Part shown: positions 1-64,000 of the stretch, in pieces
How positions within the stretch are numbered: the stretch's first letter is position 1
Layout of the letters: every line of letters starts with the position of its first letter
Source: Candidatus Roseilinea mizusawaensis
GTDB lineage: Bacteria; Chloroflexota; Anaerolineae; J036; Brachytrichaceae
Direction: 5' to 3'
Assembly (NCBI GenBank): GCA_016841965.1
Contig: JAEANN010000024.1
Location: forward strand, 62,001-126,000
Length of the DNA stretch: 64,000 nucleotides
Program-made: the position numbers and the translations under genes
Notes under the pieces: generated by a model
Database searches by the model: none
The model's input: only the letters and a program-made list of their open reading frames with translations
What the model was told of the DNA's origin: nothing

Positions 1-161
1 GCGCGCGCATAGTCGCGGTGTATCTCGGCGACAACAGCCGGCCGGCTGAGGTTCAACGCGTCGAAGCACTCGTCGAAGTCAACGCCGTGCGCGTATAGGA
101 GCGTGCCCATCGCGCCGTCGGCAAGCAATGGCGTGCGTGTCAGTCGTGCCAGGATGTCCAT
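1..161 (-). CDS. Homocysteine S-methyltransferase-type protein, N-terminal part (runs off the window)
   Basis: The minus strand from the ATG at 161 reads about 53 codons and is still open at base 1. The peptide contains LLADGAMGTLLYAHGVDFDE and later NLSRPAVVAEIHRDYARA, the classic start of the Pfam homocysteine S-methyltransferase domain found in MetH and in fused homocysteine methyltransferase/methylenetetrahydrofolate reductase proteins. The zinc-binding cysteines lie outside the window, so the subtype cannot be decided. Its ATG is one base beyond the TGA of the SbcD-like gene (stop at 165-163), which suggests one transcript and coupled translation. The start is fixed by this junction and by the family alignment. 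Confidence 0.72.
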   Translation of the reverse strand, partial: MDILARLTRTPLLADGAMGTLLYAHGVDFDECFDALNLSRPAVVAEIHRDYAR

Positions 162-162
162 C

Positions 163-1413
163 TCACTGCCTGCTTTTGTCGTTGCCAACGATCTGGTCGG
201 CCAGTTCCATCAACAATTTGATGCGATCGTGAGGCGTGTTTTTGCTGATGAAGAAACGCTCCAGCAATTGCAAAGGGGTCAGGCTTTCGGGATTGCGCAC
301 GCCGATGCGCGAGCGAATCTCGCGCTGAACTTGCTTCTGGATGCCGACGAAAAAGCGCGCGCCGCGTTCGCGGATGGCGCGCTCGACCTCCCTGGGGCGG
401 AACGTAGCCTCCTGAGCTTGCAACAGGGTCACCCGCGCGCGCACGACGGCGTCTTGCAGGTTGTGGCGTTCGATCGCGCGCAAGACGGCTTCGGTCGGTG
501 TGTCGCCGTCCTGAGTGGCGTCGGCGTCGATGGTGATGAAGCGACGAGCCGGCACAGGGACGAACTCCCAGGTCGTTTGGCCGCGCAGGACGTTGACCCA
601 GCAGAAGCCTTTGGGTTCGAATTCTTCTCCGAAGTCGATGCGTTCGAGGCTGCCGGAATACACCACCGACGGGTAGTTGCCCGGATTGAGGTCTTGGTGC
701 TTGTGGATATGCCCCAGGGCGACATAGTCCCAGGCCGGCAAATTGAGCGCGCTGAAGTGGATGACGACATCCTGCCCGATCATCACGCTGCGTTCGGAGC
801 CGAAGCGCGCGCCGCTAACGGTGAAGTGGCCGGCCAGCACGGCCGGCAACGTAGGGTCTACCTGTTCAGCCAGATGTTGCAGTTCTTCCATGACGGTGGT
901 TGCCAGCAGATGGTCGAGCTGTTCGGCGTTGAGCGTGCGGTTTTCATCCATCTGGAGCAACCGGGCGCGCTGCGGCCAGGGCGCTGTGCCCACCTGGATC
1001 ACGCCGCGTCGGGTCTCGATGCGATGCAGCGCTTCTTTGCGCCCGACGATGACATTCGGCACTTCAAGGGTGCGGAAGATGTCGACGCTGCTGGCGCGGT
1101 TGGCGATGATGGGCACATCGTGATTGCCGACGAGCAGGATGATGGGCACGTTTGCCCGCGCCAGGCGCATCACCTCGCGGGCCAGTTCACGCTGATAGGT
1201 TGGGTTGGGGTCGCGGGTCTTGAAGGCGTCGCCGGCGAAAATGACCAGGTCGGCTTCTCGTTCGAGCGCCGTATCCACGATCTCGCGCAGGCGCTGGATG
1301 AAGTCGAGCACGCGCTGATTGACGCCGGTTTGGGCGTCGATCTGGCCGAAGTTCTCCATGCCGATGTGCAGGTCGGCAAAGTGCAACAGCCGGATGGGTA
1401 GTGTGTCTGGCAT
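163..1413 (-). CDS. sbcD: SbcD/Mre11-type DNA repair exonuclease (metallophosphoesterase)
   Basis: 416 residues starting MPDTLPIRLLHFADLHIGM. The calcineurin-like phosphoesterase motifs appear in order: DLH (residues 14-16), GDAF (about 63), GNHD (about 97), GH in VLAGHFT and GHIH in ALGHIHKH. The family makes the Mn-dependent nuclease subunit of the SbcCD/Mre11-Rad50 complex, which opens hairpins and blocked DNA ends. The partner ATPase SbcC is not downstream: a homocysteine methyltransferase-type gene follows one base later. A longer frame begins at 1557, but its extra 48 residues are low-complexity and cross an intergenic repeat, so the ATG at 1413 is preferred. Confidence 0.88.
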   Translation of the reverse strand: MPDTLPIRLLHFADLHIGMENFGQIDAQTGVNQRVLDFIQRLREIVDTALEREADLVIFAGDAFKTRDPNPTYQRELAREVMRLARANVPIILLVGNHDVPIIANRASSVDIFRTLEVPNVIVGRKEALHRIETRRGVIQVGTAPWPQRARLLQMDENRTLNAEQLDHLLATTVMEELQHLAEQVDPTLPAVLAGHFTVSGARFGSERSVMIGQDVVIHFSALNLPAWDYVALGHIHKHQDLNPGNYPSVVYSGSLERIDFGEEFEPKGFCWVNVLRGQTTWEFVPVPARRFITIDADATQDGDTPTEAVLRAIERHNLQDAVVRARVTLLQAQEATFRPREVERAIRERGARFFVGIQKQVQREIRSRIGVRNPESLTPLQLLERFFISKNTPHDRIKLLMELADQIVGNDKSRQ

Positions 1414-1447
1414 AGATGCGGGCCGATTGTAGCGCAACCGGCCCCGC

Positions 1448-1482
1448 GGATTCTGGATTTGGGATTTTAGAGTTTGGGTTTT
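1448..1482. repeat. Degenerate 7-bp tandem repeat, GGATTTT type
   Basis: Upstream of sbcD the sequence falls into successive heptamers GGATTCT, GGATTTG, GGATTTT, AGAGTTT, GGGTTTT. It is AT-richer than anything nearby. The rest of the gap (1414-1638) holds no gene I can recognise. Arrays with the same 7-bp period but other sequences occur at 42782, 43225 and 58580. Confidence 0.6.
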
Positions 1483-1638
1483 GTATTGTGGCGCTTGTTT
1501 CGGGTTGGGTGGCGGATGAATCCGCGCGCAACGCAGAGCGAAGCCTGACCCTCTCACAGGCTCACACCCTGCGGGACGGTTTGGGCAGGAGGGTGGCCGG
1601 CGGCGTATGCGGGCGCAATTTTAAGGTTTGACGCTTGA

Positions 1639-2880
1639 CATGCGGCCACCCGGCGGACGAGCATCTCGAACACGCAGGCGCAGACGCGCTGGACGTACGA
1701 TCTGCGCGGGCGGGTGGCGCAGGAGTACATCACGATCACGGGGCGGGCGATGCCGTATGGGACGGCGTATCAGTACGACGCGGCGGACCGGCTGACGCGG
1801 CTGACGTATCCGAACGGCGAGTGGGTGACGACGACGTACGACGCCGGCGGGCAGCCGTACAGCCTGCTGGGGTGGAGCGCGTATGTGGTGAGCGCGACGT
1901 ACAACGCGCTGGGGCAGCCGGCGCGGACGCGCTTTGGGAACGGGCTGGAGGCGCGCTACACCTACTTCACGCCGCAGGAGTTGCCGTGGGCAGGGCTGGC
2001 GAACTATGGCCGGCTGCGGCGCATCTGTGTGTTGCCGCAGGGCAGCGGGGTGAGCCTGAACTGCGAGAGCGACGCTATGCCGCCGGTGGAGGCGCTGCTG
2101 AACATTGCGCTGAACTATGACGCGGCGGGGAATGTGACGGTCTGGCGCGACGCCGGCCAGCAGGAGCGGCAGCGCTTCGAGTATGACAGCCTGAACCGGC
2201 TGATTGCGTCCAGACCCGACCCGGTGACGAACTGTCAGCCGGCGCTGGCGGCGTACACGGAGACGTATGCTTACGATGCGATCGGCAACTTCGTGAGCAA
2301 AGGCGGGGTGATGCAGTGGTACAGCGACACGGCGCACGCGCATGCGGTGACGCACTTGAAGGGCGATCGACGGGCGTGGTATGACGCCAACGGGAACATG
2401 ACGCAGCGGGTGGAGGTTGCGGTCGTAGACCGCAGCGGGAGCCAGCGCATCACATACACGCAGGAGTGGGACATCGAGAACAAGCTGGTGGCGATCACGA
2501 GCACGCTGGGTCAGGTGACGCGCTTCTACGCGGATTGCATCCGCCGTGACGCCGACGCCGCGCTGGTGAAAAAGAGCGACGGGGCCGGCACGGTGATGAT
2601 CGTCGGGACGCATTTCGAGCACATCACAACCACGAACCAGAGCACGAGCTACTACCTGTTCGGCGGGCAGCGCGTGGCGATGCGGGTGGCCGGCGCGGTG
2701 TACTGGCTGCACGGCGATCATCTGGGCAGCGCGTCGCTCACGACGAATGTGAGTGGGCAGAGAGTGGCCGAGTTGCGCTATCTGCCGTTCGGCGAGACGC
2801 GGTGGATGAGCAGGACAACGCCGACCGCCCGGCGCTACGCCGGCCAGCACGAGCTGGCGGCGATCGGCCTTTATTACTTG
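1639..2880 (+). pseudogene. RHS/YD-repeat protein fragment, truncated at both ends
   Basis: An open frame begins right after a TGA at 1636 and has no credible start or ribosome binding site. It carries YD repeats such as RWTYDLRGRV, YQYDAADRLTRLTYPNG, FEYDSLNRLIA and AWYDANGNMTQR, then an RHS core with VYWLHGDHLGSASLTTN, LRYLPFGETRW and YAGQHELAAIGLYY. RHS cores normally continue through a Y-G-A-R-x-Y-D-P segment into a variable toxin tip. Here the homology stops at IGLYY and runs into the 3' end of the convergent MFS gene, whose stop at 2876-2874 lies inside the fragment. The 5' secretion and encapsulation part is missing. I read it as a relic of a polymorphic-toxin or surface-protein gene. 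The frame stays open to 3309 only by chance across the MFS gene. Confidence 0.82.
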
Positions 2881-4226
2881 CCGTTGTCGGCGGGGACGGC
2901 TGAGGGTTCTGCCGTGGCGTGCAATGCCGGCCTCTCGTGGGCCGGCTCACGATTGACCGGCGGCAGCACCCAAAACAGCGCGCCGCCGACGAAGCGCATA
3001 GCGCCACATGCCAGCAGCACGGCTGACACGCCCACGGCGGCCGAGAGTGGCGTTGAGATGAGCGGGGCGATCATCGCGCCCATGTTCATCAGCACGGTGT
3101 GCCCAGCAATGTATGAAGATCGTTTGGCCGGGGGGATGATGTCGAGGAAAACCGCAGGGTGGGCAATGCCGATGCCGGTGTCGTTTAGCGTGTTGAGGAA
3201 GCCGATCACCAGGATCGGCGCTGAAAACGGGAAGAGCACAATCAGGCAGGGATACAGGCCGGTGAGCAGGACGGTGCGCATCACGACCCACAGGCTGCCT
3301 TTGCGTTGAATCACCCGATTCCAGAGAGGCGCGCTGAGCAGTACGGCGATTTGAGCCAGGGTGGCATTGGCGCCCAGCCAACTGTTGCTGAATTGCAGGT
3401 CGCGCACCAGATAGATGGTGTAGAGCGGGCCGGCAGCCCAGGCGCCGAACCAGCACACCAGGGTGGTCATGTTGAAGTTGGCGAATGCGCGCTGCTCCCT
3501 GAAGAATGTTTTGACGCCGGCCAGATCGATGCCCAGCCGGAGTGATTGCCTTTGCAGCGCAGCGGGCCGCGGGTGCGCCGGCGGAAACTGCACCTTGCCT
3601 ACGTAGTAGGTGCTGATCTGGGCCAGGACGAATGCGACCAGATTGAGAATCTGAAAGTTGAGCGGGAATACAACTTGATCGAGGAAGAGGCCGCTCAGAA
3701 AAGCGCCGAGCGCGACGCTGCCGGCGAGCAACATGGTGCGCACGGAAAACAGCGAGCTGCGTCGGTCGGGTGGGCATACGTCGCCGATCAAGGCCAGGAA
3801 AGCTGTGTTGAAGAAAGCCAGCGGAATCTGTTGGGCGATGATCAGCGCCACGATGGTAATCGCCTGAGTCTCCGGCGGCAGCAGCCAGGGGACGATGCCG
3901 ATGAGCAGAAAAAGAATGCGCGATACTGCCAGGCTGCCGACGACCCAGGGCCGGCGATTTGTGCGCGACTCGACAAAACGCGCCGCCGGCACAGTCAATA
4001 GAATGACGACCAGCGCCGGCAGCGAGGCCATCGCGCCGATGAGTTCGTTTGACGCCCCAAGCTTCAGCACAAATGCGCCGTTGAATGACAGCGCGCCGCT
4101 GGCAAGGCCGATAGGCAGAATCTCTATGCACAGGTAGAACAGATTGCGATCGGTGGGAGTCAAGCCACGGAACTCGCTCCAGCGGTCGAGTATCAAACGT
4201 GGAAGCCGTTGAAGAGCTATCAGCAC
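2874..4226 (-). CDS. MFS transporter
   Basis: 450 residues with about 12 hydrophobic helices in the two-bundle pattern of the major facilitator superfamily. The first half includes LPIGLASGALSFNGAFVLKL and the basic inter-helix loop RFVESRTNRRPW. Substrate unknown; family members are secondary transporters in the cytoplasmic membrane. The protein begins MLIALQRLPRL. The last 30 or so residues (REPAHERPALHATAEPSAVP...) are polar, and the stop lies inside the RHS relic, so the natural C-terminus may have been altered when that fragment arrived. It stands alone, convergent with the relic and divergent from the bmp-type operon. Confidence 0.85.
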   Translation of the reverse strand: MLIALQRLPRLILDRWSEFRGLTPTDRNLFYLCIEILPIGLASGALSFNGAFVLKLGASNELIGAMASLPALVVILLTVPAARFVESRTNRRPWVVGSLAVSRILFLLIGIVPWLLPPETQAITIVALIIAQQIPLAFFNTAFLALIGDVCPPDRRSSLFSVRTMLLAGSVALGAFLSGLFLDQVVFPLNFQILNLVAFVLAQISTYYVGKVQFPPAHPRPAALQRQSLRLGIDLAGVKTFFREQRAFANFNMTTLVCWFGAWAAGPLYTIYLVRDLQFSNSWLGANATLAQIAVLLSAPLWNRVIQRKGSLWVVMRTVLLTGLYPCLIVLFPFSAPILVIGFLNTLNDTGIGIAHPAVFLDIIPPAKRSSYIAGHTVLMNMGAMIAPLISTPLSAAVGVSAVLLACGAMRFVGGALFWVLPPVNREPAHERPALHATAEPSAVPADNGK

Positions 4227-4297
4227 GGCGGGATGCTATCACAGATGGTTGGCGCAGGCAAACGCCTGACATGACCGGTTCATGACGTCATCTATAC

Positions 4298-4326
4298 TTG
4301 CCGCCGATGGCGGATCAACCTATACT
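4298..4326 (+). promoter_or_regulatory. Candidate sigma-70-type promoter of the BMP transporter operon
   Basis: TTGCCG at 4298-4303 and TATACT at 4321-4326 are separated by 17 bases. They leave a 5' leader of about 120 bases before the ATG at 4452, which has a purine-rich ribosome binding site (AAAAGGAGAGA). I found no riboswitch fold in the leader. A second TATACT at 4293 has no suitably spaced -35. Confidence 0.45.
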
Positions 4327-4451
4327 CTGAATGCGCGTCACGCCGGATTCGTGAGAATTCCGGGCTGCAATCAATGCACCTCGGCGCGAACTGCGCGTGA
4401 TGGCAGTTCCATATCAGATTTCACCAGAACGAGAGAAAAGGAGAGAAAGTT

Positions 4452-5522
4452 ATGCGTAAGGCCATTCGATCTGTCTCGGTATTGTTGCTGGCAGGCTTGT
4501 TGTCAGCCGCCTGCGCTGCCCCGCGTCAGGCGCCCACCACCGGCAGCCAGGCAGCCGGCGCCAAGTTGCGCGTTGGTCTCGTCACCGACACCGGCGGCGT
4601 CAACGATAAGTCCTTCAACCAGTCAGCATGGGCCGGCGTGCAAAAGGCCGTGGCCGAGTTGGGCGCTGAGGCCAAGTTCATCGAGTCCAAGCAGCCCACC
4701 GACTACGAGAAGAACATCGACCAGTTCGCCACCGAAAACTACGATGTGATCGTCACCGTCGGCTTCTTGATGGGTGATGCGACGGCGGCCAAAGCCAAGC
4801 AATATCCCAACATTAAGTTTGGCATTGTGGACTATGCCTATTTCCCGACCGAAGGCTCGCCCTCGTGTGATCAGACAATCAAGGACTGCTACGATGATGG
4901 CGGTCTGAAGAATGTCACCAGCCTGATGTTCCAGGAAGACGAAGTCGGCTTCCTGGCCGGCGTGGTGGCCGGCGGCATGACCCAGTCCAACGTGGTGTGC
5001 ACTGTGTCCGGCATGGAAATCCCACCGGTGGTGCGCTTTGTCACCGGTTATCAGAACGGCGCCAAGTGGATCAACCCGAATGTGAATGCCCTGAACGTGT
5101 ACATCCCGTCGTTCATCGACCCGGCCAAAGGCAAGGAAACCGGCAACAGCATGATCGACCAAGGCTGTGACGTGGTGTTTGGTGTGGGCAGCAACACCGG
5201 CAACGGCGGCTTGCTGGCGGCCAAAGAGCGCGGCAAGATGGCGATCGGCGTGGATGTGGATCAGTACGAGACCTATCCCGAAGTGCGCGATGCGCTGCTG
5301 ACCAGCGCAGCCAAGAACGTCGATGTGGCCGTGTTCGAGTTCATCAAGTCGGTCAAGGAAGGCACATTCAAAGCCGGCATCAACACGGCGAACCTTAAGA
5401 ATGGCGGCGTGGGTCTGGCCCCGTATCACGACTGGGAGAGCAAGATCCCCGACTCGGTCAAGGCCAAAGTTCAGGAAGCCATCAACGGCTTGAAGGACGG
5501 CTCGATCAAGACCGGTTACTAA
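4452..5522 (+). CDS. BMP-family ABC transporter substrate-binding lipoprotein
   Basis: 356 residues. The N-terminus (MRKAIRSVSVLLLAGLLSAAC) ends in a lipobox with Cys21, so the protein should be lipid-anchored outside the membrane. The mature part reads LRVGLVTDTGGVNDKSFNQS, then DVIVTVGFLMGDA, the pattern of the Bmp/Med/PnrA family, which binds nucleosides or related ligands. The next three genes encode the matching ATPase and two permeases in the order usual for these importers. The spacing of cysteines in SPSCDQTIKDCYDDGG suggests a disulfide. A strong terminator follows, so this gene may be made in excess over the membrane parts. Confidence 0.92.
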   Translation: MRKAIRSVSVLLLAGLLSAACAAPRQAPTTGSQAAGAKLRVGLVTDTGGVNDKSFNQSAWAGVQKAVAELGAEAKFIESKQPTDYEKNIDQFATENYDVIVTVGFLMGDATAAKAKQYPNIKFGIVDYAYFPTEGSPSCDQTIKDCYDDGGLKNVTSLMFQEDEVGFLAGVVAGGMTQSNVVCTVSGMEIPPVVRFVTGYQNGAKWINPNVNALNVYIPSFIDPAKGKETGNSMIDQGCDVVFGVGSNTGNGGLLAAKERGKMAIGVDVDQYETYPEVRDALLTSAAKNVDVAVFEFIKSVKEGTFKAGINTANLKNGGVGLAPYHDWESKIPDSVKAKVQEAINGLKDGSIKTGY

Positions 5523-5548
5523 ACCCCAACGGCCTGTGAGCAGATCAG

Positions 5549-5578
5549 CCCGACCTCGACACCCGAGGTCGGGTTTTT
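5549..5578 (+). terminator. Rho-independent terminator after the binding-protein gene
   Basis: A perfect 10-bp stem, CCCGACCTCG (5549-5558) with CGAGGTCGGG (5564-5573), has a 5-base loop and is followed directly by TTTTT. It lies between the binding-protein gene and the ATPase gene, so partial read-through probably sets their expression ratio. Confidence 0.88.
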
Positions 5579-5630
5579 GTTTGGGCAATTGCGGGTACAC
5601 TGTGGCACAACCAATCAAGAGGAGCAGCGA

Positions 5631-7247
5631 ATGACGCCAGCTTTACAGGCTATCGGCATCACCAAGCATTTCCCCGGTGTGTTGGCCAATGACCATGTGG
5701 ATTTCACTCTGGAGCGCGGGCAGATTCATGCGCTGCTGGGCGAGAACGGGGCCGGCAAATCCACGCTCATGAACATTCTGTATGGGCTATACCAGCCTGA
5801 TAGCGGCGAGATCCGCGTCAATGGCCGGCCGGCGAAGATCACCAGCCCGCATGACGCCATCGCGCAGGGCATCGGCATGGTGCATCAGCATTTTATGCTC
5901 GCGCCGCCGTTGACGGTGACAGAGAACATCATGCTCGGCCAAGAGCTGAAGACCCATCGCACCCATCTGCTGGGCGCGCTGGCTGTGCTGGATCGTCGAA
6001 CAGCCTCGCGGCGCATCCGTGACCTGAGCCATCAGTACGGGCTGGATGTGGACCCTGATGCATACATCAAGGATTTGCCGGTCGGAGCGCAGCAGCGTGT
6101 CGAGATCGTCAAGGCGCTCTACCGCGCCGCCGATATTCTGATCTTGGACGAACCCACGGCGGTTCTGACGCCGCAAGAAGCAGATGAGCTGTTCGTCATC
6201 ATGCGCGGGTTGGCGAAGCAGGGCAAGTCCATCATCTTTATCACGCACAAGCTGCGCGAGGTGTTCGCCGTGGCCGATCGCATCAGTGTAATGCGCGCCG
6301 GCCAGATGGTGGGGTCGCTCGCGCCGGCCGAGGCCACGCGCGAAACCCTGGCTGAAATGATGGTGGGCCGCAAGGTCATTCTGGCCATTGACAAGGCCCC
6401 GGCGCACCCGTCCCAGCCGCTGCTGGAGGTGGACAACCTGCAGGTGATGGACGATCGGCGGCACATGAGCGTCGATGGCGTATCGCTGCAAGTGCGCGCC
6501 GGCGAGATTCTGGGTGTGGCCGGTGTGCAAGGCAACGGCCAGACCGAACTGGCCGAAGCCCTGACAGGACTGCGCAAAATTGTGGCCGGCCACATCCGTA
6601 TGGCCGGCCACGACATGACCCACGCGCACACCCGCCAACTGATCGAAACCGGCCTGGCGCATGTGCCCGAAGATCGGCAGAAGCACGGTCTGGTGCTGTC
6701 ATTCTCGGTGCGCGATAACCTCGCCCTGTGCGCCTATTACAAGCCGCCTTTTGCGCGCGGCATCGTGTTACAGTTCCCGATCATCGAAGCGCGCGCCAGA
6801 GAGCTGGCGGCGCAGTTCGACGTGCGCACGCCCGGCATTCTCACGCCGGTAGGATCACTTTCTGGGGGCAACCAGCAAAAGGTGATTGTGGCGCGCGAAC
6901 TGACTCGCCTGCTGTCGCAAGCAGCGCAGGCCGGCGCGGCGCCAATCCTGATCGCCAGCCAGCCTACGCGCGGCCTCGACGTGGGCAGCATCGAGTTCAT
7001 TCATCGCCAACTGGTGCAGGCGCGCGACCAGGGCGCAGCCGTGCTCCTCATCAGCGCCGAGCTGGACGAAATCATGACGCTGTCTGACCGGATCGCGGTC
7101 ATGTACAAAGGGCGCATCCTCGACACGCTGGACGCCGCAACAGCCACGCGCGAGCATCTGGGGCTGCTGATGGCCGGCGTGTTGCACAGCGAGGATGGCA
7201 AGGGCCGCGCACAATCAGCCCTGAATCGAGATGTGAGGCAGATATGA
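5631..7247 (+). CDS. Sugar/nucleoside-type ABC transporter ATPase with two ABC domains
   Basis: 538 residues, RbsA-like, with two nucleotide-binding domains in tandem. Domain 1 has Walker A GENGAGKST (about residues 40-48), signature PVGAQQRVE and Walker B DILILDEPTAVLT. Domain 2 has GVAGVQGNGQTELAE in place of a classic Walker A, signature SLSGGNQQKV and ILIASQPTRGLDVG, the degenerate second half typical of this family. It should energise uptake of the ligand of the preceding BMP lipoprotein. The ATG at 5631 follows AGAGGAG. A longer frame from 5577 would begin in the terminator and is rejected. It overlaps the next gene by 4 bases (ATGA). Confidence 0.93.
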   Translation: MTPALQAIGITKHFPGVLANDHVDFTLERGQIHALLGENGAGKSTLMNILYGLYQPDSGEIRVNGRPAKITSPHDAIAQGIGMVHQHFMLAPPLTVTENIMLGQELKTHRTHLLGALAVLDRRTASRRIRDLSHQYGLDVDPDAYIKDLPVGAQQRVEIVKALYRAADILILDEPTAVLTPQEADELFVIMRGLAKQGKSIIFITHKLREVFAVADRISVMRAGQMVGSLAPAEATRETLAEMMVGRKVILAIDKAPAHPSQPLLEVDNLQVMDDRRHMSVDGVSLQVRAGEILGVAGVQGNGQTELAEALTGLRKIVAGHIRMAGHDMTHAHTRQLIETGLAHVPEDRQKHGLVLSFSVRDNLALCAYYKPPFARGIVLQFPIIEARARELAAQFDVRTPGILTPVGSLSGGNQQKVIVARELTRLLSQAAQAGAAPILIASQPTRGLDVGSIEFIHRQLVQARDQGAAVLLISAELDEIMTLSDRIAVMYKGRILDTLDAATATREHLGLLMAGVLHSEDGKGRAQSALNRDVRQI

Positions 7248-8686
7248 GCGCAACTCCCGAATCACTGCGAACGCCATCTCCTGGAGCACCTTCAACCCCG
7301 CCGCCCGCCCGCAAGGAGATTGCGCCGGCAGTGGGTAACTTTTTCCGACGCTCCTCGATCTACATGCCGATCCTGGCCATCGTGACTGCCTTCGTGTTGG
7401 GTGGCGTAGTGATCTGGATCACAAGCGGCACCCTGGACACGGTTGCGCTGGCATATGAAGGCTTGTTGCGCGGGGCTTTGTTCAAGCAGCGCGGCCTGTC
7501 TGAAAGCCTGGTGGCTACGATTCCCTATATCATGCTCAGCCTGGGCATTGCGGTGGGGTTCAAGGCCGGCCTGTTTAACATTGGCGTGGAGGGCCAGTTT
7601 TACATTGGCGCGGTGTCGGCGGCGTGGATGGGAGCGTCGCTGCAAGGGCTGCCGGCGATCATTCATCTGCCGCTGACAGTGCTGGCCGGCGCAGCCGGCG
7701 GGGCAGTGTGGGCTGCGATTCCGGCTTTCCTCAAGGCGCGCACCGGCGCGCACGAAGTCATCACCACCATCATGATGAACTACATTGCATTCCGGCTGAC
7801 CGAGTTTCTGATCAGCGGCCCGTTGCGCGATCAGAACGCTGCGGCAGTTCAAACGCCACGCATCGCGTCCGGCGCCGAGTTGTGGTCACTCTACACGGTG
7901 CCCGATCGCTTGCAAGACCCATTGAATGCGCTGCTAGTGGCGTTGATCGTTGCCGGCATTGGGTTTGTCGTTGCGCGCTGGGCGTTGCCCCGGCTGGCGC
8001 AGCGTCGACAGGCAGACGCTGTCCGCCATGCCGGGCGTGTGGCACAGTGGAGCGCATGGCCTGTTCAGGCCGGCGTGGGGATTGTCGCAGGCATCCTTAC
8101 CTTTGTGTTGTTGCCGGTGTTGACGCGACTGTGGTGGCCTTTCACAGATCAGTATGATCGGCTGCACATAGGCTTGTTCGTCGCTGTGTTTGCGGCGGTG
8201 GCTGTGTGGTGGTTATTGTGGAAGACGACGATCGGTTTTGAGTTGCGCACGGTCGGCGCGAATCCCAGCGCGGCGCGCTACGCCGGCATCAGCATCACCC
8301 GAAATATCATGCTGGGCATGTCGATCTCTGGCGCGCTGGCCGGCATGGCCGGCATGATGGAAGTGCTGGGCGTATCAATCTGCCGGTGCCTGCCGCTGTT
8401 CTTCTCCAGCGGCTACGGCTTCGATGCCATTGCCATCTCGCTGTTGGCCAGGAATGACCCGCTGGGCATTCTGCTGTCCTCATTCCTGTTTGGAGCCATG
8501 CGCAACGGCGCTGATCTGATGGAGCTGAATTCGGGCGTGTCGAAGTACATCATCTCGCTCTTGCAGGCTTTGGTGTTGTTGTTTGTGGCCGCGCCGCCGA
8601 TTGTGCGCTGGTTGTATCGCTTGCGCGCGCCCGGCGGGCGTGAAGAGTCGGCTACTGTCACGCGGGGGTGGGGAGGTCAGGCATGA
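7244..8686 (+). CDS. ABC transporter permease, BMP/nucleoside type (subunit 1)
   Basis: 480 residues. A polar N-terminus of about 30 residues is followed by many hydrophobic helices. The stretch FNIGVEGQFYIGAVSAAW and TGAHEVITTIMMNYIAF are hallmarks of the branched-chain/RbsC permease superfamily as found in YufP-type nucleoside importers. It is longer than many relatives because of an extra pair of helices around residues 225-300. It starts in a 4-base ATGA overlap with the ATPase gene and ends in another with the second permease, so the three membrane-complex genes are translationally coupled. Confidence 0.92.
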   Translation: MSATPESLRTPSPGAPSTPPPARKEIAPAVGNFFRRSSIYMPILAIVTAFVLGGVVIWITSGTLDTVALAYEGLLRGALFKQRGLSESLVATIPYIMLSLGIAVGFKAGLFNIGVEGQFYIGAVSAAWMGASLQGLPAIIHLPLTVLAGAAGGAVWAAIPAFLKARTGAHEVITTIMMNYIAFRLTEFLISGPLRDQNAAAVQTPRIASGAELWSLYTVPDRLQDPLNALLVALIVAGIGFVVARWALPRLAQRRQADAVRHAGRVAQWSAWPVQAGVGIVAGILTFVLLPVLTRLWWPFTDQYDRLHIGLFVAVFAAVAVWWLLWKTTIGFELRTVGANPSAARYAGISITRNIMLGMSISGALAGMAGMMEVLGVSICRCLPLFFSSGYGFDAIAISLLARNDPLGILLSSFLFGAMRNGADLMELNSGVSKYIISLLQALVLLFVAAPPIVRWLYRLRAPGGREESATVTRGWGGQA

Positions 8687-9777
8687 ACATGACACGTGTC
8701 AAATCCGCGAATGGCCGGCTGTCTGCGCAACGCGGAACCTGGATCACGCTGGTTGTGGTTGGGGTAGGGTTGTTTGGCGCGTGGGTGCTGTTGAACGCAG
8801 TGATTGGTGGACGCTGCGACGCGAATTGTGTGGTCGGCTCGTTGGCGCAAGCGTTGCGCCTGGCGACGCCAATCGCATTTGCCGCGCTGTGTGGCGTCAT
8901 CTGCGAGCGGGCCGGCGTGGTGGATATCGGCATCGAGGGCAAAATGCTGATGTCGGCTATGACGTGCTACGCGATCAACCTGTTTGGGTTTCAGTTGCTA
9001 AAAGATTCAATGGGGGTAGAGGCAGCCGGCTCGTTCAGCCGCATTCTGGCAGTCGCGCTGGGCATGGTCTCTGCGCTGTTGCTGGCGGCGTTGCATGCGG
9101 TCGTGTCGATCCGTTTTAAGGTTGACCAGATCATCAGCGGCACGGTCATCAACATTCTCGCCATCGGCGTCACCGGCTTCATGTATCGCGCTTTTCTGGC
9201 CGAGAATCTGCCGGCCGGCCCCGGCACATTTCCCATCCTGAACATCCCGCTGCTGGCCGATATTCCGGTGCTTGGCCCGATTTTGTTCCGGCAAAAACCG
9301 CTCACCTATCTGATGCTGTTGCTGGCGCTGGCAGTCCAGTATGTGCTGTTCTTCACGCCGTGGGGCTTGCGCACGCGCGCCGTGGGCGAGCACCCGCGTG
9401 CCGCCGATACGCTGGGCATCAATGTGTTTCGCACGCGCTATGTCAACGTGCTGGCCGGCGGGCTGATTGCCGGCTTGGGCGGCGCATGGTTCACCCTTGA
9501 GGCTGTCGATGTGTTCAATCCGTTGATGACGAACGGCCTGGGCTTCATCGGCCTGGCGGCCATGATTTTCGGCAAGTGGACGCCCCTTGGCGCGCTGGCC
9601 GGCGCGCTGATCTTCGGCCTGGGCAACAGTGTCACCGCAACGGTGAGTATCTTCCGCCCCGACATTCCCTCGCAGATTCCGCAGATGCTGCCATACGTGT
9701 TAACCATCATTGTCCTCACCGGGGTGGTGGGACGGGCCATCCCTCCAGCAGCCGACGGCCAGCCATACGAAAAGTAG
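8683..9777 (+). CDS. ABC transporter permease, BMP/nucleoside type (subunit 2)
   Basis: 364 residues, paralogous in fold to the preceding permease: VVDIGIEGKMLMSAMTCYAI, FKVDQIISGTVINILAIGVT and TLGINVFRTRYVNVLAGGLI are the conserved family segments. It should form the heterodimeric membrane channel with subunit 1. The ATG at 8683 overlaps the previous stop (ATGA) and has GGGAGGTC 6 bases upstream. A GTG at 8668 is possible but lacks such a site. The stop codon is embedded in a REP-like hairpin motif. Confidence 0.92.
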   Translation: MNMTRVKSANGRLSAQRGTWITLVVVGVGLFGAWVLLNAVIGGRCDANCVVGSLAQALRLATPIAFAALCGVICERAGVVDIGIEGKMLMSAMTCYAINLFGFQLLKDSMGVEAAGSFSRILAVALGMVSALLLAALHAVVSIRFKVDQIISGTVINILAIGVTGFMYRAFLAENLPAGPGTFPILNIPLLADIPVLGPILFRQKPLTYLMLLLALAVQYVLFFTPWGLRTRAVGEHPRAADTLGINVFRTRYVNVLAGGLIAGLGGAWFTLEAVDVFNPLMTNGLGFIGLAAMIFGKWTPLGALAGALIFGLGNSVTATVSIFRPDIPSQIPQMLPYVLTIIVLTGVVGRAIPPAADGQPYEK

Positions 9778-9815
9778 GAGCGGGGCTTGTCCCCGCTCTA
9801 TGGCTTGTCCCCGCT
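9778..9815. repeat. REP-like hairpin and partial second copy, likely operon terminator
   Basis: GAGCGGGG (9778-9785), loop CTTGT, CCCCGCTC (9791-9798) forms an 8-bp stem immediately after the permease stop. The core GGCTTGTCCCCGCT (9784-9797) is repeated exactly at 9802-9815. The motif, including the preceding GTAG, resembles bacterial REP elements. No T-tract follows, so termination efficiency is uncertain. Confidence 0.6.
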
Positions 9816-9911
9816 GTGGATAAGATTCTCGTATGAAGCAACAAATTGCGTTCGGTAACAATTTCAGTGAGGCGACTCGACCCGTCGCCTGCGGTATCCG
9901 CCCGTTCGCGG

Positions 9912-9917
9912 TATAAT
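9912..9917 (+). promoter_or_regulatory. -10 element of the tRNA-Leu gene
   Basis: A perfect TATAAT lies 12 bases before the first base of the tRNA. The position expected for a -35 (about 9889) reads CTGCGG, which is poor. Confidence 0.5.
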
Positions 9918-9929
9918 CTGCTTTCGCAA

Positions 9930-10010
9930 GCCCCCGTGGCGGAATTGGCATACGCGGTAGGTTGAGGGCCTATGCCTTCGGGCGTGTGAGTTCAAATCTC
10001 ACCGGGGGCA
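9930..10010 (+). tRNA. tRNA-Leu(GAG)
   Basis: 81 bases folding as a class II tRNA: acceptor GCCCCCG (9930-9936) pairs with CGGGGGC (10003-10009), the D-arm is GCG/CGC, the anticodon stem GTAGG (9957-9961) pairs with CCTAT, and the loop TTGAGGG has anticodon GAG at 9964-9966. A long variable arm capped by TTCG and the T-arm GTGAG/CTCAC with TTCAAAT complete it. CCA is not encoded. It reads CUC and CUU leucine codons. Confidence 0.96.
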
Positions 10011-10024
10011 TGATTGACATGATG

Positions 10025-10056
10025 ACAGCGCGACCCATGTGGCCGCGCTGTTTTAT
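10025..10056 (+). terminator. Terminator after tRNA-Leu
   Basis: ACAGCGCG (10025-10032) pairs perfectly with CGCGCTGT (10044-10051) around an 11-base loop, followed by a T-rich TTTATT. Confidence 0.75.
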
Positions 10057-10087
10057 TGTCTTGCGCGGTGGCATGAATGCCATTGCC

Positions 10088-10093
10088 TATAAT
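10088..10093 (+). promoter_or_regulatory. -10 element upstream of the Crp/Fnr-family gene
   Basis: A perfect TATAAT, 34 bases before the chosen ATG at 10127. TTGCGC at 10061-10066 could be a -35 but the 21-base spacer is too long, which would fit a promoter that needs an activator. Confidence 0.4.
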
Positions 10094-10126
10094 CGATTGC
10101 GCTCGGCATGGCTGTGCACACAAGAC

Positions 10127-10855
10127 ATGACGCTCAACGCTTTGCGACACATACCGCTGCTCGCCGACGCGCCGGCCCATCTGCTGGATGAGCTTGCGCG
10201 CGAGAGCCGGCAACGTGTTCTATCACGCAACGAAATTCTGTTCGCGCAGGGCAGCCCGGCGCTTACCGCGTATTTCGTTTTGAGCGGGCGCGTGCGTCTG
10301 ATGCAACACACGACCGATGGTCAGGATGTGGCCATGGGCGTGTTTGTGCCCTACGAGCCGGTGGGCCTTCTGGTGGCGATTGTTGGCGCGCCGTACCCCG
10401 GCGCCTGTGAGGCGCTCGATCACACTACTGTGCTGGCGGTGTCGGCCGCGAGCATCGCCCGCGTGATGAGCCAGCATCCTCCGCTCATGCTCAAGGTGAT
10501 CAAGATGATGCATGCCCGGCTGACAGAGGCCAACGACCGTATCCGCGAACTGGCGGCAGAACGGGTCGAGCGGCGCCTGGCGCGGGTGGTGCTGCGTCTG
10601 GCGAACAAGGTGGGCGTGAAAGAAGAGGTGAACGGCGCGTCGCGCATTCGCATCGACATGCCGCTCTCCAGGCAGAATCTTGCGGAACTGGCCGGCACGA
10701 CGTTGCACACCGTCAGCCGAATCCTCAGCGATTGGCAACGGTCTGGTCTGGTTGATACTGGCCGCGAGCACCTGGTGATCTTGCGGGCGCACGATCTGGT
10801 GCTGGTTGCCGAGGACATCGCGCCGACAGAAGATGCCAGGTCGCGCAGTTCATAG
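10127..10855 (+). CDS. Crp/Fnr-family transcriptional regulator
   Basis: 242 residues. The N-terminal cyclic-nucleotide-binding-type beta barrel (about 10-130) contains VLSRNEILFAQGSPALTAYF and RVRLMQHTTDGQDVAMG. The C-terminal winged helix (about 165-235) has LSRQNLAELAGTTLHTVSRI, an Fnr-like recognition helix with H-x-x-S-R in place of Fnr's E-x-x-S-R. The N-terminal cysteine cluster of oxygen-sensing Fnr is absent, so it is not a classic Fe-S Fnr; a haem- or ligand-binding Dnr/NnrR-like sensor is possible. It converges on the DUF1858-nrf operon, which makes nitrite-ammonification control plausible. The ATG chosen begins MTLNALRHIPLLADAP; upstream codons in the frame run back into the tRNA. 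Confidence 0.87.
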   Translation: MTLNALRHIPLLADAPAHLLDELARESRQRVLSRNEILFAQGSPALTAYFVLSGRVRLMQHTTDGQDVAMGVFVPYEPVGLLVAIVGAPYPGACEALDHTTVLAVSAASIARVMSQHPPLMLKVIKMMHARLTEANDRIRELAAERVERRLARVVLRLANKVGVKEEVNGASRIRIDMPLSRQNLAELAGTTLHTVSRILSDWQRSGLVDTGREHLVILRAHDLVLVAEDIAPTEDARSRSS

Positions 10856-10879
10856 CGCGGGCGAGCGGCGCGCCTGCGG

Positions 10880-11119
10880 TCACTCTGCCGGCAGGGGCGC
10901 GTTCATCTGAGAGGGGGCTGATCGGCAAGTCGCTTCGCGCAGTTCGTCCAGCAGTTGCGCTGCGTCGATGCCGTAGATGGCGGCCGCCTCGCGGATGGTG
11001 TGGAACCGGCTGATATCGCAGCCCACGCACAACATGCCGCGCCGCACGAACACCTCGGCCACGCCGGGAGTCTGGGCCAACAGGTCGTCGATGGCCAAGT
11101 CGAGCGTTAGCGTCGCCAT
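10880..11119 (-). CDS. DUF1858 / redox-disulfide domain protein
   Basis: 79 residues. The first 60 match the DUF1858 fold: LAIDDLLAQTPGVAEVFVRR, then GMLCVGCD with a CXXC pair at Cys31 and Cys34, then REAAAIYGID. Such small proteins often lie beside anaerobic nitrogen-oxide or hybrid-cluster genes and are thought to be redox-active or metal-binding; no reaction is established. It is the last gene of the nrfH-nrfA operon, 75 bases after nrfA, and ends 24 bases from the convergent Crp/Fnr gene. The tail after residue 65 is unconserved. Confidence 0.85.
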   Translation of the reverse strand: MATLTLDLAIDDLLAQTPGVAEVFVRRGMLCVGCDISRFHTIREAAAIYGIDAAQLLDELREATCRSAPSQMNAPLPAE

Positions 11120-11194
11120 CTGAAAGCTAATCTATGGGCCGGGGCCGGCTTGCCGAAGCCTGACCCCGGCTCAGCCAGTCAGTCAGCGCGCCCA

Positions 11195-12544
11195 CTACCG
11201 ATTCGCCCCGGCCGGCGCATTGCCCGTTTTCACCTGGTGTGTGGCGCGCTCTGCTTCGATTTGCGCCTGCCGCGCATAGTTGATTGCGTCAGCCAGGATG
11301 CGCGCCGACTCCTGCGGGCTGTGGAAGCCGGTGCTATTCTCGGACGCGACGAAGTCCCAGCGCAGCGAGGCTTTGCGGTGCAACTGGCGCGCCGGCTCCA
11401 ACGCGGCGTCGTTTGCGCCGGCTTCTTGCGCGGCCTTGATCGCGTCGATCGCGTCGATCAGAGCCGCCTCGGCGGTTTTGAGCAGGCCGGCGGTGCGATT
11501 CTGGATCGTGAGCACGCGCTCGCGCAGATGCTCCTCGCTTTGCTTGTGACAGGTCTGGCAGGCATTGTTGAGATTGGTGAGCGGGCTGCGCAGCCAGTGA
11601 TCTGACACCTTGACCGACCCCTCGCGCACGTAGGGCATGTGGCAATCGGCGCAGGCCACGCCTGACGCGGCGTGCAGGCCGGTGCTGTACATCTCGAACT
11701 CCGGATGCTGAATCTTGATCATTGGCGCGCCGGTTTCAGCATGCACCCAATCGCGGAAGCCGTATTCGTCGTAGTAAGCGTTGATGTTATCGACGTTTAG
11801 GCCCTTCTCCCAGGGGAAGGTGAGAAGTTTGTTGTCGCCAAGAAAGTAGTACTCCACGTGGCACTGGGCGCACACGTAGGAGCGCATCTCCTGACGGGTA
11901 GCTTGCGACACGTCGATGCCGCGCGCCTCCATTGCGTTGAGGAAGGCCGGCCGGCTGATGCGCAGTTCCATCGTCTGCGGGTCGTGGCAGTCGTTGCACG
12001 ATGTACCCAGGTGCAGCGAATCTGAGATGACGTAGTAGGGGCCTTTGTTGAACGCCTCCCATCCCATTTGTTTGATAAGCACCGGTGTCTCAGCGGCGTG
12101 GCAATTGGCGCAGGCCCCGGGCTGTTTGTCGTTCATGCGTTTGGTTCGCTTCTGGTCGATCAGGCCGTAGTAGTGGCCGCGCTCCTCGTTGTAATCCTTG
12201 CTGAAGCCATATCCTGCCCAGATGCGAACTTTCTCTGGATGTCGCTCTAGCTTGCTGTAAGGCACAGACCCACCGTAGGGCGTGCTGATGGTGTCGTCTT
12301 TGGTCTTCATGAACGCGTCGTACTGGCGCGGGAAGTTGCGCCCCCACACGGCCGGGTCGATGGTGTCTTCGGGGATGGGGGCGATTTGGGCTGGCGAAAG
12401 TGCTGCTTCCATCTTGCGGCCCTCGATGTTTACCAGCAGGGCGGCGATGCCGGCCATGATGACGGCCCCCAGAATAAACGCCGCCCCGAGGAGGACGTAG
12501 GGGCGAATAGAGCGTTGCGGGGATTGGGGTTGTATGGATGCCAT
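11195..12544 (-). CDS. nrfA: Cytochrome c nitrite reductase, catalytic subunit (all-CXXCH type)
   Basis: 449 residues. NrfA reduces nitrite to ammonium with six electrons outside the cytoplasmic membrane. An uncleaved-looking helix (about 15-38) anchors it. Five haem motifs are visible: CANCH 145-149, CNDCH 183-187, CAQCH 225-229, CADCH 298-302, CQTCH 329-333. The first is the active-site haem, which in E. coli NrfA is CXXCK with a lysine ligand; here it is CXXCH, as in Campylobacter jejuni and other members of that clade. The other catalytic residues align: Arg122 in ERGHYYG, Tyr in CHVEYYF, His280 in IQHPEFE. It follows nrfH by 44 bases. Confidence 0.96.
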   Translation of the reverse strand: MASIQPQSPQRSIRPYVLLGAAFILGAVIMAGIAALLVNIEGRKMEAALSPAQIAPIPEDTIDPAVWGRNFPRQYDAFMKTKDDTISTPYGGSVPYSKLERHPEKVRIWAGYGFSKDYNEERGHYYGLIDQKRTKRMNDKQPGACANCHAAETPVLIKQMGWEAFNKGPYYVISDSLHLGTSCNDCHDPQTMELRISRPAFLNAMEARGIDVSQATRQEMRSYVCAQCHVEYYFLGDNKLLTFPWEKGLNVDNINAYYDEYGFRDWVHAETGAPMIKIQHPEFEMYSTGLHAASGVACADCHMPYVREGSVKVSDHWLRSPLTNLNNACQTCHKQSEEHLRERVLTIQNRTAGLLKTAEAALIDAIDAIKAAQEAGANDAALEPARQLHRKASLRWDFVASENSTGFHSPQESARILADAINYARQAQIEAERATHQVKTGNAPAGANR

Positions 12545-12588
12545 AAGTCTCCTGTGCTTGACATGTTGGCTTGCGCCGGCGTGACACG

Positions 12589-13098
12589 CTAGTAGTCATG
12601 CCCCACGCGGCTATGACAACGCAGGCAGTCGGTCGGATCGGCGGATTGTACGTGACTGATCTGCGCTACCAGATCGGCATGGCAATACAGGCAGTTGTGC
12701 TGGGCCACGTCGCGGTTCATGCCGGTGATGCGGATCGGGCGCGGGTAATTGTCTGTGGTGAACGCGATGCTGTGGTTGAGGCCGTTGATGGCTTTCACCG
12801 CGTACTTTGAGACAATCGAGTCGTGCGGGGTGTGGCAGTCGTTGCAAGCGGCCACGGCCTTGTGGCTGGATTTGCCCCAGCCGGCGTACACATCGCGCAT
12901 AACGTGGCAGTTGACACACGCGCGGGGGTCATCTGAAAAGTAAGAGATGCCCTGTGCGTATAGAAATGTGTAGCCGCCGATGCCAGCAATGCCTCCCACA
13001 AGGGCCACTACGATCATCCAGCCCCAGAATGGCAGCATGTGGGTGTGGGACAGCCTTCTGGTAGAGTGTGGTTTGAGTGACATTGCCTGGTCGGCCAT
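12589..13098 (-). CDS. nrfH: Cytochrome c nitrite reductase, membrane quinol-oxidising subunit
   Basis: 169 residues of the NapC/NirT family. One membrane helix (about 24-47) is followed by four haem motifs: CVNCH 61-65, CNDCH 85-89, CLYCH 136-140, CLRCH 158-162. The first is CVNCHVM, with the Met that serves as a ligand of haem 1 in NrfH. It takes electrons from the quinol pool and passes them to NrfA, encoded just downstream. A strong ribosome binding site (GAGGAGGGTG) precedes the ATG. The order nrfH-nrfA-DUF1858 indicates one operon. Confidence 0.96.
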   Translation of the reverse strand: MADQAMSLKPHSTRRLSHTHMLPFWGWMIVVALVGGIAGIGGYTFLYAQGISYFSDDPRACVNCHVMRDVYAGWGKSSHKAVAACNDCHTPHDSIVSKYAVKAINGLNHSIAFTTDNYPRPIRITGMNRDVAQHNCLYCHADLVAQISHVQSADPTDCLRCHSRVGHDY

Positions 13099-13161
13099 TG
13101 TGCTTATACACCCTCCTCTAACTCGTTTTCTTTAAGCTAGCACTGATCTTGTCGCTTGTCT

Positions 13162-13175
13162 TTGCGATGTATCAA
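13162..13175 (-). promoter_or_regulatory. Candidate Crp/Fnr-type operator upstream of nrfH
   Basis: The 14-mer TTGCGATGTATCAA (plus strand) matches 8 of the 10 fixed bases of the Fnr consensus TTGATNNNNATCAA. It lies 64-77 bases upstream of the nrfH start. A Crp/Fnr-family gene sits 3 kb away at the other end of the operon. No good -10 hexamer is visible between the site and the gene. Confidence 0.35.
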
Positions 13176-13417
13176 ATGGCTGCCAGGTGCAAGACTCACC
13201 GGGCTGAGTTGCTCGAAAATGTGGCGATTTATGAAGCCGTTTACGGCGCGACTTGAAGCGCAGTGGACAGGCGCACACTTTGCAGAAAGGGATGGCGGTG
13301 CAATTCATCGTTGAGCCACACCCACCGTTTGTGGGGCGCGAAATACACCCGCTTGGGTTTCCGGCAGGGATGTCAGGCGCAAATTTACTTCGGGACACAA
13401 ACGCGCGGGCACTTGAT
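13176..13417. other. Intergenic stretch with no recognisable gene
   Basis: Between the nrf upstream site and the stop of the lipoprotein gene. Short open frames exist on both strands, some cysteine-rich by chance, but none has a ribosome binding site or a family resemblance I can defend. It may hold a decayed gene. Confidence 0.5.
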
Positions 13418-14401
13418 CTACTCGCTCAGCCAGCACGCAGCAAATGGAAATGCTTGTTCAAGCGCGTTGTGCATGGTTGCGTAGTCGGCGCGCAACCACG
13501 CGATGCGCTCTGAAACAAAAGCTTGCAGCCGTTCTTGTTCGGCGCGACGCTCGTCTGCGCTGAGCGGGCGTGGGGTGCAGGGTAGGGCGGTGGGCACAGG
13601 AACCACGCGCTGATCTGACATGCCGGCCTGTGGGGTGGCCGGCATCTCCTCGCACCGCATCACAGCGCCGCTGTTGAGCATGTCCTGGGCTTGTGTCAGC
13701 AGCGCGTCATACTGCCGAATGCCCAGGTCGCGCAGCGATTGCGGCGATTCGAGCAAGCGCGCCAGGCGATGCCCGGCGTTCAAGCCGGCCAGCTCTGGCA
13801 GATCGCCATGCGCTATCAGGCCGCCGCGCCGATCGGCAACCGTGTAGGTGGTATGGCACAGCAACCCGAGCTGGCGAGATGGCGCGCCCGCGCCGGCCTC
13901 GAAATAGCTCAAGCGCACACAGGCATCGCCGGGTGTCTCGCCGATCGCCATATCCATTTCGGCCACCCAGCCCTCCCTGGCCGGCGCGTACACCGCCTTG
14001 AACGCAATGCTGAAGATGTCGTCGAAGCGGCGCGTGGGGTAGAGCGCCGACAGATCGGCCCGGCGATATTCCTGTGCGCCGGGCGCGCCGGCATAGGTCT
14101 GGCACCAGCCACTCTCAGCTTTATGGCACCACGAACCCACCAGCGATGAATACGGCACGCCTTCGCCGGCGCGGTAGTAGGGCAGATGGCCCAGCCCTTT
14201 CTCGCCGGCAAATTGGCGGGCGCATGCGTCCAGATGCCTGAAGCGGAAGCCGAGAGCCGGATTGCGGAAGGTCAACTGTTCGACGGTGTAGGTATCAGAC
14301 GGGGGTGGCGGTGTGGGTTCGGGGGTGGCCAGGCGGCACGCGCCCAGCATCAACCCCGCAACCCCTGCTGCCAGGACAAGCGAAGCAGATCGAATCCACA
14401 T
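13418..14401 (-). CDS. Uncharacterised lipoprotein
   Basis: 327 residues. The N-terminus (MWIRSASLVLAAGVAGLMLG) leads to a lipobox Cys22, followed by a Thr/Pro linker (EPTPPPPSDT), so the protein is probably anchored on the outer face of the membrane. The body has paired cysteines (GSWCHKAESGWCQT) and no family I recognise. Near the end a run of charged helix (ADERRAEQERLQAFVSERIA) could be a coiled coil. The ATG at 14401 is preceded by GGAGGAGA; the 23 additional codons upstream lack such a site. It may be co-transcribed with the LOG-family gene 65 bases upstream. Confidence 0.7.
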   Translation of the reverse strand: MWIRSASLVLAAGVAGLMLGACRLATPEPTPPPPSDTYTVEQLTFRNPALGFRFRHLDACARQFAGEKGLGHLPYYRAGEGVPYSSLVGSWCHKAESGWCQTYAGAPGAQEYRRADLSALYPTRRFDDIFSIAFKAVYAPAREGWVAEMDMAIGETPGDACVRLSYFEAGAGAPSRQLGLLCHTTYTVADRRGGLIAHGDLPELAGLNAGHRLARLLESPQSLRDLGIRQYDALLTQAQDMLNSGAVMRCEEMPATPQAGMSDQRVVPVPTALPCTPRPLSADERRAEQERLQAFVSERIAWLRADYATMHNALEQAFPFAACWLSE

Positions 14402-14466
14402 GTTTGTGTCTCCTCCTCTCCGTTTGAGATGGCGCCCTTGCGGGGCGAACCAAAACCGTCTCGCGA

Positions 14467-15051
14467 TCAATCAATCCATTTGCGAACCTGGGTGGGGGTG
14501 TGCGCGGCGAAGCGATCGAGCAGCGCCGGCGCGTCGTGTTCGACCAGCACCTGCGCCCGATGCTCTGCCTTCAGGAAACGTTGCGCCACCATGTGGTCGA
14601 GGTAGTGGATGAGCGGATCGAAATAGCCGGCCACGTTCAGCAAACCGAACGGCTTGACATGCAGGCCCAGTTGTCCCCATGTCCAGAGTTCAAAGAACTC
14701 GTCCATGGTGCCGGCGCCCCCCGGCAACACGATGAAGCCGTCGGCCAGGTCGACCATCAACGCTTTGCGCGTGTGCATCGACTCAACCACGCGCAGCTCG
14801 GTCAGGCCGGCGTGGGCCACCTCGCGCGCGGCCAGGCCGCGTGGGATAACGCCGATCACCTGACCACCAGCGCGCAGCGCCGCATCGGCCAATGTGCCCA
14901 TCAGACCGACTTTGCCGCCGCCATACACCAGCGCGATGCCGCGCCGGGCGAGGGTCTGTCCCAGGCGCGCCGCAGCGTCTGTATATGCGGGCAACGCGCC
15001 AGAGTTGGAGCCGCAATACACACAAATGGCAGATAGAGTCATGTTGTTCAA
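14467..15051 (-). CDS. LOG-family Rossmann-fold protein (nucleotide 5'-monophosphate phosphoribohydrolase type)
   Basis: 194 residues of the TIGR00730 family. The signature motifs are present: ICVYCGSNSG at the N-terminus, VYGGGKVGLMG (about 40-50) and PGGAGTMDEFFE (about 110-121), which form the substrate phosphate site and hold the catalytic Glu. Plant and bacterial relatives split the N-glycosidic bond of AMP-type nucleotides, giving ribose 5-phosphate and free base (or cytokinin). It is the second gene of a short same-strand set, 3 bases after the YhhN gene. Confidence 0.9.
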   Translation of the reverse strand: MNNMTLSAICVYCGSNSGALPAYTDAAARLGQTLARRGIALVYGGGKVGLMGTLADAALRAGGQVIGVIPRGLAAREVAHAGLTELRVVESMHTRKALMVDLADGFIVLPGGAGTMDEFFELWTWGQLGLHVKPFGLLNVAGYFDPLIHYLDHMVAQRFLKAEHRAQVLVEHDAPALLDRFAAHTPTQVRKWID

Positions 15052-15054
15052 TCG

Positions 15055-15705
15055 TCACACAGAGACGGACAGTGCGATCAGCAGTTGGCCGGCCCAGTAC
15101 GTACCCAGCACCAGCGCCTGCGCTGCACGGAGAGGTTTGACAAAGCGATTCCAGGCCAGCGCCGAGTCGGACAAAACGAACAACACAGCCCCGACTGCGG
15201 CCCCGACTGCGGCCCCGGCTACGGCCCCGACTGCGGCCCCGACTGCGGCGCGTTCGACCGCCTGCCACATCATGACGCTAATGACTGTCCCATATGCCAC
15301 GACAGGAACGCGCAGCGCGCCGGTGTGCGGCCACAGCAACCGCATGAAGATGACGAAGAAAGCGGCGCACGGCACCAACCAGAGCGTAACGCGCAGGCCG
15401 GCCCCGCTGACGAATGCGCCGATGTAGCACAGGTGCGCCACCAAAAAGCTGAGCAGGCCCGGCACGAACGTGTTCCCAGGCAGCATCAGGAATACGTCGC
15501 CGGCGAGCGAAAAGATCAGGCCGGCCACGATCAGCCCCTGATACAACGGGTCGATCGGGGCCGGGGCCAACAGAGCGAGCAGCAGAATGAGCAGCGTGGT
15601 GAGCGGTTTGAAAACGTAGACGACGCGCCGGCTGTTCTGATAGTCCGCCCTGATCGTCACGGCGGCCGATATCGCAATCGGGATCGTGAGTATGATGGGT
15701 TGCAT
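15055..15705 (-). CDS. YhhN/TMEM86-family membrane protein (lysoplasmalogenase-like)
   Basis: 216 residues, nearly all hydrophobic helices. VFKPLTTLLILLLAL, FSLAGDVFLMLPGNTFVPGL and HLCYIGAF are the conserved YhhN segments, with the Asp of GDVFLM in the family's polar site. Characterised relatives hydrolyse the vinyl-ether bond of lysoplasmalogen; the bacterial role is uncertain. One helix carries an unusual AAVGAAVGAVAGAAVGAAVG stretch made by a 12-bp DNA repeat (15191-15250), which lengthens this region compared with relatives. Its start is 18 bases from the divergent dehydratase start. Confidence 0.8.
   Translation of the reverse strand: MQPIILTIPIAISAAVTIRADYQNSRRVVYVFKPLTTLLILLLALLAPAPIDPLYQGLIVAGLIFSLAGDVFLMLPGNTFVPGLLSFLVAHLCYIGAFVSGAGLRVTLWLVPCAAFFVIFMRLLWPHTGALRVPVVAYGTVISVMMWQAVERAAVGAAVGAVAGAAVGAAVGAVLFVLSDSALAWNRFVKPLRAAQALVLGTYWAGQLLIALSVSV
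15191..15250. repeat. 12-bp in-frame tandem repeat inside the YhhN gene
   Basis: Five consecutive copies of CCGACTGCGGCC; the third has two changes (CCGGCTACGGCC) and the fifth ends in G. Each unit adds four residues (G-A-A-V or G-A-V-A type) on the minus strand, so copy-number change keeps the frame. Confidence 0.9.
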
Positions 15706-15723
15706 CAGGAGGCATTATCCCCG

Positions 15724-16884
15724 ATGAAGATCACAGATATAAAGGTGTACCCGGTTTGGGTCGGGAGTCGCAATCAGTGCATTGTCAAGGTCGAGACGGA
15801 TGAGGGCCTGTATGGCTGGGGAGAGGCGGGCTTGTCGGGCCGCGAACTGGCGGTGGCGGGCGCGATCAAGCACTACCGCGAATTTCTGATCGGCCGCGAC
15901 CCGCTGCGGCGCGGGGCGTTGTGGCAGGAGATGTATCGCAGCCAGTATTTTGAAGGCGGACGTGTGTTGACGGCAGCCATCTCGGCAATTGATATCGCGT
16001 TGTACGACATCGCCGGCAAGGCGCTGGGTGTGCCCGTATACGAATTGCTGGGCGGCAAGCAGCGCGACTTTGTGCCGTGTTTTGCCACCACCGGCGCGCC
16101 GATGGGACCGCAACTGATCGAAGAGACGCAACTGCTCATCACGCATGGCTGGAATGTCATTCGCACGGTGCCGGGGCATCCCGATACCGGCGGCGATCGG
16201 AATCTGTTCGAGCCGCGCGAATCGATTGGCCTGACCGCCAAATGGCTGACCAAACTGCGCGAGGCGGTAGGCCCAGAGCCGGTGCTGGGCATCGACTATC
16301 ACCATCGGCTGAGCGTGGCCGAGGCTGCCTCGTTCTGCCAGCGCATGCCAGATGGCACGCTCGACTTTCTGGAGGAGCCGATCCGCGATGAAACGCCAGA
16401 GGCGTATGAGGCGCTGCGCAAGATGACCGGCGTGCCGTTTGCCATCGGCGAAGAGTTTTCCAGCAAGTGGCAGTTTTTGCCGTACATCGAGCGCGGCATC
16501 ACCAACTTCGCGCGCATCGACATCTGCAATGTGGGTGGGTTCACCGAGGCGATGAAGGTGGCCGGCTGGGCTGAGGCGCACTACATCGACCTGATGCCGC
16601 ATAACCCGCTGGGGCCGGTTTGCACGGCGGCCACGGTGCATCTGGCGGCGGCGGTCGCCAACTTTGCTTGGCTCGAAGTGCGTGTGTCTCCCACCGAGAA
16701 CCTTGGCTTCGACGATTCCGAATGGTTCCCGGCGCAGGTCAAGCTGGACGGCAACCGCTTCGCGGTTCCAACCGGGCCAGGTCTGGGCGTGGAGTTCAAC
16801 GAGGCGCTGGCCAAACAGCACACGCTGAAGTTCTGGGAAGCGCCGCACCTGCATCGGCGCGACGGGTCATACACGAACTGGTAG
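15724..16884 (+). CDS. Enolase-superfamily sugar-acid dehydratase (mandelate racemase/galactonate dehydratase type)
   Basis: 386 residues starting MKITDIKVYPVWVG. The capping domain is followed by a TIM barrel with the metal ligands expected of the mandelate racemase group: Asp in LGIDYHHRLS, Glu in LDFLEEPI and Glu in AIGEEFSS, and the general-acid/base His in LMPHNPLGPV. The last motif and GITNFARIDICNVGGFTEAM resemble D-galactonate dehydratases. It should remove water from an aldonic acid; the exact sugar is not decided by sequence. AGGAGG lies 9 bases before the ATG, inside the short divergent gap shared with the YhhN gene. Confidence 0.86.
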   Translation: MKITDIKVYPVWVGSRNQCIVKVETDEGLYGWGEAGLSGRELAVAGAIKHYREFLIGRDPLRRGALWQEMYRSQYFEGGRVLTAAISAIDIALYDIAGKALGVPVYELLGGKQRDFVPCFATTGAPMGPQLIEETQLLITHGWNVIRTVPGHPDTGGDRNLFEPRESIGLTAKWLTKLREAVGPEPVLGIDYHHRLSVAEAASFCQRMPDGTLDFLEEPIRDETPEAYEALRKMTGVPFAIGEEFSSKWQFLPYIERGITNFARIDICNVGGFTEAMKVAGWAEAHYIDLMPHNPLGPVCTAATVHLAAAVANFAWLEVRVSPTENLGFDDSEWFPAQVKLDGNRFAVPTGPGLGVEFNEALAKQHTLKFWEAPHLHRRDGSYTNW

Positions 16885-16934
16885 AGAACTGAGGAGACGC
16901 AGAAACAGGGGGTGGTGATTTTGCGGAGATGGCG

Positions 16935-16960
16935 TTATACTTTAGAAGAAAAAAGTATAA
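16935..16960 (+). promoter_or_regulatory. Palindromic operator/promoter of vapBC
   Basis: A perfect 9-bp inverted repeat, TTATACTTT (16935-16943) and AAAGTATAA (16952-16960), with an 8-base spacer. The arms contain TATACT- and TATAA-like -10 sequences, and the site ends 15 bases before the antitoxin ATG. AbrB-type antitoxins usually bind such a site to repress their own operon. Confidence 0.7.
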
Positions 16961-16975
16961 CAATGTGAGGCAACC

Positions 16976-17227
16976 ATGAATGTGCGGCTTTCTCAGAAGG
17001 GCTGGGTGGTTATCCCGGCAGCGCTGCGCAAGAAGTACAACCTGAAGCCTGGCGTTGAAGTGCAAGTGGTGGATTACGGCGGCGTCTTGTCGCTTGTGCC
17101 GCTTCATCGCGATCCGATCCGGGCAGGAGCCGGGTTGTTGCGCGGCGCGGATTCATTGGCGCAGGGGGTTGTGGAAGAACATCGTCAGGAGCGCGCCCGT
17201 GACGAAGTCCGTCTTCGCGCTGGATAG
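16976..17227 (+). CDS. vapB: AbrB/SpoVT-type antitoxin (VapB)
   Basis: 83 residues. The first 45 form a swapped-hairpin AbrB DNA-binding domain: VRLSQKGWVVIPAALRKKYN followed by LKPGVEVQVVDYGG. The charged C-terminal part (LAQGVVEEHRQERARDE) should wrap the toxin. It overlaps the PIN toxin gene by 29 bases, the usual arrangement for antitoxin-toxin pairs. A GTGAGG ribosome binding site lies 7 bases upstream, and the palindrome at 16935 is the likely autoregulatory site. Confidence 0.9.
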   Translation: MNVRLSQKGWVVIPAALRKKYNLKPGVEVQVVDYGGVLSLVPLHRDPIRAGAGLLRGADSLAQGVVEEHRQERARDEVRLRAG

Positions 17228-17630
17228 TTTTGCCCTGTTGACGTACCTGAACGGTGAGCCGGGTCACACCCGTGTGATGCAGATTTTGCGTCTGGCGCGG
17301 AAGGGGCAGGTGCGGGCGTTGCTATGCATGATCAACCTGGGCGAAATTCTCTACATCGTCGAGCGGCAGCGTGGACTCATCAGCGCCCAGCGTGCCCAGG
17401 CGCTCATCGAAAGTCTGCCTGTAGAGGAAATCCTTCCCGACCGAGTTCTGATTCTGGAGGCTGCGCATTTCAAGGCTCATCATCCCATCTCGTATGCCGA
17501 TGCATTTGTGGCGGCGCTTGCCCGGCGCGAATCGGCAGTGATTCTCACAGGCGATCCGGAATTCGAGTCCGTGCAGGGTACGGTGCAGGTGGAATGGCTC
17601 ATCCCTCGGGGCGGTAAGGCCGTTCGATGA
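17199..17630 (+). CDS. vapC: PIN-domain ribonuclease toxin (VapC)
   Basis: 143 residues from a GTG start at 17199, which is preceded by AGGAG and follows the antitoxin reading frame closely. The acidic PIN residues are all present: Asp in FALDSFALLTYL, Glu in MINLGEILYIV, Asp in ISYADAFVAALA and Asp in ILTGDPEFES, so the Mg-dependent RNase should be active. VapC toxins cleave tRNA or rRNA when VapB is degraded. A longer frame from 17055 runs entirely through vapB and is a shadow. Confidence 0.9.
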   Translation: MTKSVFALDSFALLTYLNGEPGHTRVMQILRLARKGQVRALLCMINLGEILYIVERQRGLISAQRAQALIESLPVEEILPDRVLILEAAHFKAHHPISYADAFVAALARRESAVILTGDPEFESVQGTVQVEWLIPRGGKAVR

Positions 17631-17697
17631 ACGGTGGGCCGGTAAGTTCAGCCTGTTGAATGTCCAACTCCCGCACAAGACTGTCCGCTGCGGGCGC

Positions 17698-18543
17698 TCA
17701 AGCGTGAACAAGGATATTTTGCGCCAGCCACGCCAGCGCGAAGTCAATCACCTGCTCGCGCTCCGGCTCGTTGTGCGTTTCATGATACAGCCCATCCCAG
17801 ATTTTCAAGGTGCAGCGCGGGCCGGCTTTCGTGGCGAATGCTGTGATGGCCGCAGGGGAAACCAGCCGGTCGGCGCTGCCGGCCATCAACAACACCGGCA
17901 GCGGAAAATTCTCGGCGTGTGCGATGGCCCACTCGCCGGCGCGCAGAAAATCCAGGCCGAATCGCGCGCTGACGCGGTCGTGTACGAGCGGGTCGGCGGC
18001 GTAGGCTTGGACAACTTCGGGCCGGCGTGACAGGCCGGCGCGTTCCAGTCTGTTGGGCATCGAAAATGTCGGCCAGACGGCGTACAGCGCCTGGCCCAGC
18101 GTCGTTTTCCAGGCCGGCACGGCGAATGCCGGCCGCAGACCCGGCGATGTGGCGATGACACATGACAGCCCGTCTGCCCCACGCCGCAGGACATAGTTCA
18201 GCGCCAGGTTGCCGCCCAGGCTGTGCCCGTATAGGACGCGCGGGCGACCCGGCCACATCTGGCCGGCCTGTTGCAGCAGCAAGCCAATGTCATCCAGGGC
18301 GGCATCAAACGAGGGGTAATGTCCACGTGGGCCGCTGGATTGGCCATGCCCGCGCAGGTCGAAAGCGAGCAGGCCATACCCAGCCTGTGTATAGCGCGCG
18401 GCAACTTCGTGGTAGCGGCCGCTGTGTTCGCCCAGCCCATGAATGAGACAAATGGCGCCGGCCACGTCTGTTTGTGGGCGCCAGCAACGGGCGAATAACT
18501 CGGCGCCATCTGTCGTCTGCCAGTTCAATGCTGCGCAACGCAT
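17698..18543 (-). CDS. Alpha/beta-hydrolase, monoacylglycerol-lipase-like
   Basis: 281 residues of the Hydrolase_4 group. The oxyanion region is CLIHGLGEHSGRYHEVA, the nucleophile elbow GHSLGG is in LYGHSLGGNLALNY, the acid is probably Asp in AGSADRLVSP and the base His in LYHETHNEPER; the last two are the diagnostic motifs of monoacylglycerol lipases and lysophospholipases. It is probably cytoplasmic. It is the third of four closely packed minus-strand genes (gaps of 3-12 bases upstream), though the functions do not suggest a pathway. Confidence 0.88.
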   Translation of the reverse strand: MRCAALNWQTTDGAELFARCWRPQTDVAGAICLIHGLGEHSGRYHEVAARYTQAGYGLLAFDLRGHGQSSGPRGHYPSFDAALDDIGLLLQQAGQMWPGRPRVLYGHSLGGNLALNYVLRRGADGLSCVIATSPGLRPAFAVPAWKTTLGQALYAVWPTFSMPNRLERAGLSRRPEVVQAYAADPLVHDRVSARFGLDFLRAGEWAIAHAENFPLPVLLMAGSADRLVSPAAITAFATKAGPRCTLKIWDGLYHETHNEPEREQVIDFALAWLAQNILVHA

Positions 18544-18546
18544 GGC

Positions 18547-19089
18547 TTATCCACCGAGGCGCAGCAGCGCCAGCGACATGACGGCCGCCCACGGCAGGCA
18601 CTTGAACTCACCGGCTTCCAATGCGACCCGCACTTGCGCCGCCGACAGCAGCAACAGCTCTTGTTCTTCCAGGTCGTCGGCGTGGATGTCGGCAACCCGG
18701 CGCGCCTGTTGGGCGATGAACAAGTGCGCGACGCCGGCCCCGCGATTGCCATCCACAGCATAGCGGCCCAGCGCAGTCCAGGTGTCGGCTGCGTAGCCGG
18801 TTTCTTCCAGCAGTTCGCGTTGGGCAGCCTGCAGAGGGTTCTCGCCCGGCTCCAGATATCCACCTACCACAGCCAGAGAGATGCCGGGCACGGCGTATTT
18901 GGTCTGACGAAAACAGAGAAATTGGTTGTCGGTCGTGACGACAGCCATGTTCACATAGTCCGGCGTAATCAGCCACGGCCATTGCTCAATGGTGCGCCCA
19001 TCGGGCAACTGAATGGTGTGATCTTCGACGGTGAGGTACTTGCCGCGCTGCAGCGCAGGTGTTCGTGCGAGGGTCTTCCAGGATTGCAT
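18547..19089 (-). CDS. NUDIX hydrolase
   Basis: 180 residues. The Nudix box is complete: GGYLEPGENPLQAAQRELLEETGY fits G-x5-E-x7-R-E-U-x-E-E-x-G. The N-terminal part (VEDHTIQLPDGRTIEQWPWL) and overall size resemble ADP-ribose pyrophosphatases, which split nucleoside diphosphate derivatives; the substrate is inferred only from this resemblance. It lies 3 bases before the hydrolase gene and 12 bases after the GNAT gene. Confidence 0.9.
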   Translation of the reverse strand: MQSWKTLARTPALQRGKYLTVEDHTIQLPDGRTIEQWPWLITPDYVNMAVVTTDNQFLCFRQTKYAVPGISLAVVGGYLEPGENPLQAAQRELLEETGYAADTWTALGRYAVDGNRGAGVAHLFIAQQARRVADIHADDLEEQELLLLSAAQVRVALEAGEFKCLPWAAVMSLALLRLGG

Positions 19090-19101
19090 GATGGCTTTCT
19101 T

Positions 19102-19974
19102 CTATTGGTTCTGTTGCGTGGCGTTGAACACAATCTCGGTGATGTCGCACACCGGCCGGTAGCCGATGGCCTGATAGATGTGGTTAGAGGTCGGGTTGCT
19201 CAGGTCGGTGTACAGCGTGCAAAAAGCGAAGCCGGCGTCGAGCATGCGCTGGCTGATGGCTGCGACGCAGGCGCTGGCGTAGCCACGCTTGCGGAAGGCC
19301 GGCGGCGTGTACACCAGGCTGATGGTGATGCCACGTCGGGTGGGCCGGCTGACTCCGGCCATCGACACAGCTTGTCCGTCGTTTTGCCATAGATACAGGG
19401 TCTGATCGCGCAAGTGTGTGTCGATCAGTTCGCGCGCCTCATCTAGCGACGGTGTTTCATCGGGCAGCGCCTCGGCGGTGAAGGCGCGCATCCACTGCGT
19501 GGCCAGCGCCGCGTCGCCGGCTGTGGCGAGCCGCAATGCGCCCGGCGCAAGCGGCGGGGAGATAACCTGCCGCAGTTCGTAAATGCGCTCGCGCATGCCA
19601 TGTGTGAAGCTGACGTTGGCATGGCGCGCCCAGCACTGCGCAAATGCCTCGGCCACGTCGGGCGCGGCATGCACGCCCGGCGGCGTCCATCCACCTGCAA
19701 GCAGGTGATGCGCCAGCGCATTCAGGGCTTCGGCGCATTCAGATCGGCGCGCATACAACACCAGCTTGTGCGGCGGAGTCATCATGGCGGCCAGGATCAG
19801 GCCCGTCTCGTCGCCGACTGTCGCCAGAAAGGGTTGCTGCTTGATGCGCTCAGGGTATTGCTGCAAGCGGAGGCACACGCCGAGCATGAGGTTATTGGCC
19901 GCTTCGTTTTCCTCCAGCGTCGGGCGCGTGACGGCCAGAAATGCGTCCGGGCTGGGGTGGGCGGTGACACGCAT
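19102..19974 (-). CDS. GNAT-family N-acetyltransferase
   Basis: 290 residues. The C-terminal half is a GNAT domain with the acetyl-CoA pyrophosphate loop in FRKRGYASACVAAISQRML and LYTDLSNPTSNHIYQAIGYR near the end. The N-terminal half resembles the regulatory or tandem fold seen in YqjY/GNAT-like proteins whose substrates are unknown. It is packed between the YhcH-type and NUDIX genes (4 and 12 bases). Confidence 0.87.
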   Translation of the reverse strand: MRVTAHPSPDAFLAVTRPTLEENEAANNLMLGVCLRLQQYPERIKQQPFLATVGDETGLILAAMMTPPHKLVLYARRSECAEALNALAHHLLAGGWTPPGVHAAPDVAEAFAQCWARHANVSFTHGMRERIYELRQVISPPLAPGALRLATAGDAALATQWMRAFTAEALPDETPSLDEARELIDTHLRDQTLYLWQNDGQAVSMAGVSRPTRRGITISLVYTPPAFRKRGYASACVAAISQRMLDAGFAFCTLYTDLSNPTSNHIYQAIGYRPVCDITEIVFNATQQNQ

Positions 19975-19978
19975 TGGG

Positions 19979-20431
19979 CTACACCCGCACTTTCATGACA
20001 ATCTTCTTGTTGGCGCGCGGTTCGGCCACGGCGATGTTGGGCATGTGGGCATCCTGTGGCGCAAAGATGGCAAACGCGCCGGCGCGCACCGTGAAGAACT
20101 CGCCACCATCTGCGACGTGCAGCGCCTGGAAGTCTTTCACTTCGTCATAGTCGCCCAGTTGCGCGCGCTCGATGTTAGCATAGCCCATGTACTCTTCGCC
20201 TTCGAACACATACTGAATGTCGATATAGCGCCGGTGGGCCTCCCATTTGCCCTTTTCGAGCGGCCGGGATTCGTAGTGCTGTACCAGCGCATACACGTCG
20301 GCGCCTTGCACTTCGTGACGGCCCGGCTCAAGGGTGAAGGGATCGGTTTCCTGCAGGAAGCGCAGGGCTGTGGCCAGGCGGTCGCTGAGGCCGAAATAGA
20401 ATGCGGCATTGCTCAATTGATCGATGATCAT
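19979..20431 (-). CDS. YhcH/YjgK/YiaL-family protein
   Basis: 150 residues of the DUF386 cupin-like family: RHEVQGADVYALVQHYESRP, WEAHRRYIDIQYVFEGEE and FFTVRAGAFAIFAPQDAHMP are its conserved blocks, including the histidines thought to bind a metal. Relatives accompany genes for sialic-acid, rhamnose or pentose use and may be sugar isomerases or anomerases. Here it starts a small four-gene string. The ATG at 20431 has AGGAG 9 bases upstream; the longer frame to 20518 lacks it. Confidence 0.88.
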   Translation of the reverse strand: MIIDQLSNAAFYFGLSDRLATALRFLQETDPFTLEPGRHEVQGADVYALVQHYESRPLEKGKWEAHRRYIDIQYVFEGEEYMGYANIERAQLGDYDEVKDFQALHVADGGEFFTVRAGAFAIFAPQDAHMPNIAVAEPRANKKIVMKVRV

Positions 20432-20777
20432 GCTGATTCTCCTAAATGTCTGTCGAATGCCGGGGCCGATTCGCGCGATCTTTAAGCTGTGTCGTCCGAG
20501 AGCAGCCGGCTTCTGCAATCTCGATCAACCATAGCCCAAGTGTGGTGCGCGCGCAAGTCGTGGCAGGCAGAGTCAGTGCGTATGTATGGGACAGTACGTC
20601 GATCTGGCGTTTGCTCGGCTTCGGGTGAACCAATCGCTGGTTAATGCGCGTCACGTTTTCGATGGGCGCAAGGATCATCTTGTGGCCCCGTGGATGGCCT
20701 GTGCGCATGAAGACATGCATCACCTAATGGCTCCCCTTTCGGCGCTGCGGAGGCCAGACGCCCGGTCGACCGTTGCG
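20432..20777. other. Gap without a recognisable gene
   Basis: Between the YhcH-type gene and the lone receiver gene. The open frames here are short or are shadows of the receiver gene, and none resembles a known family. No clear terminator or repeat was seen. Confidence 0.5.
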
Positions 20778-21197
20778 TCATGGTTGGTGCTGCCGGTGCC
20801 TGGGTCGATCGGCAGAGAGGATGCCGTGTGTTCGAAACAGCTTTTGTATTGTCAGCGACAACTGAGGGAAAAGCTCGCTTTTGCAGACGTAGGCATCGGC
20901 GTGGACGGCATCGGCCGCATCGCGGTACTCTGCCTGATCGTGAATGCTGAGCATGATAACCCGTGGCGAGACGGTCAGGCGCTTGATTTGCCGGGTTGCC
21001 TCCAGTCCATTCATGTCGGGCATGGTGATGTCCATCAGCACGAGGTCGGGGCAGAGCTGGGGGATAAGCTGAATAGCCTGGCGGGCTGATTGGGCGCGAC
21101 CCACTACCTCGACATTTGGCAGCCTGCTGACGTAGTTCTCGACACAATTCAGAATAGTCGTGTTATCGTCGACTAGAAGTATGCGAATGGGCGCCAT
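20778..21197 (-). CDS. Single-domain response regulator (receiver only)
   Basis: 139 residues with one receiver domain: acidic pair Asp10-Asp11 in LLVDDN, phosphoacceptor Asp56 in LVLMDITMPD, Ser in IMLSIHDQ and Lys in AYVCKSEL. After residue about 122 there is only a short basic tail (ADRPRHRQHQP) with no DNA-binding or enzymatic domain. It may be a shuttle or phosphate sink for the sensor kinase encoded 0.8 kb upstream. The start has no strong ribosome binding site. Confidence 0.85.
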   Translation of the reverse strand: MAPIRILLVDDNTTILNCVENYVSRLPNVEVVGRAQSARQAIQLIPQLCPDLVLMDITMPDMNGLEATRQIKRLTVSPRVIMLSIHDQAEYRDAADAVHADAYVCKSELFPQLSLTIQKLFRTHGILSADRPRHRQHQP

Positions 21198-21324
21198 GCG
21201 AATAGCAGCTTACTGAGCAATGGATACTTGAGCAATCGGGAAATTCCTGATATGCCAGGTATGCACAGGCAAGAAGGTGCGCGGGCGGGTACATGAATCT
21301 GGTTGATCCCGGCATGACTCTGGC

Positions 21325-22005
21325 TCAGCTTTCTGAAGACACTAGCCCGATCCGTATGGCGTAGCGCACCAGGCCGGGCACGTCATAAATGTTGAGGCGC
21401 TCCATGAGCTGCGCGCGATGTGTTTCAACTGTTTTTAAGCTGATATTGAGAATCCGCGCAATATCCTGCATGGTATGCCCTTCGGCGATCAATTGCAATG
21501 TCTCGCGCTGGCGGGGGGTGAGTTTGTCGAACGGATCGTCATCGTTCTGGGCGCTGGATTGTCCCTTGTTGACCCGGCGCATGTATTCGTCGATGACATG
21601 CTTTGAGATGGCCGGGCTTAGGTAGGTCTCGCCGCGAGCGACGGCTGTTACCGCAATTTCCAACTCGGCGGTGCCGGCGTCTTTGAGCAGATATCCGGAT
21701 GCGCCGGCGCGCAACGCCTGCAACACATATTCCTCGTTGGCGTGCATAGACAGAATGATGACACGCACATGGGGTAAATCGCGCGCAATGCGGGTGGTGG
21801 CTTCCAGCCCGTTCATGCTCGACATGGCAATGTCCATGAATACGATGTCTGGATGGTGCATTTCTGCCAGCCGAAGCGCCTCGCGCCCGTCACTGGCCTC
21901 GGCAACAACCTCCACGCCGGACAGACTTTGGAGCAGCGCGCGAATGCCGGCGCGCACCAGTCTATGATCCTCGGCCAACAAAATCCGCACAGGTGCAACT
22001 GTCAT
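21325..22005 (-). CDS. NarL/LuxR-type response regulator
   Basis: 226 residues. Receiver domain 1-125 with Asp58 as phosphoacceptor (IVFMDIAMSS) and Lys108 (YLLKDAG), then a linker and a LuxR-type helix-turn-helix (about 160-220) in KLTPRQRETLQLIAEGHTMQ and LNISLKTVETHRAQLMERL. It overlaps the histidine kinase gene by 4 bases, so the two form a coupled pair. The signal is not known; the pair is about 9 kb from nrfHA, and NarXL-type systems commonly sense nitrate or nitrite, but that link is speculative. Confidence 0.94.
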   Translation of the reverse strand: MTVAPVRILLAEDHRLVRAGIRALLQSLSGVEVVAEASDGREALRLAEMHHPDIVFMDIAMSSMNGLEATTRIARDLPHVRVIILSMHANEEYVLQALRAGASGYLLKDAGTAELEIAVTAVARGETYLSPAISKHVIDEYMRRVNKGQSSAQNDDDPFDKLTPRQRETLQLIAEGHTMQDIARILNISLKTVETHRAQLMERLNIYDVPGLVRYAIRIGLVSSES

Positions 22006-23147
22006 GTTGACCCTTCGGTATATGGAAATGAGACGCGGATTTCAGTGCCGTGTCCGAGCGCCGACTCGATCTCTATGCGGCCACCGGCAAGAAAGACCCG
22101 TTCTTCCATGCTCAGAATGCCCAGGCTATTGCCTTCGATTGCCTGGCGTCGCGCAGCATCGACATCGAAACCAATCCCGTTGTCACGGATAGTCAGGTAA
22201 AGTTCGCTATTCTTGATGCCCAGGCGCACCGACACACGATCTGCATGCGCGTGTTTGACTGTGTTCATCAGCGCCGCCTGGGTGATTCGGAAACAGGTTG
22301 TCTCGATTTCTGGCGGCAGGCGTGCGTTGCCCAGTTGATTGGAGAATTCCGCCTCCAAGCCGGCCCGCTGGGCGGTGCGCCCGATGTACCAGCGCAGCGC
22401 CGGAATCAGCCCGAGGTCATCCAACATCGAGGGCCGCAGCTCCAGCGACAGATTGCGCACCTGTTGCAGCGCCCGTTCAACAATGGCGATACTGTCCTCT
22501 ACGTGTGGCAAGGCGGTTTCGGATACTCGCTGCAGGGCTTGCAGATTGATTTTGGCCGCGGTCAGGTCTTGACCGATGTCATCGTGTAATTCGCGCGCGA
22601 TGTGTCGGCGCTCATTCTCCTGCACCTCTAGCATGCGACGAGACAGTGACTGAAGCTGTTCGCGGCCGGCGCGCACCTGTGCCAGCAACCGCTCCCGTTC
22701 TTGTTCAGCGCGCTTGCGTTCTGTGATGTCGTGGATGATGACTGCCGCAAAATTGCCCGATCCGTTCTGTTCTTGTTGCCGTGCATGTTTAAGCGGGTTG
22801 ACTTGCACATGCAGGTAGCGCATGGCGCGCAGGTCATCGATTTCCGCATCGGTGACCTGGCCCATCGCCGCTTTGTCCCAGGCAGCGCACCAGAATTTCT
22901 TAAATGCACAGTCAGCGTCGTGGCAGTCTGGATGTATCAGTTCGTGCAGCTCTTGCCCTTTAGCATCCTGCACGCGCCCATACCCCCAGCGTTCCACTGC
23001 GCGATTAGCGCGCAAGACATGGCCGCCTTCATCCAGCAGACACACGACTTGTGGCAATGCGTCTACAGTCGTCTCCCATTCGAGTTTGGCTTGTCGAATT
23101 TGCGCCGGCAGTTGTTCGAGATTCTCACTTGTGTGTGCGCTCATCAC
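22002..23147 (-). CDS. PAS-domain sensor histidine kinase, NarX/HisKA_3 class
   Basis: 381 residues without membrane helices, so probably cytoplasmic. A PAS domain (about 25-145) contains a cysteine motif HPDCHDADCAFKKFWC (Cys75, Cys80, Cys87) that could bind a metal or act as a redox switch. The dimerisation box RRHIARELHDDIGQ holds the phosphorylated His188. The ATPase domain ends with DNGIGFDVDAARRQ and LGILSMEERVFLAGG. It phosphorylates the response regulator whose gene overlaps its own by 4 bases. Confidence 0.93.
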   Translation of the reverse strand: MMSAHTSENLEQLPAQIRQAKLEWETTVDALPQVVCLLDEGGHVLRANRAVERWGYGRVQDAKGQELHELIHPDCHDADCAFKKFWCAAWDKAAMGQVTDAEIDDLRAMRYLHVQVNPLKHARQQEQNGSGNFAAVIIHDITERKRAEQERERLLAQVRAGREQLQSLSRRMLEVQENERRHIARELHDDIGQDLTAAKINLQALQRVSETALPHVEDSIAIVERALQQVRNLSLELRPSMLDDLGLIPALRWYIGRTAQRAGLEAEFSNQLGNARLPPEIETTCFRITQAALMNTVKHAHADRVSVRLGIKNSELYLTIRDNGIGFDVDAARRQAIEGNSLGILSMEERVFLAGGRIEIESALGHGTEIRVSFPYTEGST

Positions 23148-23347
23148 ATGGGCTTGCTCCGGCGCCCTATCTGGCTAGCATCTGCGCTCCTGCACTCGGT
23201 TTGTCACAGCCGAGTATAACCGCAACGTGCGGCTATCTGGCGTGTCGTGATTGAATCACGCGCTTACGCCCGTGGGGCGTATGCTGAAACTATCAAGACA
23301 CTGCCAAGACACTGCCTGCTCGGAGCAGCCGTGTGGCCGACCGCTGA

Positions 23348-24124
23348 TCAGTGCGAGAGAATTTGCGACAGGAAGAGCTTGGTGCGATCTTCTTTGGGAT
23401 TGCCGAAGATCTGGTTGGGCGGGCCGCTTTCCACGATTTGCCCCTGATCGAAGAAGTACATGGTGTCGGCCACAGCGCGGGCGAAGCCCATCTCATGGGT
23501 CACCACCAGCATGGTCATGCCGCTTTCAGCCAGCTCAATCATCACGTCCAGCACCTCTTTGATCATCTCCGGATCAAGCGCGCTGGTCGGCTCGTCAAAG
23601 AGCATGATCTTCGGTTGCATGGCCAGGGCGCGCGCAATGGCCACGCGCTGTTGCTGGCCGCCGGAAAGTTGGCCGGGATACTTGCGCGCTTGATCGGGAA
23701 TGCCGACGCGCTTGAGCAACTGCATGGCCACTTCTTCGGACTGTGCCCGTGACCACTTGCGCACCCAGATCGGCGCCAGCGTGATGTTTTCCAGCACCGT
23801 GAGGTGCGGGAAAAGGTTGAATTGCTGGAACACCATGCCGGTCTCCATGCGGATGCGCTCGATGTCGCGCACGTCGTGGGTGAGCGGAATGCCGTCTACG
23901 ATGATCTCGCCGCGCTGGTGCTCCTCCAGCCGATTGATGGTGCGGATGAAGGTGGACTTGCCGGAGCCGGACGGCCCAAAGATTACCACCACTTCGCCCT
24001 TGCGCACCTGCATGGTGATGCCGCGCAGGGCGTGGTAGTGGCCATACCATTTGTGTACGTCACGGCAAATGATCATCGGTGAGTGGGTGTTCTCCTGTTC
24101 GGTCATGGCTTCCTCATGCGTCAT
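23348..24124 (-). CDS. aapP: General L-amino acid ABC transporter, ATPase subunit
   Basis: 258 residues of the polar-amino-acid (GlnQ/AapP) group: Walker [10 protein letters not shown], signature LSGGQQQR, Walker [16 protein letters not shown] and the His switch [10 protein letters not shown]. It is the last gene of the aapJ-aapQ-aapM-aapP operon, 22 bases after aapM. The start chosen is the first ATG ([11 protein letters not shown]); an internal start at the second Met or at [13 protein letters not shown] is also possible because conservation begins there. Confidence 0.93.
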
Positions 24125-24146
24125 ACAAGGCCCGACATCGCGCCGC

Positions 24147-25355
24147 TTATCGCGCTGCGCTGAGCCGTGCCTCTACCCGTTGGCTGAATGCCGACATCAG
24201 ATAACAGAATATGCCGTACACCAAGGCGACGAACACATAGACCTCTGCCTGTAGGCCCAGAAAATCGGGCTGGGCCAGCACGGTCTTGGCGATGCCCATC
24301 AAGTCAAGCAGGCCGACGATGACGACCAGCGAAGTATCTTTGAACAGCGCGATGAACTGGCCTACCAAGATGGGGATGACCGCCTTGAGCGCCTGCGGCA
24401 GGACGATGAGCAGCATCATCTTCCAGGTGTTCAGGCCGAGCGCGCGCGCCGCTTCGTATTGTCCGCGCGGGATAGCTTGCAAGCCGCCGCGCACGTTCTC
24501 GGCCAAGTAGGCCGCGCTGAACAGCACAATGCCGGCCATCGCCCGCACTACGCGGTCAATGGTCACGCCGGGCAAGAAGAGGGGCAACATGAGCTGGGCC
24601 ATGAACAACACCGTGACGAGCGGCACGCCACGGATCAGCTCGATGTACATCACGCACAGTCCCCGCGCGACCGGCAAGCCGTACTGCCGCCCCAGCGCCA
24701 GCAACACCCCCAACGGGAAGGAGAACACAATTCCTACCACCGTCAACAACAGGGTGAGCAACAACCCGCCCCACAGGTTGGTGGTCACCAACGGCAAAGC
24801 GCCGGCGGCATCACTCCAGCCACTGACCAGCACAATCACCAGCGGGAAGTATGCCACCCACCCGATCAGGGCGAGGCGCCGAAGCCGAGCGCCGCCCAGC
24901 CGGCCGATCACAAAACCGAGCACTCCCATCGCGCCGGTAATGCCCAACGCCAGCCGCGTCTCGTCCTCGGCGAGGATGGCCAGCGCAAAAGGCAGCGCGC
25001 CGGACGCCAGCGCCCCGGCGCGCCGCCCGCGCCCCCAAATGCTCCACGATAGTCCGATCAACAGCGACAGCAGCGCCACGCAGGCCCACACCCGCCACGT
25101 GGCTGCGACGGGGTATTGACCGACCAGGAACAGCCGCAGGTTGGTGGTGATGACCTCCCAACGTGCTTGTCCCAGCGTCCAGTCCAGCAGGCTGCGCAGG
25201 GCTAACGCGAGCAGCACGATGGAGATCACCGTGAGCAGGGCGTTGTACCATGTGCTGAACAGATTCTTGCGCAGCCACCCCAGCACGGTGTAGCGCTCGG
25301 TCGGCGGCGGCAGCACTTCGGCGTGCGCCGGCAAAGAAGCAGGTCTAGCGCTCAT
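24147..25355 (-). CDS. aapM: General L-amino acid ABC transporter, permease subunit M
   Basis: 402 residues. After an N-terminal extension there are several helices, then the conserved permease core with the EAA loop [20 protein letters not shown]. The central insertion of about 100 residues between helix 1 and the core, rich in Gly and Arg ([27 protein letters not shown]), is usual for AapM-type subunits. It pairs with AapQ to form the channel. One base separates it from aapQ. Confidence 0.93.
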
Positions 25356-25356
25356 T

Positions 25357-26550
25357 TCATCGCTCCACGAGCCGCACGCGGCGGTTGTACCAATTCATCA
25401 ACACTGACGTGAGTAAGCTGACCAATAGATACACGCCCATCACCACCGCGATCATCTCCACCGCGCGGCCGGTCTGGTTGATGATGGTGCCCGACACGGC
25501 AAAGAGATCGGGATAGCCGATGGCCACTGCCAGCGAGGAGTTCTTGGTGAGGTTGAGGTACTGGCTGGTGAGCGGTGGGATGATGACCCGCAGGGCCTGG
25601 GGAAACACCACCAGGTGCAGCGTGCGTCGCCCGTTCAGCCCCAGCGCGCGCGCTGCTTCCACCTGTCCTTTGGGCACGGACTGGATGCCGGCGCGCACCA
25701 CTTCGCCGATGAACGCTGCGGTGTAAATCACCAGCCCCAGCAACAACGCCATGAACTCCGGCGTCAACACACGCCCTCCGCGAAAGTTAAACGCGGCAAT
25801 TTCCGGCATGCTGAGGGTCAGCGGCGGCTGGGGCAGGATCCACCATCCGGCCAGCGCCACCGCCAGGCCGGCCAGCAGGGTCGGCAGCATGATCGGCTTC
25901 GGCCGGCTGCTGCGCTCCTGCCACGCGCGCAACCCAACCGCGGCGAGGACGGCCACGCCCACCGCAGCCACCAGCACATACTGATACGCCGGCCAACTCG
26001 CTGTCGGCTCGGCCCAGGGCATGGCCACGCCGCGGTTGCTCAGGTAGATCGGCCCGAATGCGATAGCTTGGCGCGCGCGCGGCAACTTGAGGAAGAAGGC
26101 GGTGTAGATGAAAACCAGCAGCACTAGCAACGGCACGTTGCGCATCAGCTCGATGAACAACCATGCCAGCCGATTGACCAGCCAGTTGCCCGATAAGCGG
26201 GCGATGCCCACCAGAATCCCAAGTGCAGTCGCCAGGACGATGCCCAAGATGCTGACCAGCAGCGTGTTGAGCAGGCCGACCAGCAGCGCGCGGGCAAACG
26301 TGTCGCTGTTGGTGTAGCCGATCAGCGACTCGCCGATGTCGAAGCCGGCAGCGTTGTCCAGAAAACCAAAGCCTAGTGTGATGCCTTGCCGCTGCAACGA
26401 GGCGGCCATGTTTTGCCCGAGCACTAACAGCAGGCCGGCGACCAAGGCCAAGACCAACAACTGAGCGACAACTTGGATGAAGCGGTCATCCCGCCAGAAT
26501 GCGCGCCGGTTGGGCATCGGTGCATCTGGCGGCACAGGGACATTCGCCAT
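25357..26550 (-). CDS. aapQ: General L-amino acid ABC transporter, permease subunit Q
   Basis: 397 residues. The N-terminal helix is followed by a periplasmic-type segment FGFLDNAAGFDIGESLIGYT, which is diagnostic of AapQ/BztB, then the permease core with ARLSGNWLVNRLAWLFIELM and the EAA motif [20 protein letters not shown]. Eight or so helices are visible. It lies downstream of aapJ, separated by a 112-base gap that contains a large hairpin. Confidence 0.94.
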   Translation of the reverse strand: MANVPVPPDAPMPNRRAFWRDDRFIQVVAQLLVLALVAGLLLVLGQNMAASLQRQGITLGFGFLDNAAGFDIGESLIGYTNSDTFARALLVGLLNTLLVSILGIVLATALGILVGIARLSGNWLVNRLAWLFIELMRNVPLLVLLVFIYTAFFLKLPRARQAIAFGPIYLSNRGVAMPWAEPTASWPAYQYVLVAAVGVAVLAAVGLRAWQERSSRPKPIMLPTLLAGLAVALAGWWILPQPPLTLSMPEIAAFNFRGGRVLTPEFMALLLGLVIYTAAFIGEVVRAGIQSVPKGQVEAARALGLNGRRTLHLVVFPQALRVIIPPLTSQYLNLTKNSSLAVAIGYPDLFAVSGTIINQTGRAVEMIAVVMGVYLLVSLLTSVLMNWYNRRVRLVER

Positions 26551-26597
26551 AGTTCCTCACTCTGCGCAGCAATTCGGCTCAGCGGGGAGACATTGTG

Positions 26598-26635
26598 ATA
26601 AACCCGAAGGGTTTTGGCAAACCCTTCGGGTTTAT
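26598..26635 (-). terminator. 17-bp perfect hairpin between aapJ and aapQ (attenuator or stabiliser)
   Basis: The arm at 26598-26614 (ATAAACCCGAAGGGTTT) pairs perfectly with 26619-26635 around the tetraloop TGGC. On the transcribed strand no U-run follows outside the stem, so it may act by RNA stabilisation of the upstream aapJ message or as an attenuator rather than as a full terminator. Confidence 0.8.
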
Positions 26636-26662
26636 TGCACGTGCTGGCTTGTCTGGTGCGAT

Positions 26663-27850
26663 CTATCGGAACGGCGGGGCGTAGAGCAGGCCCCCCTGCG
26701 TGTACAGGTTGTTGATGCCGCGCGGGATGGCCGTCTTGGTGTTTGGGCCGAGGTTGCGGTCGTAGATTTCGCCGTAGTTGCCCACCGCCTTGATCAGGTT
26801 GACCGCCCAATCCTTGCTGAGGCCGAGCTTGGCGCCCAGGTCTACCTTCTCGTCAGCGCCCAGCAGACGCCGCGCTTCTGGGCGCGTGTCGTTGGCAACG
26901 GCGTTATCTACGTTCTCGGAGCTGATGCCAAACTCCTCGGCTGCAAAGGTGGCAAACACTGTCCACTGCACGATGTCGAACCACTGATCGTCGCCATGGC
27001 GCACCATCGGGCCAAGCGGCTCCTTGGAGAGGGTCACGTCCAAGATCACATGGTCGTCGGGGTTGGGCAAGACCGAGCGGCGCGACACCAGGCCGGACTT
27101 GTCGGTAGTCACGGCGTCGCATCGTCCCTCGGCATACGCGCCAAACGTGCCGTTGGCATCCTCAAACACCGCTGGCGTGTATTGCACGTTGCGGGCGGCC
27201 ATTTGGTCGGCCAGGTTCAGCTCGGTGGTAGTGCCCTTTTGCACGCAGATGGTCGCGCCGTTCAGGTCCTCCAGCTTGGTGATGCCCGCATCCTTGGGCA
27301 CCATGATGCCCTGGCCATCATAGAAGGTGGTGGCGACGAAGTTGGCGCCGTTGTCGGTATCGCGCGTGAGTGTCCAGGTGGTGTTGCGGATGAGCACGTC
27401 AATCTCGCCGCTCTGCAGTGCTGCGAAGCGTTGTTCGGCGGTCAAGGGGCGATACTCGACCTTATTCACGTCGTTGAAGATAGCCGCCGCCAACGCCTTG
27501 CAGAAATCAATATCGAAGCCGCTGAAGGCGCCAGCAGAGTCCACAAAGCCGAAGCCCGGCACCTGATTATTGACGCCGCAGATCAGCTTGCCGCGCGCCT
27601 TGATGGCCTTGAGCGTCTCGCCAAAGCCGCTCGGCGCAGCGGGCGCGGCCGGCGCGGGAGTTGGGGCTGCCGATCCAGCGGCCGGCGCGGCCGTCACCTC
27701 GACGATGCGCGTGACCTCGACCTCACGCGTCACCTCGCGGGTGACTTCCACGGGCGCGGCAGGTGCTGCTGCGGGCGCTTGCGCGCATGCCGCCAGCAGT
27801 ACAGGAATCGTAACGAGAACGATGAATCGTTTGTTGATCGTGCTGTTCAT
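26663..27850 (-). CDS. aapJ: General L-amino acid ABC transporter, substrate-binding lipoprotein
   Basis: 395 residues. The lipobox LLAAC follows MNSTINKRFIVLVTIPV. A Pro/Ala and TREVTREV linker leads into the binding domain: KARGKLICGVNNQVPGFGFV, FSGFDIDFCKALAAAIF and DVLIRNTTWTLTRDT are AapJ/BztA signatures. In Proteobacteria such proteins bind a broad set of L-amino acids; this anchored version fits a monoderm-like envelope. The ATG at 27850 is preceded by AAGGAG. The longer frame to 27925 is rejected because the signal sequence would be internal. Confidence 0.94.
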   Translation of the reverse strand: MNSTINKRFIVLVTIPVLLAACAQAPAAAPAAPVEVTREVTREVEVTRIVEVTAAPAAGSAAPTPAPAAPAAPSGFGETLKAIKARGKLICGVNNQVPGFGFVDSAGAFSGFDIDFCKALAAAIFNDVNKVEYRPLTAEQRFAALQSGEIDVLIRNTTWTLTRDTDNGANFVATTFYDGQGIMVPKDAGITKLEDLNGATICVQKGTTTELNLADQMAARNVQYTPAVFEDANGTFGAYAEGRCDAVTTDKSGLVSRRSVLPNPDDHVILDVTLSKEPLGPMVRHGDDQWFDIVQWTVFATFAAEEFGISSENVDNAVANDTRPEARRLLGADEKVDLGAKLGLSKDWAVNLIKAVGNYGEIYDRNLGPNTKTAIPRGINNLYTQGGLLYAPPFR

Positions 27851-28134
27851 TGATTTGTCTCCTTCATCCATTGTGTTGCATGATCTCTCGTTTTTTTCTC
27901 TCCGATTGACGCTTGAAACTGGCAACGTCTTCGCATTATACCTGCCCAGGCACCATATGTGTCATGCACGGGTGGTCGCAAGTTAAACTTTAGGGTTACA
28001 ATCCCTCACACTTTCGCGCAGCCGGCCCGACTGCCGGAGCGCCAGCATGATACTATTCGCGCTGTTTCATCCTGTTGTCTGTCTGCCGGGTTGCCGGCCC
28101 AGGATCGTTTCACACTCGCGCTTGCCCACACCCG

Positions 28135-29259
28135 ATGTCTATCACGATTACCGAGATCGACACCACTGACCGCGCGCAGGTCAGGCAATTCCTTGCCCTG
28201 CCCTTTCGACTTTACCGCAATGTGCCACAGTGGGTTCCGCCGCTGGCGATGGATGCTCGCCGGCCGCTTGACCGGCACAAGCATCCCTTCTATCGCCACT
28301 CGGATGCAGCGTTTTTCCTGGCCCGGCGCAATGGTGTTGCAGTGGGCCGGCTGGCCGTGATTGACAACCGCCACTACAACGCCTTCAACCACGAGTGCAC
28401 AGCTTTCTTCAACCTGTTCGAGTGCGAAGATGATGTGCAGGCGTCGCGCGCACTGTTCGACGCAGCTTTTGCCTGGGCGGCGACGCGCGGGCTAAACAAG
28501 ATCATCGGGCCGAAAGGCTTCACTACCTTGGACGGCATCGGCCTGCTGGTCAAGGGCTTCGAGCATCGCCCGGCCTTCGGCATTGCCTACAATCTGCCCT
28601 ACTATCCTGCGCTGATTGAAGCCAGCGGTTTTGCTGTACAGGGGGAACTGGTCTCCGGCTATCTCAGCCCGCGCACCCCATGGCCGGAAAAGATTGATCA
28701 GATTGCTGCGCTGGTCAAGCAGAAGCGAGGATTTGAGGTGGCGCGCTTTACCACGCGCCGCGAGCTGATGGCGTTTGCGCCGCGCCTGCGCGAGCTATAC
28801 AACGCGGCGCTGCCGGGCACCACCGGCAACACGCCACTGACTGACGACGAGGTTGCCATGATGGCCAACCAGCTGAAGTGGTTTGCCGATCCACGCCTGA
28901 TCAAGATCGTGACCAGGCGGGATGAGCTGGTCGGCTTTCTGTTCGCCTACCCGGATGTGAGCGCGGCGTTGCAACGCACGCGGGGCCGGCTGCTGCCGTT
29001 TGGCTGGCTGCACCTGCTGCGGGAACTCAAACGCACCCGGTGGGTCAACATCAATGGCGCAGCGATTGTCGAGAAGTATCGCGGTTTGGGAGGAACAGCC
29101 CTGCTGTTTAGTGAAATGCACAAGAGCATCGTGGAAGGTGGTTTCGAGCATGCCGACATCGTGCAAATTGGCGTGGAGAACGAGAGGATGCAGCGTGAAA
29201 TGCGCGACCTGGGCATCGTTTTTTACAAGACGCACCGTGTCTACCAACGGGCTGTGTAG
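28135..29259 (+). CDS. GNAT-like acyltransferase (uncharacterised family)
   Basis: 374 residues. The family pattern is clear in FLALPFRLYRNVPQWVPPLA, KHPFYRHSDAAFFLARRNG, NKIIGPKGFTTLDGIG and, at the end, YRGLGGTALLFSEMHKS, a GNAT-type acyl-CoA loop. Two GNAT-like folds in tandem are likely. Members are widespread in bacteria and have no assigned substrate. It is transcribed away from aapJ, with a TACAAT sequence at 27997 as a weak promoter candidate. The start at MSITITEIDTTD agrees with relatives; 20 upstream codons in frame are unconserved. Confidence 0.85.
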   Translation: MSITITEIDTTDRAQVRQFLALPFRLYRNVPQWVPPLAMDARRPLDRHKHPFYRHSDAAFFLARRNGVAVGRLAVIDNRHYNAFNHECTAFFNLFECEDDVQASRALFDAAFAWAATRGLNKIIGPKGFTTLDGIGLLVKGFEHRPAFGIAYNLPYYPALIEASGFAVQGELVSGYLSPRTPWPEKIDQIAALVKQKRGFEVARFTTRRELMAFAPRLRELYNAALPGTTGNTPLTDDEVAMMANQLKWFADPRLIKIVTRRDELVGFLFAYPDVSAALQRTRGRLLPFGWLHLLRELKRTRWVNINGAAIVEKYRGLGGTALLFSEMHKSIVEGGFEHADIVQIGVENERMQREMRDLGIVFYKTHRVYQRAV

Positions 29260-29330
29260 TGCGGCCAGGGCGAATCCTGGACAACTGTCGGCCATGACTG
29301 CTGTTGCTGTTAACGGGTAGCGTTGTTGGG

Positions 29331-30029
29331 TTATTGTCCCCACTGCTGTCGGAAGCGCGCGTTTGCGTTCCCGATGATGGCCGGCCCGTGACCGAAACAG
29401 GCCGCGTCGAAACTCAGCCGGCTCACACGCGCCAGGCTGAGCATGCCTTCGGCATAGTCCTCATACAGGATGCTTGGCCCCAGCCGGCCTATGTTGCTGG
29501 CGCTGTCGCCGGCGAACAGCACGCCGCCCTCATGTGGCCACAGGAATGCCACATGCCCCTGGCTGTGGCCGGGTGTGTAAATGACTTGCAAATCGCCGGC
29601 AAACGGCAACACCTGTCCATCTTGCAATTCGTGCTCAACGGTGGCAGCTTCAACACGGGTCGGAAACATGCCCAGGCCCGACAGGTGGAACAGCAGCCGG
29701 CGCAGGATGCCCGGCCCCGGCCTGGCAGGCCGCATGACCTCGCCGCGCTGTGTCAGCGCCGCATCGGCCGGGTGCATGTGCGCCGTCGCGCCGGTGGCTT
29801 CTTTCAATGCCTTCAGGCTGCCGGTGTGGTCGGCGTGCATGTGGGTGAGCAGAATGTGGCGGATGTCGGCAGGCGGCCGGCCAAGTTGATGCGCCGCTGC
29901 CAGAATGTGTTTGGCGCTGCCCGGCGTGCCGGTGTCAATCACGGTCAGATCGCCGGCGTCGATCACAAACACATTGACGATACCGACCGGGATGGCATAC
30001 ACGCCCGGCGCGATGGATGTCATGGTCAT
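29331..30029 (-). CDS. Metallo-beta-lactamase-fold hydrolase
   Basis: 232 residues. The zinc motif is HILLTHMHADHTGSL (HxHxDH), with further ligands in YTPGHSQGHVAFL, FAGDSAS and CFGHGPAI. The lack of extra domains suggests a small thioesterase or lactonase type, substrate unknown. The start at 30029 forms a 4-base ATGA overlap with a small upstream frame (30026-30175). The longer frame to 30284 would enter the upstream PII-like gene and is rejected. Confidence 0.9.
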   Translation of the reverse strand: MTMTSIAPGVYAIPVGIVNVFVIDAGDLTVIDTGTPGSAKHILAAAHQLGRPPADIRHILLTHMHADHTGSLKALKEATGATAHMHPADAALTQRGEVMRPARPGPGILRRLLFHLSGLGMFPTRVEAATVEHELQDGQVLPFAGDLQVIYTPGHSQGHVAFLWPHEGGVLFAGDSASNIGRLGPSILYEDYAEGMLSLARVSRLSFDAACFGHGPAIIGNANARFRQQWGQ

Positions 30030-30175
30030 AGGCCTGACTCTTTCCCCTGACTCTTTGGCATCAACCTCTCGATCTTGGGAGCGATAGAGACTGCTGCTAT
30101 TGTTTTTGCTGCTGCGCGACGCGGGGCGATCACTTTGTGCAGGTAGGTGAATACGCCGATGTTGCTGGACAACAT
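30026..30175 (-). CDS. Possible 49-residue protein coupled to the hydrolase gene
   Basis: A small frame beginning MLSSNIGVFTYLHKVIAPRR fills the gap between the PII-like gene and the hydrolase gene and ends in an ATGA overlap with the latter. It is basic (pI looks high) and has no clear ribosome binding site, family or hydrophobic helix. The overlap is the only argument for it; it may be chance. Confidence 0.25.
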   Translation of the reverse strand: MLSSNIGVFTYLHKVIAPRRAAAKTIAAVSIAPKIERLMPKSQGKESGL

Positions 30176-30231
30176 GCCGCCCAGATCTCTGGGCAACCGG
30201 CCAGAGCAACGATAGCCGTGTCGGGCGTGTA

Positions 30232-30570
30232 TCAGTATTGTTCGAGTCGTTCCATGTTGAGCACGAACACGGTGGCGCCGCCAATCTCCACTTCGGTTTC
30301 TTGGCCGGTCGTCATGGTTGTCTGGCCCAGCGGCATGGACAAATGAATCGGCACAGGCATGAGTACTTTGCGACGCTGCGCCGTGCGTTTGAGAATGGAT
30401 AGTGCGCGCGGTATGTATGCGTCTTCTACGCCGAGCAGCAGTGTCACGTTCTTCTGGCGCAGCCAACCGCCCTCGGTCGAGATGCGCGTCACACGCAGGC
30501 CGGCCTCCACTAATGCGTCGCTGATACCGGCGGCGTCTTCTGCTTGCACAATGACCATGACGAGCTTCAT
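30232..30570 (-). CDS. PII-like cyclic-di-AMP receptor family protein (DarA/PstA type)
   Basis: 112 residues. KLVMVIVQAEDAAGISDALV, GLRVTRISTEGGWLRQKNVT and LLLGVEDAYIP match the DUF970/cyclic-di-AMP receptor family, a trimeric PII-like protein that binds c-di-AMP through the RISTEGG region. The C-terminal half (EVEIGGATVFVLNMERLEQY) is the conserved last strand. AGGAGAGG lies 10 bases before the ATG. It follows the HTH-Kelch gene by 59 bases, so the two are probably co-transcribed. No diadenylate cyclase gene is in the window. Confidence 0.88.
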   Translation of the reverse strand: MKLVMVIVQAEDAAGISDALVEAGLRVTRISTEGGWLRQKNVTLLLGVEDAYIPRALSILKRTAQRRKVLMPVPIHLSMPLGQTTMTTGQETEVEIGGATVFVLNMERLEQY

Positions 30571-30629
30571 GTTAAGCCTCTCCTGAACAAATTGAGCGTG
30601 TCTTGGCGCTGTATAGTGCGCCCCAGCGT

Positions 30630-32201
30630 TCATGGCTTGCCCCCAGGCGCCTGGAACGCCGGCAGGAACGTGCGGTTGGTGAAAACTTCGTACACGTAGG
30701 TGAACGCCAGCCGGCGGCCATTGCTGTATCCGCCGATGGCGTAAAACTCGGTGGGTTGTGCCGCAACGGCGACACCGCGCCAGTCGCCGATCAATGGCGT
30801 CTCGATGGATGTCCAACGGTTGTTTTGTGGATCGTAGCGTTCGTTGAACCCGACAAAGCCGGCCCACCCGCCGCCCACTGCGTACACGCTATTGCCGACA
30901 CGCGCAACGCCTGGCGCGCCCCGTGCGATTTGCATAGGGGCGCAAGTATCCCAGGCATCGCGCGCCGGCCAGTACACCTCGCAGGTGGCGAACTCGCGGC
31001 CTTCGTCGTACCCGCCGATGACGTAGATCCTGTCGTCGAACGCGACGGCCCCGCTGAGGCTGCGCGGCGTGGGCATTGGCGCGATGGGGCGCCATGTGTC
31101 GCCGGCGATATCGTATGCGAAGCTATCGACGGTGCCAGGATTGCTTGACTTATCTCCGAACACATACAGTTTGCCGTTGAGAGCGGCCATGCTGTGGCCG
31201 GTCATCGGGATGGGCAATGGTTTCAGGGATCGCCACACATTGGCGGCGGTATCGAACACTTCCAGTTTGTTTGTTGCGATGCCCTTGGCGGTTGTGCCGC
31301 CGGCCACATAGATCAACTGACCCACCGCGGCTGCCGCGCTGTTCCAGGCCGGGGTGGGTTTGGGCGCATCTAGTGGCGTCCAGGTGTTATTGCGGGGGTC
31401 GAACACCAGCACATCGCCCGATGCAGTTTGATTGGTCTCGCCGCCGATTAGATACACCAGGCCGCCCACGGAAGCGGCTGCGCTGCGCGCGCGCGCAGCC
31501 GGCAGCGCGTCGCGCAGGTGCCAGCGGGTAGCTTCGCCCGGGGCCAGCAAGTCACCGGTGAACGTGTTGGCGTCGATCAGATCGGTGCCGTCGTCGCCAG
31601 GGCCGCCGGCGTTGCGTCCCAGCGCCGGCAGCGATGCAAGGCTGCCCAGCACGATAAACAGCACCGTGGCGACAACCAGCACGCGCCGCCACATTGGCAG
31701 AGCCGGCAATGGCTGAGGATTTGGCGCAACCGGCACCGGAACCGTTGCGCGCCCAACGGCCTGCACGCTTTGTGCAGTAGCCGGCGCTGCAGCGGCCGGC
31801 GCCTCGGCGGGGGGGGCTGCGGGTTGTGCAGGCTGGCTCTGTGCCGCCAAGTCGGTAATCTCGACCGCTGTTGTGGTTGGCGCGCTCTGAGAAGCCGCAT
31901 CGCCCGGCTTTGCCTGCGTCGGCCCAGTGGCCGGCTCACCCGCCGGTTCGCCCGCCGGCGCATTTGCCGCCAGCTCACCCGCCGGCACAACCCAACCGTT
32001 GCGCACGGCGATCATGGTCACTTCTACGCGCGATTGCGCTTGGAGCTTGGTGAAGATATTGCGCAGATGCACCTTCACCGTATTGGGGCTGAGGTAAAGC
32101 TGCGCTGCGATCTCCTTGTTGCCCGCGCCAGTCGATAGCAGCCGAACGACTTCAAGCTCGCGTTCGGTCAGGGGTTCACCCGCTTCTGCCATGCGAGGCA
32201 T
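30630..32201 (-). CDS. Membrane-tethered LuxR-HTH protein with extracellular Kelch propeller
   Basis: 523 residues in an unusual order. Residues 10-70 are a LuxR/GerE helix-turn-helix (LTERELEVVRLLSTGAGNKE, then LSPNTVKVHLRNIFTKLQA). Residues 72-168 are a Pro/Ala-rich linker with repeats of PAGE. Residues 171-194 form one membrane helix (RRVLVVATVLFIVLGSLASL). The rest is a Kelch beta-propeller of about six blades, with Gly-Gly pairs at 253, 301, 397, 443 and 490 each followed or preceded by aromatic-rich strands (LYVFGD, IYVIGGYDE, FYAIGGYSNG). The DNA-binding part should be cytoplasmic and the propeller outside. There is no receiver domain, so it looks like a one-component transmembrane regulator. 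Confidence 0.85.
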   Translation of the reverse strand: MPRMAEAGEPLTERELEVVRLLSTGAGNKEIAAQLYLSPNTVKVHLRNIFTKLQAQSRVEVTMIAVRNGWVVPAGELAANAPAGEPAGEPATGPTQAKPGDAASQSAPTTTAVEITDLAAQSQPAQPAAPPAEAPAAAAPATAQSVQAVGRATVPVPVAPNPQPLPALPMWRRVLVVATVLFIVLGSLASLPALGRNAGGPGDDGTDLIDANTFTGDLLAPGEATRWHLRDALPAARARSAAASVGGLVYLIGGETNQTASGDVLVFDPRNNTWTPLDAPKPTPAWNSAAAAVGQLIYVAGGTTAKGIATNKLEVFDTAANVWRSLKPLPIPMTGHSMAALNGKLYVFGDKSSNPGTVDSFAYDIAGDTWRPIAPMPTPRSLSGAVAFDDRIYVIGGYDEGREFATCEVYWPARDAWDTCAPMQIARGAPGVARVGNSVYAVGGGWAGFVGFNERYDPQNNRWTSIETPLIGDWRGVAVAAQPTEFYAIGGYSNGRRLAFTYVYEVFTNRTFLPAFQAPGGKP

Positions 32202-32229
32202 TATATCGAGCGCGCATATCGATCGCGCT

Positions 32230-33330
32230 CTACAAGTTGTCGCAAGCCTCTTCTTGTGGCCGGTTGTCTATTACGCAGGTAAAAGAAGTTGGCGAGACTT
32301 CAATGCGCACGTCGGGGCGCAATGCGACGACGCCGTTACACGCATCGCTGTTCAGCACGTCGCGCGCCTCGTCGATGGCTGCCAGCTTGAGATTGGTGAG
32401 ATTGCCACGCAGGTTGTGAATGGCGCGCCGCAGGGTGGTGCGTTGCAGGCCCGCCGGCAGCTTTTGCCATGCCCGGCGGTCGAACGTTAATCGATTGTTG
32501 CCGGGCAGGTTCATGTTGCGCATGAGCACTTCTGCAAGCGCCTGTTGGGCGGCGTAGTCGATCACCTCGGCGTCGGTGGCGGCGGTGTCGGCCAGGCGCG
32601 CCAGCACAGCGCGAATGCCGGGGTTGTATTGTTCCAGCAGGGGCAGTAACTCGCGCCGGATGCGATTGCGCAGATAGTCTGCGCGGTTATTGCTCTCGTC
32701 GAAGCGCGGTTGAAGCTGTCGCGCGGTGCAGTATGCCAACACTTCGGCCCGCGTTACCTGCAGCAACGGGCGGATCAGATACAGCCCAGGTGCGAATGGG
32801 TGGCGACTGAGTGGCTGCATGCCGCGCAGGCCGGTGATGCCGGCGCCGCGAATCAGGCGCAATAGCACTGTCTCAGCCTGATCGTCGGCCTGATGGGCCA
32901 CAGCAATCAAGGATGCGCCGAATGCCTGCGCAGTGCGCGCCAGGAAGTCGTAGCGGGCGCGCCGCGCGGCGACCTCGATCGAGGTGCGGGTCGCAGATGC
33001 GAGGCCGGCTACATCGGCCTGCTCATGGTAGAAGGGCGCCCCGCGCGCGCCGGCGAATGCGCGGGTGAACTCGGCGTCGGCGTGGCCGGCTTCGCCGCGC
33101 AAGCTGTGGTCCAGGTGGGCAATCGCCGGCGTCAAGCCCAGTGCGCCGGCCTGCACCAGAATGGCATCGGCCAGACACAGCGAATCTGGACCGCCCGAGA
33201 CAGCTAGCACGATGGGGGCAGGATGGCGGTGAAAACAGGTCGGCGCTGCAGGATGGGTGCGGGCATCATGGAAGGCGCGTTGCACTCGCAGCCACACCCG
33301 CTGGCGGATGGCATCACTTGCGCCGGCCAT
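32230..33330 (-). CDS. tilS: tRNA(Ile)-lysidine synthase
   Basis: 366 residues. The N-type ATP pyrophosphatase loop is VLAVSGGPDSLCLADA, followed by HLDHSLRGEAGHADAEF and AVAHQADDQAETVLLRLIRGAG, all TilS signatures. TilS converts cytidine 34 of the CAU-anticodon isoleucine tRNA to lysidine and is essential in most bacteria. The C-terminal substrate-binding domain is present but short. It lies 28 bases before the HTH-Kelch gene and 6 bases after a small conserved gene. Confidence 0.93.
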   Translation of the reverse strand: MAGASDAIRQRVWLRVQRAFHDARTHPAAPTCFHRHPAPIVLAVSGGPDSLCLADAILVQAGALGLTPAIAHLDHSLRGEAGHADAEFTRAFAGARGAPFYHEQADVAGLASATRTSIEVAARRARYDFLARTAQAFGASLIAVAHQADDQAETVLLRLIRGAGITGLRGMQPLSRHPFAPGLYLIRPLLQVTRAEVLAYCTARQLQPRFDESNNRADYLRNRIRRELLPLLEQYNPGIRAVLARLADTAATDAEVIDYAAQQALAEVLMRNMNLPGNNRLTFDRRAWQKLPAGLQRTTLRRAIHNLRGNLTNLKLAAIDEARDVLNSDACNGVVALRPDVRIEVSPTSFTCVIDNRPQEEACDNL

Positions 33331-33336
33331 GCTTGC

Positions 33337-33708
33337 TCATAGCGCTTGCATGTCGCCGGCCACGTACACCCTGACGGGCACGCCTTCGATCTCATCCGGG
33401 ATGCCGTCTTCGGCGCTATCTGGGTTGGCATTCGGGTCAAGCGCCACTGCCTTCCGCACACCGATCATCAACACGGGGCAGCGCGCGGTCTCCTGGTCGG
33501 CTGTAGTAGGGCTGGGATGTGGTGCGGTGGATAACTCGGCCGATGAGCCGGCGGGTGGCGCGACCGGAGCCAGGCCGATCCCTACGCTGATGACATTGGC
33601 TTTGCGGAGTAGCGCAGCTTCATGCCGGGTCTTCACCTGGCGCACATAGTCGAGGTTCAACCTAATTCTGGCGGCAGATTGGCGTTCAATTCGAGCAGGC
33701 TGCTTCAT
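33337..33708 (-). CDS. Conserved protein of unknown function, orphan domain
   Basis: 123 residues. After a basic N-terminus the segments LLRKANVISVGIGL, VLMIGVRKAVAL and DEIEGVPVRVYVAGDM recall the N-terminal module found in front of some trypsin-like or uncharacterised proteins, where the pattern is V-x-G-V-G-x-K ... V-x-V-x-x-K ... I-x-G-V-P-V-x-V-x-x-x-G. Here it stands alone without a protease domain. No catalytic residues are evident. It starts the string that leads into tilS (6-base gap). Confidence 0.6.
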   Translation of the reverse strand: MKQPARIERQSAARIRLNLDYVRQVKTRHEAALLRKANVISVGIGLAPVAPPAGSSAELSTAPHPSPTTADQETARCPVLMIGVRKAVALDPNANPDSAEDGIPDEIEGVPVRVYVAGDMQAL

Positions 33709-33832
33709 ACTCTCATGATACAGCAGAAGGGGCGCCGGGCGTCCAATTCGAAGCGCTGCCGGCTGATCTTGTGAAGCAAGCTTGCCGGCGGCGCTGGCGC
33801 GTGCGTTGTGAGAATCTTTTGTGTCGCAACGG

Positions 33833-34801
33833 CTATTTTGCCGGCATAGCGTGCGGAGCTTTCTGTTGTTTGCCCAACAAACTGCGTTCTTCCCAGGCTG
33901 CCAGCGTCGGTACGGCGATAAAGATAGATGAATATGTGCCGGCGATCAGACCGACGAGCAGTATTGCCACAAATTGACGAATGCTGCCTCCGCCAAACAG
34001 CAGCAAGGCCACTGTCACAAAGACGTTTGTCAGCGAGGTCACGATCGAGCGATGCACGGTTTGCACCAAACTGCGCGACACCACTTGATCGAACGATTCG
34101 CCGCGATAACGGGGCAGATTCTCGCGGATGCGGTCGAACACCACAATCGTGTCCTGAATGGAGAAGCCCACCACAGTGAGCATGGCAGTAAGGAAAAGCA
34201 CATCGGCTTCCCAGCCCAGAATCGCGCTGAACAGCGCCATGGCCCCGCCGGTAACCAGGATGTCGTGGATGAGCGCAATAATGGCACACAGGCTGTAGCG
34301 GATCGGGTGGGGCATCTTGCGGAATGAATACCAGATGAAGAAGAGAATGGCCCCCACAGCAGCCAGCACAGCCAGCACAGCGGCGCTGGCCACTTCGCGT
34401 GCTACTTGTGGGCTGACAGAATCGACGCTCGATTGCGCGCGATCCAGCGGCCCGACGGTTTCGGTCACGCGGCTGAACAGGGCCTCGTTTTGCTCGCCGG
34501 CCAGGAAGGTGGTGCGCACCTGCCATAGATTGTCTTGCGGCTGGCCCAGCCGCGACACCGCCGGGTTATTCAATCCGAAAGCTGTGAATGCGCTGCGCAG
34601 CGCCTCTTCGGTTACCGGCTGGTTGAACTTCAGCACAAAGCGGCTGCCCTCGCGGAAATCGACACCCAGTCGCCACGGAGTGTTGGTTGGCAGCGTGATG
34701 ACGTTGTAGAGCATGGCGACCAGGCCGGCCACGATCACAACCAGCGAGAAAGCAAAGTAGTAGCGGCGATTTTGGACGATTGTAAACAACATGGACTTCA
34801 C
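33833..34801 (-). CDS. secF: Protein translocase subunit SecF
   Basis: 322 residues. After helix 1 (YYFAFSLVVIVAGLVAML) the conserved GVDFREGSRFVLKF begins the external domain, and helices 2-6 include GFSIQDTIVVFDRIRENL, the strongest SecF signature, and SIVTSLTNVFVTVALLLFGG. With SecD it uses the proton gradient to pull exported proteins through SecYEG. It follows secD by 35 bases. Confidence 0.96.
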   Translation of the reverse strand: MKSMLFTIVQNRRYYFAFSLVVIVAGLVAMLYNVITLPTNTPWRLGVDFREGSRFVLKFNQPVTEEALRSAFTAFGLNNPAVSRLGQPQDNLWQVRTTFLAGEQNEALFSRVTETVGPLDRAQSSVDSVSPQVAREVASAAVLAVLAAVGAILFFIWYSFRKMPHPIRYSLCAIIALIHDILVTGGAMALFSAILGWEADVLFLTAMLTVVGFSIQDTIVVFDRIRENLPRYRGESFDQVVSRSLVQTVHRSIVTSLTNVFVTVALLLFGGGSIRQFVAILLVGLIAGTYSSIFIAVPTLAAWEERSLLGKQQKAPHAMPAK

Positions 34802-34836
34802 CTGAAATCAGGGTTTGTGTGCCCGACCGCGCGCAG

Positions 34837-36237
34837 TCAAATGCCCAGCAGCACCTTGCGCTGTTCAAATGTTTCGCTTTGCTGGTAGAGCACCTCGCGC
34901 ATGATGGTGCGCGTGACCACCATTGCAGAGAAAAGGCTAATCAGGATGCCCAACGACAACGTAATGGCAAAGCCTTTGACGGCGCTTGCACCGAATGTGT
35001 TGCCAAACAAGAACAGAATGGCGCAAACAATCAGCGTGCTCAAATTTGAGTCGCGGATCGACAACCAGGCGCGCTGATAGGCCGTTTCAACTGCGCCCCG
35101 AATTGTGCGCCCATTGCGCACTTCTTCCTTGAAGCGTTCGATGACCAGCACGTTGGCATCTACAGCTGATGCCACCGAAGATAGAAACCCAACAATCCCC
35201 GGCAGCGTTAATGTGACCGGCAGCAGGATGAAGATGGCCATCGAGCTTAGGCCGAAGAAGATCAGTCCGATCACGCTGATGGCCCCGATGACGCGGTAGT
35301 ACAAGATCATGAAGATAATCAGGGCCAGCAAGCCGATCAGGCCGGCGATGAAGCTGCGGCGCACCGAATCCGCACCCAGCGTCGCACCCACATCGCGGAT
35401 GCTCTCGATTTTCAGCGGCACCGGCAGCGACCCGTAGTTCAACAGGGTGGCGACCTGGCGCGCTTCGTCGATGGTGTAGTTGCCACGAATGCTGCCGCCC
35501 TCGGTCAATACATCCTGGATGATGGGGCACGACTGCACGATGCTGTCTAGCACGATGCACAACGGTTGCTGGACATGCCTGGACGTGAACTCACGGAAGG
35601 ATGCCTGCGCTTGGGGCTTGACCTGGAACAACACGACGATCTGGCCGGTGCTGGCGTCGGGTCGGGCGTTGCTCTCGAGAATTTCGCCGGTGAAGGCGGT
35701 TTCGTACACAATCACGTTGGTGGGAATCTCGGTGGCGGTGATGGGCCGGCCAATTTGCGACGTGGCCGGGTAGAGCAGCCCCTGATAGAGTCCAAACGTG
35801 GTCGAGATGAGCTGGCCGGCCTGAGGCGGGTTGCGCGTGCCATTGACAAACTCGAGCTGGCCGGTCTTCTGGATCAGGTCAATGGCCAGTTGTGGGTCTG
35901 TAATGCCGGGTAGTTCGACCAAGATGCGGTCGCTGCCTTGAATTTGCACAGTGGCTTCGTTCACCCCCAGCCCGTTCACACGACTTTCGATAATCTGGCG
36001 CGCCGATTCCAGAGAGCCGGTGACCAATTCACTGCTTTGGATGGCCGGGGCCAGCAGCACTTGCAAGCCGCCTTGCAAGTCGAGGCCTTGTTTAATCTGC
36101 AAATCGCGCCCGCGTGGGTCTTGCCAAAAGATGAGATTCTTCAGGAATTCAGGTTTGGGGATGGGCGAAACGATGAATGCGGCGAACAGTCCGAGCGCGA
36201 CGATGATAACTAACTTGATGAGGTTGCGTTCACGCAT
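34837..36237 (-). CDS. secD: Protein translocase subunit SecD
   Basis: 466 residues from MRERNLIKLVIIVALGLFAA. The family blocks are GLDLQGGLQVLLAP in the first external domain, RILVELPGITDPQLAIDLIQ, then the helical part with DANVLVIERFKEEVRNGR and DSNLSTLIVCAILFLFG. The external domain is moderate in size, as usual outside Gammaproteobacteria. The ATG at 36237 is chosen because the 50 codons upstream run through the promoter region and lack conservation. Confidence 0.95.
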   Translation of the reverse strand: MRERNLIKLVIIVALGLFAAFIVSPIPKPEFLKNLIFWQDPRGRDLQIKQGLDLQGGLQVLLAPAIQSSELVTGSLESARQIIESRVNGLGVNEATVQIQGSDRILVELPGITDPQLAIDLIQKTGQLEFVNGTRNPPQAGQLISTTFGLYQGLLYPATSQIGRPITATEIPTNVIVYETAFTGEILESNARPDASTGQIVVLFQVKPQAQASFREFTSRHVQQPLCIVLDSIVQSCPIIQDVLTEGGSIRGNYTIDEARQVATLLNYGSLPVPLKIESIRDVGATLGADSVRRSFIAGLIGLLALIIFMILYYRVIGAISVIGLIFFGLSSMAIFILLPVTLTLPGIVGFLSSVASAVDANVLVIERFKEEVRNGRTIRGAVETAYQRAWLSIRDSNLSTLIVCAILFLFGNTFGASAVKGFAITLSLGILISLFSAMVVTRTIMREVLYQQSETFEQRKVLLGI

Positions 36238-36331
36238 GCAAGGGTACCTTCGTTCATTGAACCGAGTTGCGCAGAATTCGCCCATGGCCTCCAGGCGCCA
36301 AACAGGTATGGCCAGGACAGCGCAAGCGCAG

Positions 36332-36357
36332 ATTATACTACCCCGCCCCTGTATAAT
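36332..36357. promoter_or_regulatory. Divergent pair of -10 elements between secD and the MIP18-family gene
   Basis: On the minus strand TATAAT is at 36337-36332, about 95 bases before secD; on the plus strand TATAAT is at 36352-36357, 56 bases before the MIP18-family ATG. Neither has a convincing -35, so the strong -10 elements carry the assignment. Confidence 0.5.
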
Positions 36358-36413
36358 GTTGCCGTTTGGGCGCGGTTGCACGATCACGTGGTGCGCGCGT
36401 ATGGAGATGATAG

Positions 36414-36761
36414 ATGATGGCAGACGTAAGACAAGATGTAACGCATCAGGCAGGGTCTAACATTGTCGAACTGGAGAATCAGGTTCGTCAGGCGTTGCGC
36501 GAAGTGTACGACCCTGAATTGGGCATGAGTGTGATGGAGCTGGGTCTGATTCGCAAGTTTGACTGGCAGCCGGATAAAGTGGAAGTGACGATGATTCTGA
36601 CGACGCCGTTTTGTCCCTATGGCCCGGCGCTGATCGAGCAGGTGCGCCAGAAAGTGCAGGAAGTTGCCCAGCGAACGGCTGTTGTGACGATGGGACTGGA
36701 AATGTGGGAGCCGTCGATGATGGAAGATCAGGCGGCGGCGAACTGGGGCTTGTATTACTGA
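36414..36761 (+). CDS. MIP18/PaaD-family (DUF59) iron-sulfur maturation protein
   Basis: 115 residues. REVYDPELGMSVMELGLIRK is the hallmark of the MIP18 family, followed by EVTMILTTPFCPYGPALIEQ with the conserved Cys, here in the T-x-x-x-C-P pattern. Relatives (SufT, PaaD, MIP18) help deliver Fe-S clusters. There is no suf or paa operon beside it, so SufT-like housekeeping is the more likely role. GGAGATG precedes the start; a second ATG lies one codon later. Confidence 0.88.
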   Translation: MMADVRQDVTHQAGSNIVELENQVRQALREVYDPELGMSVMELGLIRKFDWQPDKVEVTMILTTPFCPYGPALIEQVRQKVQEVAQRTAVVTMGLEMWEPSMMEDQAAANWGLYY

Positions 36762-36768
36762 CACGATG

Positions 36769-36792
36769 CCGGGATGCATTCGTGCATCCCGG
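36769..36792. terminator. Bidirectional hairpin between convergent genes
   Basis: CCGGGATGCA (36769-36778), loop TTCG, TGCATCCCGG (36783-36792): a perfect 10-bp stem with a stable tetraloop, 7 bases after the MIP18-family stop and 16 before the stop of the convergent MFS gene. No long T-run on either side. Confidence 0.7.
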
Positions 36793-36807
36793 ATCCCGGC
36801 GCGCTTT

Positions 36808-38043
36808 CTATGTGCGCTCTTGCGTGTCCTGTCTTCTCAGCGAGAGTGTGCTGGCCAGCACATTGCCCCCGGCACACACCAGCAATCCTACCCCTATGCT
36901 CAGCCCTGTACTCAGCAGACCAGACATTAGCAGTGGCCCAGCAAAGATTGCAAAGTTCGACACGCTGAGTTGGATGCTGACAAAACTCTCGTAGCGTTCA
37001 GGAGGGGCGTTCTCTACGACTAGCCCAAAGGCGGTGACCTGGAACAATCCGCTTGCCAGGCCGCCGATTACTCCGGCCACCCAGGTGGTGGGCAGGCTCT
37101 GCGCCAGCGCCAGCACGATCATTTGCGCGCCGATGCCGGCGCCGCCCAACGCAAACATGCGTTGGTTGCCGAACCGATGCACCAGGCGCGGCATGAGCGC
37201 ACCCATTGCGGCCAAAGCCAGCCAGTACACGGTGATGTACCAGCCATAGGCTGTGTCGCTGGCGCCCAGTTCGCGCACCAACTTCAGCGGGATGAGTGGC
37301 GCGGAGGCGTTGAGCGCCAGTTGGGAGGCCAGTGTCACAATCAGGTAGCGCGCAGCCGGCCCATGTTTCAAGATATCGCCCAGATCTTTGGCTGCTGACT
37401 GCCGGGTAGGCGCTTTAGCCGGCGCCGGCAGTGGCTTCACTGCGCCAAAGATGAATATCTCGACAATCCCGGCGGCGATGACCACTCCACAGGCCACAAA
37501 ATAGTTGAGCGGCATATTCAGGCGGTCGAGGATGACGGCCATGGCCGGCGTGCCAATGGCCATAGCCAGCCCCAGCACTGTCCAGCGCCCTCCCATCAGT
37601 ACGGCGATGCGCTCGGCCGATGTGATTTTCGGCAGGAATGCAAAGAAGGTGACCTGCACGATGCCGAGGACAACATTGATTGCCAGCGCGGCAGCCACCA
37701 GCGCCTCGGCTTGTTGATCCGGCAAAAGCAACACCAATGGGATCAGCAGCAGCGACAGGCGCGACACAAAAACCGGCGCGATGAGTGTGCGCATCGCGTT
37801 TGGCGCGTGCTGCAGGTACCAGCGCGCCAGCACGCTGGCGGCCGTTAACACCAGCGCCGAGCCTGAGGTCAGCACCCCCAGCAACAGTGGCGAGGCGCCT
37901 AGCCGTGTGGCCAGCACCGGCACGTATTGCTGCTGGATGACCACAAACGGCATCACCCACATCGCCTGGATGATGAACAGCCGCTCGTTGTGGCGCATCT
38001 GCTTGACGAGCGCAGGCGCCGGGTTGTATGTGGGGACTGCCAT
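36808..38043 (-). CDS. MFS transporter
   Basis: 411 residues, about 12 helices. The N-terminal half starts RLFIIQAMWVMPFVVIQQQY and has ARWYLQHAPNAMRTLIAPVF as the basic loop; the C-terminal half has LKLVRELGASDTAYGWYITV and a final helix pair. It is a different subfamily from the MFS protein at 2874. Substrate unknown. It is 28 bases downstream of thyX on the same strand, probably by chance. Confidence 0.85.
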   Translation of the reverse strand: MAVPTYNPAPALVKQMRHNERLFIIQAMWVMPFVVIQQQYVPVLATRLGASPLLLGVLTSGSALVLTAASVLARWYLQHAPNAMRTLIAPVFVSRLSLLLIPLVLLLPDQQAEALVAAALAINVVLGIVQVTFFAFLPKITSAERIAVLMGGRWTVLGLAMAIGTPAMAVILDRLNMPLNYFVACGVVIAAGIVEIFIFGAVKPLPAPAKAPTRQSAAKDLGDILKHGPAARYLIVTLASQLALNASAPLIPLKLVRELGASDTAYGWYITVYWLALAAMGALMPRLVHRFGNQRMFALGGAGIGAQMIVLALAQSLPTTWVAGVIGGLASGLFQVTAFGLVVENAPPERYESFVSIQLSVSNFAIFAGPLLMSGLLSTGLSIGVGLLVCAGGNVLASTLSLRRQDTQERT

Positions 38044-38071
38044 GCTTCAGGGGAGCGACCTGGCGTGCTGC

Positions 38072-38794
38072 TCAGCGCACGTCGCCGAGCACGAATCGCT
38101 CGAAGGCTTCGGCAGTCCAGGGAAGGGCCGGCTTGAAGAAATGCTCGTAGATCACCTCGGCGTAGACGCGAATTTCGTATTGCGCCTCTTGGGCCATCCG
38201 CAGGTGCAAGAAGTGCATCAGGTTGTGAGCATCCACTTTAGCAACCCAGGTGTAATACACTGCGAAGCCGGGTAGAAAAACACGCGCTAGTTCGCGCGCA
38301 ACGCCAGCCTCCAGAGCCTGTTTGTACAGAGCGTATCCACGCGCGTAGTGCTCGCCCAATGCGTCGAACAGCAGTTGACCCTCCGACTCGCTCAGTTGGC
38401 CCAGGCTGGCCTGCTTGTTTGAGGGCGACTGTTTGCGCCACACAGCCGGCACATAGAAATCGTCCTCCTCGAAGGCGACATAGCGGCCCGACTGGGCGTT
38501 GAAATTCCAGGTGCGATGCCGCACCCACTGCCACCAGGTGACTACCGGCGCCCGCACGCGAAACTTGAACTCCACCTGCTCGAAAGGGCTGGTGTGGCGA
38601 TGCTCCATCAGGTAAAACAGCAGTTTCTTGTCTTTGTCTGTGCCTTTGCTCTCGCCCAGGAACGAGGTGCGCGCGGCGTTGACAATGGCCAGATCGTTGC
38701 CCATCAGGTCTTGCAATTCAATCCAGCCCTTATCCAGCACGTTTACCCGTTTCCCGATCAGGCCGGCCCCGGGCGTGGGCATGTCATGAGTCAT
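38072..38794 (-). CDS. thyX: FAD-dependent thymidylate synthase
   Basis: 240 residues. The ThyX motif R-H-R-x7-S is seen in WVRHRTWNFNAQSGRYVAF, and EHRHTSPFEQVEFKFRVRAP and NLMHFLHLRMAQEAQYEIR are the other conserved blocks. ThyX makes dTMP from dUMP with methylenetetrahydrofolate and reduced flavin, replacing ThyA. GAAGGAG lies about 12 bases before the first ATG; a second Met at codon 5 would also fit. Confidence 0.96.
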   Translation of the reverse strand: MTHDMPTPGAGLIGKRVNVLDKGWIELQDLMGNDLAIVNAARTSFLGESKGTDKDKKLLFYLMEHRHTSPFEQVEFKFRVRAPVVTWWQWVRHRTWNFNAQSGRYVAFEEDDFYVPAVWRKQSPSNKQASLGQLSESEGQLLFDALGEHYARGYALYKQALEAGVARELARVFLPGFAVYYTWVAKVDAHNLMHFLHLRMAQEAQYEIRVYAEVIYEHFFKPALPWTAEAFERFVLGDVR

Positions 38795-38830
38795 TGGTGT
38801 TGCTGCTCCTTCAAGAGGTGGGGTGTATTG

Positions 38831-38860
38831 TAGTCGATCAAAGAGTAGTCGATGAAAGAA
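38831..38860. repeat. 15-bp direct repeat in the thyX/SirB1 divergent gap
   Basis: TAGTCGATCAAAGAG is followed at once by TAGTCGATGAAAGAA, two mismatches. It lies 37 bases upstream of thyX and could be a regulator site or a small duplication. Nothing else of note was seen in the rest of the gap. Confidence 0.6.
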
Positions 38861-38979
38861 ATCGGCTGTGGCCGCCGGCAGACTCTGCTATCATTTGCGC
38901 TTTAACATCAACCGGTGTTGTGCGTTCTGCCGGTTGCGCGTCAGGCCGGCAGGGCGGAGTGGATAGGAGGTTTGCAGTC

Positions 38980-39852
38980 ATGTCTGACAGCGCCGCGTTG
39001 GAAGCGTTTGCCGCTGAAGTCAGCCGGCCAGATCGCGAAGTTGACCTGGCCCGGGCCGCGCTGGTGATGGGTGCTTTCGAGTACCCGCATCTTGTCGTCG
39101 AGCAGTATCTCAGCCGTCTCGACGAGCTAGCTGCCGCAGCCGAATCGGCTCTCTCGGCTGCTGATTTGCCTGCCTTGGCGCTTGCTCAATATCTGTTCAA
39201 ACGCGCTGGGTTCACCGGCAATCAAGATGACTATCTCGATCCGCGCAATAGCTTTTTGAACCAGGTGCTCGACCGTCGGCTTGGGATTCCGATTACCCTG
39301 TCGCTGGTATATCTCGAAGTGGCCCGGCGTGTGGGGATCGATGCCGAAGGGGTGGGACTGCCCGGCCATTTCATCGTGCGTTCGCGTGTCCGCCCCGCTG
39401 ACGCCCTGCCCGATCACGCGACCGAGGCTGCTGACACAGACGAAGTGATCTACCTCGATCCGTTTCATGGCGGGGCTTTGATGGAGGAAGAGGATTGCGC
39501 CGAGCGGGTGCGTGCCATCACCGGCGGCAAGCTGCCGTTCGACCCGGCTTTTCTGTCTCCTGTCGGCGCGCGCTATATCCTCAACCGTATGCTGAACAAT
39601 CTTAAGAATGCCTATGCCGGCCGGCACGATCTTGAACGCGCCCTGCGCGTGGTCGAGCGTTTGCTGGTGTTGAACCCCAGCGATGCAGAGGAGACGCGCA
39701 ACTTGGGGTTGCTTCACGCCGGCTTGGGGCACACCCGGCAGGCATTAGCAGCTTTGACGCGCTACCTGGAATTGCGCCCTGCCGCCTCTGACGCGGCGAC
39801 CATTCGCAGCTACATTGTGGCCCTGAGCGGCCGGCTGGCGCGCTGGAATTAG
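38980..39852 (+). CDS. SirB1-family protein (transglutaminase-like fold plus TPR)
   Basis: 290 residues. The core reads DPRNSFLNQVLDRRLGIPIT and LPGHFIVRSR, the SirB1/Transglut_core2 signature, and the C-terminal 90 residues form tetratricopeptide-like helices (LERALRVVERLLVLNPSDAE, LGLLHAGLGHTRQALAAL). The biochemical role is unknown; the family is often found near peptide-release or cell-cycle genes. ATAGGAGG ends 9 bases before the ATG. Upstream in-frame codons to 38794 overlap thyX and are discarded. Confidence 0.9.
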   Translation: MSDSAALEAFAAEVSRPDREVDLARAALVMGAFEYPHLVVEQYLSRLDELAAAAESALSAADLPALALAQYLFKRAGFTGNQDDYLDPRNSFLNQVLDRRLGIPITLSLVYLEVARRVGIDAEGVGLPGHFIVRSRVRPADALPDHATEAADTDEVIYLDPFHGGALMEEEDCAERVRAITGGKLPFDPAFLSPVGARYILNRMLNNLKNAYAGRHDLERALRVVERLLVLNPSDAEETRNLGLLHAGLGHTRQALAALTRYLELRPAASDAATIRSYIVALSGRLARWN

Positions 39853-39881
39853 CCGGCCTCTTGTTGTTCGCTTACCTGTGG

Positions 39882-40778
39882 TCACACATCATCGCGCACG
39901 GCGCGCGTGGCCAGCCAGATCAGAATGGCGCTTGCAGTCAGATAGCACACGGTCAGGATCACAAACGGTGCCGGCAGGACAATTGGCGTGGGTGATGCGG
40001 CAAACGGCCCGATTGTCAGGGTGAGCAAGTGGCCACTGTTTGCAAAGTTCAACTCTGATGTGACCAGCGCCCCAACCGGACTGAGGCTGATGAGCGCGAC
40101 GAACAAGGCGGTTAATGCCGGCACTGCGCCAGAAGCGCCGGCCCGTCCTGTCAGCTCGGTCAGCGCGGGCAACCCCAGCACGGTCAGCACTGCCAGGCCG
40201 ACGACGATGCCCACAACAATCGCATAAGTGATGACGGTCGCACTGAGTGTGTCGTGCGCGCGGCTTGACACAAACACGCCCAGGGTTGTGAAGAGCGCCG
40301 CCGATGCCAGAATGACGCACAGCGCGACTGCGAATTGGGCCGGCTCTACGCCGCCCAGAATAAATGCCAGGCTGAACAGCGGCGTGGTGGCCAGCCCCAG
40401 CAGCAGCACGTAGCCCAGGACAGGGATCAGCTTGCCCCATACAATCTGGCCTGGGCTGAGCAGGGTGACTTTCAGCAGACCGAACGTATGCCGTTCCCGT
40501 TCGCTGCTGATGGCGCCCACGGTGAACGCGGGCGCCACAAAACTGACCAGGACGATTTGCAGCCCGACCATCACGTAGAACAAAGCCGATCCTACCTGGC
40601 TGGAGTTGCTTACGCCCGAAGCAGGGTTGGCCAAGGACACGCCCGTGTACAACAAGATCGTGATGCCGCTGATGATGCCCATATACACGGTCAGCACGGC
40701 ATAAGCGCGCGTCCCACGCATGTAGCCGCGCAATTCCTTCACCATCAACGGATTGATCCCCAGGATTGGCTTTGCCAT
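39882..40778 (-). CDS. ABC-2-type transporter permease
   Basis: 298 residues, six or so helices. NPLMVKELRGYMRGTRAYAV and AFTVGAISSERERHTFGLLK are typical of the NatB/ABC-2 exporter permeases. It follows the ATPase gene by 16 bases, so the two should form a membrane exporter of unknown substrate. A conserved Glu-Arg pair in SSERERHTF marks the coupling helix region. Confidence 0.87.
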   Translation of the reverse strand: MAKPILGINPLMVKELRGYMRGTRAYAVLTVYMGIISGITILLYTGVSLANPASGVSNSSQVGSALFYVMVGLQIVLVSFVAPAFTVGAISSERERHTFGLLKVTLLSPGQIVWGKLIPVLGYVLLLGLATTPLFSLAFILGGVEPAQFAVALCVILASAALFTTLGVFVSSRAHDTLSATVITYAIVVGIVVGLAVLTVLGLPALTELTGRAGASGAVPALTALFVALISLSPVGALVTSELNFANSGHLLTLTIGPFAASPTPIVLPAPFVILTVCYLTASAILIWLATRAVRDDV

Positions 40779-40794
40779 GCGCGCTGCGATTCTA

Positions 40795-41823
40795 TCACTT
40801 GGCGTTCATGTGGTCTGGCTCATTCAGGCCGGTCAGGATCTGTTCCAGCGAATCGGTTTGTTCGCTGAATGACACCACCTGCACGCCGGCACGCATCAGA
40901 TGACGCAACAACTCTGTGGCGTCTCTGTAATCGCCTGCAAACACGATGTGCATTTCTTTCAGTGCATGCAGCGCAGCTACAACTGCCTCGTCTTCAGGAT
41001 TCCCAATTCCCGCCGGGGTGTTGTCTGCATCACCCTTGCCCGCGCTGTGTGACGCGGCCAGGCGCACGTCTACAACGCCCTGGCCGGTGCGCGCGTGGTT
41101 GATTGCCATATCAGCGTCGCCGAAGAACTTGACGCCGATGATGCGATGGGGGTGCAGGCGAGCGCGGATGAGCGCACTCTCGCCGGCGGCGAGCATGTGG
41201 CCGCTCTCCATGATGCCGATATGTGTGCACAGGTCTTCCAGCTCGGCCAGGCTGCGCGAAGTGACCACGATCGTCTTGTTCATGCTGCGCAACTCTTTGA
41301 GCAACTCGCGCAGTTCGACTCGCGCGCGAGGATCCAGGCCGGCGGCGGCGTCGTCGAGCAACAAGACCTGTGGATCATGCACCAGCGCGCGGGCCAGCGC
41401 AAGTCGTTGGCGCATGCCGCGCGACAATTTGTCCACAGACTCATTGGCGCGATGCGACAAATCGACTAAGGCCAGCAAGTCGTTGGTCAGCGCAGTGCGA
41501 TCGTTGGCCGGCACGCCATAGCATGCGGCGAAAAAGGCCATGTATTCGCCGACTGTCATATCTGGGTACACGCCGCTGACATCCGGCAAGTAGCCAACCA
41601 GCCGACGAACGTACACAGTGCGACGGCGGATGGATGCCCCGCCCACCAGCGCGTCCCCACGGCTAGGCGGCAGTAACGTGGCCAGCATGCGCATCAGTGT
41701 AGTTTTGCCGGCCCCGCGTGGGCCAACAATGCCGAAGATCGAGCCGGCCTCGATCTGGATCGACAGCCGATCTACTGCCGTCGTCTTCCCAAAAACTCTG
41801 GTCAGCTCCCTGGTCTCGATCAT
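40795..41823 (-). CDS. ABC transporter ATPase, ABC-2 exporter type, with degenerate Walker B
   Basis: 342 residues starting MIETRELTRVFGKTTAVDRL. Walker A is GPRGAGKTT, the signature is LSRGMRQR instead of LSGGQ, and Walker B reads VLLLDDAAAGLDPRA, with Asp where the catalytic Glu normally is. The His switch is replaced by Ser (VVTSRSLAE). A C-terminal extension (about 240-342) is Asp/Ala-rich and not recognisable. Slow or regulatory ATP hydrolysis is possible. It follows the epimerase gene by 11 bases; the longer frame to 42585 is a shadow of that gene. Confidence 0.86.
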   Translation of the reverse strand: MIETRELTRVFGKTTAVDRLSIQIEAGSIFGIVGPRGAGKTTLMRMLATLLPPSRGDALVGGASIRRRTVYVRRLVGYLPDVSGVYPDMTVGEYMAFFAACYGVPANDRTALTNDLLALVDLSHRANESVDKLSRGMRQRLALARALVHDPQVLLLDDAAAGLDPRARVELRELLKELRSMNKTIVVTSRSLAELEDLCTHIGIMESGHMLAAGESALIRARLHPHRIIGVKFFGDADMAINHARTGQGVVDVRLAASHSAGKGDADNTPAGIGNPEDEAVVAALHALKEMHIVFAGDYRDATELLRHLMRAGVQVVSFSEQTDSLEQILTGLNEPDHMNAK

Positions 41824-41834
41824 GTTTGTGAGGA

Positions 41835-42758
41835 TCAGCCGGCCTGTTGAAAGGCCCGCACCACCTGCCGCAGGCCATCTTCCAGCGATGTGCGTGGCTG
41901 ATAGTTCAGGCGTTCCTGTGCGCGTGACAGGTCGGCGCTCATGCGCGACACCCCCCCGCTTTCGGCGGTGACATGCAGCGCAGTCAGCGACTTGCCCAGC
42001 ACGCGGCCCACGGTTTCTACGACTGTATTGATACTGGTGCCGATGCCGCTGCCGACGTTGATGGTTAGCCGGTTGACGTTGGGAGCGCCGGCGGCGCTGA
42101 CCAGCGCGCTCACCACATCGTCCACATAGACGAAGTCGCGAGTTTGCTTGCCGCTGCCGTGTACGATGATCGAGCCGCCGCTGAGCGCCTGGCGCACGAT
42201 AGCCGGGATCACCGGCGGATGCGAGGCGCGAAATGGTTGGCCCGGCCCATAAGCGTTGAAGATGCGCAGGGCGACTGTCTCCATGCCCCACAGGGCGCCG
42301 ATTGTGTGCACGTAGTATTCGGCAGCCAGCTTGCTCACCGCGTAGGGTGAAGCCGGGCTGGGGATGCATGTTTCGCGCACGGGTTGCTCGGCCTGCTCGC
42401 CGTACACAGCCCCCGACGACGCGAGAACGACCCGCCGCACGCCGGCGTCGCGCATGGCCTGCATCAACGCCACCGTGCCGCCTACATTTGTGTCGTTGTA
42501 GTCTTTGGGGTACAGCACCGACTCGGGCACCGATACGCGGGCCGCCAGGTGATACACGCAGTCCACCCCTTGCAACACCGACCACAGCTTGGGCACGTCG
42601 GCCACATCGCCGCGCGTGAAATGTACTGCCGGATCGAGGTGACCAGGGTCCCCGCTGCTCAGGTTATCTATCACGCGCACGACTGCCCCGGCGCGAACGA
42701 GTGTGTTGGCCAGGGCAGTGCCCAGAAAACCGGCGCCACCGGTGATGAGTACTTTCAT
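41835..42758 (-). CDS. NAD-dependent epimerase/dehydratase, UDP-glucose 4-epimerase-like
   Basis: 307 residues of the extended SDR family. NAD-binding motif GGAGFLGTAL (residues 7-16), the active-site Y-x3-K in ASPYAVSKLAAEYY, and NAYGPGQPFR are as in UDP-glucose 4-epimerases and related nucleotide-sugar enzymes. The specific sugar is not decided. It probably starts a three-gene operon with the ABC-2 exporter, which would suit surface polysaccharide work, but that is inference from position. Confidence 0.88.
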   Translation of the reverse strand: MKVLITGGAGFLGTALANTLVRAGAVVRVIDNLSSGDPGHLDPAVHFTRGDVADVPKLWSVLQGVDCVYHLAARVSVPESVLYPKDYNDTNVGGTVALMQAMRDAGVRRVVLASSGAVYGEQAEQPVRETCIPSPASPYAVSKLAAEYYVHTIGALWGMETVALRIFNAYGPGQPFRASHPPVIPAIVRQALSGGSIIVHGSGKQTRDFVYVDDVVSALVSAAGAPNVNRLTINVGSGIGTSINTVVETVGRVLGKSLTALHVTAESGGVSRMSADLSRAQERLNYQPRTSLEDGLRQVVRAFQQAG

Positions 42759-42781
42759 GAGAATAGTTAGTGGCTAGATGA

Positions 42782-42809
42782 CAGATTGCAGATTGCAGAT
42801 TGCAGATAG
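42782..42809. repeat. 7-bp tandem repeat CAGATTG x3 plus a variant
   Basis: CAGATTG at 42782, 42789 and 42796, then CAGATAG at 42803. It lies between the epimerase and HIT genes. The complement CAATCTG recurs with the same period at 58580. Confidence 0.92.
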
Positions 42810-42859
42810 CGAGATCGAACGCACAACATGAAGTTGGGATCGTGATCGAGCGTGTGGAG

Positions 42860-43207
42860 TCAGCCGGGCGGCCAGGTCATGTGCCGGCCTCCCAGCAGGT
42901 GTAGGTGCAAGTGATAGACCGATTGACCGCCCTGGCTGTTACAGTTGATCACGATGCGATAACCCTGCTCGGCAATGCCCATCTCGGCAGCGATGCGCTG
43001 AGCTGTCAGCAACAGCTTGCCCAGCAATGCCTGGTCATCTGGGCCGGCGTCATTCAGCGTGCGCAGCGTTTTGTTTGGCACGATCAGAATGTGTGTGGGC
43101 GCAGCGGGGCTGATGTCGTGAAAGGCGGTGACTTCGTCATCTCGATACACGATCCGCGCCGGCGCCTCGCCGCGCACAATTCGGGTGAATATGGTTTCGG
43201 TTGGCAT
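42860..43207 (-). CDS. HIT-family nucleotide-binding protein (HinT-like)
   Basis: 115 residues. The histidine triad is in YHLHLHLLGGRHMTWPPG, and IFTRIVRGEAPARIVYRDDE at the N-terminus is typical of HinT/PKCI proteins, which hydrolyse adenosine phosphoramidates. The C-terminal WPPG is conserved in the family. Both sides of this gene carry 7-bp repeat arrays, at 42782-42809 and 43225-43280. Confidence 0.95.
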   Translation of the reverse strand: MPTETIFTRIVRGEAPARIVYRDDEVTAFHDISPAAPTHILIVPNKTLRTLNDAGPDDQALLGKLLLTAQRIAAEMGIAEQGYRIVINCNSQGGQSVYHLHLHLLGGRHMTWPPG

Positions 43208-43224
43208 CGGAAGGTCTAATAGTG

Positions 43225-43280
43225 AGTGCTGAGTGCTGAGTGACGAGTGGTGAGTGGTAAGTGCTGAGTGACGAGTGGTG
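43225..43280. repeat. Degenerate 7-bp tandem repeat, AGTGCTG type, 8 units
   Basis: Successive heptamers AGTGCTG, AGTGCTG, AGTGACG, AGTGGTG, AGTGGTA, AGTGCTG, AGTGACG, AGTGGTG, with the first four bases constant. Weaker units (ACGACTG, ACTACTG) continue up to the stop codon of the neighbouring lipoprotein gene at 43289. Confidence 0.92.
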
Positions 43281-43288
43281 ACGACTGA

Positions 43289-43942
43289 CTACTGTCCGCT
43301 GACCGCCGTCACCGACACGTTGTCGAAAGCCACGTCGGTGCCGGGGGCGTCGATCAATGTCAGCGCAAACAGCCCGATATCGCCGGATGCGAATGAGGTG
43401 TCCTGACGCTGTGCGATCTGCTGGTCATTGACCATGAAGACGAATTGATCGCCTTTCATGATGACGCGAATGCGGTTGATCGCACTGCCGGTTTGAATGG
43501 CCGGATGGGCGGCCCAATCGCCCCAGTTTTCCCATGCGCCATCTTTCACGATGCCGGCCCGCCAGTAGCCGTCCGACGAGATCTCGAAATGATAGAAGTT
43601 CTTGCGGTCTTGGAAGCGGAAGATCACGCCAAAGCCGTTGTCGGTGGGGCCGCTAGTGGCCTGCGCGTCAACTTGAAAATCGCCATCGGCAAATTGCCGG
43701 CCGGCCACGCTCCACTGGGTGAGATTTTCCTGCTGGATCGTGAAGCGCAACCTGCCATTGTCATACTTTACTTCGGCTGACACGTCCGAAAGCGTTTGCC
43801 AGCCGGATTGCGGATTGCTGAAGTCATCGGCATAGGGGAGCGGTGACATGGGGGGTGCAGCCTGACCGCATGCTGTAAGAAACAGCATGGCGATTACTGC
43901 CAGCGTCGGCGCCCCTAGCCGGGCCGGATTTTGCTTGTGCAT
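43289..43942 (-). CDS. Lipoprotein with a concanavalin-like (family 16/DUF1080-type) domain
   Basis: 217 residues. MHKQNPARLGAPTLAVIAML leads into a lipobox Cys (LTAC). The mature part has the jelly-roll pattern of a carbohydrate-associated lectin-like fold: DDFSNPQSGWQTLSD, NGFGVIFRFQDRKNFYHFEI, INRIRVIMKGDQFVFMVNDQ and DIGLFALT. No catalytic pair of glutamates stands out, so binding is more likely than hydrolysis. The ATG at 43942 is preferred to the first Met eight codons upstream. Confidence 0.78.
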   Translation of the reverse strand: MHKQNPARLGAPTLAVIAMLFLTACGQAAPPMSPLPYADDFSNPQSGWQTLSDVSAEVKYDNGRLRFTIQQENLTQWSVAGRQFADGDFQVDAQATSGPTDNGFGVIFRFQDRKNFYHFEISSDGYWRAGIVKDGAWENWGDWAAHPAIQTGSAINRIRVIMKGDQFVFMVNDQQIAQRQDTSFASGDIGLFALTLIDAPGTDVAFDNVSVTAVSGQ

Positions 43943-43997
43943 GCTGCGATTGTAACTGTGTCCCACGCGCGATTCCCAACCGCTGTGCGCGGTCTTC

Positions 43998-44003
43998 TAT
44001 AAT
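43998..44003 (+). promoter_or_regulatory. -10 element 8 bases before a start codon (possible leaderless mRNA)
   Basis: A perfect TATAAT ends 8 bases before the ATG of the deacetylase gene at 44012. Transcription from it would begin at or next to the start codon, and no ribosome binding site is visible. Confidence 0.5.
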
Positions 44004-44011
44004 CGGCGAGC

Positions 44012-45016
44012 ATGGCTGTTGATCGTTGGGTTGTGTGGGCAGGTTGTTTGCTCGCTGCGGGGGCTATTCTAGTGCAGGGCGATGGGGCTGTGGGTGGCGC
44101 AAGCATGCGCACCACTCTTCTGCCTCAGGCCGGCGACATTGGGCTTGTCCCGGCCAACACAGCGACGCCTCGCCCACCTGCCACTGTCATAGCGCCGGCT
44201 GCGTTGCCGCCTACCGCGCCCCCGGCCTCCGGCGCACCCATTCCCACCTCGACCGCTTTGCCAATGTCAACGCCGGCCCCGTTGCCGGTTAACCCGCCTG
44301 CCGGGCGCCCCGCTCCCGATGTAGACGCGCCTCGGCGTGTGTTGACCGTGCCCATCTTGATGTATCACTACATCTCGGTACCGCCGCCCGATGCAGACAA
44401 GTATCGTGTTGATTTGTCTGTTTCGCCTGACATGTTCGACCAGCAGTTGGCTTATCTGGCCGAGAATGGATTTTCGACGGTCAGCTTGTACGCGCTGCTT
44501 GAACACCTTAGCATCGGCGCGCCACTGCCACCCCGGCCGGTGGTCTTGACTTTCGACGATGGCTACCGGGACAACTACGAGAATGCCTTTCCCCTACTGA
44601 AGAAATATGGTTTCATCGGCACGTTCTTCGTCGTCAGTGACTTTATCAACGCCGGTCGGCCCGAATACATGACGTGGGACATGGTGCGCGAGATGGCCGA
44701 GGCCGGCATGAGCATTGAATCGCATAGCCGCACGCACCCCGACCTGCGCGGTCGCTCGTTTCAGTTCCTGGTCTGGGAGATTCTGGGGCCGATTGAGGCA
44801 ATCACCCATCATACCGGTCGACGCCCGCATTTCTTCTGTTACCCTGCCGGCAAATACGACCGCGACGTGATCGCCGTGCTAGAGTCGGTCGAGACCTGGG
44901 CCGCAGTGACCACCAATCCGGGCCGGCGGCAGACGCTCGACACTGCCATGACCTGGCCGCGCGTGCGTGTGCACGGGGGCGGCTCGCTGCGCGATTTTGC
45001 GCGCCTGGTGAACTGA
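44012..45016 (+). CDS. Secreted polysaccharide deacetylase
   Basis: 334 residues. N-terminal hydrophobic segment (WVVWAGCLLAAGAILVQG), then a Thr/Pro/Ala-rich linker (about 45-105), then a NodB domain: motif 1 VVLTFDDGYRDNYENAF, motif 2 SIESHSRTHPDLRG with the zinc His pair, and PHFFCYPAGKYDRDVIAVL. The enzyme removes acetyl groups from chitin- or peptidoglycan-type sugars outside the cell. Arrangement and linker suit a cell-surface enzyme held at the membrane. Confidence 0.92.
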   Translation: MAVDRWVVWAGCLLAAGAILVQGDGAVGGASMRTTLLPQAGDIGLVPANTATPRPPATVIAPAALPPTAPPASGAPIPTSTALPMSTPAPLPVNPPAGRPAPDVDAPRRVLTVPILMYHYISVPPPDADKYRVDLSVSPDMFDQQLAYLAENGFSTVSLYALLEHLSIGAPLPPRPVVLTFDDGYRDNYENAFPLLKKYGFIGTFFVVSDFINAGRPEYMTWDMVREMAEAGMSIESHSRTHPDLRGRSFQFLVWEILGPIEAITHHTGRRPHFFCYPAGKYDRDVIAVLESVETWAAVTTNPGRRQTLDTAMTWPRVRVHGGGSLRDFARLVN

Positions 45017-45091
45017 AGTCTTGTAATCGATTGAGGCAAGCTTGCGGCCTGACCTAAACCTCTTCTCATCTCGGCGCGCTAAGCTCTCCTC

Positions 45092-47695
45092 GTGATTTTC
45101 AAGACCAGTCTTCGCTATTTGCTGCGCCGGCCTTTGCAGGCGGCATTGTGCATTTTGGGCGTGGCGCTGGGCGTGGCGGTGGTCGTCGCCATCGACTTGG
45201 CCAACGGCAGCGCCTCACGCGCTTTCATCCTCAGCACCGAGACGGTGACCGGGCGCGCCACCCATCAGGTGATCGGCGGGCCGGCCGGCCTCGATCAGGA
45301 TGTTTATCGCCGCATCAAGGTCGAGTTGGGCATCGAGCAAGCTGCCCCCGTTGTCGAGGGCTACGCCACTGCGCTCGAACTCGATCAGCAGCCCCTGCGC
45401 ATTTTGGGCGTGGATATCTTTGCCGAGCGGCCTTTCCGCAACTATCTCGGCGGCGATGATGTGATTGACCTGTCTATCCTCGGCGACCTGTTGACCGCGC
45501 CCGACGCCGTGTTGCTGGGCGGGACAATGGCCGAGCGATATGGGTTAAAAGCCGGCGACACCCTTTCGCTGCGGGTTGCCGATTGGCGCGGCGTGTATCG
45601 CATTGTCGGCATTTTGCGTCCGGCCGACAACGACAGCCGCGCTGCGCTCGATGGTCTGGCCTTGATGGATATCAGCGCTGCGCAGGAACTGTTCGGCAAA
45701 GTCGGGCGGCTTTCGCACATCGACCTGATCGCCGATGAACGCGCTCCAGCAGGAGCGGCGCTGCTGGAACGGGTGCGCGGCGTGTTGCCGCCGGGCGCGC
45801 AGATTGTCAAGCCGGCTGCGCGCAGCCAAAGTGTGGAAAGCCTGACCGAGGCGTTCCAGCTCAACCTGACCGCGCTCAGCCTGCTTGCGCTGGTGGTGGG
45901 CATGTTTCTGATTTACAACACCATCACGTTTTCGATTGTCCAGCGCCGGCCCATTATCGGCACCTTGCGCTGTCTGGGCGTCACCCGCCGCGAGGTGTTC
46001 GGCCTGGTGCTGGCCGAGTCTGCCCTGCTTGGCGCGATTGGCGCTTCGATTGGGCTTGTCCTGGGTGTGCTGCTGGGGCGGGGGGCGGTCGGCCTGGTAA
46101 CCCAGACCATCAACGACCTCTACTACGTGGTGACGGTGCGCTCGGTGGCGCTTGACCCGCTGATTCTGGCGAAAGGATTTGTCCTCGGTGTGGGCGCGGC
46201 GTTGCTGGCGGCGCTGGCCCCGGCCTACGAGGCGACCAGCATCGAGCCGGTGGGCGTCATGAAGCGGTCGAATATCGAGCAGCGTGTGCGCCGGTTGTTG
46301 CCTTTTGTCACGGCCGGCGGTTTGTTGCTTGCGCTGATCGGTGCAGCCATGTTGTTGCTCACCAAGTCGCTTGTGGTCAACCTGGCCGGCATTTTCGGGG
46401 TAGTGGTGGGCATCGCCTTGATGTCGCCGGCCCTAACCATCGCGCTCATGGTCGTGTTACCAGGCCCGCTGGGCCGCCTGTTTGGCGTGATCGGCAGGAT
46501 GGCTCCGCGCGCCGTCTCCAACGCCATCTCGCGCACGGCCATTGCCATTGCCTCGCTGATGATTGCCGTTTCGGTCATCATCGGTTTGCAAAGCATGATC
46601 GGCAGCTTCCGTGTCACAGTCGAAACATGGCTGGATGCGTCGCTGATTGCCGATGTGTATGTGTCGCCGCCTTCGAATGGCAGCGGGGCGTTCAACGCGA
46701 CCAGCACGATTGATCCCGGTCTGGCCGCCAAGTTTGCTGCTGTGCCGGGCGTCGCCGAGGTGGTCACTCTGCGGCGCGTGCCCGCCGAATTTGTGCCGGG
46801 CGCGCAGGCCGGCGCAACCGATCAGGCAAGCTGGCGCTCTGCGTCATTGCTGGCGATCGATTCCTCCCTGGAACGCCAGGCCGCCATCTTTGTCTGGGCC
46901 TTGCGTGATCCGTCTCGCTTGTGGGTAGAGATGCAGGGCCGGGATGAAGTGCAGGTGTCGGAGCCGTTTGCCAATCGGCACGGCATCACGCCGGATGGCC
47001 CGAACAGCTTCATCACGTTGCGCACCGACGCAGGGCCGCGCACCTTTCGGGTGGTGGGTGTGTACTACGACTACGGCTCGGATCAAGGGGTGATTCTGAT
47101 GCGCCGCGATCTGTACGATCGCTATTGGCGTGATGGCGGCATCTCATCGTTGGCGCTGCATCTGGCCCCGCCGGCCCAGCCTCAGGTGGCCGACTTTGTG
47201 CGCGACTTGCGGACGCGCTTTGCCGGGCGCGAGCTGGTCATTTCTGCCAACCGCGAGTTGCGCGCCAATGCCCTTGAAGTTTTCGACCGCACATTTGCCA
47301 TCACCAGTGCGCTGAACCTGCTGGCGACGCTGGTGGCTTTTATCGGCGTGCTCAGCGCGCTGATGGCATTGCAGATCGAGCGCACGCGCGAGCTGGGTGT
47401 GCTGCGCGCCAATGGCATGACCCTGCGCCAGATGTGGCGCATGACGCTGCTGGAAACAGGGCTGATGGGCGGCACAGCCGGCCTGTTGTCTTTCCCCACC
47501 GGCTTCCTGCTCGCTCTCATCCTGGTCTACATCATCAATCTGCGCTCATTCGGCTGGACCATCCGCCTCGAGCTGGAGTGGACAACCTTTGCGCAGGCGA
47601 TGTTGGTGGCGCTGGCTTCGGCGTTGTTGGCGGCCATTTACCCCATGCTGCGTATGCGGCGTATCGAAATTGCCGCAGCCGTGCGGCAGGAGTGA
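45092..47695 (+). CDS. MacB/FtsX-type ABC transporter permease
   Basis: 867 residues from a GTG start. Two copies of the unit helix - large external domain - three helices: first helix in RPLQAALCILGVALGVAVVV, FtsX core 1 in YNTITFSIVQRRPIIGTLRC (about 272-292), external domain 2 about 510-720, FtsX core 2 in LMALQIERTRELGVLRANGM near 760. Such large two-FtsX permeases act with LolD-type ATPases in lipoprotein or peptide export. No ATPase gene is adjacent, so the partner must be encoded elsewhere. The start is supported by MIFKTSLRYLLRRP. Confidence 0.9.
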   Translation: MIFKTSLRYLLRRPLQAALCILGVALGVAVVVAIDLANGSASRAFILSTETVTGRATHQVIGGPAGLDQDVYRRIKVELGIEQAAPVVEGYATALELDQQPLRILGVDIFAERPFRNYLGGDDVIDLSILGDLLTAPDAVLLGGTMAERYGLKAGDTLSLRVADWRGVYRIVGILRPADNDSRAALDGLALMDISAAQELFGKVGRLSHIDLIADERAPAGAALLERVRGVLPPGAQIVKPAARSQSVESLTEAFQLNLTALSLLALVVGMFLIYNTITFSIVQRRPIIGTLRCLGVTRREVFGLVLAESALLGAIGASIGLVLGVLLGRGAVGLVTQTINDLYYVVTVRSVALDPLILAKGFVLGVGAALLAALAPAYEATSIEPVGVMKRSNIEQRVRRLLPFVTAGGLLLALIGAAMLLLTKSLVVNLAGIFGVVVGIALMSPALTIALMVVLPGPLGRLFGVIGRMAPRAVSNAISRTAIAIASLMIAVSVIIGLQSMIGSFRVTVETWLDASLIADVYVSPPSNGSGAFNATSTIDPGLAAKFAAVPGVAEVVTLRRVPAEFVPGAQAGATDQASWRSASLLAIDSSLERQAAIFVWALRDPSRLWVEMQGRDEVQVSEPFANRHGITPDGPNSFITLRTDAGPRTFRVVGVYYDYGSDQGVILMRRDLYDRYWRDGGISSLALHLAPPAQPQVADFVRDLRTRFAGRELVISANRELRANALEVFDRTFAITSALNLLATLVAFIGVLSALMALQIERTRELGVLRANGMTLRQMWRMTLLETGLMGGTAGLLSFPTGFLLALILVYIINLRSFGWTIRLELEWTTFAQAMLVALASALLAAIYPMLRMRRIEIAAAVRQE

Positions 47696-47774
47696 GTGCG
47701 TGGAGTGCGCGCGTGCAGTTCACGTGTGCAGCGCGTGTTGTTTCGTCTTTATTTGGCCGACGCGATCTCGCCTG

Positions 47775-48977
47775 CTAAAGCAAGCGTGGTGTGTGAGATG
47801 CACGCCCAAACGCCAGCGCCCAGATTTTCTGATCGCTGCGTGTGAGCGCCAAGTGCGACACCTCTTGGGGGTGGACCCAGCGCACGGCGATGTAGCCGTT
47901 GCCGCACTGGGGCGCCGGGCTTGTCTGCGTCAGCCGAACGCGCGCCACCCAGCGCGTCAGCCGGAAATGGGTGAAGGTGTGTCGCACAACCCCGATGAGA
48001 TCATCCGGCGTGACGTCAATCGAGATGCCCGCGCGCTCCTGGACGAGTTGTGCCAGCCGGCGCGCGTAGTCAACCTTATCTGCGCCATCTGTGCGTTGCA
48101 GCTCGCCGCCGGGAAATTCCCACAGACCGCCCAGCAGTCCATGCGGCGCGCGTTGCGCCATGAGCATGCGCCCATTGGCATCTTCGATAATGGCGCTGAC
48201 GGCGAATCGATGAGGCAATGGTGGGCGGGCTGTACGGGCGGGGTAGGCTTCTGGCCGGCCGGCGGCAAATGCGCGGCATGTGGCGCGGATTGGGCAGCGC
48301 GGGCATTCGGGCGCGCGTGGGGTGCAGATTGTTGCACCCAGTTCCATCAGTGCCTCGTTGAACGGGCCGGCGCGCCCTGCCGGCAACAGCGATTCGCTCA
48401 GTTGCCACAGCCGTTTTACTGCGTTCGGCGACTGTGCGTCTGTCAGCGCGTACAGGCGTGATAGCACGCGCCGCACGTTGCCGTCCAGCGCCGGCGCATC
48501 ACGCCCAAAGGCCAGACTGGCGATTGCGCCGGCGGTGTAGCGACCCACGCCGGGCAGCTTTTGCAGGCCCTCGACTGTGTCTGGAATGCGGCCCTCGTAA
48601 TCGCGCATGACTATCTGCGCGGCCCGATGGAAGTTGCGCGCGCGCGCATAGTAGCCCAGACCCTCCCATAGCTTCAACACGTCGTCGACGGGCGCCGCGG
48701 CTAGGTCTTTTAAGGTTGGGAATCGGTCGAGCCAGCGTTTGAAATAGGGTATGACGGTTGTGACTTGCGTCTGTTGCAGCATGATCTCGGACAGCCACAC
48801 CCGATAGGGGTCGCGCGGCTCGGTGCGCCAGGGGAGATCGCGCCGGTGCGTGGCGAACCACTTGAGCAATGCCGATTGCAAGGGCGCCGTTGCCGCCGCT
48901 GCGGCGGCCAGGGCAGACTTGCGGCGTGTGTTTGTGCGGCGGCGCGGTGTGCGGCGTGGGCCAGTTGACGTTCTCAT
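47775..48977 (-). CDS. mutY: A/G-specific adenine glycosylase
   Basis: 400 residues. The helix-hairpin-helix motif LQKLPGVGRYTAGAI, catalytic Asp in PALDGNVRRVLSR, Glu in WLSEIMLQQTQV and the 4Fe-4S cysteines in CTPRAPECPRCPIRATC are all present. The C-terminal NUDIX-like domain recognises 8-oxoguanine. The enzyme removes adenine mispaired with 8-oxoG. An Arg-rich N-terminal tail of about 30 residues (RTPRRRTNTRRKSALAAAA) precedes the domain, and an internal start is possible. The first ATG lies inside the tRNA-Thr promoter. Confidence 0.94.
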   Translation of the reverse strand: MRTSTGPRRTPRRRTNTRRKSALAAAAAATAPLQSALLKWFATHRRDLPWRTEPRDPYRVWLSEIMLQQTQVTTVIPYFKRWLDRFPTLKDLAAAPVDDVLKLWEGLGYYARARNFHRAAQIVMRDYEGRIPDTVEGLQKLPGVGRYTAGAIASLAFGRDAPALDGNVRRVLSRLYALTDAQSPNAVKRLWQLSESLLPAGRAGPFNEALMELGATICTPRAPECPRCPIRATCRAFAAGRPEAYPARTARPPLPHRFAVSAIIEDANGRMLMAQRAPHGLLGGLWEFPGGELQRTDGADKVDYARRLAQLVQERAGISIDVTPDDLIGVVRHTFTHFRLTRWVARVRLTQTSPAPQCGNGYIAVRWVHPQEVSHLALTRSDQKIWALAFGRASHTPRLL

Positions 48978-48993
48978 GCACTTTGGGTATCAT
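48965..48993 (+). promoter_or_regulatory. Promoter of tRNA-Thr
   Basis: TTGACG (48965-48970) and TATCAT (48988-48993) are 17 bases apart. The predicted start is about 10 bases before the tRNA. The mutY ATG (48977) lies in the spacer, so the two divergent units overlap. Confidence 0.75.
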
Positions 48994-49010
48994 ACCCTCG
49001 CTATTCACAA

Positions 49011-49083
49011 GCTGCCTTAGCTCAATCGGCAGAGCAATCGCTTCGTAAGTGATAGGTTTCGGGTTCAACTCCCGAAGGCAGCT
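49011..49083 (+). tRNA. tRNA-Thr(CGT)
   Basis: 73 bases: acceptor GCTGCCT (49011-49017) with AGGCAGC (49076-49082), anticodon stem ATCGC/GTGAT, loop TTCGTAA with anticodon CGT at 49044-49046, T-arm TCGGG/CCCGA with TTCAACT. It reads ACG threonine codons. CCA is not encoded. Confidence 0.95.
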
Positions 49084-49088
49084 TGCAC

Positions 49089-49113
49089 AGAGGCCGGTCC
49101 ACGACCGGCCTCT
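49089..49113 (+). terminator. Hairpin after tRNA-Thr
   Basis: AGAGGCCGGTC (49089-49099), loop CAC, GACCGGCCTCT (49103-49113): perfect 11-bp stem 5 bases after the tRNA. Only a few T residues follow. It also lies just past the stop of the convergent LCP gene and may serve both. Confidence 0.75.
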
Positions 49114-49134
49114 TGCATGTCTGGATGTTGTAAG

Positions 49135-51105
49135 TTACGAGTCGCGGATCGGAATGGCCGATAGGTTGCCCTCTGTGCGCACGAAGCGCGCAGAGATCCA
49201 GGCGGCGCCGCTGCCATACCGAATTTGCCACCAAGTCTGATCGGCGTTCTTGCCGGTGATCTCCGCGCGCTGCCCGCCAACCAGCCTGCCCAGTAAAGGG
49301 TGTTCAGCGCCCGGCCCCGCACGCAGATTGACGATGTCGCCAGCCGGAATCACGATGGTTGGCAGAGTGGGCAGATCTGCCAGCGGGGTGGTATTTGTCG
49401 CAGCTTGACCGTCGCTGGTTGCCTGTACTGGCGCAACGTAGTCCCCGTGAACCCATCCCAGCTTCCCCCTGAAGCGAATGTGCCACCACTGATCATCTAG
49501 GCTTTTGCCAAGCACCGGCGCGGTGTTGCCGCCGGCCAGTCGTCCCAGCACCTGGTATTGCCGGCCAGGGCCGCTGCGCACGTTGATCACGTTGCCGGCC
49601 AGCACCACGATCTCGGTGGGCAAAGCCACAGCCGGCGCGAGTGTTTCGGTGGGCGTGAGGGGTTTTTCGGCCACAACGATCGGTTCAGCCGGCGCATTGG
49701 ATGCTTCGGGACGCTCTGCCCCGATCTGGCGATTGCCTGCCGCCTCGGCCGAGCGCGCGTAGTAGCAGGGGTTGAAGTCGGGGCCAATAATGATGCGATA
49801 GCGCGGGCCGTCTGGAGTGGGATCGGCCACCACGTTGCCTTTAGTCAGGTTGAATGTGCGCAGTAGAAGCGGCACGGCGCTGCCCTTGCTTGAGATGGTG
49901 CGGTCGTAGATGATCGTCTTGTCATACAGCCGGTCGGCTGCGCGCAGGTCGACGATCCGGAAGCCTAGCTCGGCCAGCCGGTCTGCCGCTGCTGCGCCGA
50001 AGCCGGGATCGCTGGTGCCGTTCCATATCTCGATCGGGATACCATCGTTGGGCCGTTGATTCAGCGCGATCGTGAGTGTCTTTTGCAGATAGCGATAGCG
50101 ATCGCTGGGGCTGGGCAGCGCCACCAACCCGTCTGCGCCCACAGCCCCGTTCGCGCCGCCCCAGTCTAGGAACCGACTGCGGATGATGGCGTTGTTGAAG
50201 CGGTGGGCGATTGACGCGAAATACAGGATTGTCTCCAGCGCCATGTCGGTCTGGATGTGCTTTTGATACTGGTCGAGCAGGCTGGGGATTTTGGGCAGGA
50301 TGTTGATCTGTTTGGCTTTGGCGAACAGAGCGCGTACCAGGCGTTGCTCGCGCCGGCCGCGGTCAATGTCGCCGCCGGGGATGCCGTAACGGGCGCGCAC
50401 ATAGGCCAGTGCTTGCAGGCCGTTGAAGGTGTATACGCCGGCTTTGGGGATGTTGATCTCCAGCGTCGGCGCTTTGGTGCCACGTTTCCAGACCTCGCCG
50501 GTGAACGTGTCCACGTAATCCTGCGCCACGTAAGCGCCGCCCATGTAGTATGGGTCGCGTGGAAAAACATGATGGATGGGGCAGGTCGCCACAATGTCCA
50601 CGCCGCCCAGCGTGTCTACGCCACGCACGACGCCTTCAAAATTGACCATGGCGAAGTAGTCAATCTGGATGCCAAAGTTGTACAGAATGGTTTCCTTGAA
50701 CAGGGTTGGCCCGCCGCGCGCAAACGCTGTGTTGATCTTGGAAGTACCGAAGCCGGGCATATAGGCCGGCGTGTCGCGCGGGATGGACAACATGACCACT
50801 GAAGGCACGTCGGGATTGATGCTCGCGATGATGATCACGTCTGTGTTGGCAAAGCTGCGTGTGGGACGCTTGTCGACGCCAAGCAGGGCAATGTTGATTG
50901 TGCCTTCAGGCAGCTTGATAACTGGCAGCGGGGGCGGAGGAGGTGGCTGGGTCGGTATTGGCGTCGGCGGCAACTGATCCTGTTGGGGCGCCTGGGCAGC
51001 AACTGTGCTCGGCGCGCGCCCTAATACAAGCGTCACGATGATTGTCATGCCCATTGCACCGGCTAGCCGGGGCATAAGGTTGGTGCGCGCTCTTTTTAGT
51101 ATCAT
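49135..51105 (-). CDS. LytR/CpsA/Psr cell-wall ligase with LytR_C and two SH3 domains
   Basis: 656 residues. A hydrophobic segment near residues 12-35 is followed by a Pro/Gln-rich linker (PTPIPTQPPPPPPLP). The LCP domain begins INIALLGVDKRPTRSFANTD and has VMLSIPRDTPAYMPGFG with the conserved Arg-Asp; DYFAMVNFEGVVRGVDTLGG is the second signature. LCP enzymes attach glycopolymers to peptidoglycan. A LytR_C domain (IPIEIWNGTSDPGFGAAAAD) comes next, then two bacterial SH3 domains (INVRSGPGRQYQVLGRLAGG; VNLRAGPGAEHPLLGRLVGG) that probably bind the wall. Confidence 0.92.
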   Translation of the reverse strand: MILKRARTNLMPRLAGAMGMTIIVTLVLGRAPSTVAAQAPQQDQLPPTPIPTQPPPPPPLPVIKLPEGTINIALLGVDKRPTRSFANTDVIIIASINPDVPSVVMLSIPRDTPAYMPGFGTSKINTAFARGGPTLFKETILYNFGIQIDYFAMVNFEGVVRGVDTLGGVDIVATCPIHHVFPRDPYYMGGAYVAQDYVDTFTGEVWKRGTKAPTLEINIPKAGVYTFNGLQALAYVRARYGIPGGDIDRGRREQRLVRALFAKAKQINILPKIPSLLDQYQKHIQTDMALETILYFASIAHRFNNAIIRSRFLDWGGANGAVGADGLVALPSPSDRYRYLQKTLTIALNQRPNDGIPIEIWNGTSDPGFGAAAADRLAELGFRIVDLRAADRLYDKTIIYDRTISSKGSAVPLLLRTFNLTKGNVVADPTPDGPRYRIIIGPDFNPCYYARSAEAAGNRQIGAERPEASNAPAEPIVVAEKPLTPTETLAPAVALPTEIVVLAGNVINVRSGPGRQYQVLGRLAGGNTAPVLGKSLDDQWWHIRFRGKLGWVHGDYVAPVQATSDGQAATNTTPLADLPTLPTIVIPAGDIVNLRAGPGAEHPLLGRLVGGQRAEITGKNADQTWWQIRYGSGAAWISARFVRTEGNLSAIPIRDS

Positions 51106-51372
51106 GCTGCTTGCGATTGCACCCCCCAGTTTGAACAGGCTTTAAGATGCTTAAACATCATCCGATGTGAGTATAGCCTGAATCTGCACCGCGCACTGTC
51201 GCAACACGAGTCATGACCGAGACATCGGCGTGAGCGTGGGCGCAATGCGCCGGGCCGGCGCAGACGCAAATATCTTGCTGTGTGCGCCGGCAACTTGCGC
51301 TACCTATCGGCACAGGAGTAGAATACCGCCCGTTTGCTCTATACCATCCCGTCCTTTAACTCAGGCGACACC

Positions 51373-52518
51373 ATGTCATCTTTGCGTGATCTTTACCTGA
51401 TCGACCCAACGTTTACGCTGTTCAACAATGGCTCTGTCGGCACCGTGCCGCGCCCCGTACTCGAAGCGCTGATCCGTCTCGAGCAGGAGATGGAGTTCCA
51501 CCCCGGCAAGTTCTTTCGACTGATCGGTCCACGCATGACCGAAGTGCGCCAGCAGGTGGCCGAATTCCTCGGCGCGACGCCTGCCAATCTCTCTTTTGTG
51601 GTCAACACGACTATGGGTCTGAACTATCCCATCCGCAGCTTGCAACTCGGCCCCGGCGACGAAGTGCTGTCCACCGATCAGGAATACGGCGCGCTCAACA
51701 ATGCCTGGCGCTACATGGCGAAGCAGCGCGGCTTCACATACATCAACCATCCGATTCGCGTGCCGATGTCTACGCGCGAGGCGTTTGTCGATAACCTGTG
51801 GGAAGGGGTTACGCCGCGCACAAAGGTGATCTTCCTCAGCCATATCACGTCGCCGACGGCGTTGATCTGGCCGGTCGACTTGGTGTGCGCCCGTGCACGG
51901 CGCGAAGGCATCCTGACCATTGTTGATGGCGCGCACGCCCCCGGCCAGATCCCATTAAAGCTCGACGAGATCGGCGCGGATTTCTATGTCGGCAACTTGC
52001 ACAAGTGGGCGTGCTCGCCCAAAGGCACGGCCATTCTCTATGCCCGGCCCGAAGTGCAGCATTTGATTGATCCGCTCATCATCGGTTGGCCTTGGCGCGA
52101 CGAGCCGCCCGATGCCAAGCACTTCCTGGACTATGTGGAAGGGTTGGGCACGCGCGACGTGTGCAGCTTTCTGGCTATTCCCCAGGCGCTGCGTTTCATG
52201 CGCGAACACAACTGGGACCAAGTACGCGCCGAATGCCATGAACTTGCTGCTCAAGCGCAACGCCGGCTGTGCGAGATGGCCGGCCGGCCTCCGCTTCATC
52301 CGATTGATGACACAAGCTGGTTCTCTCAGATGTGCCTTGCCCCGCTGCCTGACACAGACCTCGGTCAGTTGAGCAGCCGGCTGTACGAACGCCATCGCAT
52401 CGAAGCAGTCATGTGGAGCTGGAACGGCCACAAAGCCATTCGCATCTCGGTGCAGGCTTACCTGGGCCAGGCCGATATCGAGCGGCTGATCGAGGCTATC
52501 CGTCAGGAAACCTGCTGA
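51373..52518 (+). CDS. PLP-dependent class V aminotransferase, isopenicillin-N-epimerase-like
   Basis: 381 residues. The PLP lysine is in YVGNLHKWACSPKGTAIL, with the phosphate/ring residues in FVVNTTMGLNYPI, LSHITSPTALIWP and TIVDGAHAPGQIPL (Asp and His). The group includes isopenicillin N epimerase homologues, cysteine desulfurase-like lyases and ergothioneine-type lyases; the substrate cannot be told. The start at 51373 follows the sequence GGCGACACC without a strong ribosome binding site. A TAGAAT at 51319 is a weak -10 candidate. Confidence 0.89.
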   Translation: MSSLRDLYLIDPTFTLFNNGSVGTVPRPVLEALIRLEQEMEFHPGKFFRLIGPRMTEVRQQVAEFLGATPANLSFVVNTTMGLNYPIRSLQLGPGDEVLSTDQEYGALNNAWRYMAKQRGFTYINHPIRVPMSTREAFVDNLWEGVTPRTKVIFLSHITSPTALIWPVDLVCARARREGILTIVDGAHAPGQIPLKLDEIGADFYVGNLHKWACSPKGTAILYARPEVQHLIDPLIIGWPWRDEPPDAKHFLDYVEGLGTRDVCSFLAIPQALRFMREHNWDQVRAECHELAAQAQRRLCEMAGRPPLHPIDDTSWFSQMCLAPLPDTDLGQLSSRLYERHRIEAVMWSWNGHKAIRISVQAYLGQADIERLIEAIRQETC

Positions 52519-52611
52519 CCTCTTCAACCTTGTCTACGCCAGACGCGAGTGCGTTGACTATTTCGTCGAAGGGCTTAAGGCTATCTATACCAACGGCCAC
52601 TGACTGCTGAC

Positions 52612-53943
52612 CTACGGATACAGCCGATAGATTGTGCGTGGGAATGGAATCGCCTCGCGGATGTGCTCGGTGCCGCAGATCCATGTCACTGTGCGTTCGA
52701 CGCCGAGTCCAAACCCGCTGTGAGGCACGCTGCCAAACTTGCGCAATTCAATGTACCACTGGTAGGCTTGTTCTGGCAGCCCCTGGTCGTGGATGCGTTT
52801 GAGCAGCAGGTCGGGGTCGCTGATGCGCTCGCTGCCGCCGATGATTTCGCCGTAGCCTTCGGGCGCCAACAGGTCGGCGCTCTTGCACACCTCGGGCCGG
52901 TCTGGGTAAGGCTCCATGTAGAACGCTTTCACGGCGGATGGAAAGCCGGTGACGAATACCGGCTTGTCATACAACTGCGTCAATGCTGTTTCGTGCGGCG
53001 CGCCGAAGTCCATACCCCACGTGATGTCCAAAAGTTGCTTTTGCTCTGGGTCTGCCGTCTGTGCCTGCAACGCCTTGAGTTTGGCAACGGCGTCGTCGTA
53101 GGTGATGCGCGGGAACGGCGGGGCGATGTGCGCCAGTTTAGCCGGGTCGCGCCCCAACACTTTCAATTCATTCTGGTTCTCCGCCAATACGGTCTGTACG
53201 ATGTGGCTGACCATCTGCTCTTCGATCTCCAGCAGTTGATCCAGGTCGCAGAAGGCGATCTCCGGCTCGACCATCCAGAACTCGGTGAGGTGCCGGCGGG
53301 TCTTGCTTTTCTCGGCGCGGAAGGTCGGCCCGAAGCAATACACTTTGCCGAACGCGAAGATGTTGGCCTCGTTGTAGAGCTGGCCGGTTTGCGCCAGGTA
53401 CGCCTTGTCGTCGAAGTAACCGACCTCGAACAAGTTGGTGGTGCCCTCGGCTGCGGATGGGGTCAAAATGGGCGTGCTCATCTCCACGTAGCCATTGCTG
53501 TCGAGCCAGCCCCGGATGGCGCGCATGACAGTGGCGCGCACGCGCAATAGCGCCCACTGCTTTGTCGAGCGAATCCACAAGTGCCGGTTGTCCATCAGGA
53601 ATTCGACGCCATGCTCTTTGGGCGTGATGGGGTACTCCTCGGCGCGCTGCACGACTTGCAGCGACTTGACGCCGATCTCGTAGCCCCCCGGCACACCCGG
53701 CGCGCGTGGGTCGGCCCGCACGTCGCCGGTGACGATCAGCGACGATTCCTGCGGCAGACGCAGCGCAGTCTCGAACGTGGCCTCATCCACGTCGCGCTTG
53801 AAGACAACGGCCTGGCAGATACCTGTGCCATCGCGCACCTGCATGAATACGAGCTTGCCTTTGTCGGTGCGGTTGTAGAGCCAGCCTTTGATGGTGACGA
53901 TTTGGCCGACGTATTGGGTCAGTTCGTGGATGGTGGTGTCCAT
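52612..53943 (-). CDS. asnS: Asparaginyl-tRNA synthetase
   Basis: 443 residues. N-terminal OB-fold anticodon-binding domain ([19 protein letters not shown]) and class II catalytic core: motif 2 in [20 protein letters not shown], motif 3 in [15 protein letters not shown]. The AsnRS-type discriminator region [20 protein letters not shown] and [13 protein letters not shown] distinguishes it from AspRS. It lies alone, divergent from a small membrane-protein gene, 80 bases away. Confidence 0.95.
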
Positions 53944-54023
53944 GTGTGCAAGTATACGCGCCAGGTGCGACTAACCTACAAGCGCATTCGGGCGCATCTG
54001 ATATTTTTGGAGGAATTCAAGGC

Positions 54024-54179
54024 ATGAAGCTCAAGAAAGGCATTGGCGTTGTGTTGCTGGCGATCTGGTTGATTGCAAATGGGGTGATCTCGATTGTTGG
54101 TTTAAGTTTTACCGGTCTGCCGCTCATCATGGCAGTGCTGGCGATTGCTGCCGGTGTGCTGCTGCTGCTTGGCAAATGA
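54024..54179 (+). CDS. Small two-helix membrane protein
   Basis: 51 residues: MKLKKGIGVVLLAIWLIANG, then a second helix LPLIMAVLAIAAGVLLLLGK. A strong site (TTTTTGGAGGAATT) lies 10 bases before the ATG. The pattern of a small basic N-terminus, two helices and a C-terminal Lys is seen in many tiny bacterial membrane proteins; function unknown. The longer frame from 53946 has no such site. Confidence 0.78.
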   Translation: MKLKKGIGVVLLAIWLIANGVISIVGLSFTGLPLIMAVLAIAAGVLLLLGK

Positions 54180-54256
54180 TCGGGGCGCAGATGCCCGGCT
54201 CTCTTGGCGGGGCGGGGCGCTGTGCCAAAGGAAATCCGAGCTAGGTTGTGTGCAGA

Positions 54257-54323
54257 GCTGGCGCAAGCCAGCTTCTGCTTGATTGCTTGACAGTGTGGGC
54301 CGGGCAGGTGAGGCTGCCCGGCC
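54257..54323 (+). terminator. Two hairpins after the small membrane-protein gene
   Basis: GCTGGC/GCCAGC (54257-54272) with a GCAA loop, then GGCCGGGCAG/CTGCCCGGCC (54298-54323) with a 6-base loop. Both lie between convergent genes and may terminate from either side; neither has a long T-run. Confidence 0.55.
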
Positions 54324-54344
54324 AGCATGTAGCAGTTCGGGCCA

Positions 54345-54719
54345 TCAATATGCTCCTAGCGCACGCAGCCGGTCGTCGCTGATGCCGAAGTGATGTGCGA
54401 TTTCGTGTAACAACACGCGTCGCACCATTGCCCGCGCCTCGTCGATGGTGCGGCAGTGCATCAGAATGGCGTTCTGATAGAGGCTGATTTTGTCGGGCGG
54501 CACAAGCTGGTAGCTGCGCGTGCGGCGCGTGAGCGGCACGCCGTGATAAAAGCCCAGCAACTGTTCTGGATGCTTGACGCCGGCCAGCCGCATCACATGT
54601 TCATCGGCCCACGGCTCGACCACCACCTCTACGTTGTCGGCGAACTCGCGAAAGTCCGACGGCAGATTGTCCCAGGCTTCGGCAACCAGTTGCTGGAATG
54701 CAGCGTCAGCGTCGCTCAT
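54345..54719 (-). CDS. Small zinc metallopeptidase (Zincin_1/DUF1025 family)
   Basis: 124 residues. The HExxH motif is in VRRVLLHEIAHHFGISDD, with the downstream Asp as expected of the minimal metalloprotease (MMP-like) family; FADNVEVVVEPWADEHV and GFYHGVPLTRR precede it. It starts at MSDADAAFQQLV just 13 bases after the stop of the unknown membrane protein upstream, so the two are probably one unit. The 74 additional upstream codons in frame are a shadow of that gene. Confidence 0.9.
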   Translation of the reverse strand: MSDADAAFQQLVAEAWDNLPSDFREFADNVEVVVEPWADEHVMRLAGVKHPEQLLGFYHGVPLTRRTRSYQLVPPDKISLYQNAILMHCRTIDEARAMVRRVLLHEIAHHFGISDDRLRALGAY

Positions 54720-54732
54720 TTTGTGCGCCTGG

Positions 54733-56187
54733 CTATGCCCCTGCTCCCGTGCTTGCTCCCGGCAGGTTCCAACTGCGCACGAGATCGCTGACAGCGGCGC
54801 GGGTTGCTTCGCTGCCAAAGCCCCATGCCAGCAGCGTGAAGTAGTCGCCCCAGACGTTGGCGCCGAACGCCGGCTTGTTCGCATACAGCTCGATGAAGCC
54901 GGCGCCGGCCACCAACACCAGTGCGATGGCCATGCTGCCAAGGGTGAAGAATCGCAGACGCCATTCCGCGCGATCGGTGGCCTGCTCGGATGTCAGTGCG
55001 CGCGCAAGGGGTGGCGGGCTGACCAGGGCAAATGCGTTGCCGGAGAGGATGCTCTTGGACACTGCATCACCCTCCCGGCTGCGAGCGGGCTGGCGCTGCG
55101 TCAGGTCTGCGATGATGGCTTCGGCCTCGGCGCGCACAGCATCGTAGCCGGCTTTGTCGCCCGGCACAAGGGAGTGCAATTGCTCGATCAACGCGTCGAC
55201 TTTTTGCTGTGTTGCCGGCCCGCCAGCAGTGTTCCGCAACGGCGCCAGCAGTTCGTCGATGCGCGCAAATAAGCCGGCCAGCGCGAGGTAATCGTTGATC
55301 TGTTGCGCCAACGGGTCAAGCTTGCGACGCAATTCATCCGGCCCGCTCAGATCAGGCGCTTCCTGAACCGCCTGATCCAGGGCGGCTTTGATTGCACGAA
55401 TATAGGCGCTCTCCGCATCGGACACATTGCCGATCTTGCGCGTCAGTTGTTCGTGGTAGGCGAGTTGAGTCTGCCAGTCGTCGCGGCCCTTGCGCCACTT
55501 ATCGAGCAACATTTCAGCATCGTCAATGAGCGCGCCGGCTGCATCCCACTTTTCAGCGCGCAACAGCGCTTCGGCGTCGATGAGCAGGCTGTCGACCCGT
55601 TTGCGGAATGGCGCGCCGAGATCGCTCTCGGTTTGTGCACGGGCACGGAACCGCCCGATCTTGACCAGCGCGTTGTCGCGCGGCCTGCCACGCGAGCGAT
55701 ACCACGACACACCCCAGCCCAGCGCTACGCCGGCCAGCAATACCACAAACGGCAGGATTGGCTGATCTTTGACGGTGACCGATACCGGCACACTGACGGT
55801 GCTGCCCGGCGCGCTGACAATTAGCGCGCCCTTGAACTCGCCGCTCGGGGCGCTGCTCAGATCGAACCGCAGCGGTACAGCCAGCAGACCGCTGTGGTCG
55901 ATCGCGTCGCTTGGCAGCGAGACCTGGATGACGCCGGCCGGCAGCACTGTCGAGCCGTCGATGCTGGGCAGATCGAGCGTTACGATTTGCACGCCGCTGA
56001 TAGGTTGGCCGGCGCGCAACAACAACGTGCGCGTTTCGATCGCCCCGCGTGTTGCCATCACGGTGATTGGATCGGCAGAAAGGGGTGTGACAGCGGTTTG
56101 CGCAGCGGCGCGCCTGTCAGTCCCGACAGCCGAGACGCAAACGAGCGCAATGGCGAGCAGAACAACGTGCCTGTGAATCAAGTTCAT
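54733..56187 (-). CDS. Uncharacterised membrane protein with external Ig-like and cytoplasmic helical domains
   Basis: 484 residues that I do not recognise. Signal peptide (1-30, ending RRAAAQ), beta-rich external region (31-143), membrane helix (about 147-165, LPFVVLLAGVALGWGV), a long alpha-helical cytoplasmic part (about 166-410, DSLLIDAEALLRAEKWDAAG and similar), then two C-terminal membrane segments (RFFTLGSMAIALVLVAGAG; YFTLLAWGFGSEATRAAV). The last block, L-A-W-G-F-G-S-E, looks like a conserved pore or re-entrant motif. GGAAGG lies 6 bases before the ATG. The metallopeptidase gene follows by 13 bases. Confidence 0.78.
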   Translation of the reverse strand: MNLIHRHVVLLAIALVCVSAVGTDRRAAAQTAVTPLSADPITVMATRGAIETRTLLLRAGQPISGVQIVTLDLPSIDGSTVLPAGVIQVSLPSDAIDHSGLLAVPLRFDLSSAPSGEFKGALIVSAPGSTVSVPVSVTVKDQPILPFVVLLAGVALGWGVSWYRSRGRPRDNALVKIGRFRARAQTESDLGAPFRKRVDSLLIDAEALLRAEKWDAAGALIDDAEMLLDKWRKGRDDWQTQLAYHEQLTRKIGNVSDAESAYIRAIKAALDQAVQEAPDLSGPDELRRKLDPLAQQINDYLALAGLFARIDELLAPLRNTAGGPATQQKVDALIEQLHSLVPGDKAGYDAVRAEAEAIIADLTQRQPARSREGDAVSKSILSGNAFALVSPPPLARALTSEQATDRAEWRLRFFTLGSMAIALVLVAGAGFIELYANKPAFGANVWGDYFTLLAWGFGSEATRAAVSDLVRSWNLPGASTGAGA

Positions 56188-56367
56188 GTTTGCCTTCCGG
56201 TGCACGACCACACATCGCACAGAATAGCTCGAAATCGTACGAAACAATGTGCCACGTAGCCTGTCTGTCATGATGACCGACTTGACCCGCGAAGGTCAGT
56301 GATTCGCCGAACGCGCCGGCTTGGCGGCGAAATCAGCGCGGGTGGCCATTCGTAAGTGACGATTGAC

Positions 56368-57627
56368 TCAACGGATAGCCATAAACCGCAGCACGCCGTT
56401 GCCGTTGTCGAATGTCAGGGTCAACTGGCCTTCGAACACCGAGATAGTTTGCGCCCCCTCAAGCGCTTTGAGATAGGCCTGTTCCTGCGCCATCACGGCC
56501 GCGTCGCCGCATGATTTCAGCGTCGTCACAATCCGGCTGAAGGCGATCGTCCCGCCACCCACGCTATACCGGCTGATGTAGGTGTTGCAGCCGGCCGAGC
56601 CACCCACCGCATCGCCCTCGCCAAACAGCAGGGTGACTGCCACGCCCTCGATGGCAGGCGTCTCTACACCGGCAGTCTCGACTGTGCGCAACTGCCAGCC
56701 GGTGTTCTCCAGCGGATTAGTTTTTGCCATATCTGCCGACGCCGGCGCAGTCTGCATCGCTTCTTGGTGCAATACCTCGATCAAGCTATATTCAATCGCG
56801 GGTGCTCCGGGTTCAGGATTGGGGACCGGTCGAGCCTCTACCTTTAGCTCGTACTGATAGCCTTCGACATAGTCAAAGCCGACGATGGTTCCGTTGTAGG
56901 GCAAGTAGCGACCTTCGCCTTGCACGCGGATCGCCAGGCAGGTCTGTCCGGCCCCATCGCAGTCTATGCGTTGTGGCCCGACGAAAATCGTGGTCTGGTA
57001 GGCGCCCATAGGTGCGTTGGCGTCATTTGCCTCATCGTATTCCTCGACCAGCGTCAGGTTGATTGCACCCCGCCCGCGGTTGTAGATGAGCTGTAACTGG
57101 TCGCCGTTGAGGGTGAAGCGAATGGCTTGCTCCAGTGCTTCCAGATAGTAGTACTCCTGGCGCATGGTGAGTAGCCCGCACGATTTGCGTGTGCGCGCCG
57201 GCGGCTGGATGTCGATCGTGTTGCCTTCGATCGTGTAGCTGCTGGTGAATGTGTTGCAGCCGGCTGAACCGCTGACCTCGCCTGCATTGCCGAATTGCAG
57301 CGTCAGGCTTGTGCCGCGCACCAGTCGGGTTTGCAGGCGCAGCGGGCCGAATGTGCGCACTGACCAGCTTGTGCCGGCCAGCGCATCGCGCGGCACCACA
57401 GCCTCTTCAACCGACTCGACCGTTGGTTCAGGGGTTGCCTCTGGTGTGGCTGTCGGCTGCAGTGTGGCGGTGGGCGTTGCTGTTGCCGTAGGCGCCGGCA
57501 TCGGTGTTGTGGTTGGGGTGGGGGGGATGGGTGTTGGTTCGCTGCAGCCGGCCGTCAGTGCTGCGGTCGCCATCAACACCACCAAAACAGACGCGCATCT
57601 AGAGGGACACAGGTGAGTGCTTGGCAT
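56368..57627 (-). CDS. Lipoprotein with two META/HslJ-like domains
   Basis: 419 residues. Lipobox LTAGC after MPSTHLCPSRCASVLVVLMA, then a Thr/Pro linker (about 35-85). Two META domains follow: the first has GTSWSVRTFGPLR and GSAGCNTFTSSYTIEG with RKSCG, the second NTGWQLRTVETAG and GSAGCNTYISRYSVGG with LKSCGD. The shared G-C-N and S-C-G cysteines should form a disulfide. META/HslJ proteins are extracytoplasmic and linked to stress and antibiotic resistance. Between them is a segment with an IDCDGAGQTCLAIRV strand pair that I cannot place. Confidence 0.9.
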   Translation of the reverse strand: MPSTHLCPSRCASVLVVLMATAALTAGCSEPTPIPPTPTTTPMPAPTATATPTATLQPTATPEATPEPTVESVEEAVVPRDALAGTSWSVRTFGPLRLQTRLVRGTSLTLQFGNAGEVSGSAGCNTFTSSYTIEGNTIDIQPPARTRKSCGLLTMRQEYYYLEALEQAIRFTLNGDQLQLIYNRGRGAINLTLVEEYDEANDANAPMGAYQTTIFVGPQRIDCDGAGQTCLAIRVQGEGRYLPYNGTIVGFDYVEGYQYELKVEARPVPNPEPGAPAIEYSLIEVLHQEAMQTAPASADMAKTNPLENTGWQLRTVETAGVETPAIEGVAVTLLFGEGDAVGGSAGCNTYISRYSVGGGTIAFSRIVTTLKSCGDAAVMAQEQAYLKALEGAQTISVFEGQLTLTFDNGNGVLRFMAIR

Positions 57628-57709
57628 AGACGAATGATACTTGAGTTTGAACCCGTTTGAGCTGGTGTCTGGGTTGTGTGATGTATGTACTGTTTTTGCG
57701 CCCGTGCAT

Positions 57710-58531
57710 CTAGGCTGCGTATAGTGACATTCCACCGTCCACCCGAATCACTTGTCCGGTGACAAAGCGGGCGCCATCGCCGGCCAGAAAAGCCACCACA
57801 TCCGCCACTTCGTCAGGCTTGCCGTAACGTTCCAAGGAGGGCGAGGTGTTATCCATCCATGTTGGGTCTGTTTTGCGCGTGGCCAGGAAGCGTGCCGTCA
57901 TGGTTGGGCCAGGGCTAACGACGTTGGCGCGCGCGCCTGCCGGCCGCAAGGTGGCAGCCAGGCAGCGCGTGTAGTGCACAATGCCGGCCTTGGCCACCGC
58001 GTAGGTGACTTCGTTGGTGATGCCTACATGCGCCGCCGCCGATGCGATGTTGATAACCGCACCGCGTTGTCGCTCGATCATGCCGGGGCACACGGCCCGG
58101 CATACTAACATTGTGCCGATCAGATTGCGATCCATGATGGCGCGCAGATCTTCAATTGGGATGTGCAAGGCGTCGTTGGGTTGTGGCTTCAGGTTGCCTT
58201 TGGCAGCGATGTCCCCGCCGGCGCAATTGACCAGAATGGTGATCGGCCCAAGTTCGGTTGTGGTGTGATCGACCATTGCCTGGACGGCGTGTTCGTCGCC
58301 CACGTTGCCGGTCACGGCTGTGACTTTGGCCCCCAGTTCGCGCAGACGGGTCGCCGCTTCGGTCAGATTGGCTGCCTCGCCGAAGGCTGCCGGCGCGCTT
58401 TCGTCGATGTCATGAATGGCGACCGCCGCGCCCAGTTCGGCCAACCGCCTGGCAATGCTGTATCCTAGTCCGCGCCCCGAACCGGTCACCAGTGCCACAC
58501 TATCTGCTGGAAGTCGATCCATGCTGCTCAT
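57710..58531 (-). CDS. SDR-family oxidoreductase (classical)
   Basis: 273 residues. Cofactor motif [22 protein letters not shown] variant [14 protein letters not shown], and the catalytic S-Y-K set in [27 protein letters not shown], though the middle Ser is replaced by context [13 protein letters not shown] near the C-terminus is usual for this family. Substrate unknown. The start at 58531 has CGAGG 8 bases upstream; a later Met three codons on is possible. It is the last gene of a possible sugar-catabolic set. Confidence 0.88.
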
Positions 58532-58579
58532 TGCAATAACCTCGTCCAATAATCTCGTGTATGTCGCGTATTGCGTCTG

Positions 58580-58600
58580 CAATCTGCGGTCTGCAATCTA
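58580..58600. repeat. 7-bp tandem repeat CAATCTG type (complement of the 42782 array)
   Basis: CAATCTG, CGGTCTG, CAATCTA in tandem. The first unit is the exact reverse complement of CAGATTG, which forms the array at 42782-42809. Confidence 0.75.
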
Positions 58601-58641
58601 GCCGCCTGACAGATCTCCACTACGCCTGGTCAGCCTGGTCA

Positions 58642-58663
58642 CCGGCCTCGAGGACGAGGCCGG
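58642..58663. terminator. Hairpin between the two SDR genes
   Basis: CCGGCCTCG (58642-58650), loop AGGA, CGAGGCCGG (58655-58663): perfect 9-bp stem 46 bases downstream of the upstream SDR stop. No T-run. Confidence 0.5.
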
Positions 58664-58709
58664 CGAGCATTGGCAGTGTGCTCTCGCGGCGCGCTGCGAT
58701 CCGCGCCCC

Positions 58710-59504
58710 TCACTGCGCTGTCCAGCCGCCGTCCACGAATAGTGTGCTGCCGGTGATAAATGAAGCTGCGTCAGAGGCCAGGAAAAGCGCCGGCCCGGCG
58801 ATTTCGTGCAGCTCCCCCCACCGGCCAATCGGCAGCTTTTCGACAAACGCTTTGTACTTTGCCGGGTCGTTCAGGATAGGGCGATTGATCTCGGTGGCGA
58901 ACGGGCCGGGGCAGATTGCGTTGACGGTGACGCCAGAGTTTGCCCATTCCAGCGCCAGCACACGTGTGAGATTAACCACACCGGCCTTGGCCGAGGCATA
59001 GGGCGCACGCCCCGGCATGGCGATCACAGACAGGATCGACCCCATGTTGATGATGCGGCCCCAGCCGCGTTCGCACATGCGCGGGCCGAAACGCCGGGCG
59101 CACAGAAACGGTGCTTTCAAGTTTACGTTTACAACCAGGTCCCAATCGGACTCGGCTAGTTCGTGCGCGGCGCCGCGCACGTTCACGCCGGCGCTGTTGA
59201 TCAGAATGTCAACCGGCCCCAGTGTCTGCTCCACTTCGCTGGCCATGCGCTCCACCTCGTCGGCGCGTGTCACATCGGCGGCGACGGCCATGGCGCGCCG
59301 CCCGGTTTGCCCGGCAATTGCCTCGGCTGTTGCTCGGCAATCATCGAGTGTGCGACTGACGACGGCCACATCGGCGCCGGCCTGCGCCAGCGCGGTGGCC
59401 ATCACTTCGCCCAACCCGCGCCCGCCGCCGGTGACCACAGCACGCCGGCCCTCCAGGCGAAACAGATCCAGCGCATTCACGGTCAACGACAACTGCTTGT
59501 CCAT
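58710..59504 (-). CDS. SDR-family oxidoreductase, gluconate-5-dehydrogenase-like
   Basis: 264 residues. Cofactor motif [26 protein letters not shown], catalytic Ser in [10 protein letters not shown] and Tyr-Lys in [12 protein letters not shown], then FVDGGWTA at the end. The pattern fits the gluconate 5-dehydrogenase/2-deoxy-D-gluconate 3-dehydrogenase group, which reduces keto-sugar acids. Neighbouring genes are another SDR and a sugar isomerase/epimerase, all on the same strand. Confidence 0.92.
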
Positions 59505-59520
59505 GTTCCCATCCTGTAAA

Positions 59521-59551
59521 GTTCATGCGCCCCGTTCGCGGGGCGCTGAAC
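59521..59551 (-). terminator. Strong hairpin with TTCG loop between the isomerase and SDR genes
   Basis: GCGCCCCG (59527-59534), loop TTCG, CGGGGCGC (59539-59546), extended by GTTCA/TGAAC across a one-base bulge. It lies 27 bases after the isomerase stop and 17 bases before the SDR start, with TTT following on the transcribed strand, so it may weaken SDR expression. Confidence 0.65.
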
Positions 59552-59578
59552 AAATTTGTGCCTCTGGGTATGATGGCA

Positions 59579-60556
59579 TCACAACCAGCCGAGTGCGCGC
59601 AGGTTGGCCGCGCTCTTGCGAACCTGGCCGATCTCGTAGTCGATCACGGTTTGTCCATCGGCTTCCAGTTCCCATGGTGTGCGCCATTCGGCGCTTTCGG
59701 GCATACGCCCCACGCGCGCAGCGCCCAGCGCAGCAGCCAGCTCGCGCGCGGGCCGTTCTGCGTAGCCCTGCCACCAGGCCGGCGTCAGCAGCCGGATGTG
59801 CCGCGCATGCAGCGCGCCGATCTCGATGCAGGCGGTCAGCTCGGATTGGTGCGTTGTCAGAATGGGCAGGATTTTTTCGAACGGAATCACGCCGTCGCCG
59901 ACCGGACAGCGGATCAACCGATAGCCTTCGTCTGTCCACTGCACCCAGTAGTCCTTCAAATGCACGTGGCGCAGATAGGGCGCCACAGCGGCGGCGAACG
60001 CAACCGGCTCCTCGCCTACTGAAAGCGGGTTGGCTGTGTCCAGGCAAATGCCAATGCCTGGCCCGCAGGTCTCACACAACTCAATTAGTTCGGTGCTGGT
60101 GAAGTCCTGGTGATCTTCGATAGCGAGCGATAGGCCATGCTGAACGGCGATTGGCGCTGCTGTTGCCAGCGAGCGACGCACATTCGACACCATCTCCTGC
60201 CAGCCATCGCCCAGCTCGGCGCGATCTCCACACAGCACCGGCGTCAATCCCAGCCGCACCACCGTTGCGCCGACACGAGGCGCAAACGCGATGGCATCCC
60301 TGACAGCCGCCAGGCCGGCGCTGATGATGGGCGTGATGTCCTGTGCCTGCAGTCGGTCACGTAATGCTGCGATGCCGTCTGCGTCGAGCGCGCGCGCTAT
60401 CCCGAAATCGAGTTCAACTGCGCGGACGCCCAGTTCCTCGGCAAGGCTCAGGTAGCCGTTCAGGTTGATGGGGGCAAGATTGGCGCGCGATGTGCCGGCC
60501 CCTTGCAGGCCGAGTGTGTAGGTCAGGCCGTAGGGATTCAGACCGATACGCAACAT
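59579..60556 (-). CDS. Sugar phosphate isomerase/epimerase (xylose-isomerase-like TIM barrel)
   Basis: 325 residues. The AP-endonuclease-2-type barrel is seen in MLRIGLNPYGLTYTLGLQGA, GLSLAIEDHQDFTSTELIEL and GICLDTANPLSVGEEPVAFA, which supply the Glu, His and Asp metal ligands, and RHVHLKDYWVQW. The family isomerises or epimerises keto sugars; the exact one is unknown. GAGGAGGATGATCC precedes the ATG. With the two SDRs it suggests a small sugar-acid or polyol pathway, but the transporter is not here. Confidence 0.88.
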   Translation of the reverse strand: MLRIGLNPYGLTYTLGLQGAGTSRANLAPINLNGYLSLAEELGVRAVELDFGIARALDADGIAALRDRLQAQDITPIISAGLAAVRDAIAFAPRVGATVVRLGLTPVLCGDRAELGDGWQEMVSNVRRSLATAAPIAVQHGLSLAIEDHQDFTSTELIELCETCGPGIGICLDTANPLSVGEEPVAFAAAVAPYLRHVHLKDYWVQWTDEGYRLIRCPVGDGVIPFEKILPILTTHQSELTACIEIGALHARHIRLLTPAWWQGYAERPARELAAALGAARVGRMPESAEWRTPWELEADGQTVIDYEIGQVRKSAANLRALGWL

Positions 60557-60700
60557 GGATCATCCTCCTCGCTGATATGTTGTGCTCTGGGGCTTATGCG
60601 CAGGATGTGCAGGTAATAACTTAACTGAACAATTGTCCGCCAGGACGTCGTCCAATGCCTGCTGCTCCACACAGACACATGCGCCTGACTATCGCAACGA

Positions 60701-60883
60701 TTATACGTGCGGCTTGTGTCTTTCGGGTGTGGCCCGGTCGATCATTACCATAGCCCGTTCGGGCCGGCGCGCATTCAGCTTGCGCCACAGGGGGCGCTTT
60801 TCTTCCTGCACGGGCAGGGCGGCAATTTCGGCAACCTGAGCGGCCAGCTCTCGAATAATGGCCACATCCTGTTTGTTGAGCAT
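60701..60883 (-). pseudogene. Truncated N-terminus of a corrinoid/uroporphyrinogen-decarboxylase-type methyltransferase gene
   Basis: 60 residues: MLNKQDVAIIRELAAQVAEI, then LPVQEEKRPLWRKLNARRPE and RAMVMIDRATPE before a stop. This matches the first 50 or so residues of URO-D-like methyltransferases, where W-R-x-L-N-x-L-x-P-x-R-P-M-V-M-I-D-Q continues into a barrel of about 400 residues; here it ends right after M-I-D. AGGAG lies 9 bases before the ATG. The rest of the gene is absent from the downstream sequence, which runs into the sugar isomerase gene. The call rests on recall of the family pattern. Confidence 0.6.
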
Positions 60884-60907
60884 GGATCGATTCTCCTGTC
60901 AGCGTAA

Positions 60908-60952
60908 TGCGAGCGCACTACGTGCGAGCGCACTACGTGCGAGCGCACTGTA
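60908..60952. repeat. 15-bp tandem repeat, three copies
   Basis: TGCGAGCGCACTACG at 60908 and 60923, then TGCGAGCGCACTGTA at 60938. It sits just upstream of the truncated methyltransferase start. Confidence 0.92.
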
Positions 60953-61045
60953 TCACGCGCCGCGGGGTAGGACAAATCGACGATTGCCTTTGCGCGCAAG
61001 ATGATTTGCGTTTAACTCATTCTTAAATGATGGCCGGTATGGTCT

Positions 61046-61237
61046 TTGTGCTTGAACAGTTCAAATCTGATCTACCGACTGAGCCGCGCCCTGCGCCATG
61101 TGGGGTCTCGTTGCGCCGGCGGCATGGCTGCCTATCACCGGCGGCTCCTGGCCGCCTTTGCTGCGTTAGCAGCCGGCCCCATCCCCTCGGAATCCGGCGA
61201 CCTCTACATCCCCCTCGACGAAATCGTGCTCAAGTGA
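61046..61237 (+). CDS. Possible small protein or gene remnant
   Basis: A 63-codon frame with only a weak TTG start and no clear ribosome binding site. The C-terminal half, AAYHRRLLAAFAALAAGPIP followed by GDLYIPLDEIVLK, looks protein-like and ends exactly where the 11-bp repeat begins. It could be the surviving tail of a larger gene. In the rest of the gap 60953-61402 I see no other gene. Confidence 0.25.
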   Translation: MCLNSSNLIYRLSRALRHVGSRCAGGMAAYHRRLLAAFAALAAGPIPSESGDLYIPLDEIVLK

Positions 61238-61239
61238 GT

Positions 61240-61283
61240 GCGCTTTCAGCGCGCTTTCAGCGCGCTTTGAGTGCGCTTTGAGC
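61240..61283. repeat. 11-bp tandem repeat, four copies
   Basis: GCGCTTTCAGC at 61240 and 61251, GCGCTTTGAGT at 61262 and GCGCTTTGAGC at 61273. It directly follows the stop of the small frame ending at 61237. Confidence 0.9.
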
Positions 61284-61402
61284 GCGCCTGTCACTGCGCC
61301 AGATAGCGCACGATCATCGGCGTCGCTTTGGTTCTGCCGTGTTAACCGCTATGGGTGGCCGGGTTAATTCGGCGTTAAACGCGGCTGCGTACACTCACCG
61401 GC

Positions 61403-63865
61403 GTGACAGCACTGCAACCAGACTGGGGCCGGCGTGGATTGACAGAAGCTGAGGCCCAGGCGCGCGCCCGGCGTGGCGAACACAACGGCTCCATCGCCGG
61501 CGGGGGGCGCAGCGTCTGGGAGATCATTCGCGACAACGTCTTCACCGTCTTTAACATTGTGCTGTTTGTGACGCTGGTCGCTTTGCTGGCGTTGGGTTTG
61601 GCCTCGCCGCAGACGCGCCACATGGTCATTGCCGATGCTGTCACTTCCGGTGGCACGGTCTGGCTGAACATGCTGATCGGGCTGATCCAGGAGCTGTATG
61701 CCAAACGCAAGCTCGACCGGCTGGCCGTGTTGCACGCCGGAACAGCTCGTGTGTATCGCGATGGCCGGTTGCGCGCGGTTCCCTTCGACCACATTGTTGT
61801 CGGCGACGAGATTCAATTGCAAGCCGGCGATCGCGTGCCGGTTGATGGCCCGTTAATCGAAGCGCGCGCCCTTGAGGTGAATGAATCACTGCTGACCGGC
61901 GAATCCGAGAGCGTGCCGCGCGCCCCCGGCGAGATGCTGCTCAGCGGTTCGTTCTGTGTGGCTGGCTGTGGTGTGATGCGCGCCGAGCGCGTCGGCGCGG
62001 CCAGCTATGCCAATCGTCTGGCGGCAACGGCGCGCCGGCACAAAGACAATCTCACCCCTCTGCAACACGCGCTCAAGCTCATCATCGAATTGCTGGTGGC
62101 GCTCATGCTGCTCATCACAGCGCTGCAACTGGCTGCTGCATCGTTCGGAGGTCTATCGGCGCTGCAAACCATGCGCCAGGTGACCGTTATCGTCACCAGT
62201 TTTGTGCCCTCTGGTCTGATTTTGGCCGTCTCGGTGTCCCTCAGCGTTGGGGCGCTGCGCATCAGCCGGCTCAACACGCTGGTTCAGCGCATCAACGCCA
62301 TCGAAAGCATGGGCCATCTCACCGTGTTGTGTGTCGATAAAACCGGCACGCTCACCGAGAATCGTCTGGCTGTGCGCGCTGCGCTGCCGCTCAACGGCGC
62401 ATCGGCAGAGAGGGTGCGCCAATGTCTGGCCGACTATGCGTTTCATGCGTCTTCACAAAATAACACTGCGGCGGCTCTGGCGCAGTTTGCCGGCCCGTCG
62501 TCGGCGCTGCGCGCCGTGCTGGCCGAAGTGCCGTTCAATTCAACCCGCAAATGGGGCGCGGTTTCTCTGGCAAGCAGCGCTGTACACGATGCGCCCACCA
62601 CTGTGATTGTCGGCGCGCCAGAGGTGGTGCTTCCGCGCGACTCTGCTGACCGGCAGCGCATCGCGCAACTGGCCGGCGAGGGCTTGCGTGTCATGGCGCT
62701 TGCTGTCGCGCCGGCGCCCTTGCAGTTGAACGGCACATCAACGGCTGACGCCTCACTGGTGTTGGATGCTGTGGCGCCCGACCGCCAAGGGCTGGCTTTG
62801 CTGACAATCGAGGATCGCCCCCGCCCAGATATTGCCGACACGATAGCAGCCTTTCAACGGCTGGGCGTGCGCATTGTCATTATCTCCGGCGATCATGAAG
62901 CGACGGTGCGCGCCGTGGCAGCCCGCGCCGGCTTGCCGGTGCAGGCTGTGGTCAACGGGCCGGCATTGGCCGGCATGAGCCAGCCCGAATTCGACGCGCT
63001 GGTGAGGCGGGTCGATCTGTTTGCGCGCGTCACGCCCGATATCAAACGCTCGATTGTGGCGTCCTTGCGCCGGCGTGGGGACTATGTGGGTATGGTGGGC
63101 GATGGGGTCAACGACGTGCCCGCTCTGAAAGAAGCTCGTCTTGGCATTGCCATGAACGATGGCGCGCAAATCGCCAGAGATGTGTCGGATCTGGTGTTGC
63201 TCGACAATGCACTGTCCACATTGCCGCGCGCGTTGGAAGAGGGGCAGCGCATCACGCAGCGCGTCTATGCCGCATGTCGTATCTACATGGCGAAGAACGC
63301 TGCCACGGTGCTGGCGATTCTGTTTGCTGCACTGGCCGGCCTGCCATTCCCTATCGAGCCGAGGCAGATGAGCTGGTTGACCACACTCATCGTTGGCATT
63401 CCTTGCACTGCGCTGGCATTCAATTTTATTCGCCCGATGTACACCCGCTCTTTTGTGCGCGGGGTGCTGTGGCGGGCGCTTGTGGGCGGCCTGATCGCCG
63501 CCTTGGCGGCCACCCTGCCGTATTTGCTCAGCTATGCGGTCATGCCAGATGTGCGTGCAGCGCGCACAGTGTTCATCGTGTCGGCCATGCACATCTCGGC
63601 GCACCTGGTGTGGGACGCCTTGGGCGTCTCGGTGTTCAACCCGAACAGTTTGCGCAAACGGTGGCGCGTCTTTGTGTTTGGGTTGGCGTTGCTGGGGGTG
63701 GGAGTGGCCGGCGTGCCATTGTTGCCGGCGTTCCTGGATGCTGCGCCGCTGACCGCCTGGCAATGGGTGATGGCTGTTGTTTTTCCGTTGGCTGGGGCGC
63801 TGGCATTGCGCAACTGGACGCGCAGCCTGTTTGTGCGCCGGCTGGCTGCGTTGTTGTTAGCCTGA
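61403..63865 (+). CDS. P-type cation-transporting ATPase
   Basis: 820 residues from a GTG start. The actuator motif LTGES is near residue 166, the phosphorylation site CVDKTGTLTEN near 312 and the hinge motif GDGVNDVPALKEA near 565; about ten helices surround them. Between helix 4 segments the motif reads FVPSGLI rather than the PEGL of calcium pumps or CPC of heavy-metal pumps, so the ion cannot be assigned. The N-terminus (GLTEAEAQARARRGEHN) is of the calcium/proton-pump class. The closest resemblance is to CtpE-like bacterial pumps. Its 3' end overlaps the following convergent gene by 9 bases. Confidence 0.92.
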   Translation: MTALQPDWGRRGLTEAEAQARARRGEHNGSIAGGGRSVWEIIRDNVFTVFNIVLFVTLVALLALGLASPQTRHMVIADAVTSGGTVWLNMLIGLIQELYAKRKLDRLAVLHAGTARVYRDGRLRAVPFDHIVVGDEIQLQAGDRVPVDGPLIEARALEVNESLLTGESESVPRAPGEMLLSGSFCVAGCGVMRAERVGAASYANRLAATARRHKDNLTPLQHALKLIIELLVALMLLITALQLAAASFGGLSALQTMRQVTVIVTSFVPSGLILAVSVSLSVGALRISRLNTLVQRINAIESMGHLTVLCVDKTGTLTENRLAVRAALPLNGASAERVRQCLADYAFHASSQNNTAAALAQFAGPSSALRAVLAEVPFNSTRKWGAVSLASSAVHDAPTTVIVGAPEVVLPRDSADRQRIAQLAGEGLRVMALAVAPAPLQLNGTSTADASLVLDAVAPDRQGLALLTIEDRPRPDIADTIAAFQRLGVRIVIISGDHEATVRAVAARAGLPVQAVVNGPALAGMSQPEFDALVRRVDLFARVTPDIKRSIVASLRRRGDYVGMVGDGVNDVPALKEARLGIAMNDGAQIARDVSDLVLLDNALSTLPRALEEGQRITQRVYAACRIYMAKNAATVLAILFAALAGLPFPIEPRQMSWLTTLIVGIPCTALAFNFIRPMYTRSFVRGVLWRALVGGLIAALAATLPYLLSYAVMPDVRAARTVFIVSAMHISAHLVWDALGVSVFNPNSLRKRWRVFVFGLALLGVGVAGVPLLPAFLDAAPLTAWQWVMAVVFPLAGALALRNWTRSLFVRRLAALLLA

Positions 63866-64000
63866 TCCTGCCATTTGCCGGCCGGCCAGCGCCGGCGCGC
63901 GCCCGGCGCGCACGCCGGCCTTTGCGATCACATGCGCATAGTCGTCCAACAAGCCATCCAGCACAGCTTCCCAGCGCCGGCTTTCGGCGATTGCGCGCGC
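63857..64000 (-). CDS. C-terminal end of a probable glycosyltransferase (runs off the window)
   Basis: The minus strand from 64000 is open for 47 codons to a TAA at 63859-63857. The peptide ARAIAESRRWEAVLDGLLDD followed by YAHVI resembles the last helix of GT4-type glycosyltransferases, with W-E-x-V-x-x-x-L-L-x-x-Y, and then a Gly/Ala-rich tail. It overlaps the P-type ATPase gene by 9 bases, tail to tail. The assignment rests only on this helix. Confidence 0.45.
   Translation of the reverse strand, partial: ARAIAESRRWEAVLDGLLDDYAHVIAKAGVRAGRAPALAGRQMAGSG

Follow-up and report, generated by a model that had tools for sequence, protein, structure and literature searches.

Transmembrane transcription regulators constitute an established class, of which more than 50,000 members are reported in the main text of one survey (PMC10269533). 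In the ToxR, TcpP and CadC type described there, a single chain runs from an N-terminal cytoplasmic DNA-binding domain through one membrane helix to a C-terminal external domain, and neither a kinase nor a receiver domain is involved. The same main text mentions Chloroflexota solely for hybrid regulators and contains no mention of LuxR, GerE, Kelch or propeller; a protein such as the one described here may be counted, unnamed, in its supplementary tables. This protein, encoded within a 64,000-nucleotide stretch of DNA from Candidatus Roseilinea mizusawaensis (here termed the window), resembles the ToxR/TcpP/CadC type in each of these respects, but differs from it in possessing a GerE-type HTH rather than an OmpR-type winged helix, in the use of a Kelch propeller as the external domain and in its occurrence as one conserved copy per Chloroflexota genome. 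The Pfam scan returned GerE and no Trans_reg_C (PF00486) match, and, because the HTH type differs, the protein is not regarded as a member of the ToxR/CadC family proper. With the LuxR/NarL/FixJ regulators it shares a PF00196 HTH with invariant signature residues; unlike these, its HTH is N-terminal and membrane anchored, and Pfam and NCBIfam scans detected no receiver, kinase or autoinducer domain in it, the NCBIfam equivalogs of such regulators scoring far below their cut-offs. Since both the position of the HTH and its partner domains differ, the protein is neither a LuxR quorum regulator nor a classical NarL-FixJ protein.

The longest open reading frame of the regulator gene (positions 30630 to 32201, complementary strand) comprises 523 codons, and the interval from 30232 to 32201 spans this gene together with the receptor gene that follows it (Table 1). 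In the alignment of relatives the orthologues begin at MAE, the corresponding codon of the regulator being located at 32192, and a TATAAT hexamer is present 7 bases ahead of this ATG. The true start is therefore probably 32192 and not 32201, which would yield a predicted protein of 520 residues. The reading frame was present as described in the initial annotation, whose account of a single protein made up of an HTH, a linker rich in Pro and Ala, one membrane helix and a Kelch propeller of about six blades was borne out by Pfam, hydropathy and AlphaFold2 analyses; the intergenic distances that it gave were likewise correct, the receptor gene beginning 59 bases beyond the regulator and the end of tilS lying 28 bases from the start of the longest reading frame (32201).

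Table 1. Coordinates of the regulator gene, its predicted domains and adjacent features in the window
Feature	Position	Strand	Remarks
HTH-TM-Kelch regulator gene	30630..32192	(-)	520 aa from likely MAE start
LuxR-type (GerE) HTH	32007..32174	(-)	Residues 10-65 of 523-aa ORF; PF00196
Pro/Ala-rich linker	31695..31991	(-)	Residues 71-169; predicted disordered; length variable
Single membrane helix	31626..31694	(-)	Residues about 170-192; Arg-Arg toward HTH side
Six-bladed Kelch propeller	30687..31526	(-)	Residues 226-505; N-terminal strand near Trp227 closes sixth blade
Cys407 + Cys420 pair	30942..30983	(-)	Neighbouring strands of blade 4; facing positions
TATAAT, putative -10 box of leaderless promoter	32200..32205	(-)	7 bases before ATG 32192
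Inverted repeat GAGCGCG-N9-CGCGCTC	32208..32230	(-)	Perfect; in tilS-regulator gap, directly before -10-like box
tilS (tRNA-Ile lysidine synthetase)	32230..33330	(-)	TIGR02432, E 7e-50
DarA/PstA-type PII-like protein (CdAMP_rec)	30232..30570	(-)	PF06153; 59 bases after regulator stop

Assignment of the N-terminal domain to the LuxR-type (GerE) HTH superfamily is based on a PF00196 match at residues 10 to 65 (E = 5.6e-20; 71.2 bits against a cut-off of 23.5) and on the retention of its signature residues, of which R14, E15, G25, N28, T41, V42, H45, K52 and R58 are invariant among 27 aligned relatives, T41, V42 and H45 being situated in the recognition helix. AlphaFold2 confidently predicted a four-helix HTH at residues 13 to 67. 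Across 110 loci the HTH is the best-conserved part of the regulator: within the family its identity to the window protein is 0.82, against 0.53 for the Kelch region, and across the class the two values are 0.59 and 0.37. These identities and the invariant key residues indicate strong constraint on DNA binding. The linker that follows it was modelled with low pLDDT and retains an identity of 0.27 within the family; its length differs among relatives, many other families possessing a much shorter one.

The C-terminal half of the regulator was matched by Kelch_1 over five stretches (162.7 bits), and the AlphaFold2 model, generated from an alignment of the 27 relatives (mean pLDDT, 80.9), contains six four-stranded blades with an equivalent Trp in each (residues 227, 274, 323, 370, 417 and 463); most of the linker, and the segment beyond the membrane helix, are unordered in it. 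The repeated motifs and the closed propeller of the model identify the domain as a Kelch propeller, and Foldseek matched it to designed SAKe propellers, NS1-BP and Keap1, with TM-scores by target length of mostly 0.8 to 0.89. Its six blades, GG pairs, single Trp per blade and loop-face Arg residues are shared with Keap1- and NanM-type propellers, from which it differs in being fused to an HTH and a membrane helix. Identity with the NanM/YjhT mutarotases was rejected, as the two models matched in part and far below their cut-offs (53 of 416 and 52.5 of 256 bits, with a best stretch of approximately 120 residues). On one face of the propeller the DA and BC loops are better conserved than the AB and CD loops, and the conserved basic residues R237, K281, R380, R427 and R475 are located in DA loops. 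In Keap1, the Arg-bearing loop face binds peptide. Because this conservation is in part that of the generic Kelch motif, a face which binds an acidic partner is a guess. The protein ends, at about 30645 to 30675 of the window, in an aromatic/aliphatic-[LIV]-Pro tail that is found in 102 of the 110 relatives. Many secreted Chloroflexota proteins end in such a tail; as a mark of secretion it was discarded, a small comparison with other predicted secreted proteins being nonsignificant.

Hydropathy analysis identified exactly one membrane helix, at residues 174 to 192, which corresponds to an isolated helix at residues 170 to 189 of the AlphaFold2 model. Each of the 110 relatives has such a helix, with scores that average 2.40 and nowhere fall below 1.63. 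Among these relatives the net charge is +1.2 before the helix and -0.5 after it, and in 85 the preceding segment is the more positive. Cys407 and Cys420, which the model places in strands 407 to 411 and 416 to 419 of blade 4, are both present in 56 relatives and both absent from 45, with one alone in 9, a co-occurrence whose statistic is inflated by shared ancestry and which may also be seen for facing cysteines that co-vary in cytoplasmic proteins; this co-occurrence and the facing strands of the predicted structure make a Cys407-Cys420 disulfide probable. The charge bias, the helix in all relatives and the cysteine pair are each weak lines which, taken together, favor an N-in/C-out topology, with the HTH inside and the Kelch propeller outside, and thus lend indirect support to the extracellular position initially suggested for the propeller.

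The regulator was found in 38 of 40 relatives, one copy being cut by a contig end, and the two genomes without it are 70% and 82% complete. Those relatives that bear a name are uncultured Anaerolineae and Thermoflexales, Candidatus Roseilinea among them. When a profile built from 27 sequences was applied to 180 Anaerolineae genomes, 143 matched at E 1e-40, mostly with one full-length match each, and the additional matches corresponded mainly to Kelch-only portions of other proteins. Full-length matches were also obtained in families of other Chloroflexota classes (f33, f34, f44, f70 and f73). Within the Anaerolineae, none of the listed genomes of family f18 gave a match in a search that scored no more than a few first-look candidates from each genome; the regulator is likely absent from this family and, if so, dispensable there. 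A search of plasmids returned only partial matches within the Kelch range, none of which covered more than 80% of the query. The HTH, one helix and the Kelch propeller occur in that order on a single chain at 109 of the 110 loci, the remaining locus being cut by a contig end, a proportion which describes the family, as the loci were picked by profile match, and not the frequency of separate parts; close relatives with the two domains on separate proteins, named at the outset as an observation that would speak against the architecture, did not emerge. All relatives examined combine a DNA-binding domain and a membrane region in one chain, as transmembrane transcription regulators do. The architecture is thus no isolated case, and no characterised relative appeared in the literature searched, which also held nothing relevant on a LuxR-Kelch pairing; within that literature, the early statement that no characterised regulator joins these two domains stands.

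In most genomes of the window's family the regulator is preceded by tilS, while in other families the upstream genes encode RibF, a PfkB sugar kinase, an EamA transporter, an HIBADH-like enzyme, a PMT-type glycosyltransferase or other products. As the upstream partner varies by family and a promoter-like element precedes the regulator, an operon with tilS was rejected as a clue to its meaning, and tilS probably does not share its function. In the family, 19 of 23 members carry an exact TATAAT 5 to 11 nt ahead of the regulator start, and 22 do so when one-off variants are included; at these loci the background is 27 among 9099 ATGs and 6 among 150 other genes. This conserved position and the lack of a Shine-Dalgarno match before the regulator in the family members listed fit a leaderless transcript read from the gene's own promoter; a consensus scan yielded no full sigma-70 promoter, and a -10-like box alone is claimed. 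The inverted repeat adjoining this box could serve as an operator or else form a hairpin at the 3' end of tilS. A conserved operator was rejected, since no common sequence was apparent by eye upstream of the regulator in two other species (G001 and G002). Beside tilS, a 123-residue reading frame (33337 to 33708, complementary strand) without a Pfam match resembles, by eye, the N-terminal part of a trypsin-like protein at another locus (L062:8705-9709), which adjoins a receptor pair and has a weak NAL1_N match. The sole Rfam match of the window is a tRNA gene (49011 to 49083, forward strand).

It is proposed that the gene encodes a single-pass transmembrane transcription regulator in which the external Kelch propeller acts as a ligand-binding sensor, a reading which we consider likely. 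The N-terminal LuxR-type HTH would be cytoplasmic and flexibly tethered by the Pro/Ala linker, with the membrane helix anchoring the protein and the propeller positioned outside. The conserved loop face of the propeller would bind a ligand, be it a peptide, a surface polymer or another envelope protein, and ligand binding would cause two chains to pair or to change orientation, such that two HTH domains meet on their DNA target. Such pairing is modelled on proposals for ToxR/CadC-type proteins. It speaks against the proposal that the regulator lacks a constant genomic neighbor by which a process could be named.

A different reading takes its lead from the gene that follows. Its product is a member of the CdAMP_rec family (PF06153; 93.2 bits against a cut-off of 27); with the NCBIfam DarA equivalog it scores 97.5, short of the cut-off of 140. 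Of the residues which line the c-di-AMP pocket of DarA/PstA, namely, R26, T28, GGFL, N41 and G47 (PMC4475381), it keeps equivalents of Arg26, Thr28, Gly35, Leu37, Asn41 and Gly47, and the small protein, as distinct from the regulator, may well bind c-di-AMP. It thus resembles DarA/PstA in most pocket residues but differs in its longer loop region, in the Trp that replaces Phe36 and in being a divergent paralogue, one of three in its genome (the others being C34:255667-255984 and C36:6045-6332). Related genomes mostly hold one to four such paralogues, with tandem pairs in families f8 and f10, and receptor multiplication in the Anaerolineae looks common and unexplained. The external sensing linked to second-messenger signaling that was initially suggested would correspond to a two-gene module in which the DarA-like protein couples the c-di-AMP level to the membrane regulator. 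Such a module draws support from pocket residues that are mostly kept, from a diadenylate cyclase domain in 37 of 40 genomes, that of the window included, and from the adjacency of the two genes in 3 of 3 genomes of the genus, in each of which a Shine-Dalgarno-like site (AGGAGAGG in the window) lies ahead of the receptor ATG; with this site present in all three species, the two genes may share the regulator's transcript in the genus. In two distantly related genomes of family f10 (of seven), two tandem receptor genes are also present 0.5 to 1.6 kb downstream of the regulator. However, a cofC-like gene separates these from the regulator, and a -10-like TACAAT belongs to the receptor itself. In the receptor tree, the copies linked in one lineage are not sister to those of the other, and the copy in the window's genome that scores best against the receptor family is located on another contig, C34. 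Within neighborhoods of about 6 kb at most on each side, and less at contig ends, a receptor gene was found near the regulator at 5 of 110 loci, all from these two lineages. The tabulation proposed at the outset has therefore largely gone against a general link between regulator and receptor: on the neighborhood counts and the receptor tree, a c-di-AMP circuit was rejected as what the regulator generally serves, and a two-gene module is very unlikely. The receptor is regarded as a local neighbor, at most co-expressed with the regulator in this genus, and a lone gene neighbor is poor ground for inferring a second-messenger circuit.

The remaining alternatives concern the manner in which the protein itself may act. 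Cleavage within the membrane or close to it, once the propeller has bound or has been stripped, could free the HTH and linker to act as a soluble regulator; proteolytic release is known for other membrane-bound regulators, and the long, unordered linker of variable length would suit it. The much shorter linker of many families indicates, however, that a long one is not essential, and neither a protease gene nor a cleavage motif is linked to the regulator, which leaves regulated release unlikely. The commonest neighbor of the regulator, a convergent XerC/D-like tyrosine recombinase gene close downstream at 20 loci from many Anaerolineae families (for example, L055:6288-7226), might suggest chromosome handling, and hence a protein whose HTH merely holds DNA, or is a relic, while the propeller works outside as, for instance, a surface adhesin. 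The recombinase gene is on the opposite strand and is missing beside the regulator in the window, and an HTH that is the best-conserved part of the protein, with invariant recognition-helix residues, is unlike a relic; we regard this proposal as very improbable indeed. Finally, as the topology is a predicted one, the propeller could be cytoplasmic and the helix a mere membrane anchor or a false call, but the helix scores of all relatives, the charge bias and the cysteine pair render this extremely improbable.

The regulator is thus uncharacterised; its probable mode of action belongs with that of the transmembrane transcription regulators, with sensing by the propeller as an attractive model. 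In the fullest form of the proposal, which we judge to be evenly balanced between holding and failing, a single-copy Chloroflexota regulator would take its signal through the external Kelch propeller and directly drive the LuxR-type HTH, an undescribed pairing that would possibly control the cell surface in most Anaerolineae and in Chloroflexia. The known repertoire of membrane-anchored regulators would thereby gain a combination in which a LuxR-type HTH and a Kelch propeller work together. Signal transduction in the Chloroflexota has been little studied, and a one-copy regulator that most Anaerolineae retain, and that is also found in further classes of the phylum, gives direct access to the question of how these bacteria perceive their environment.
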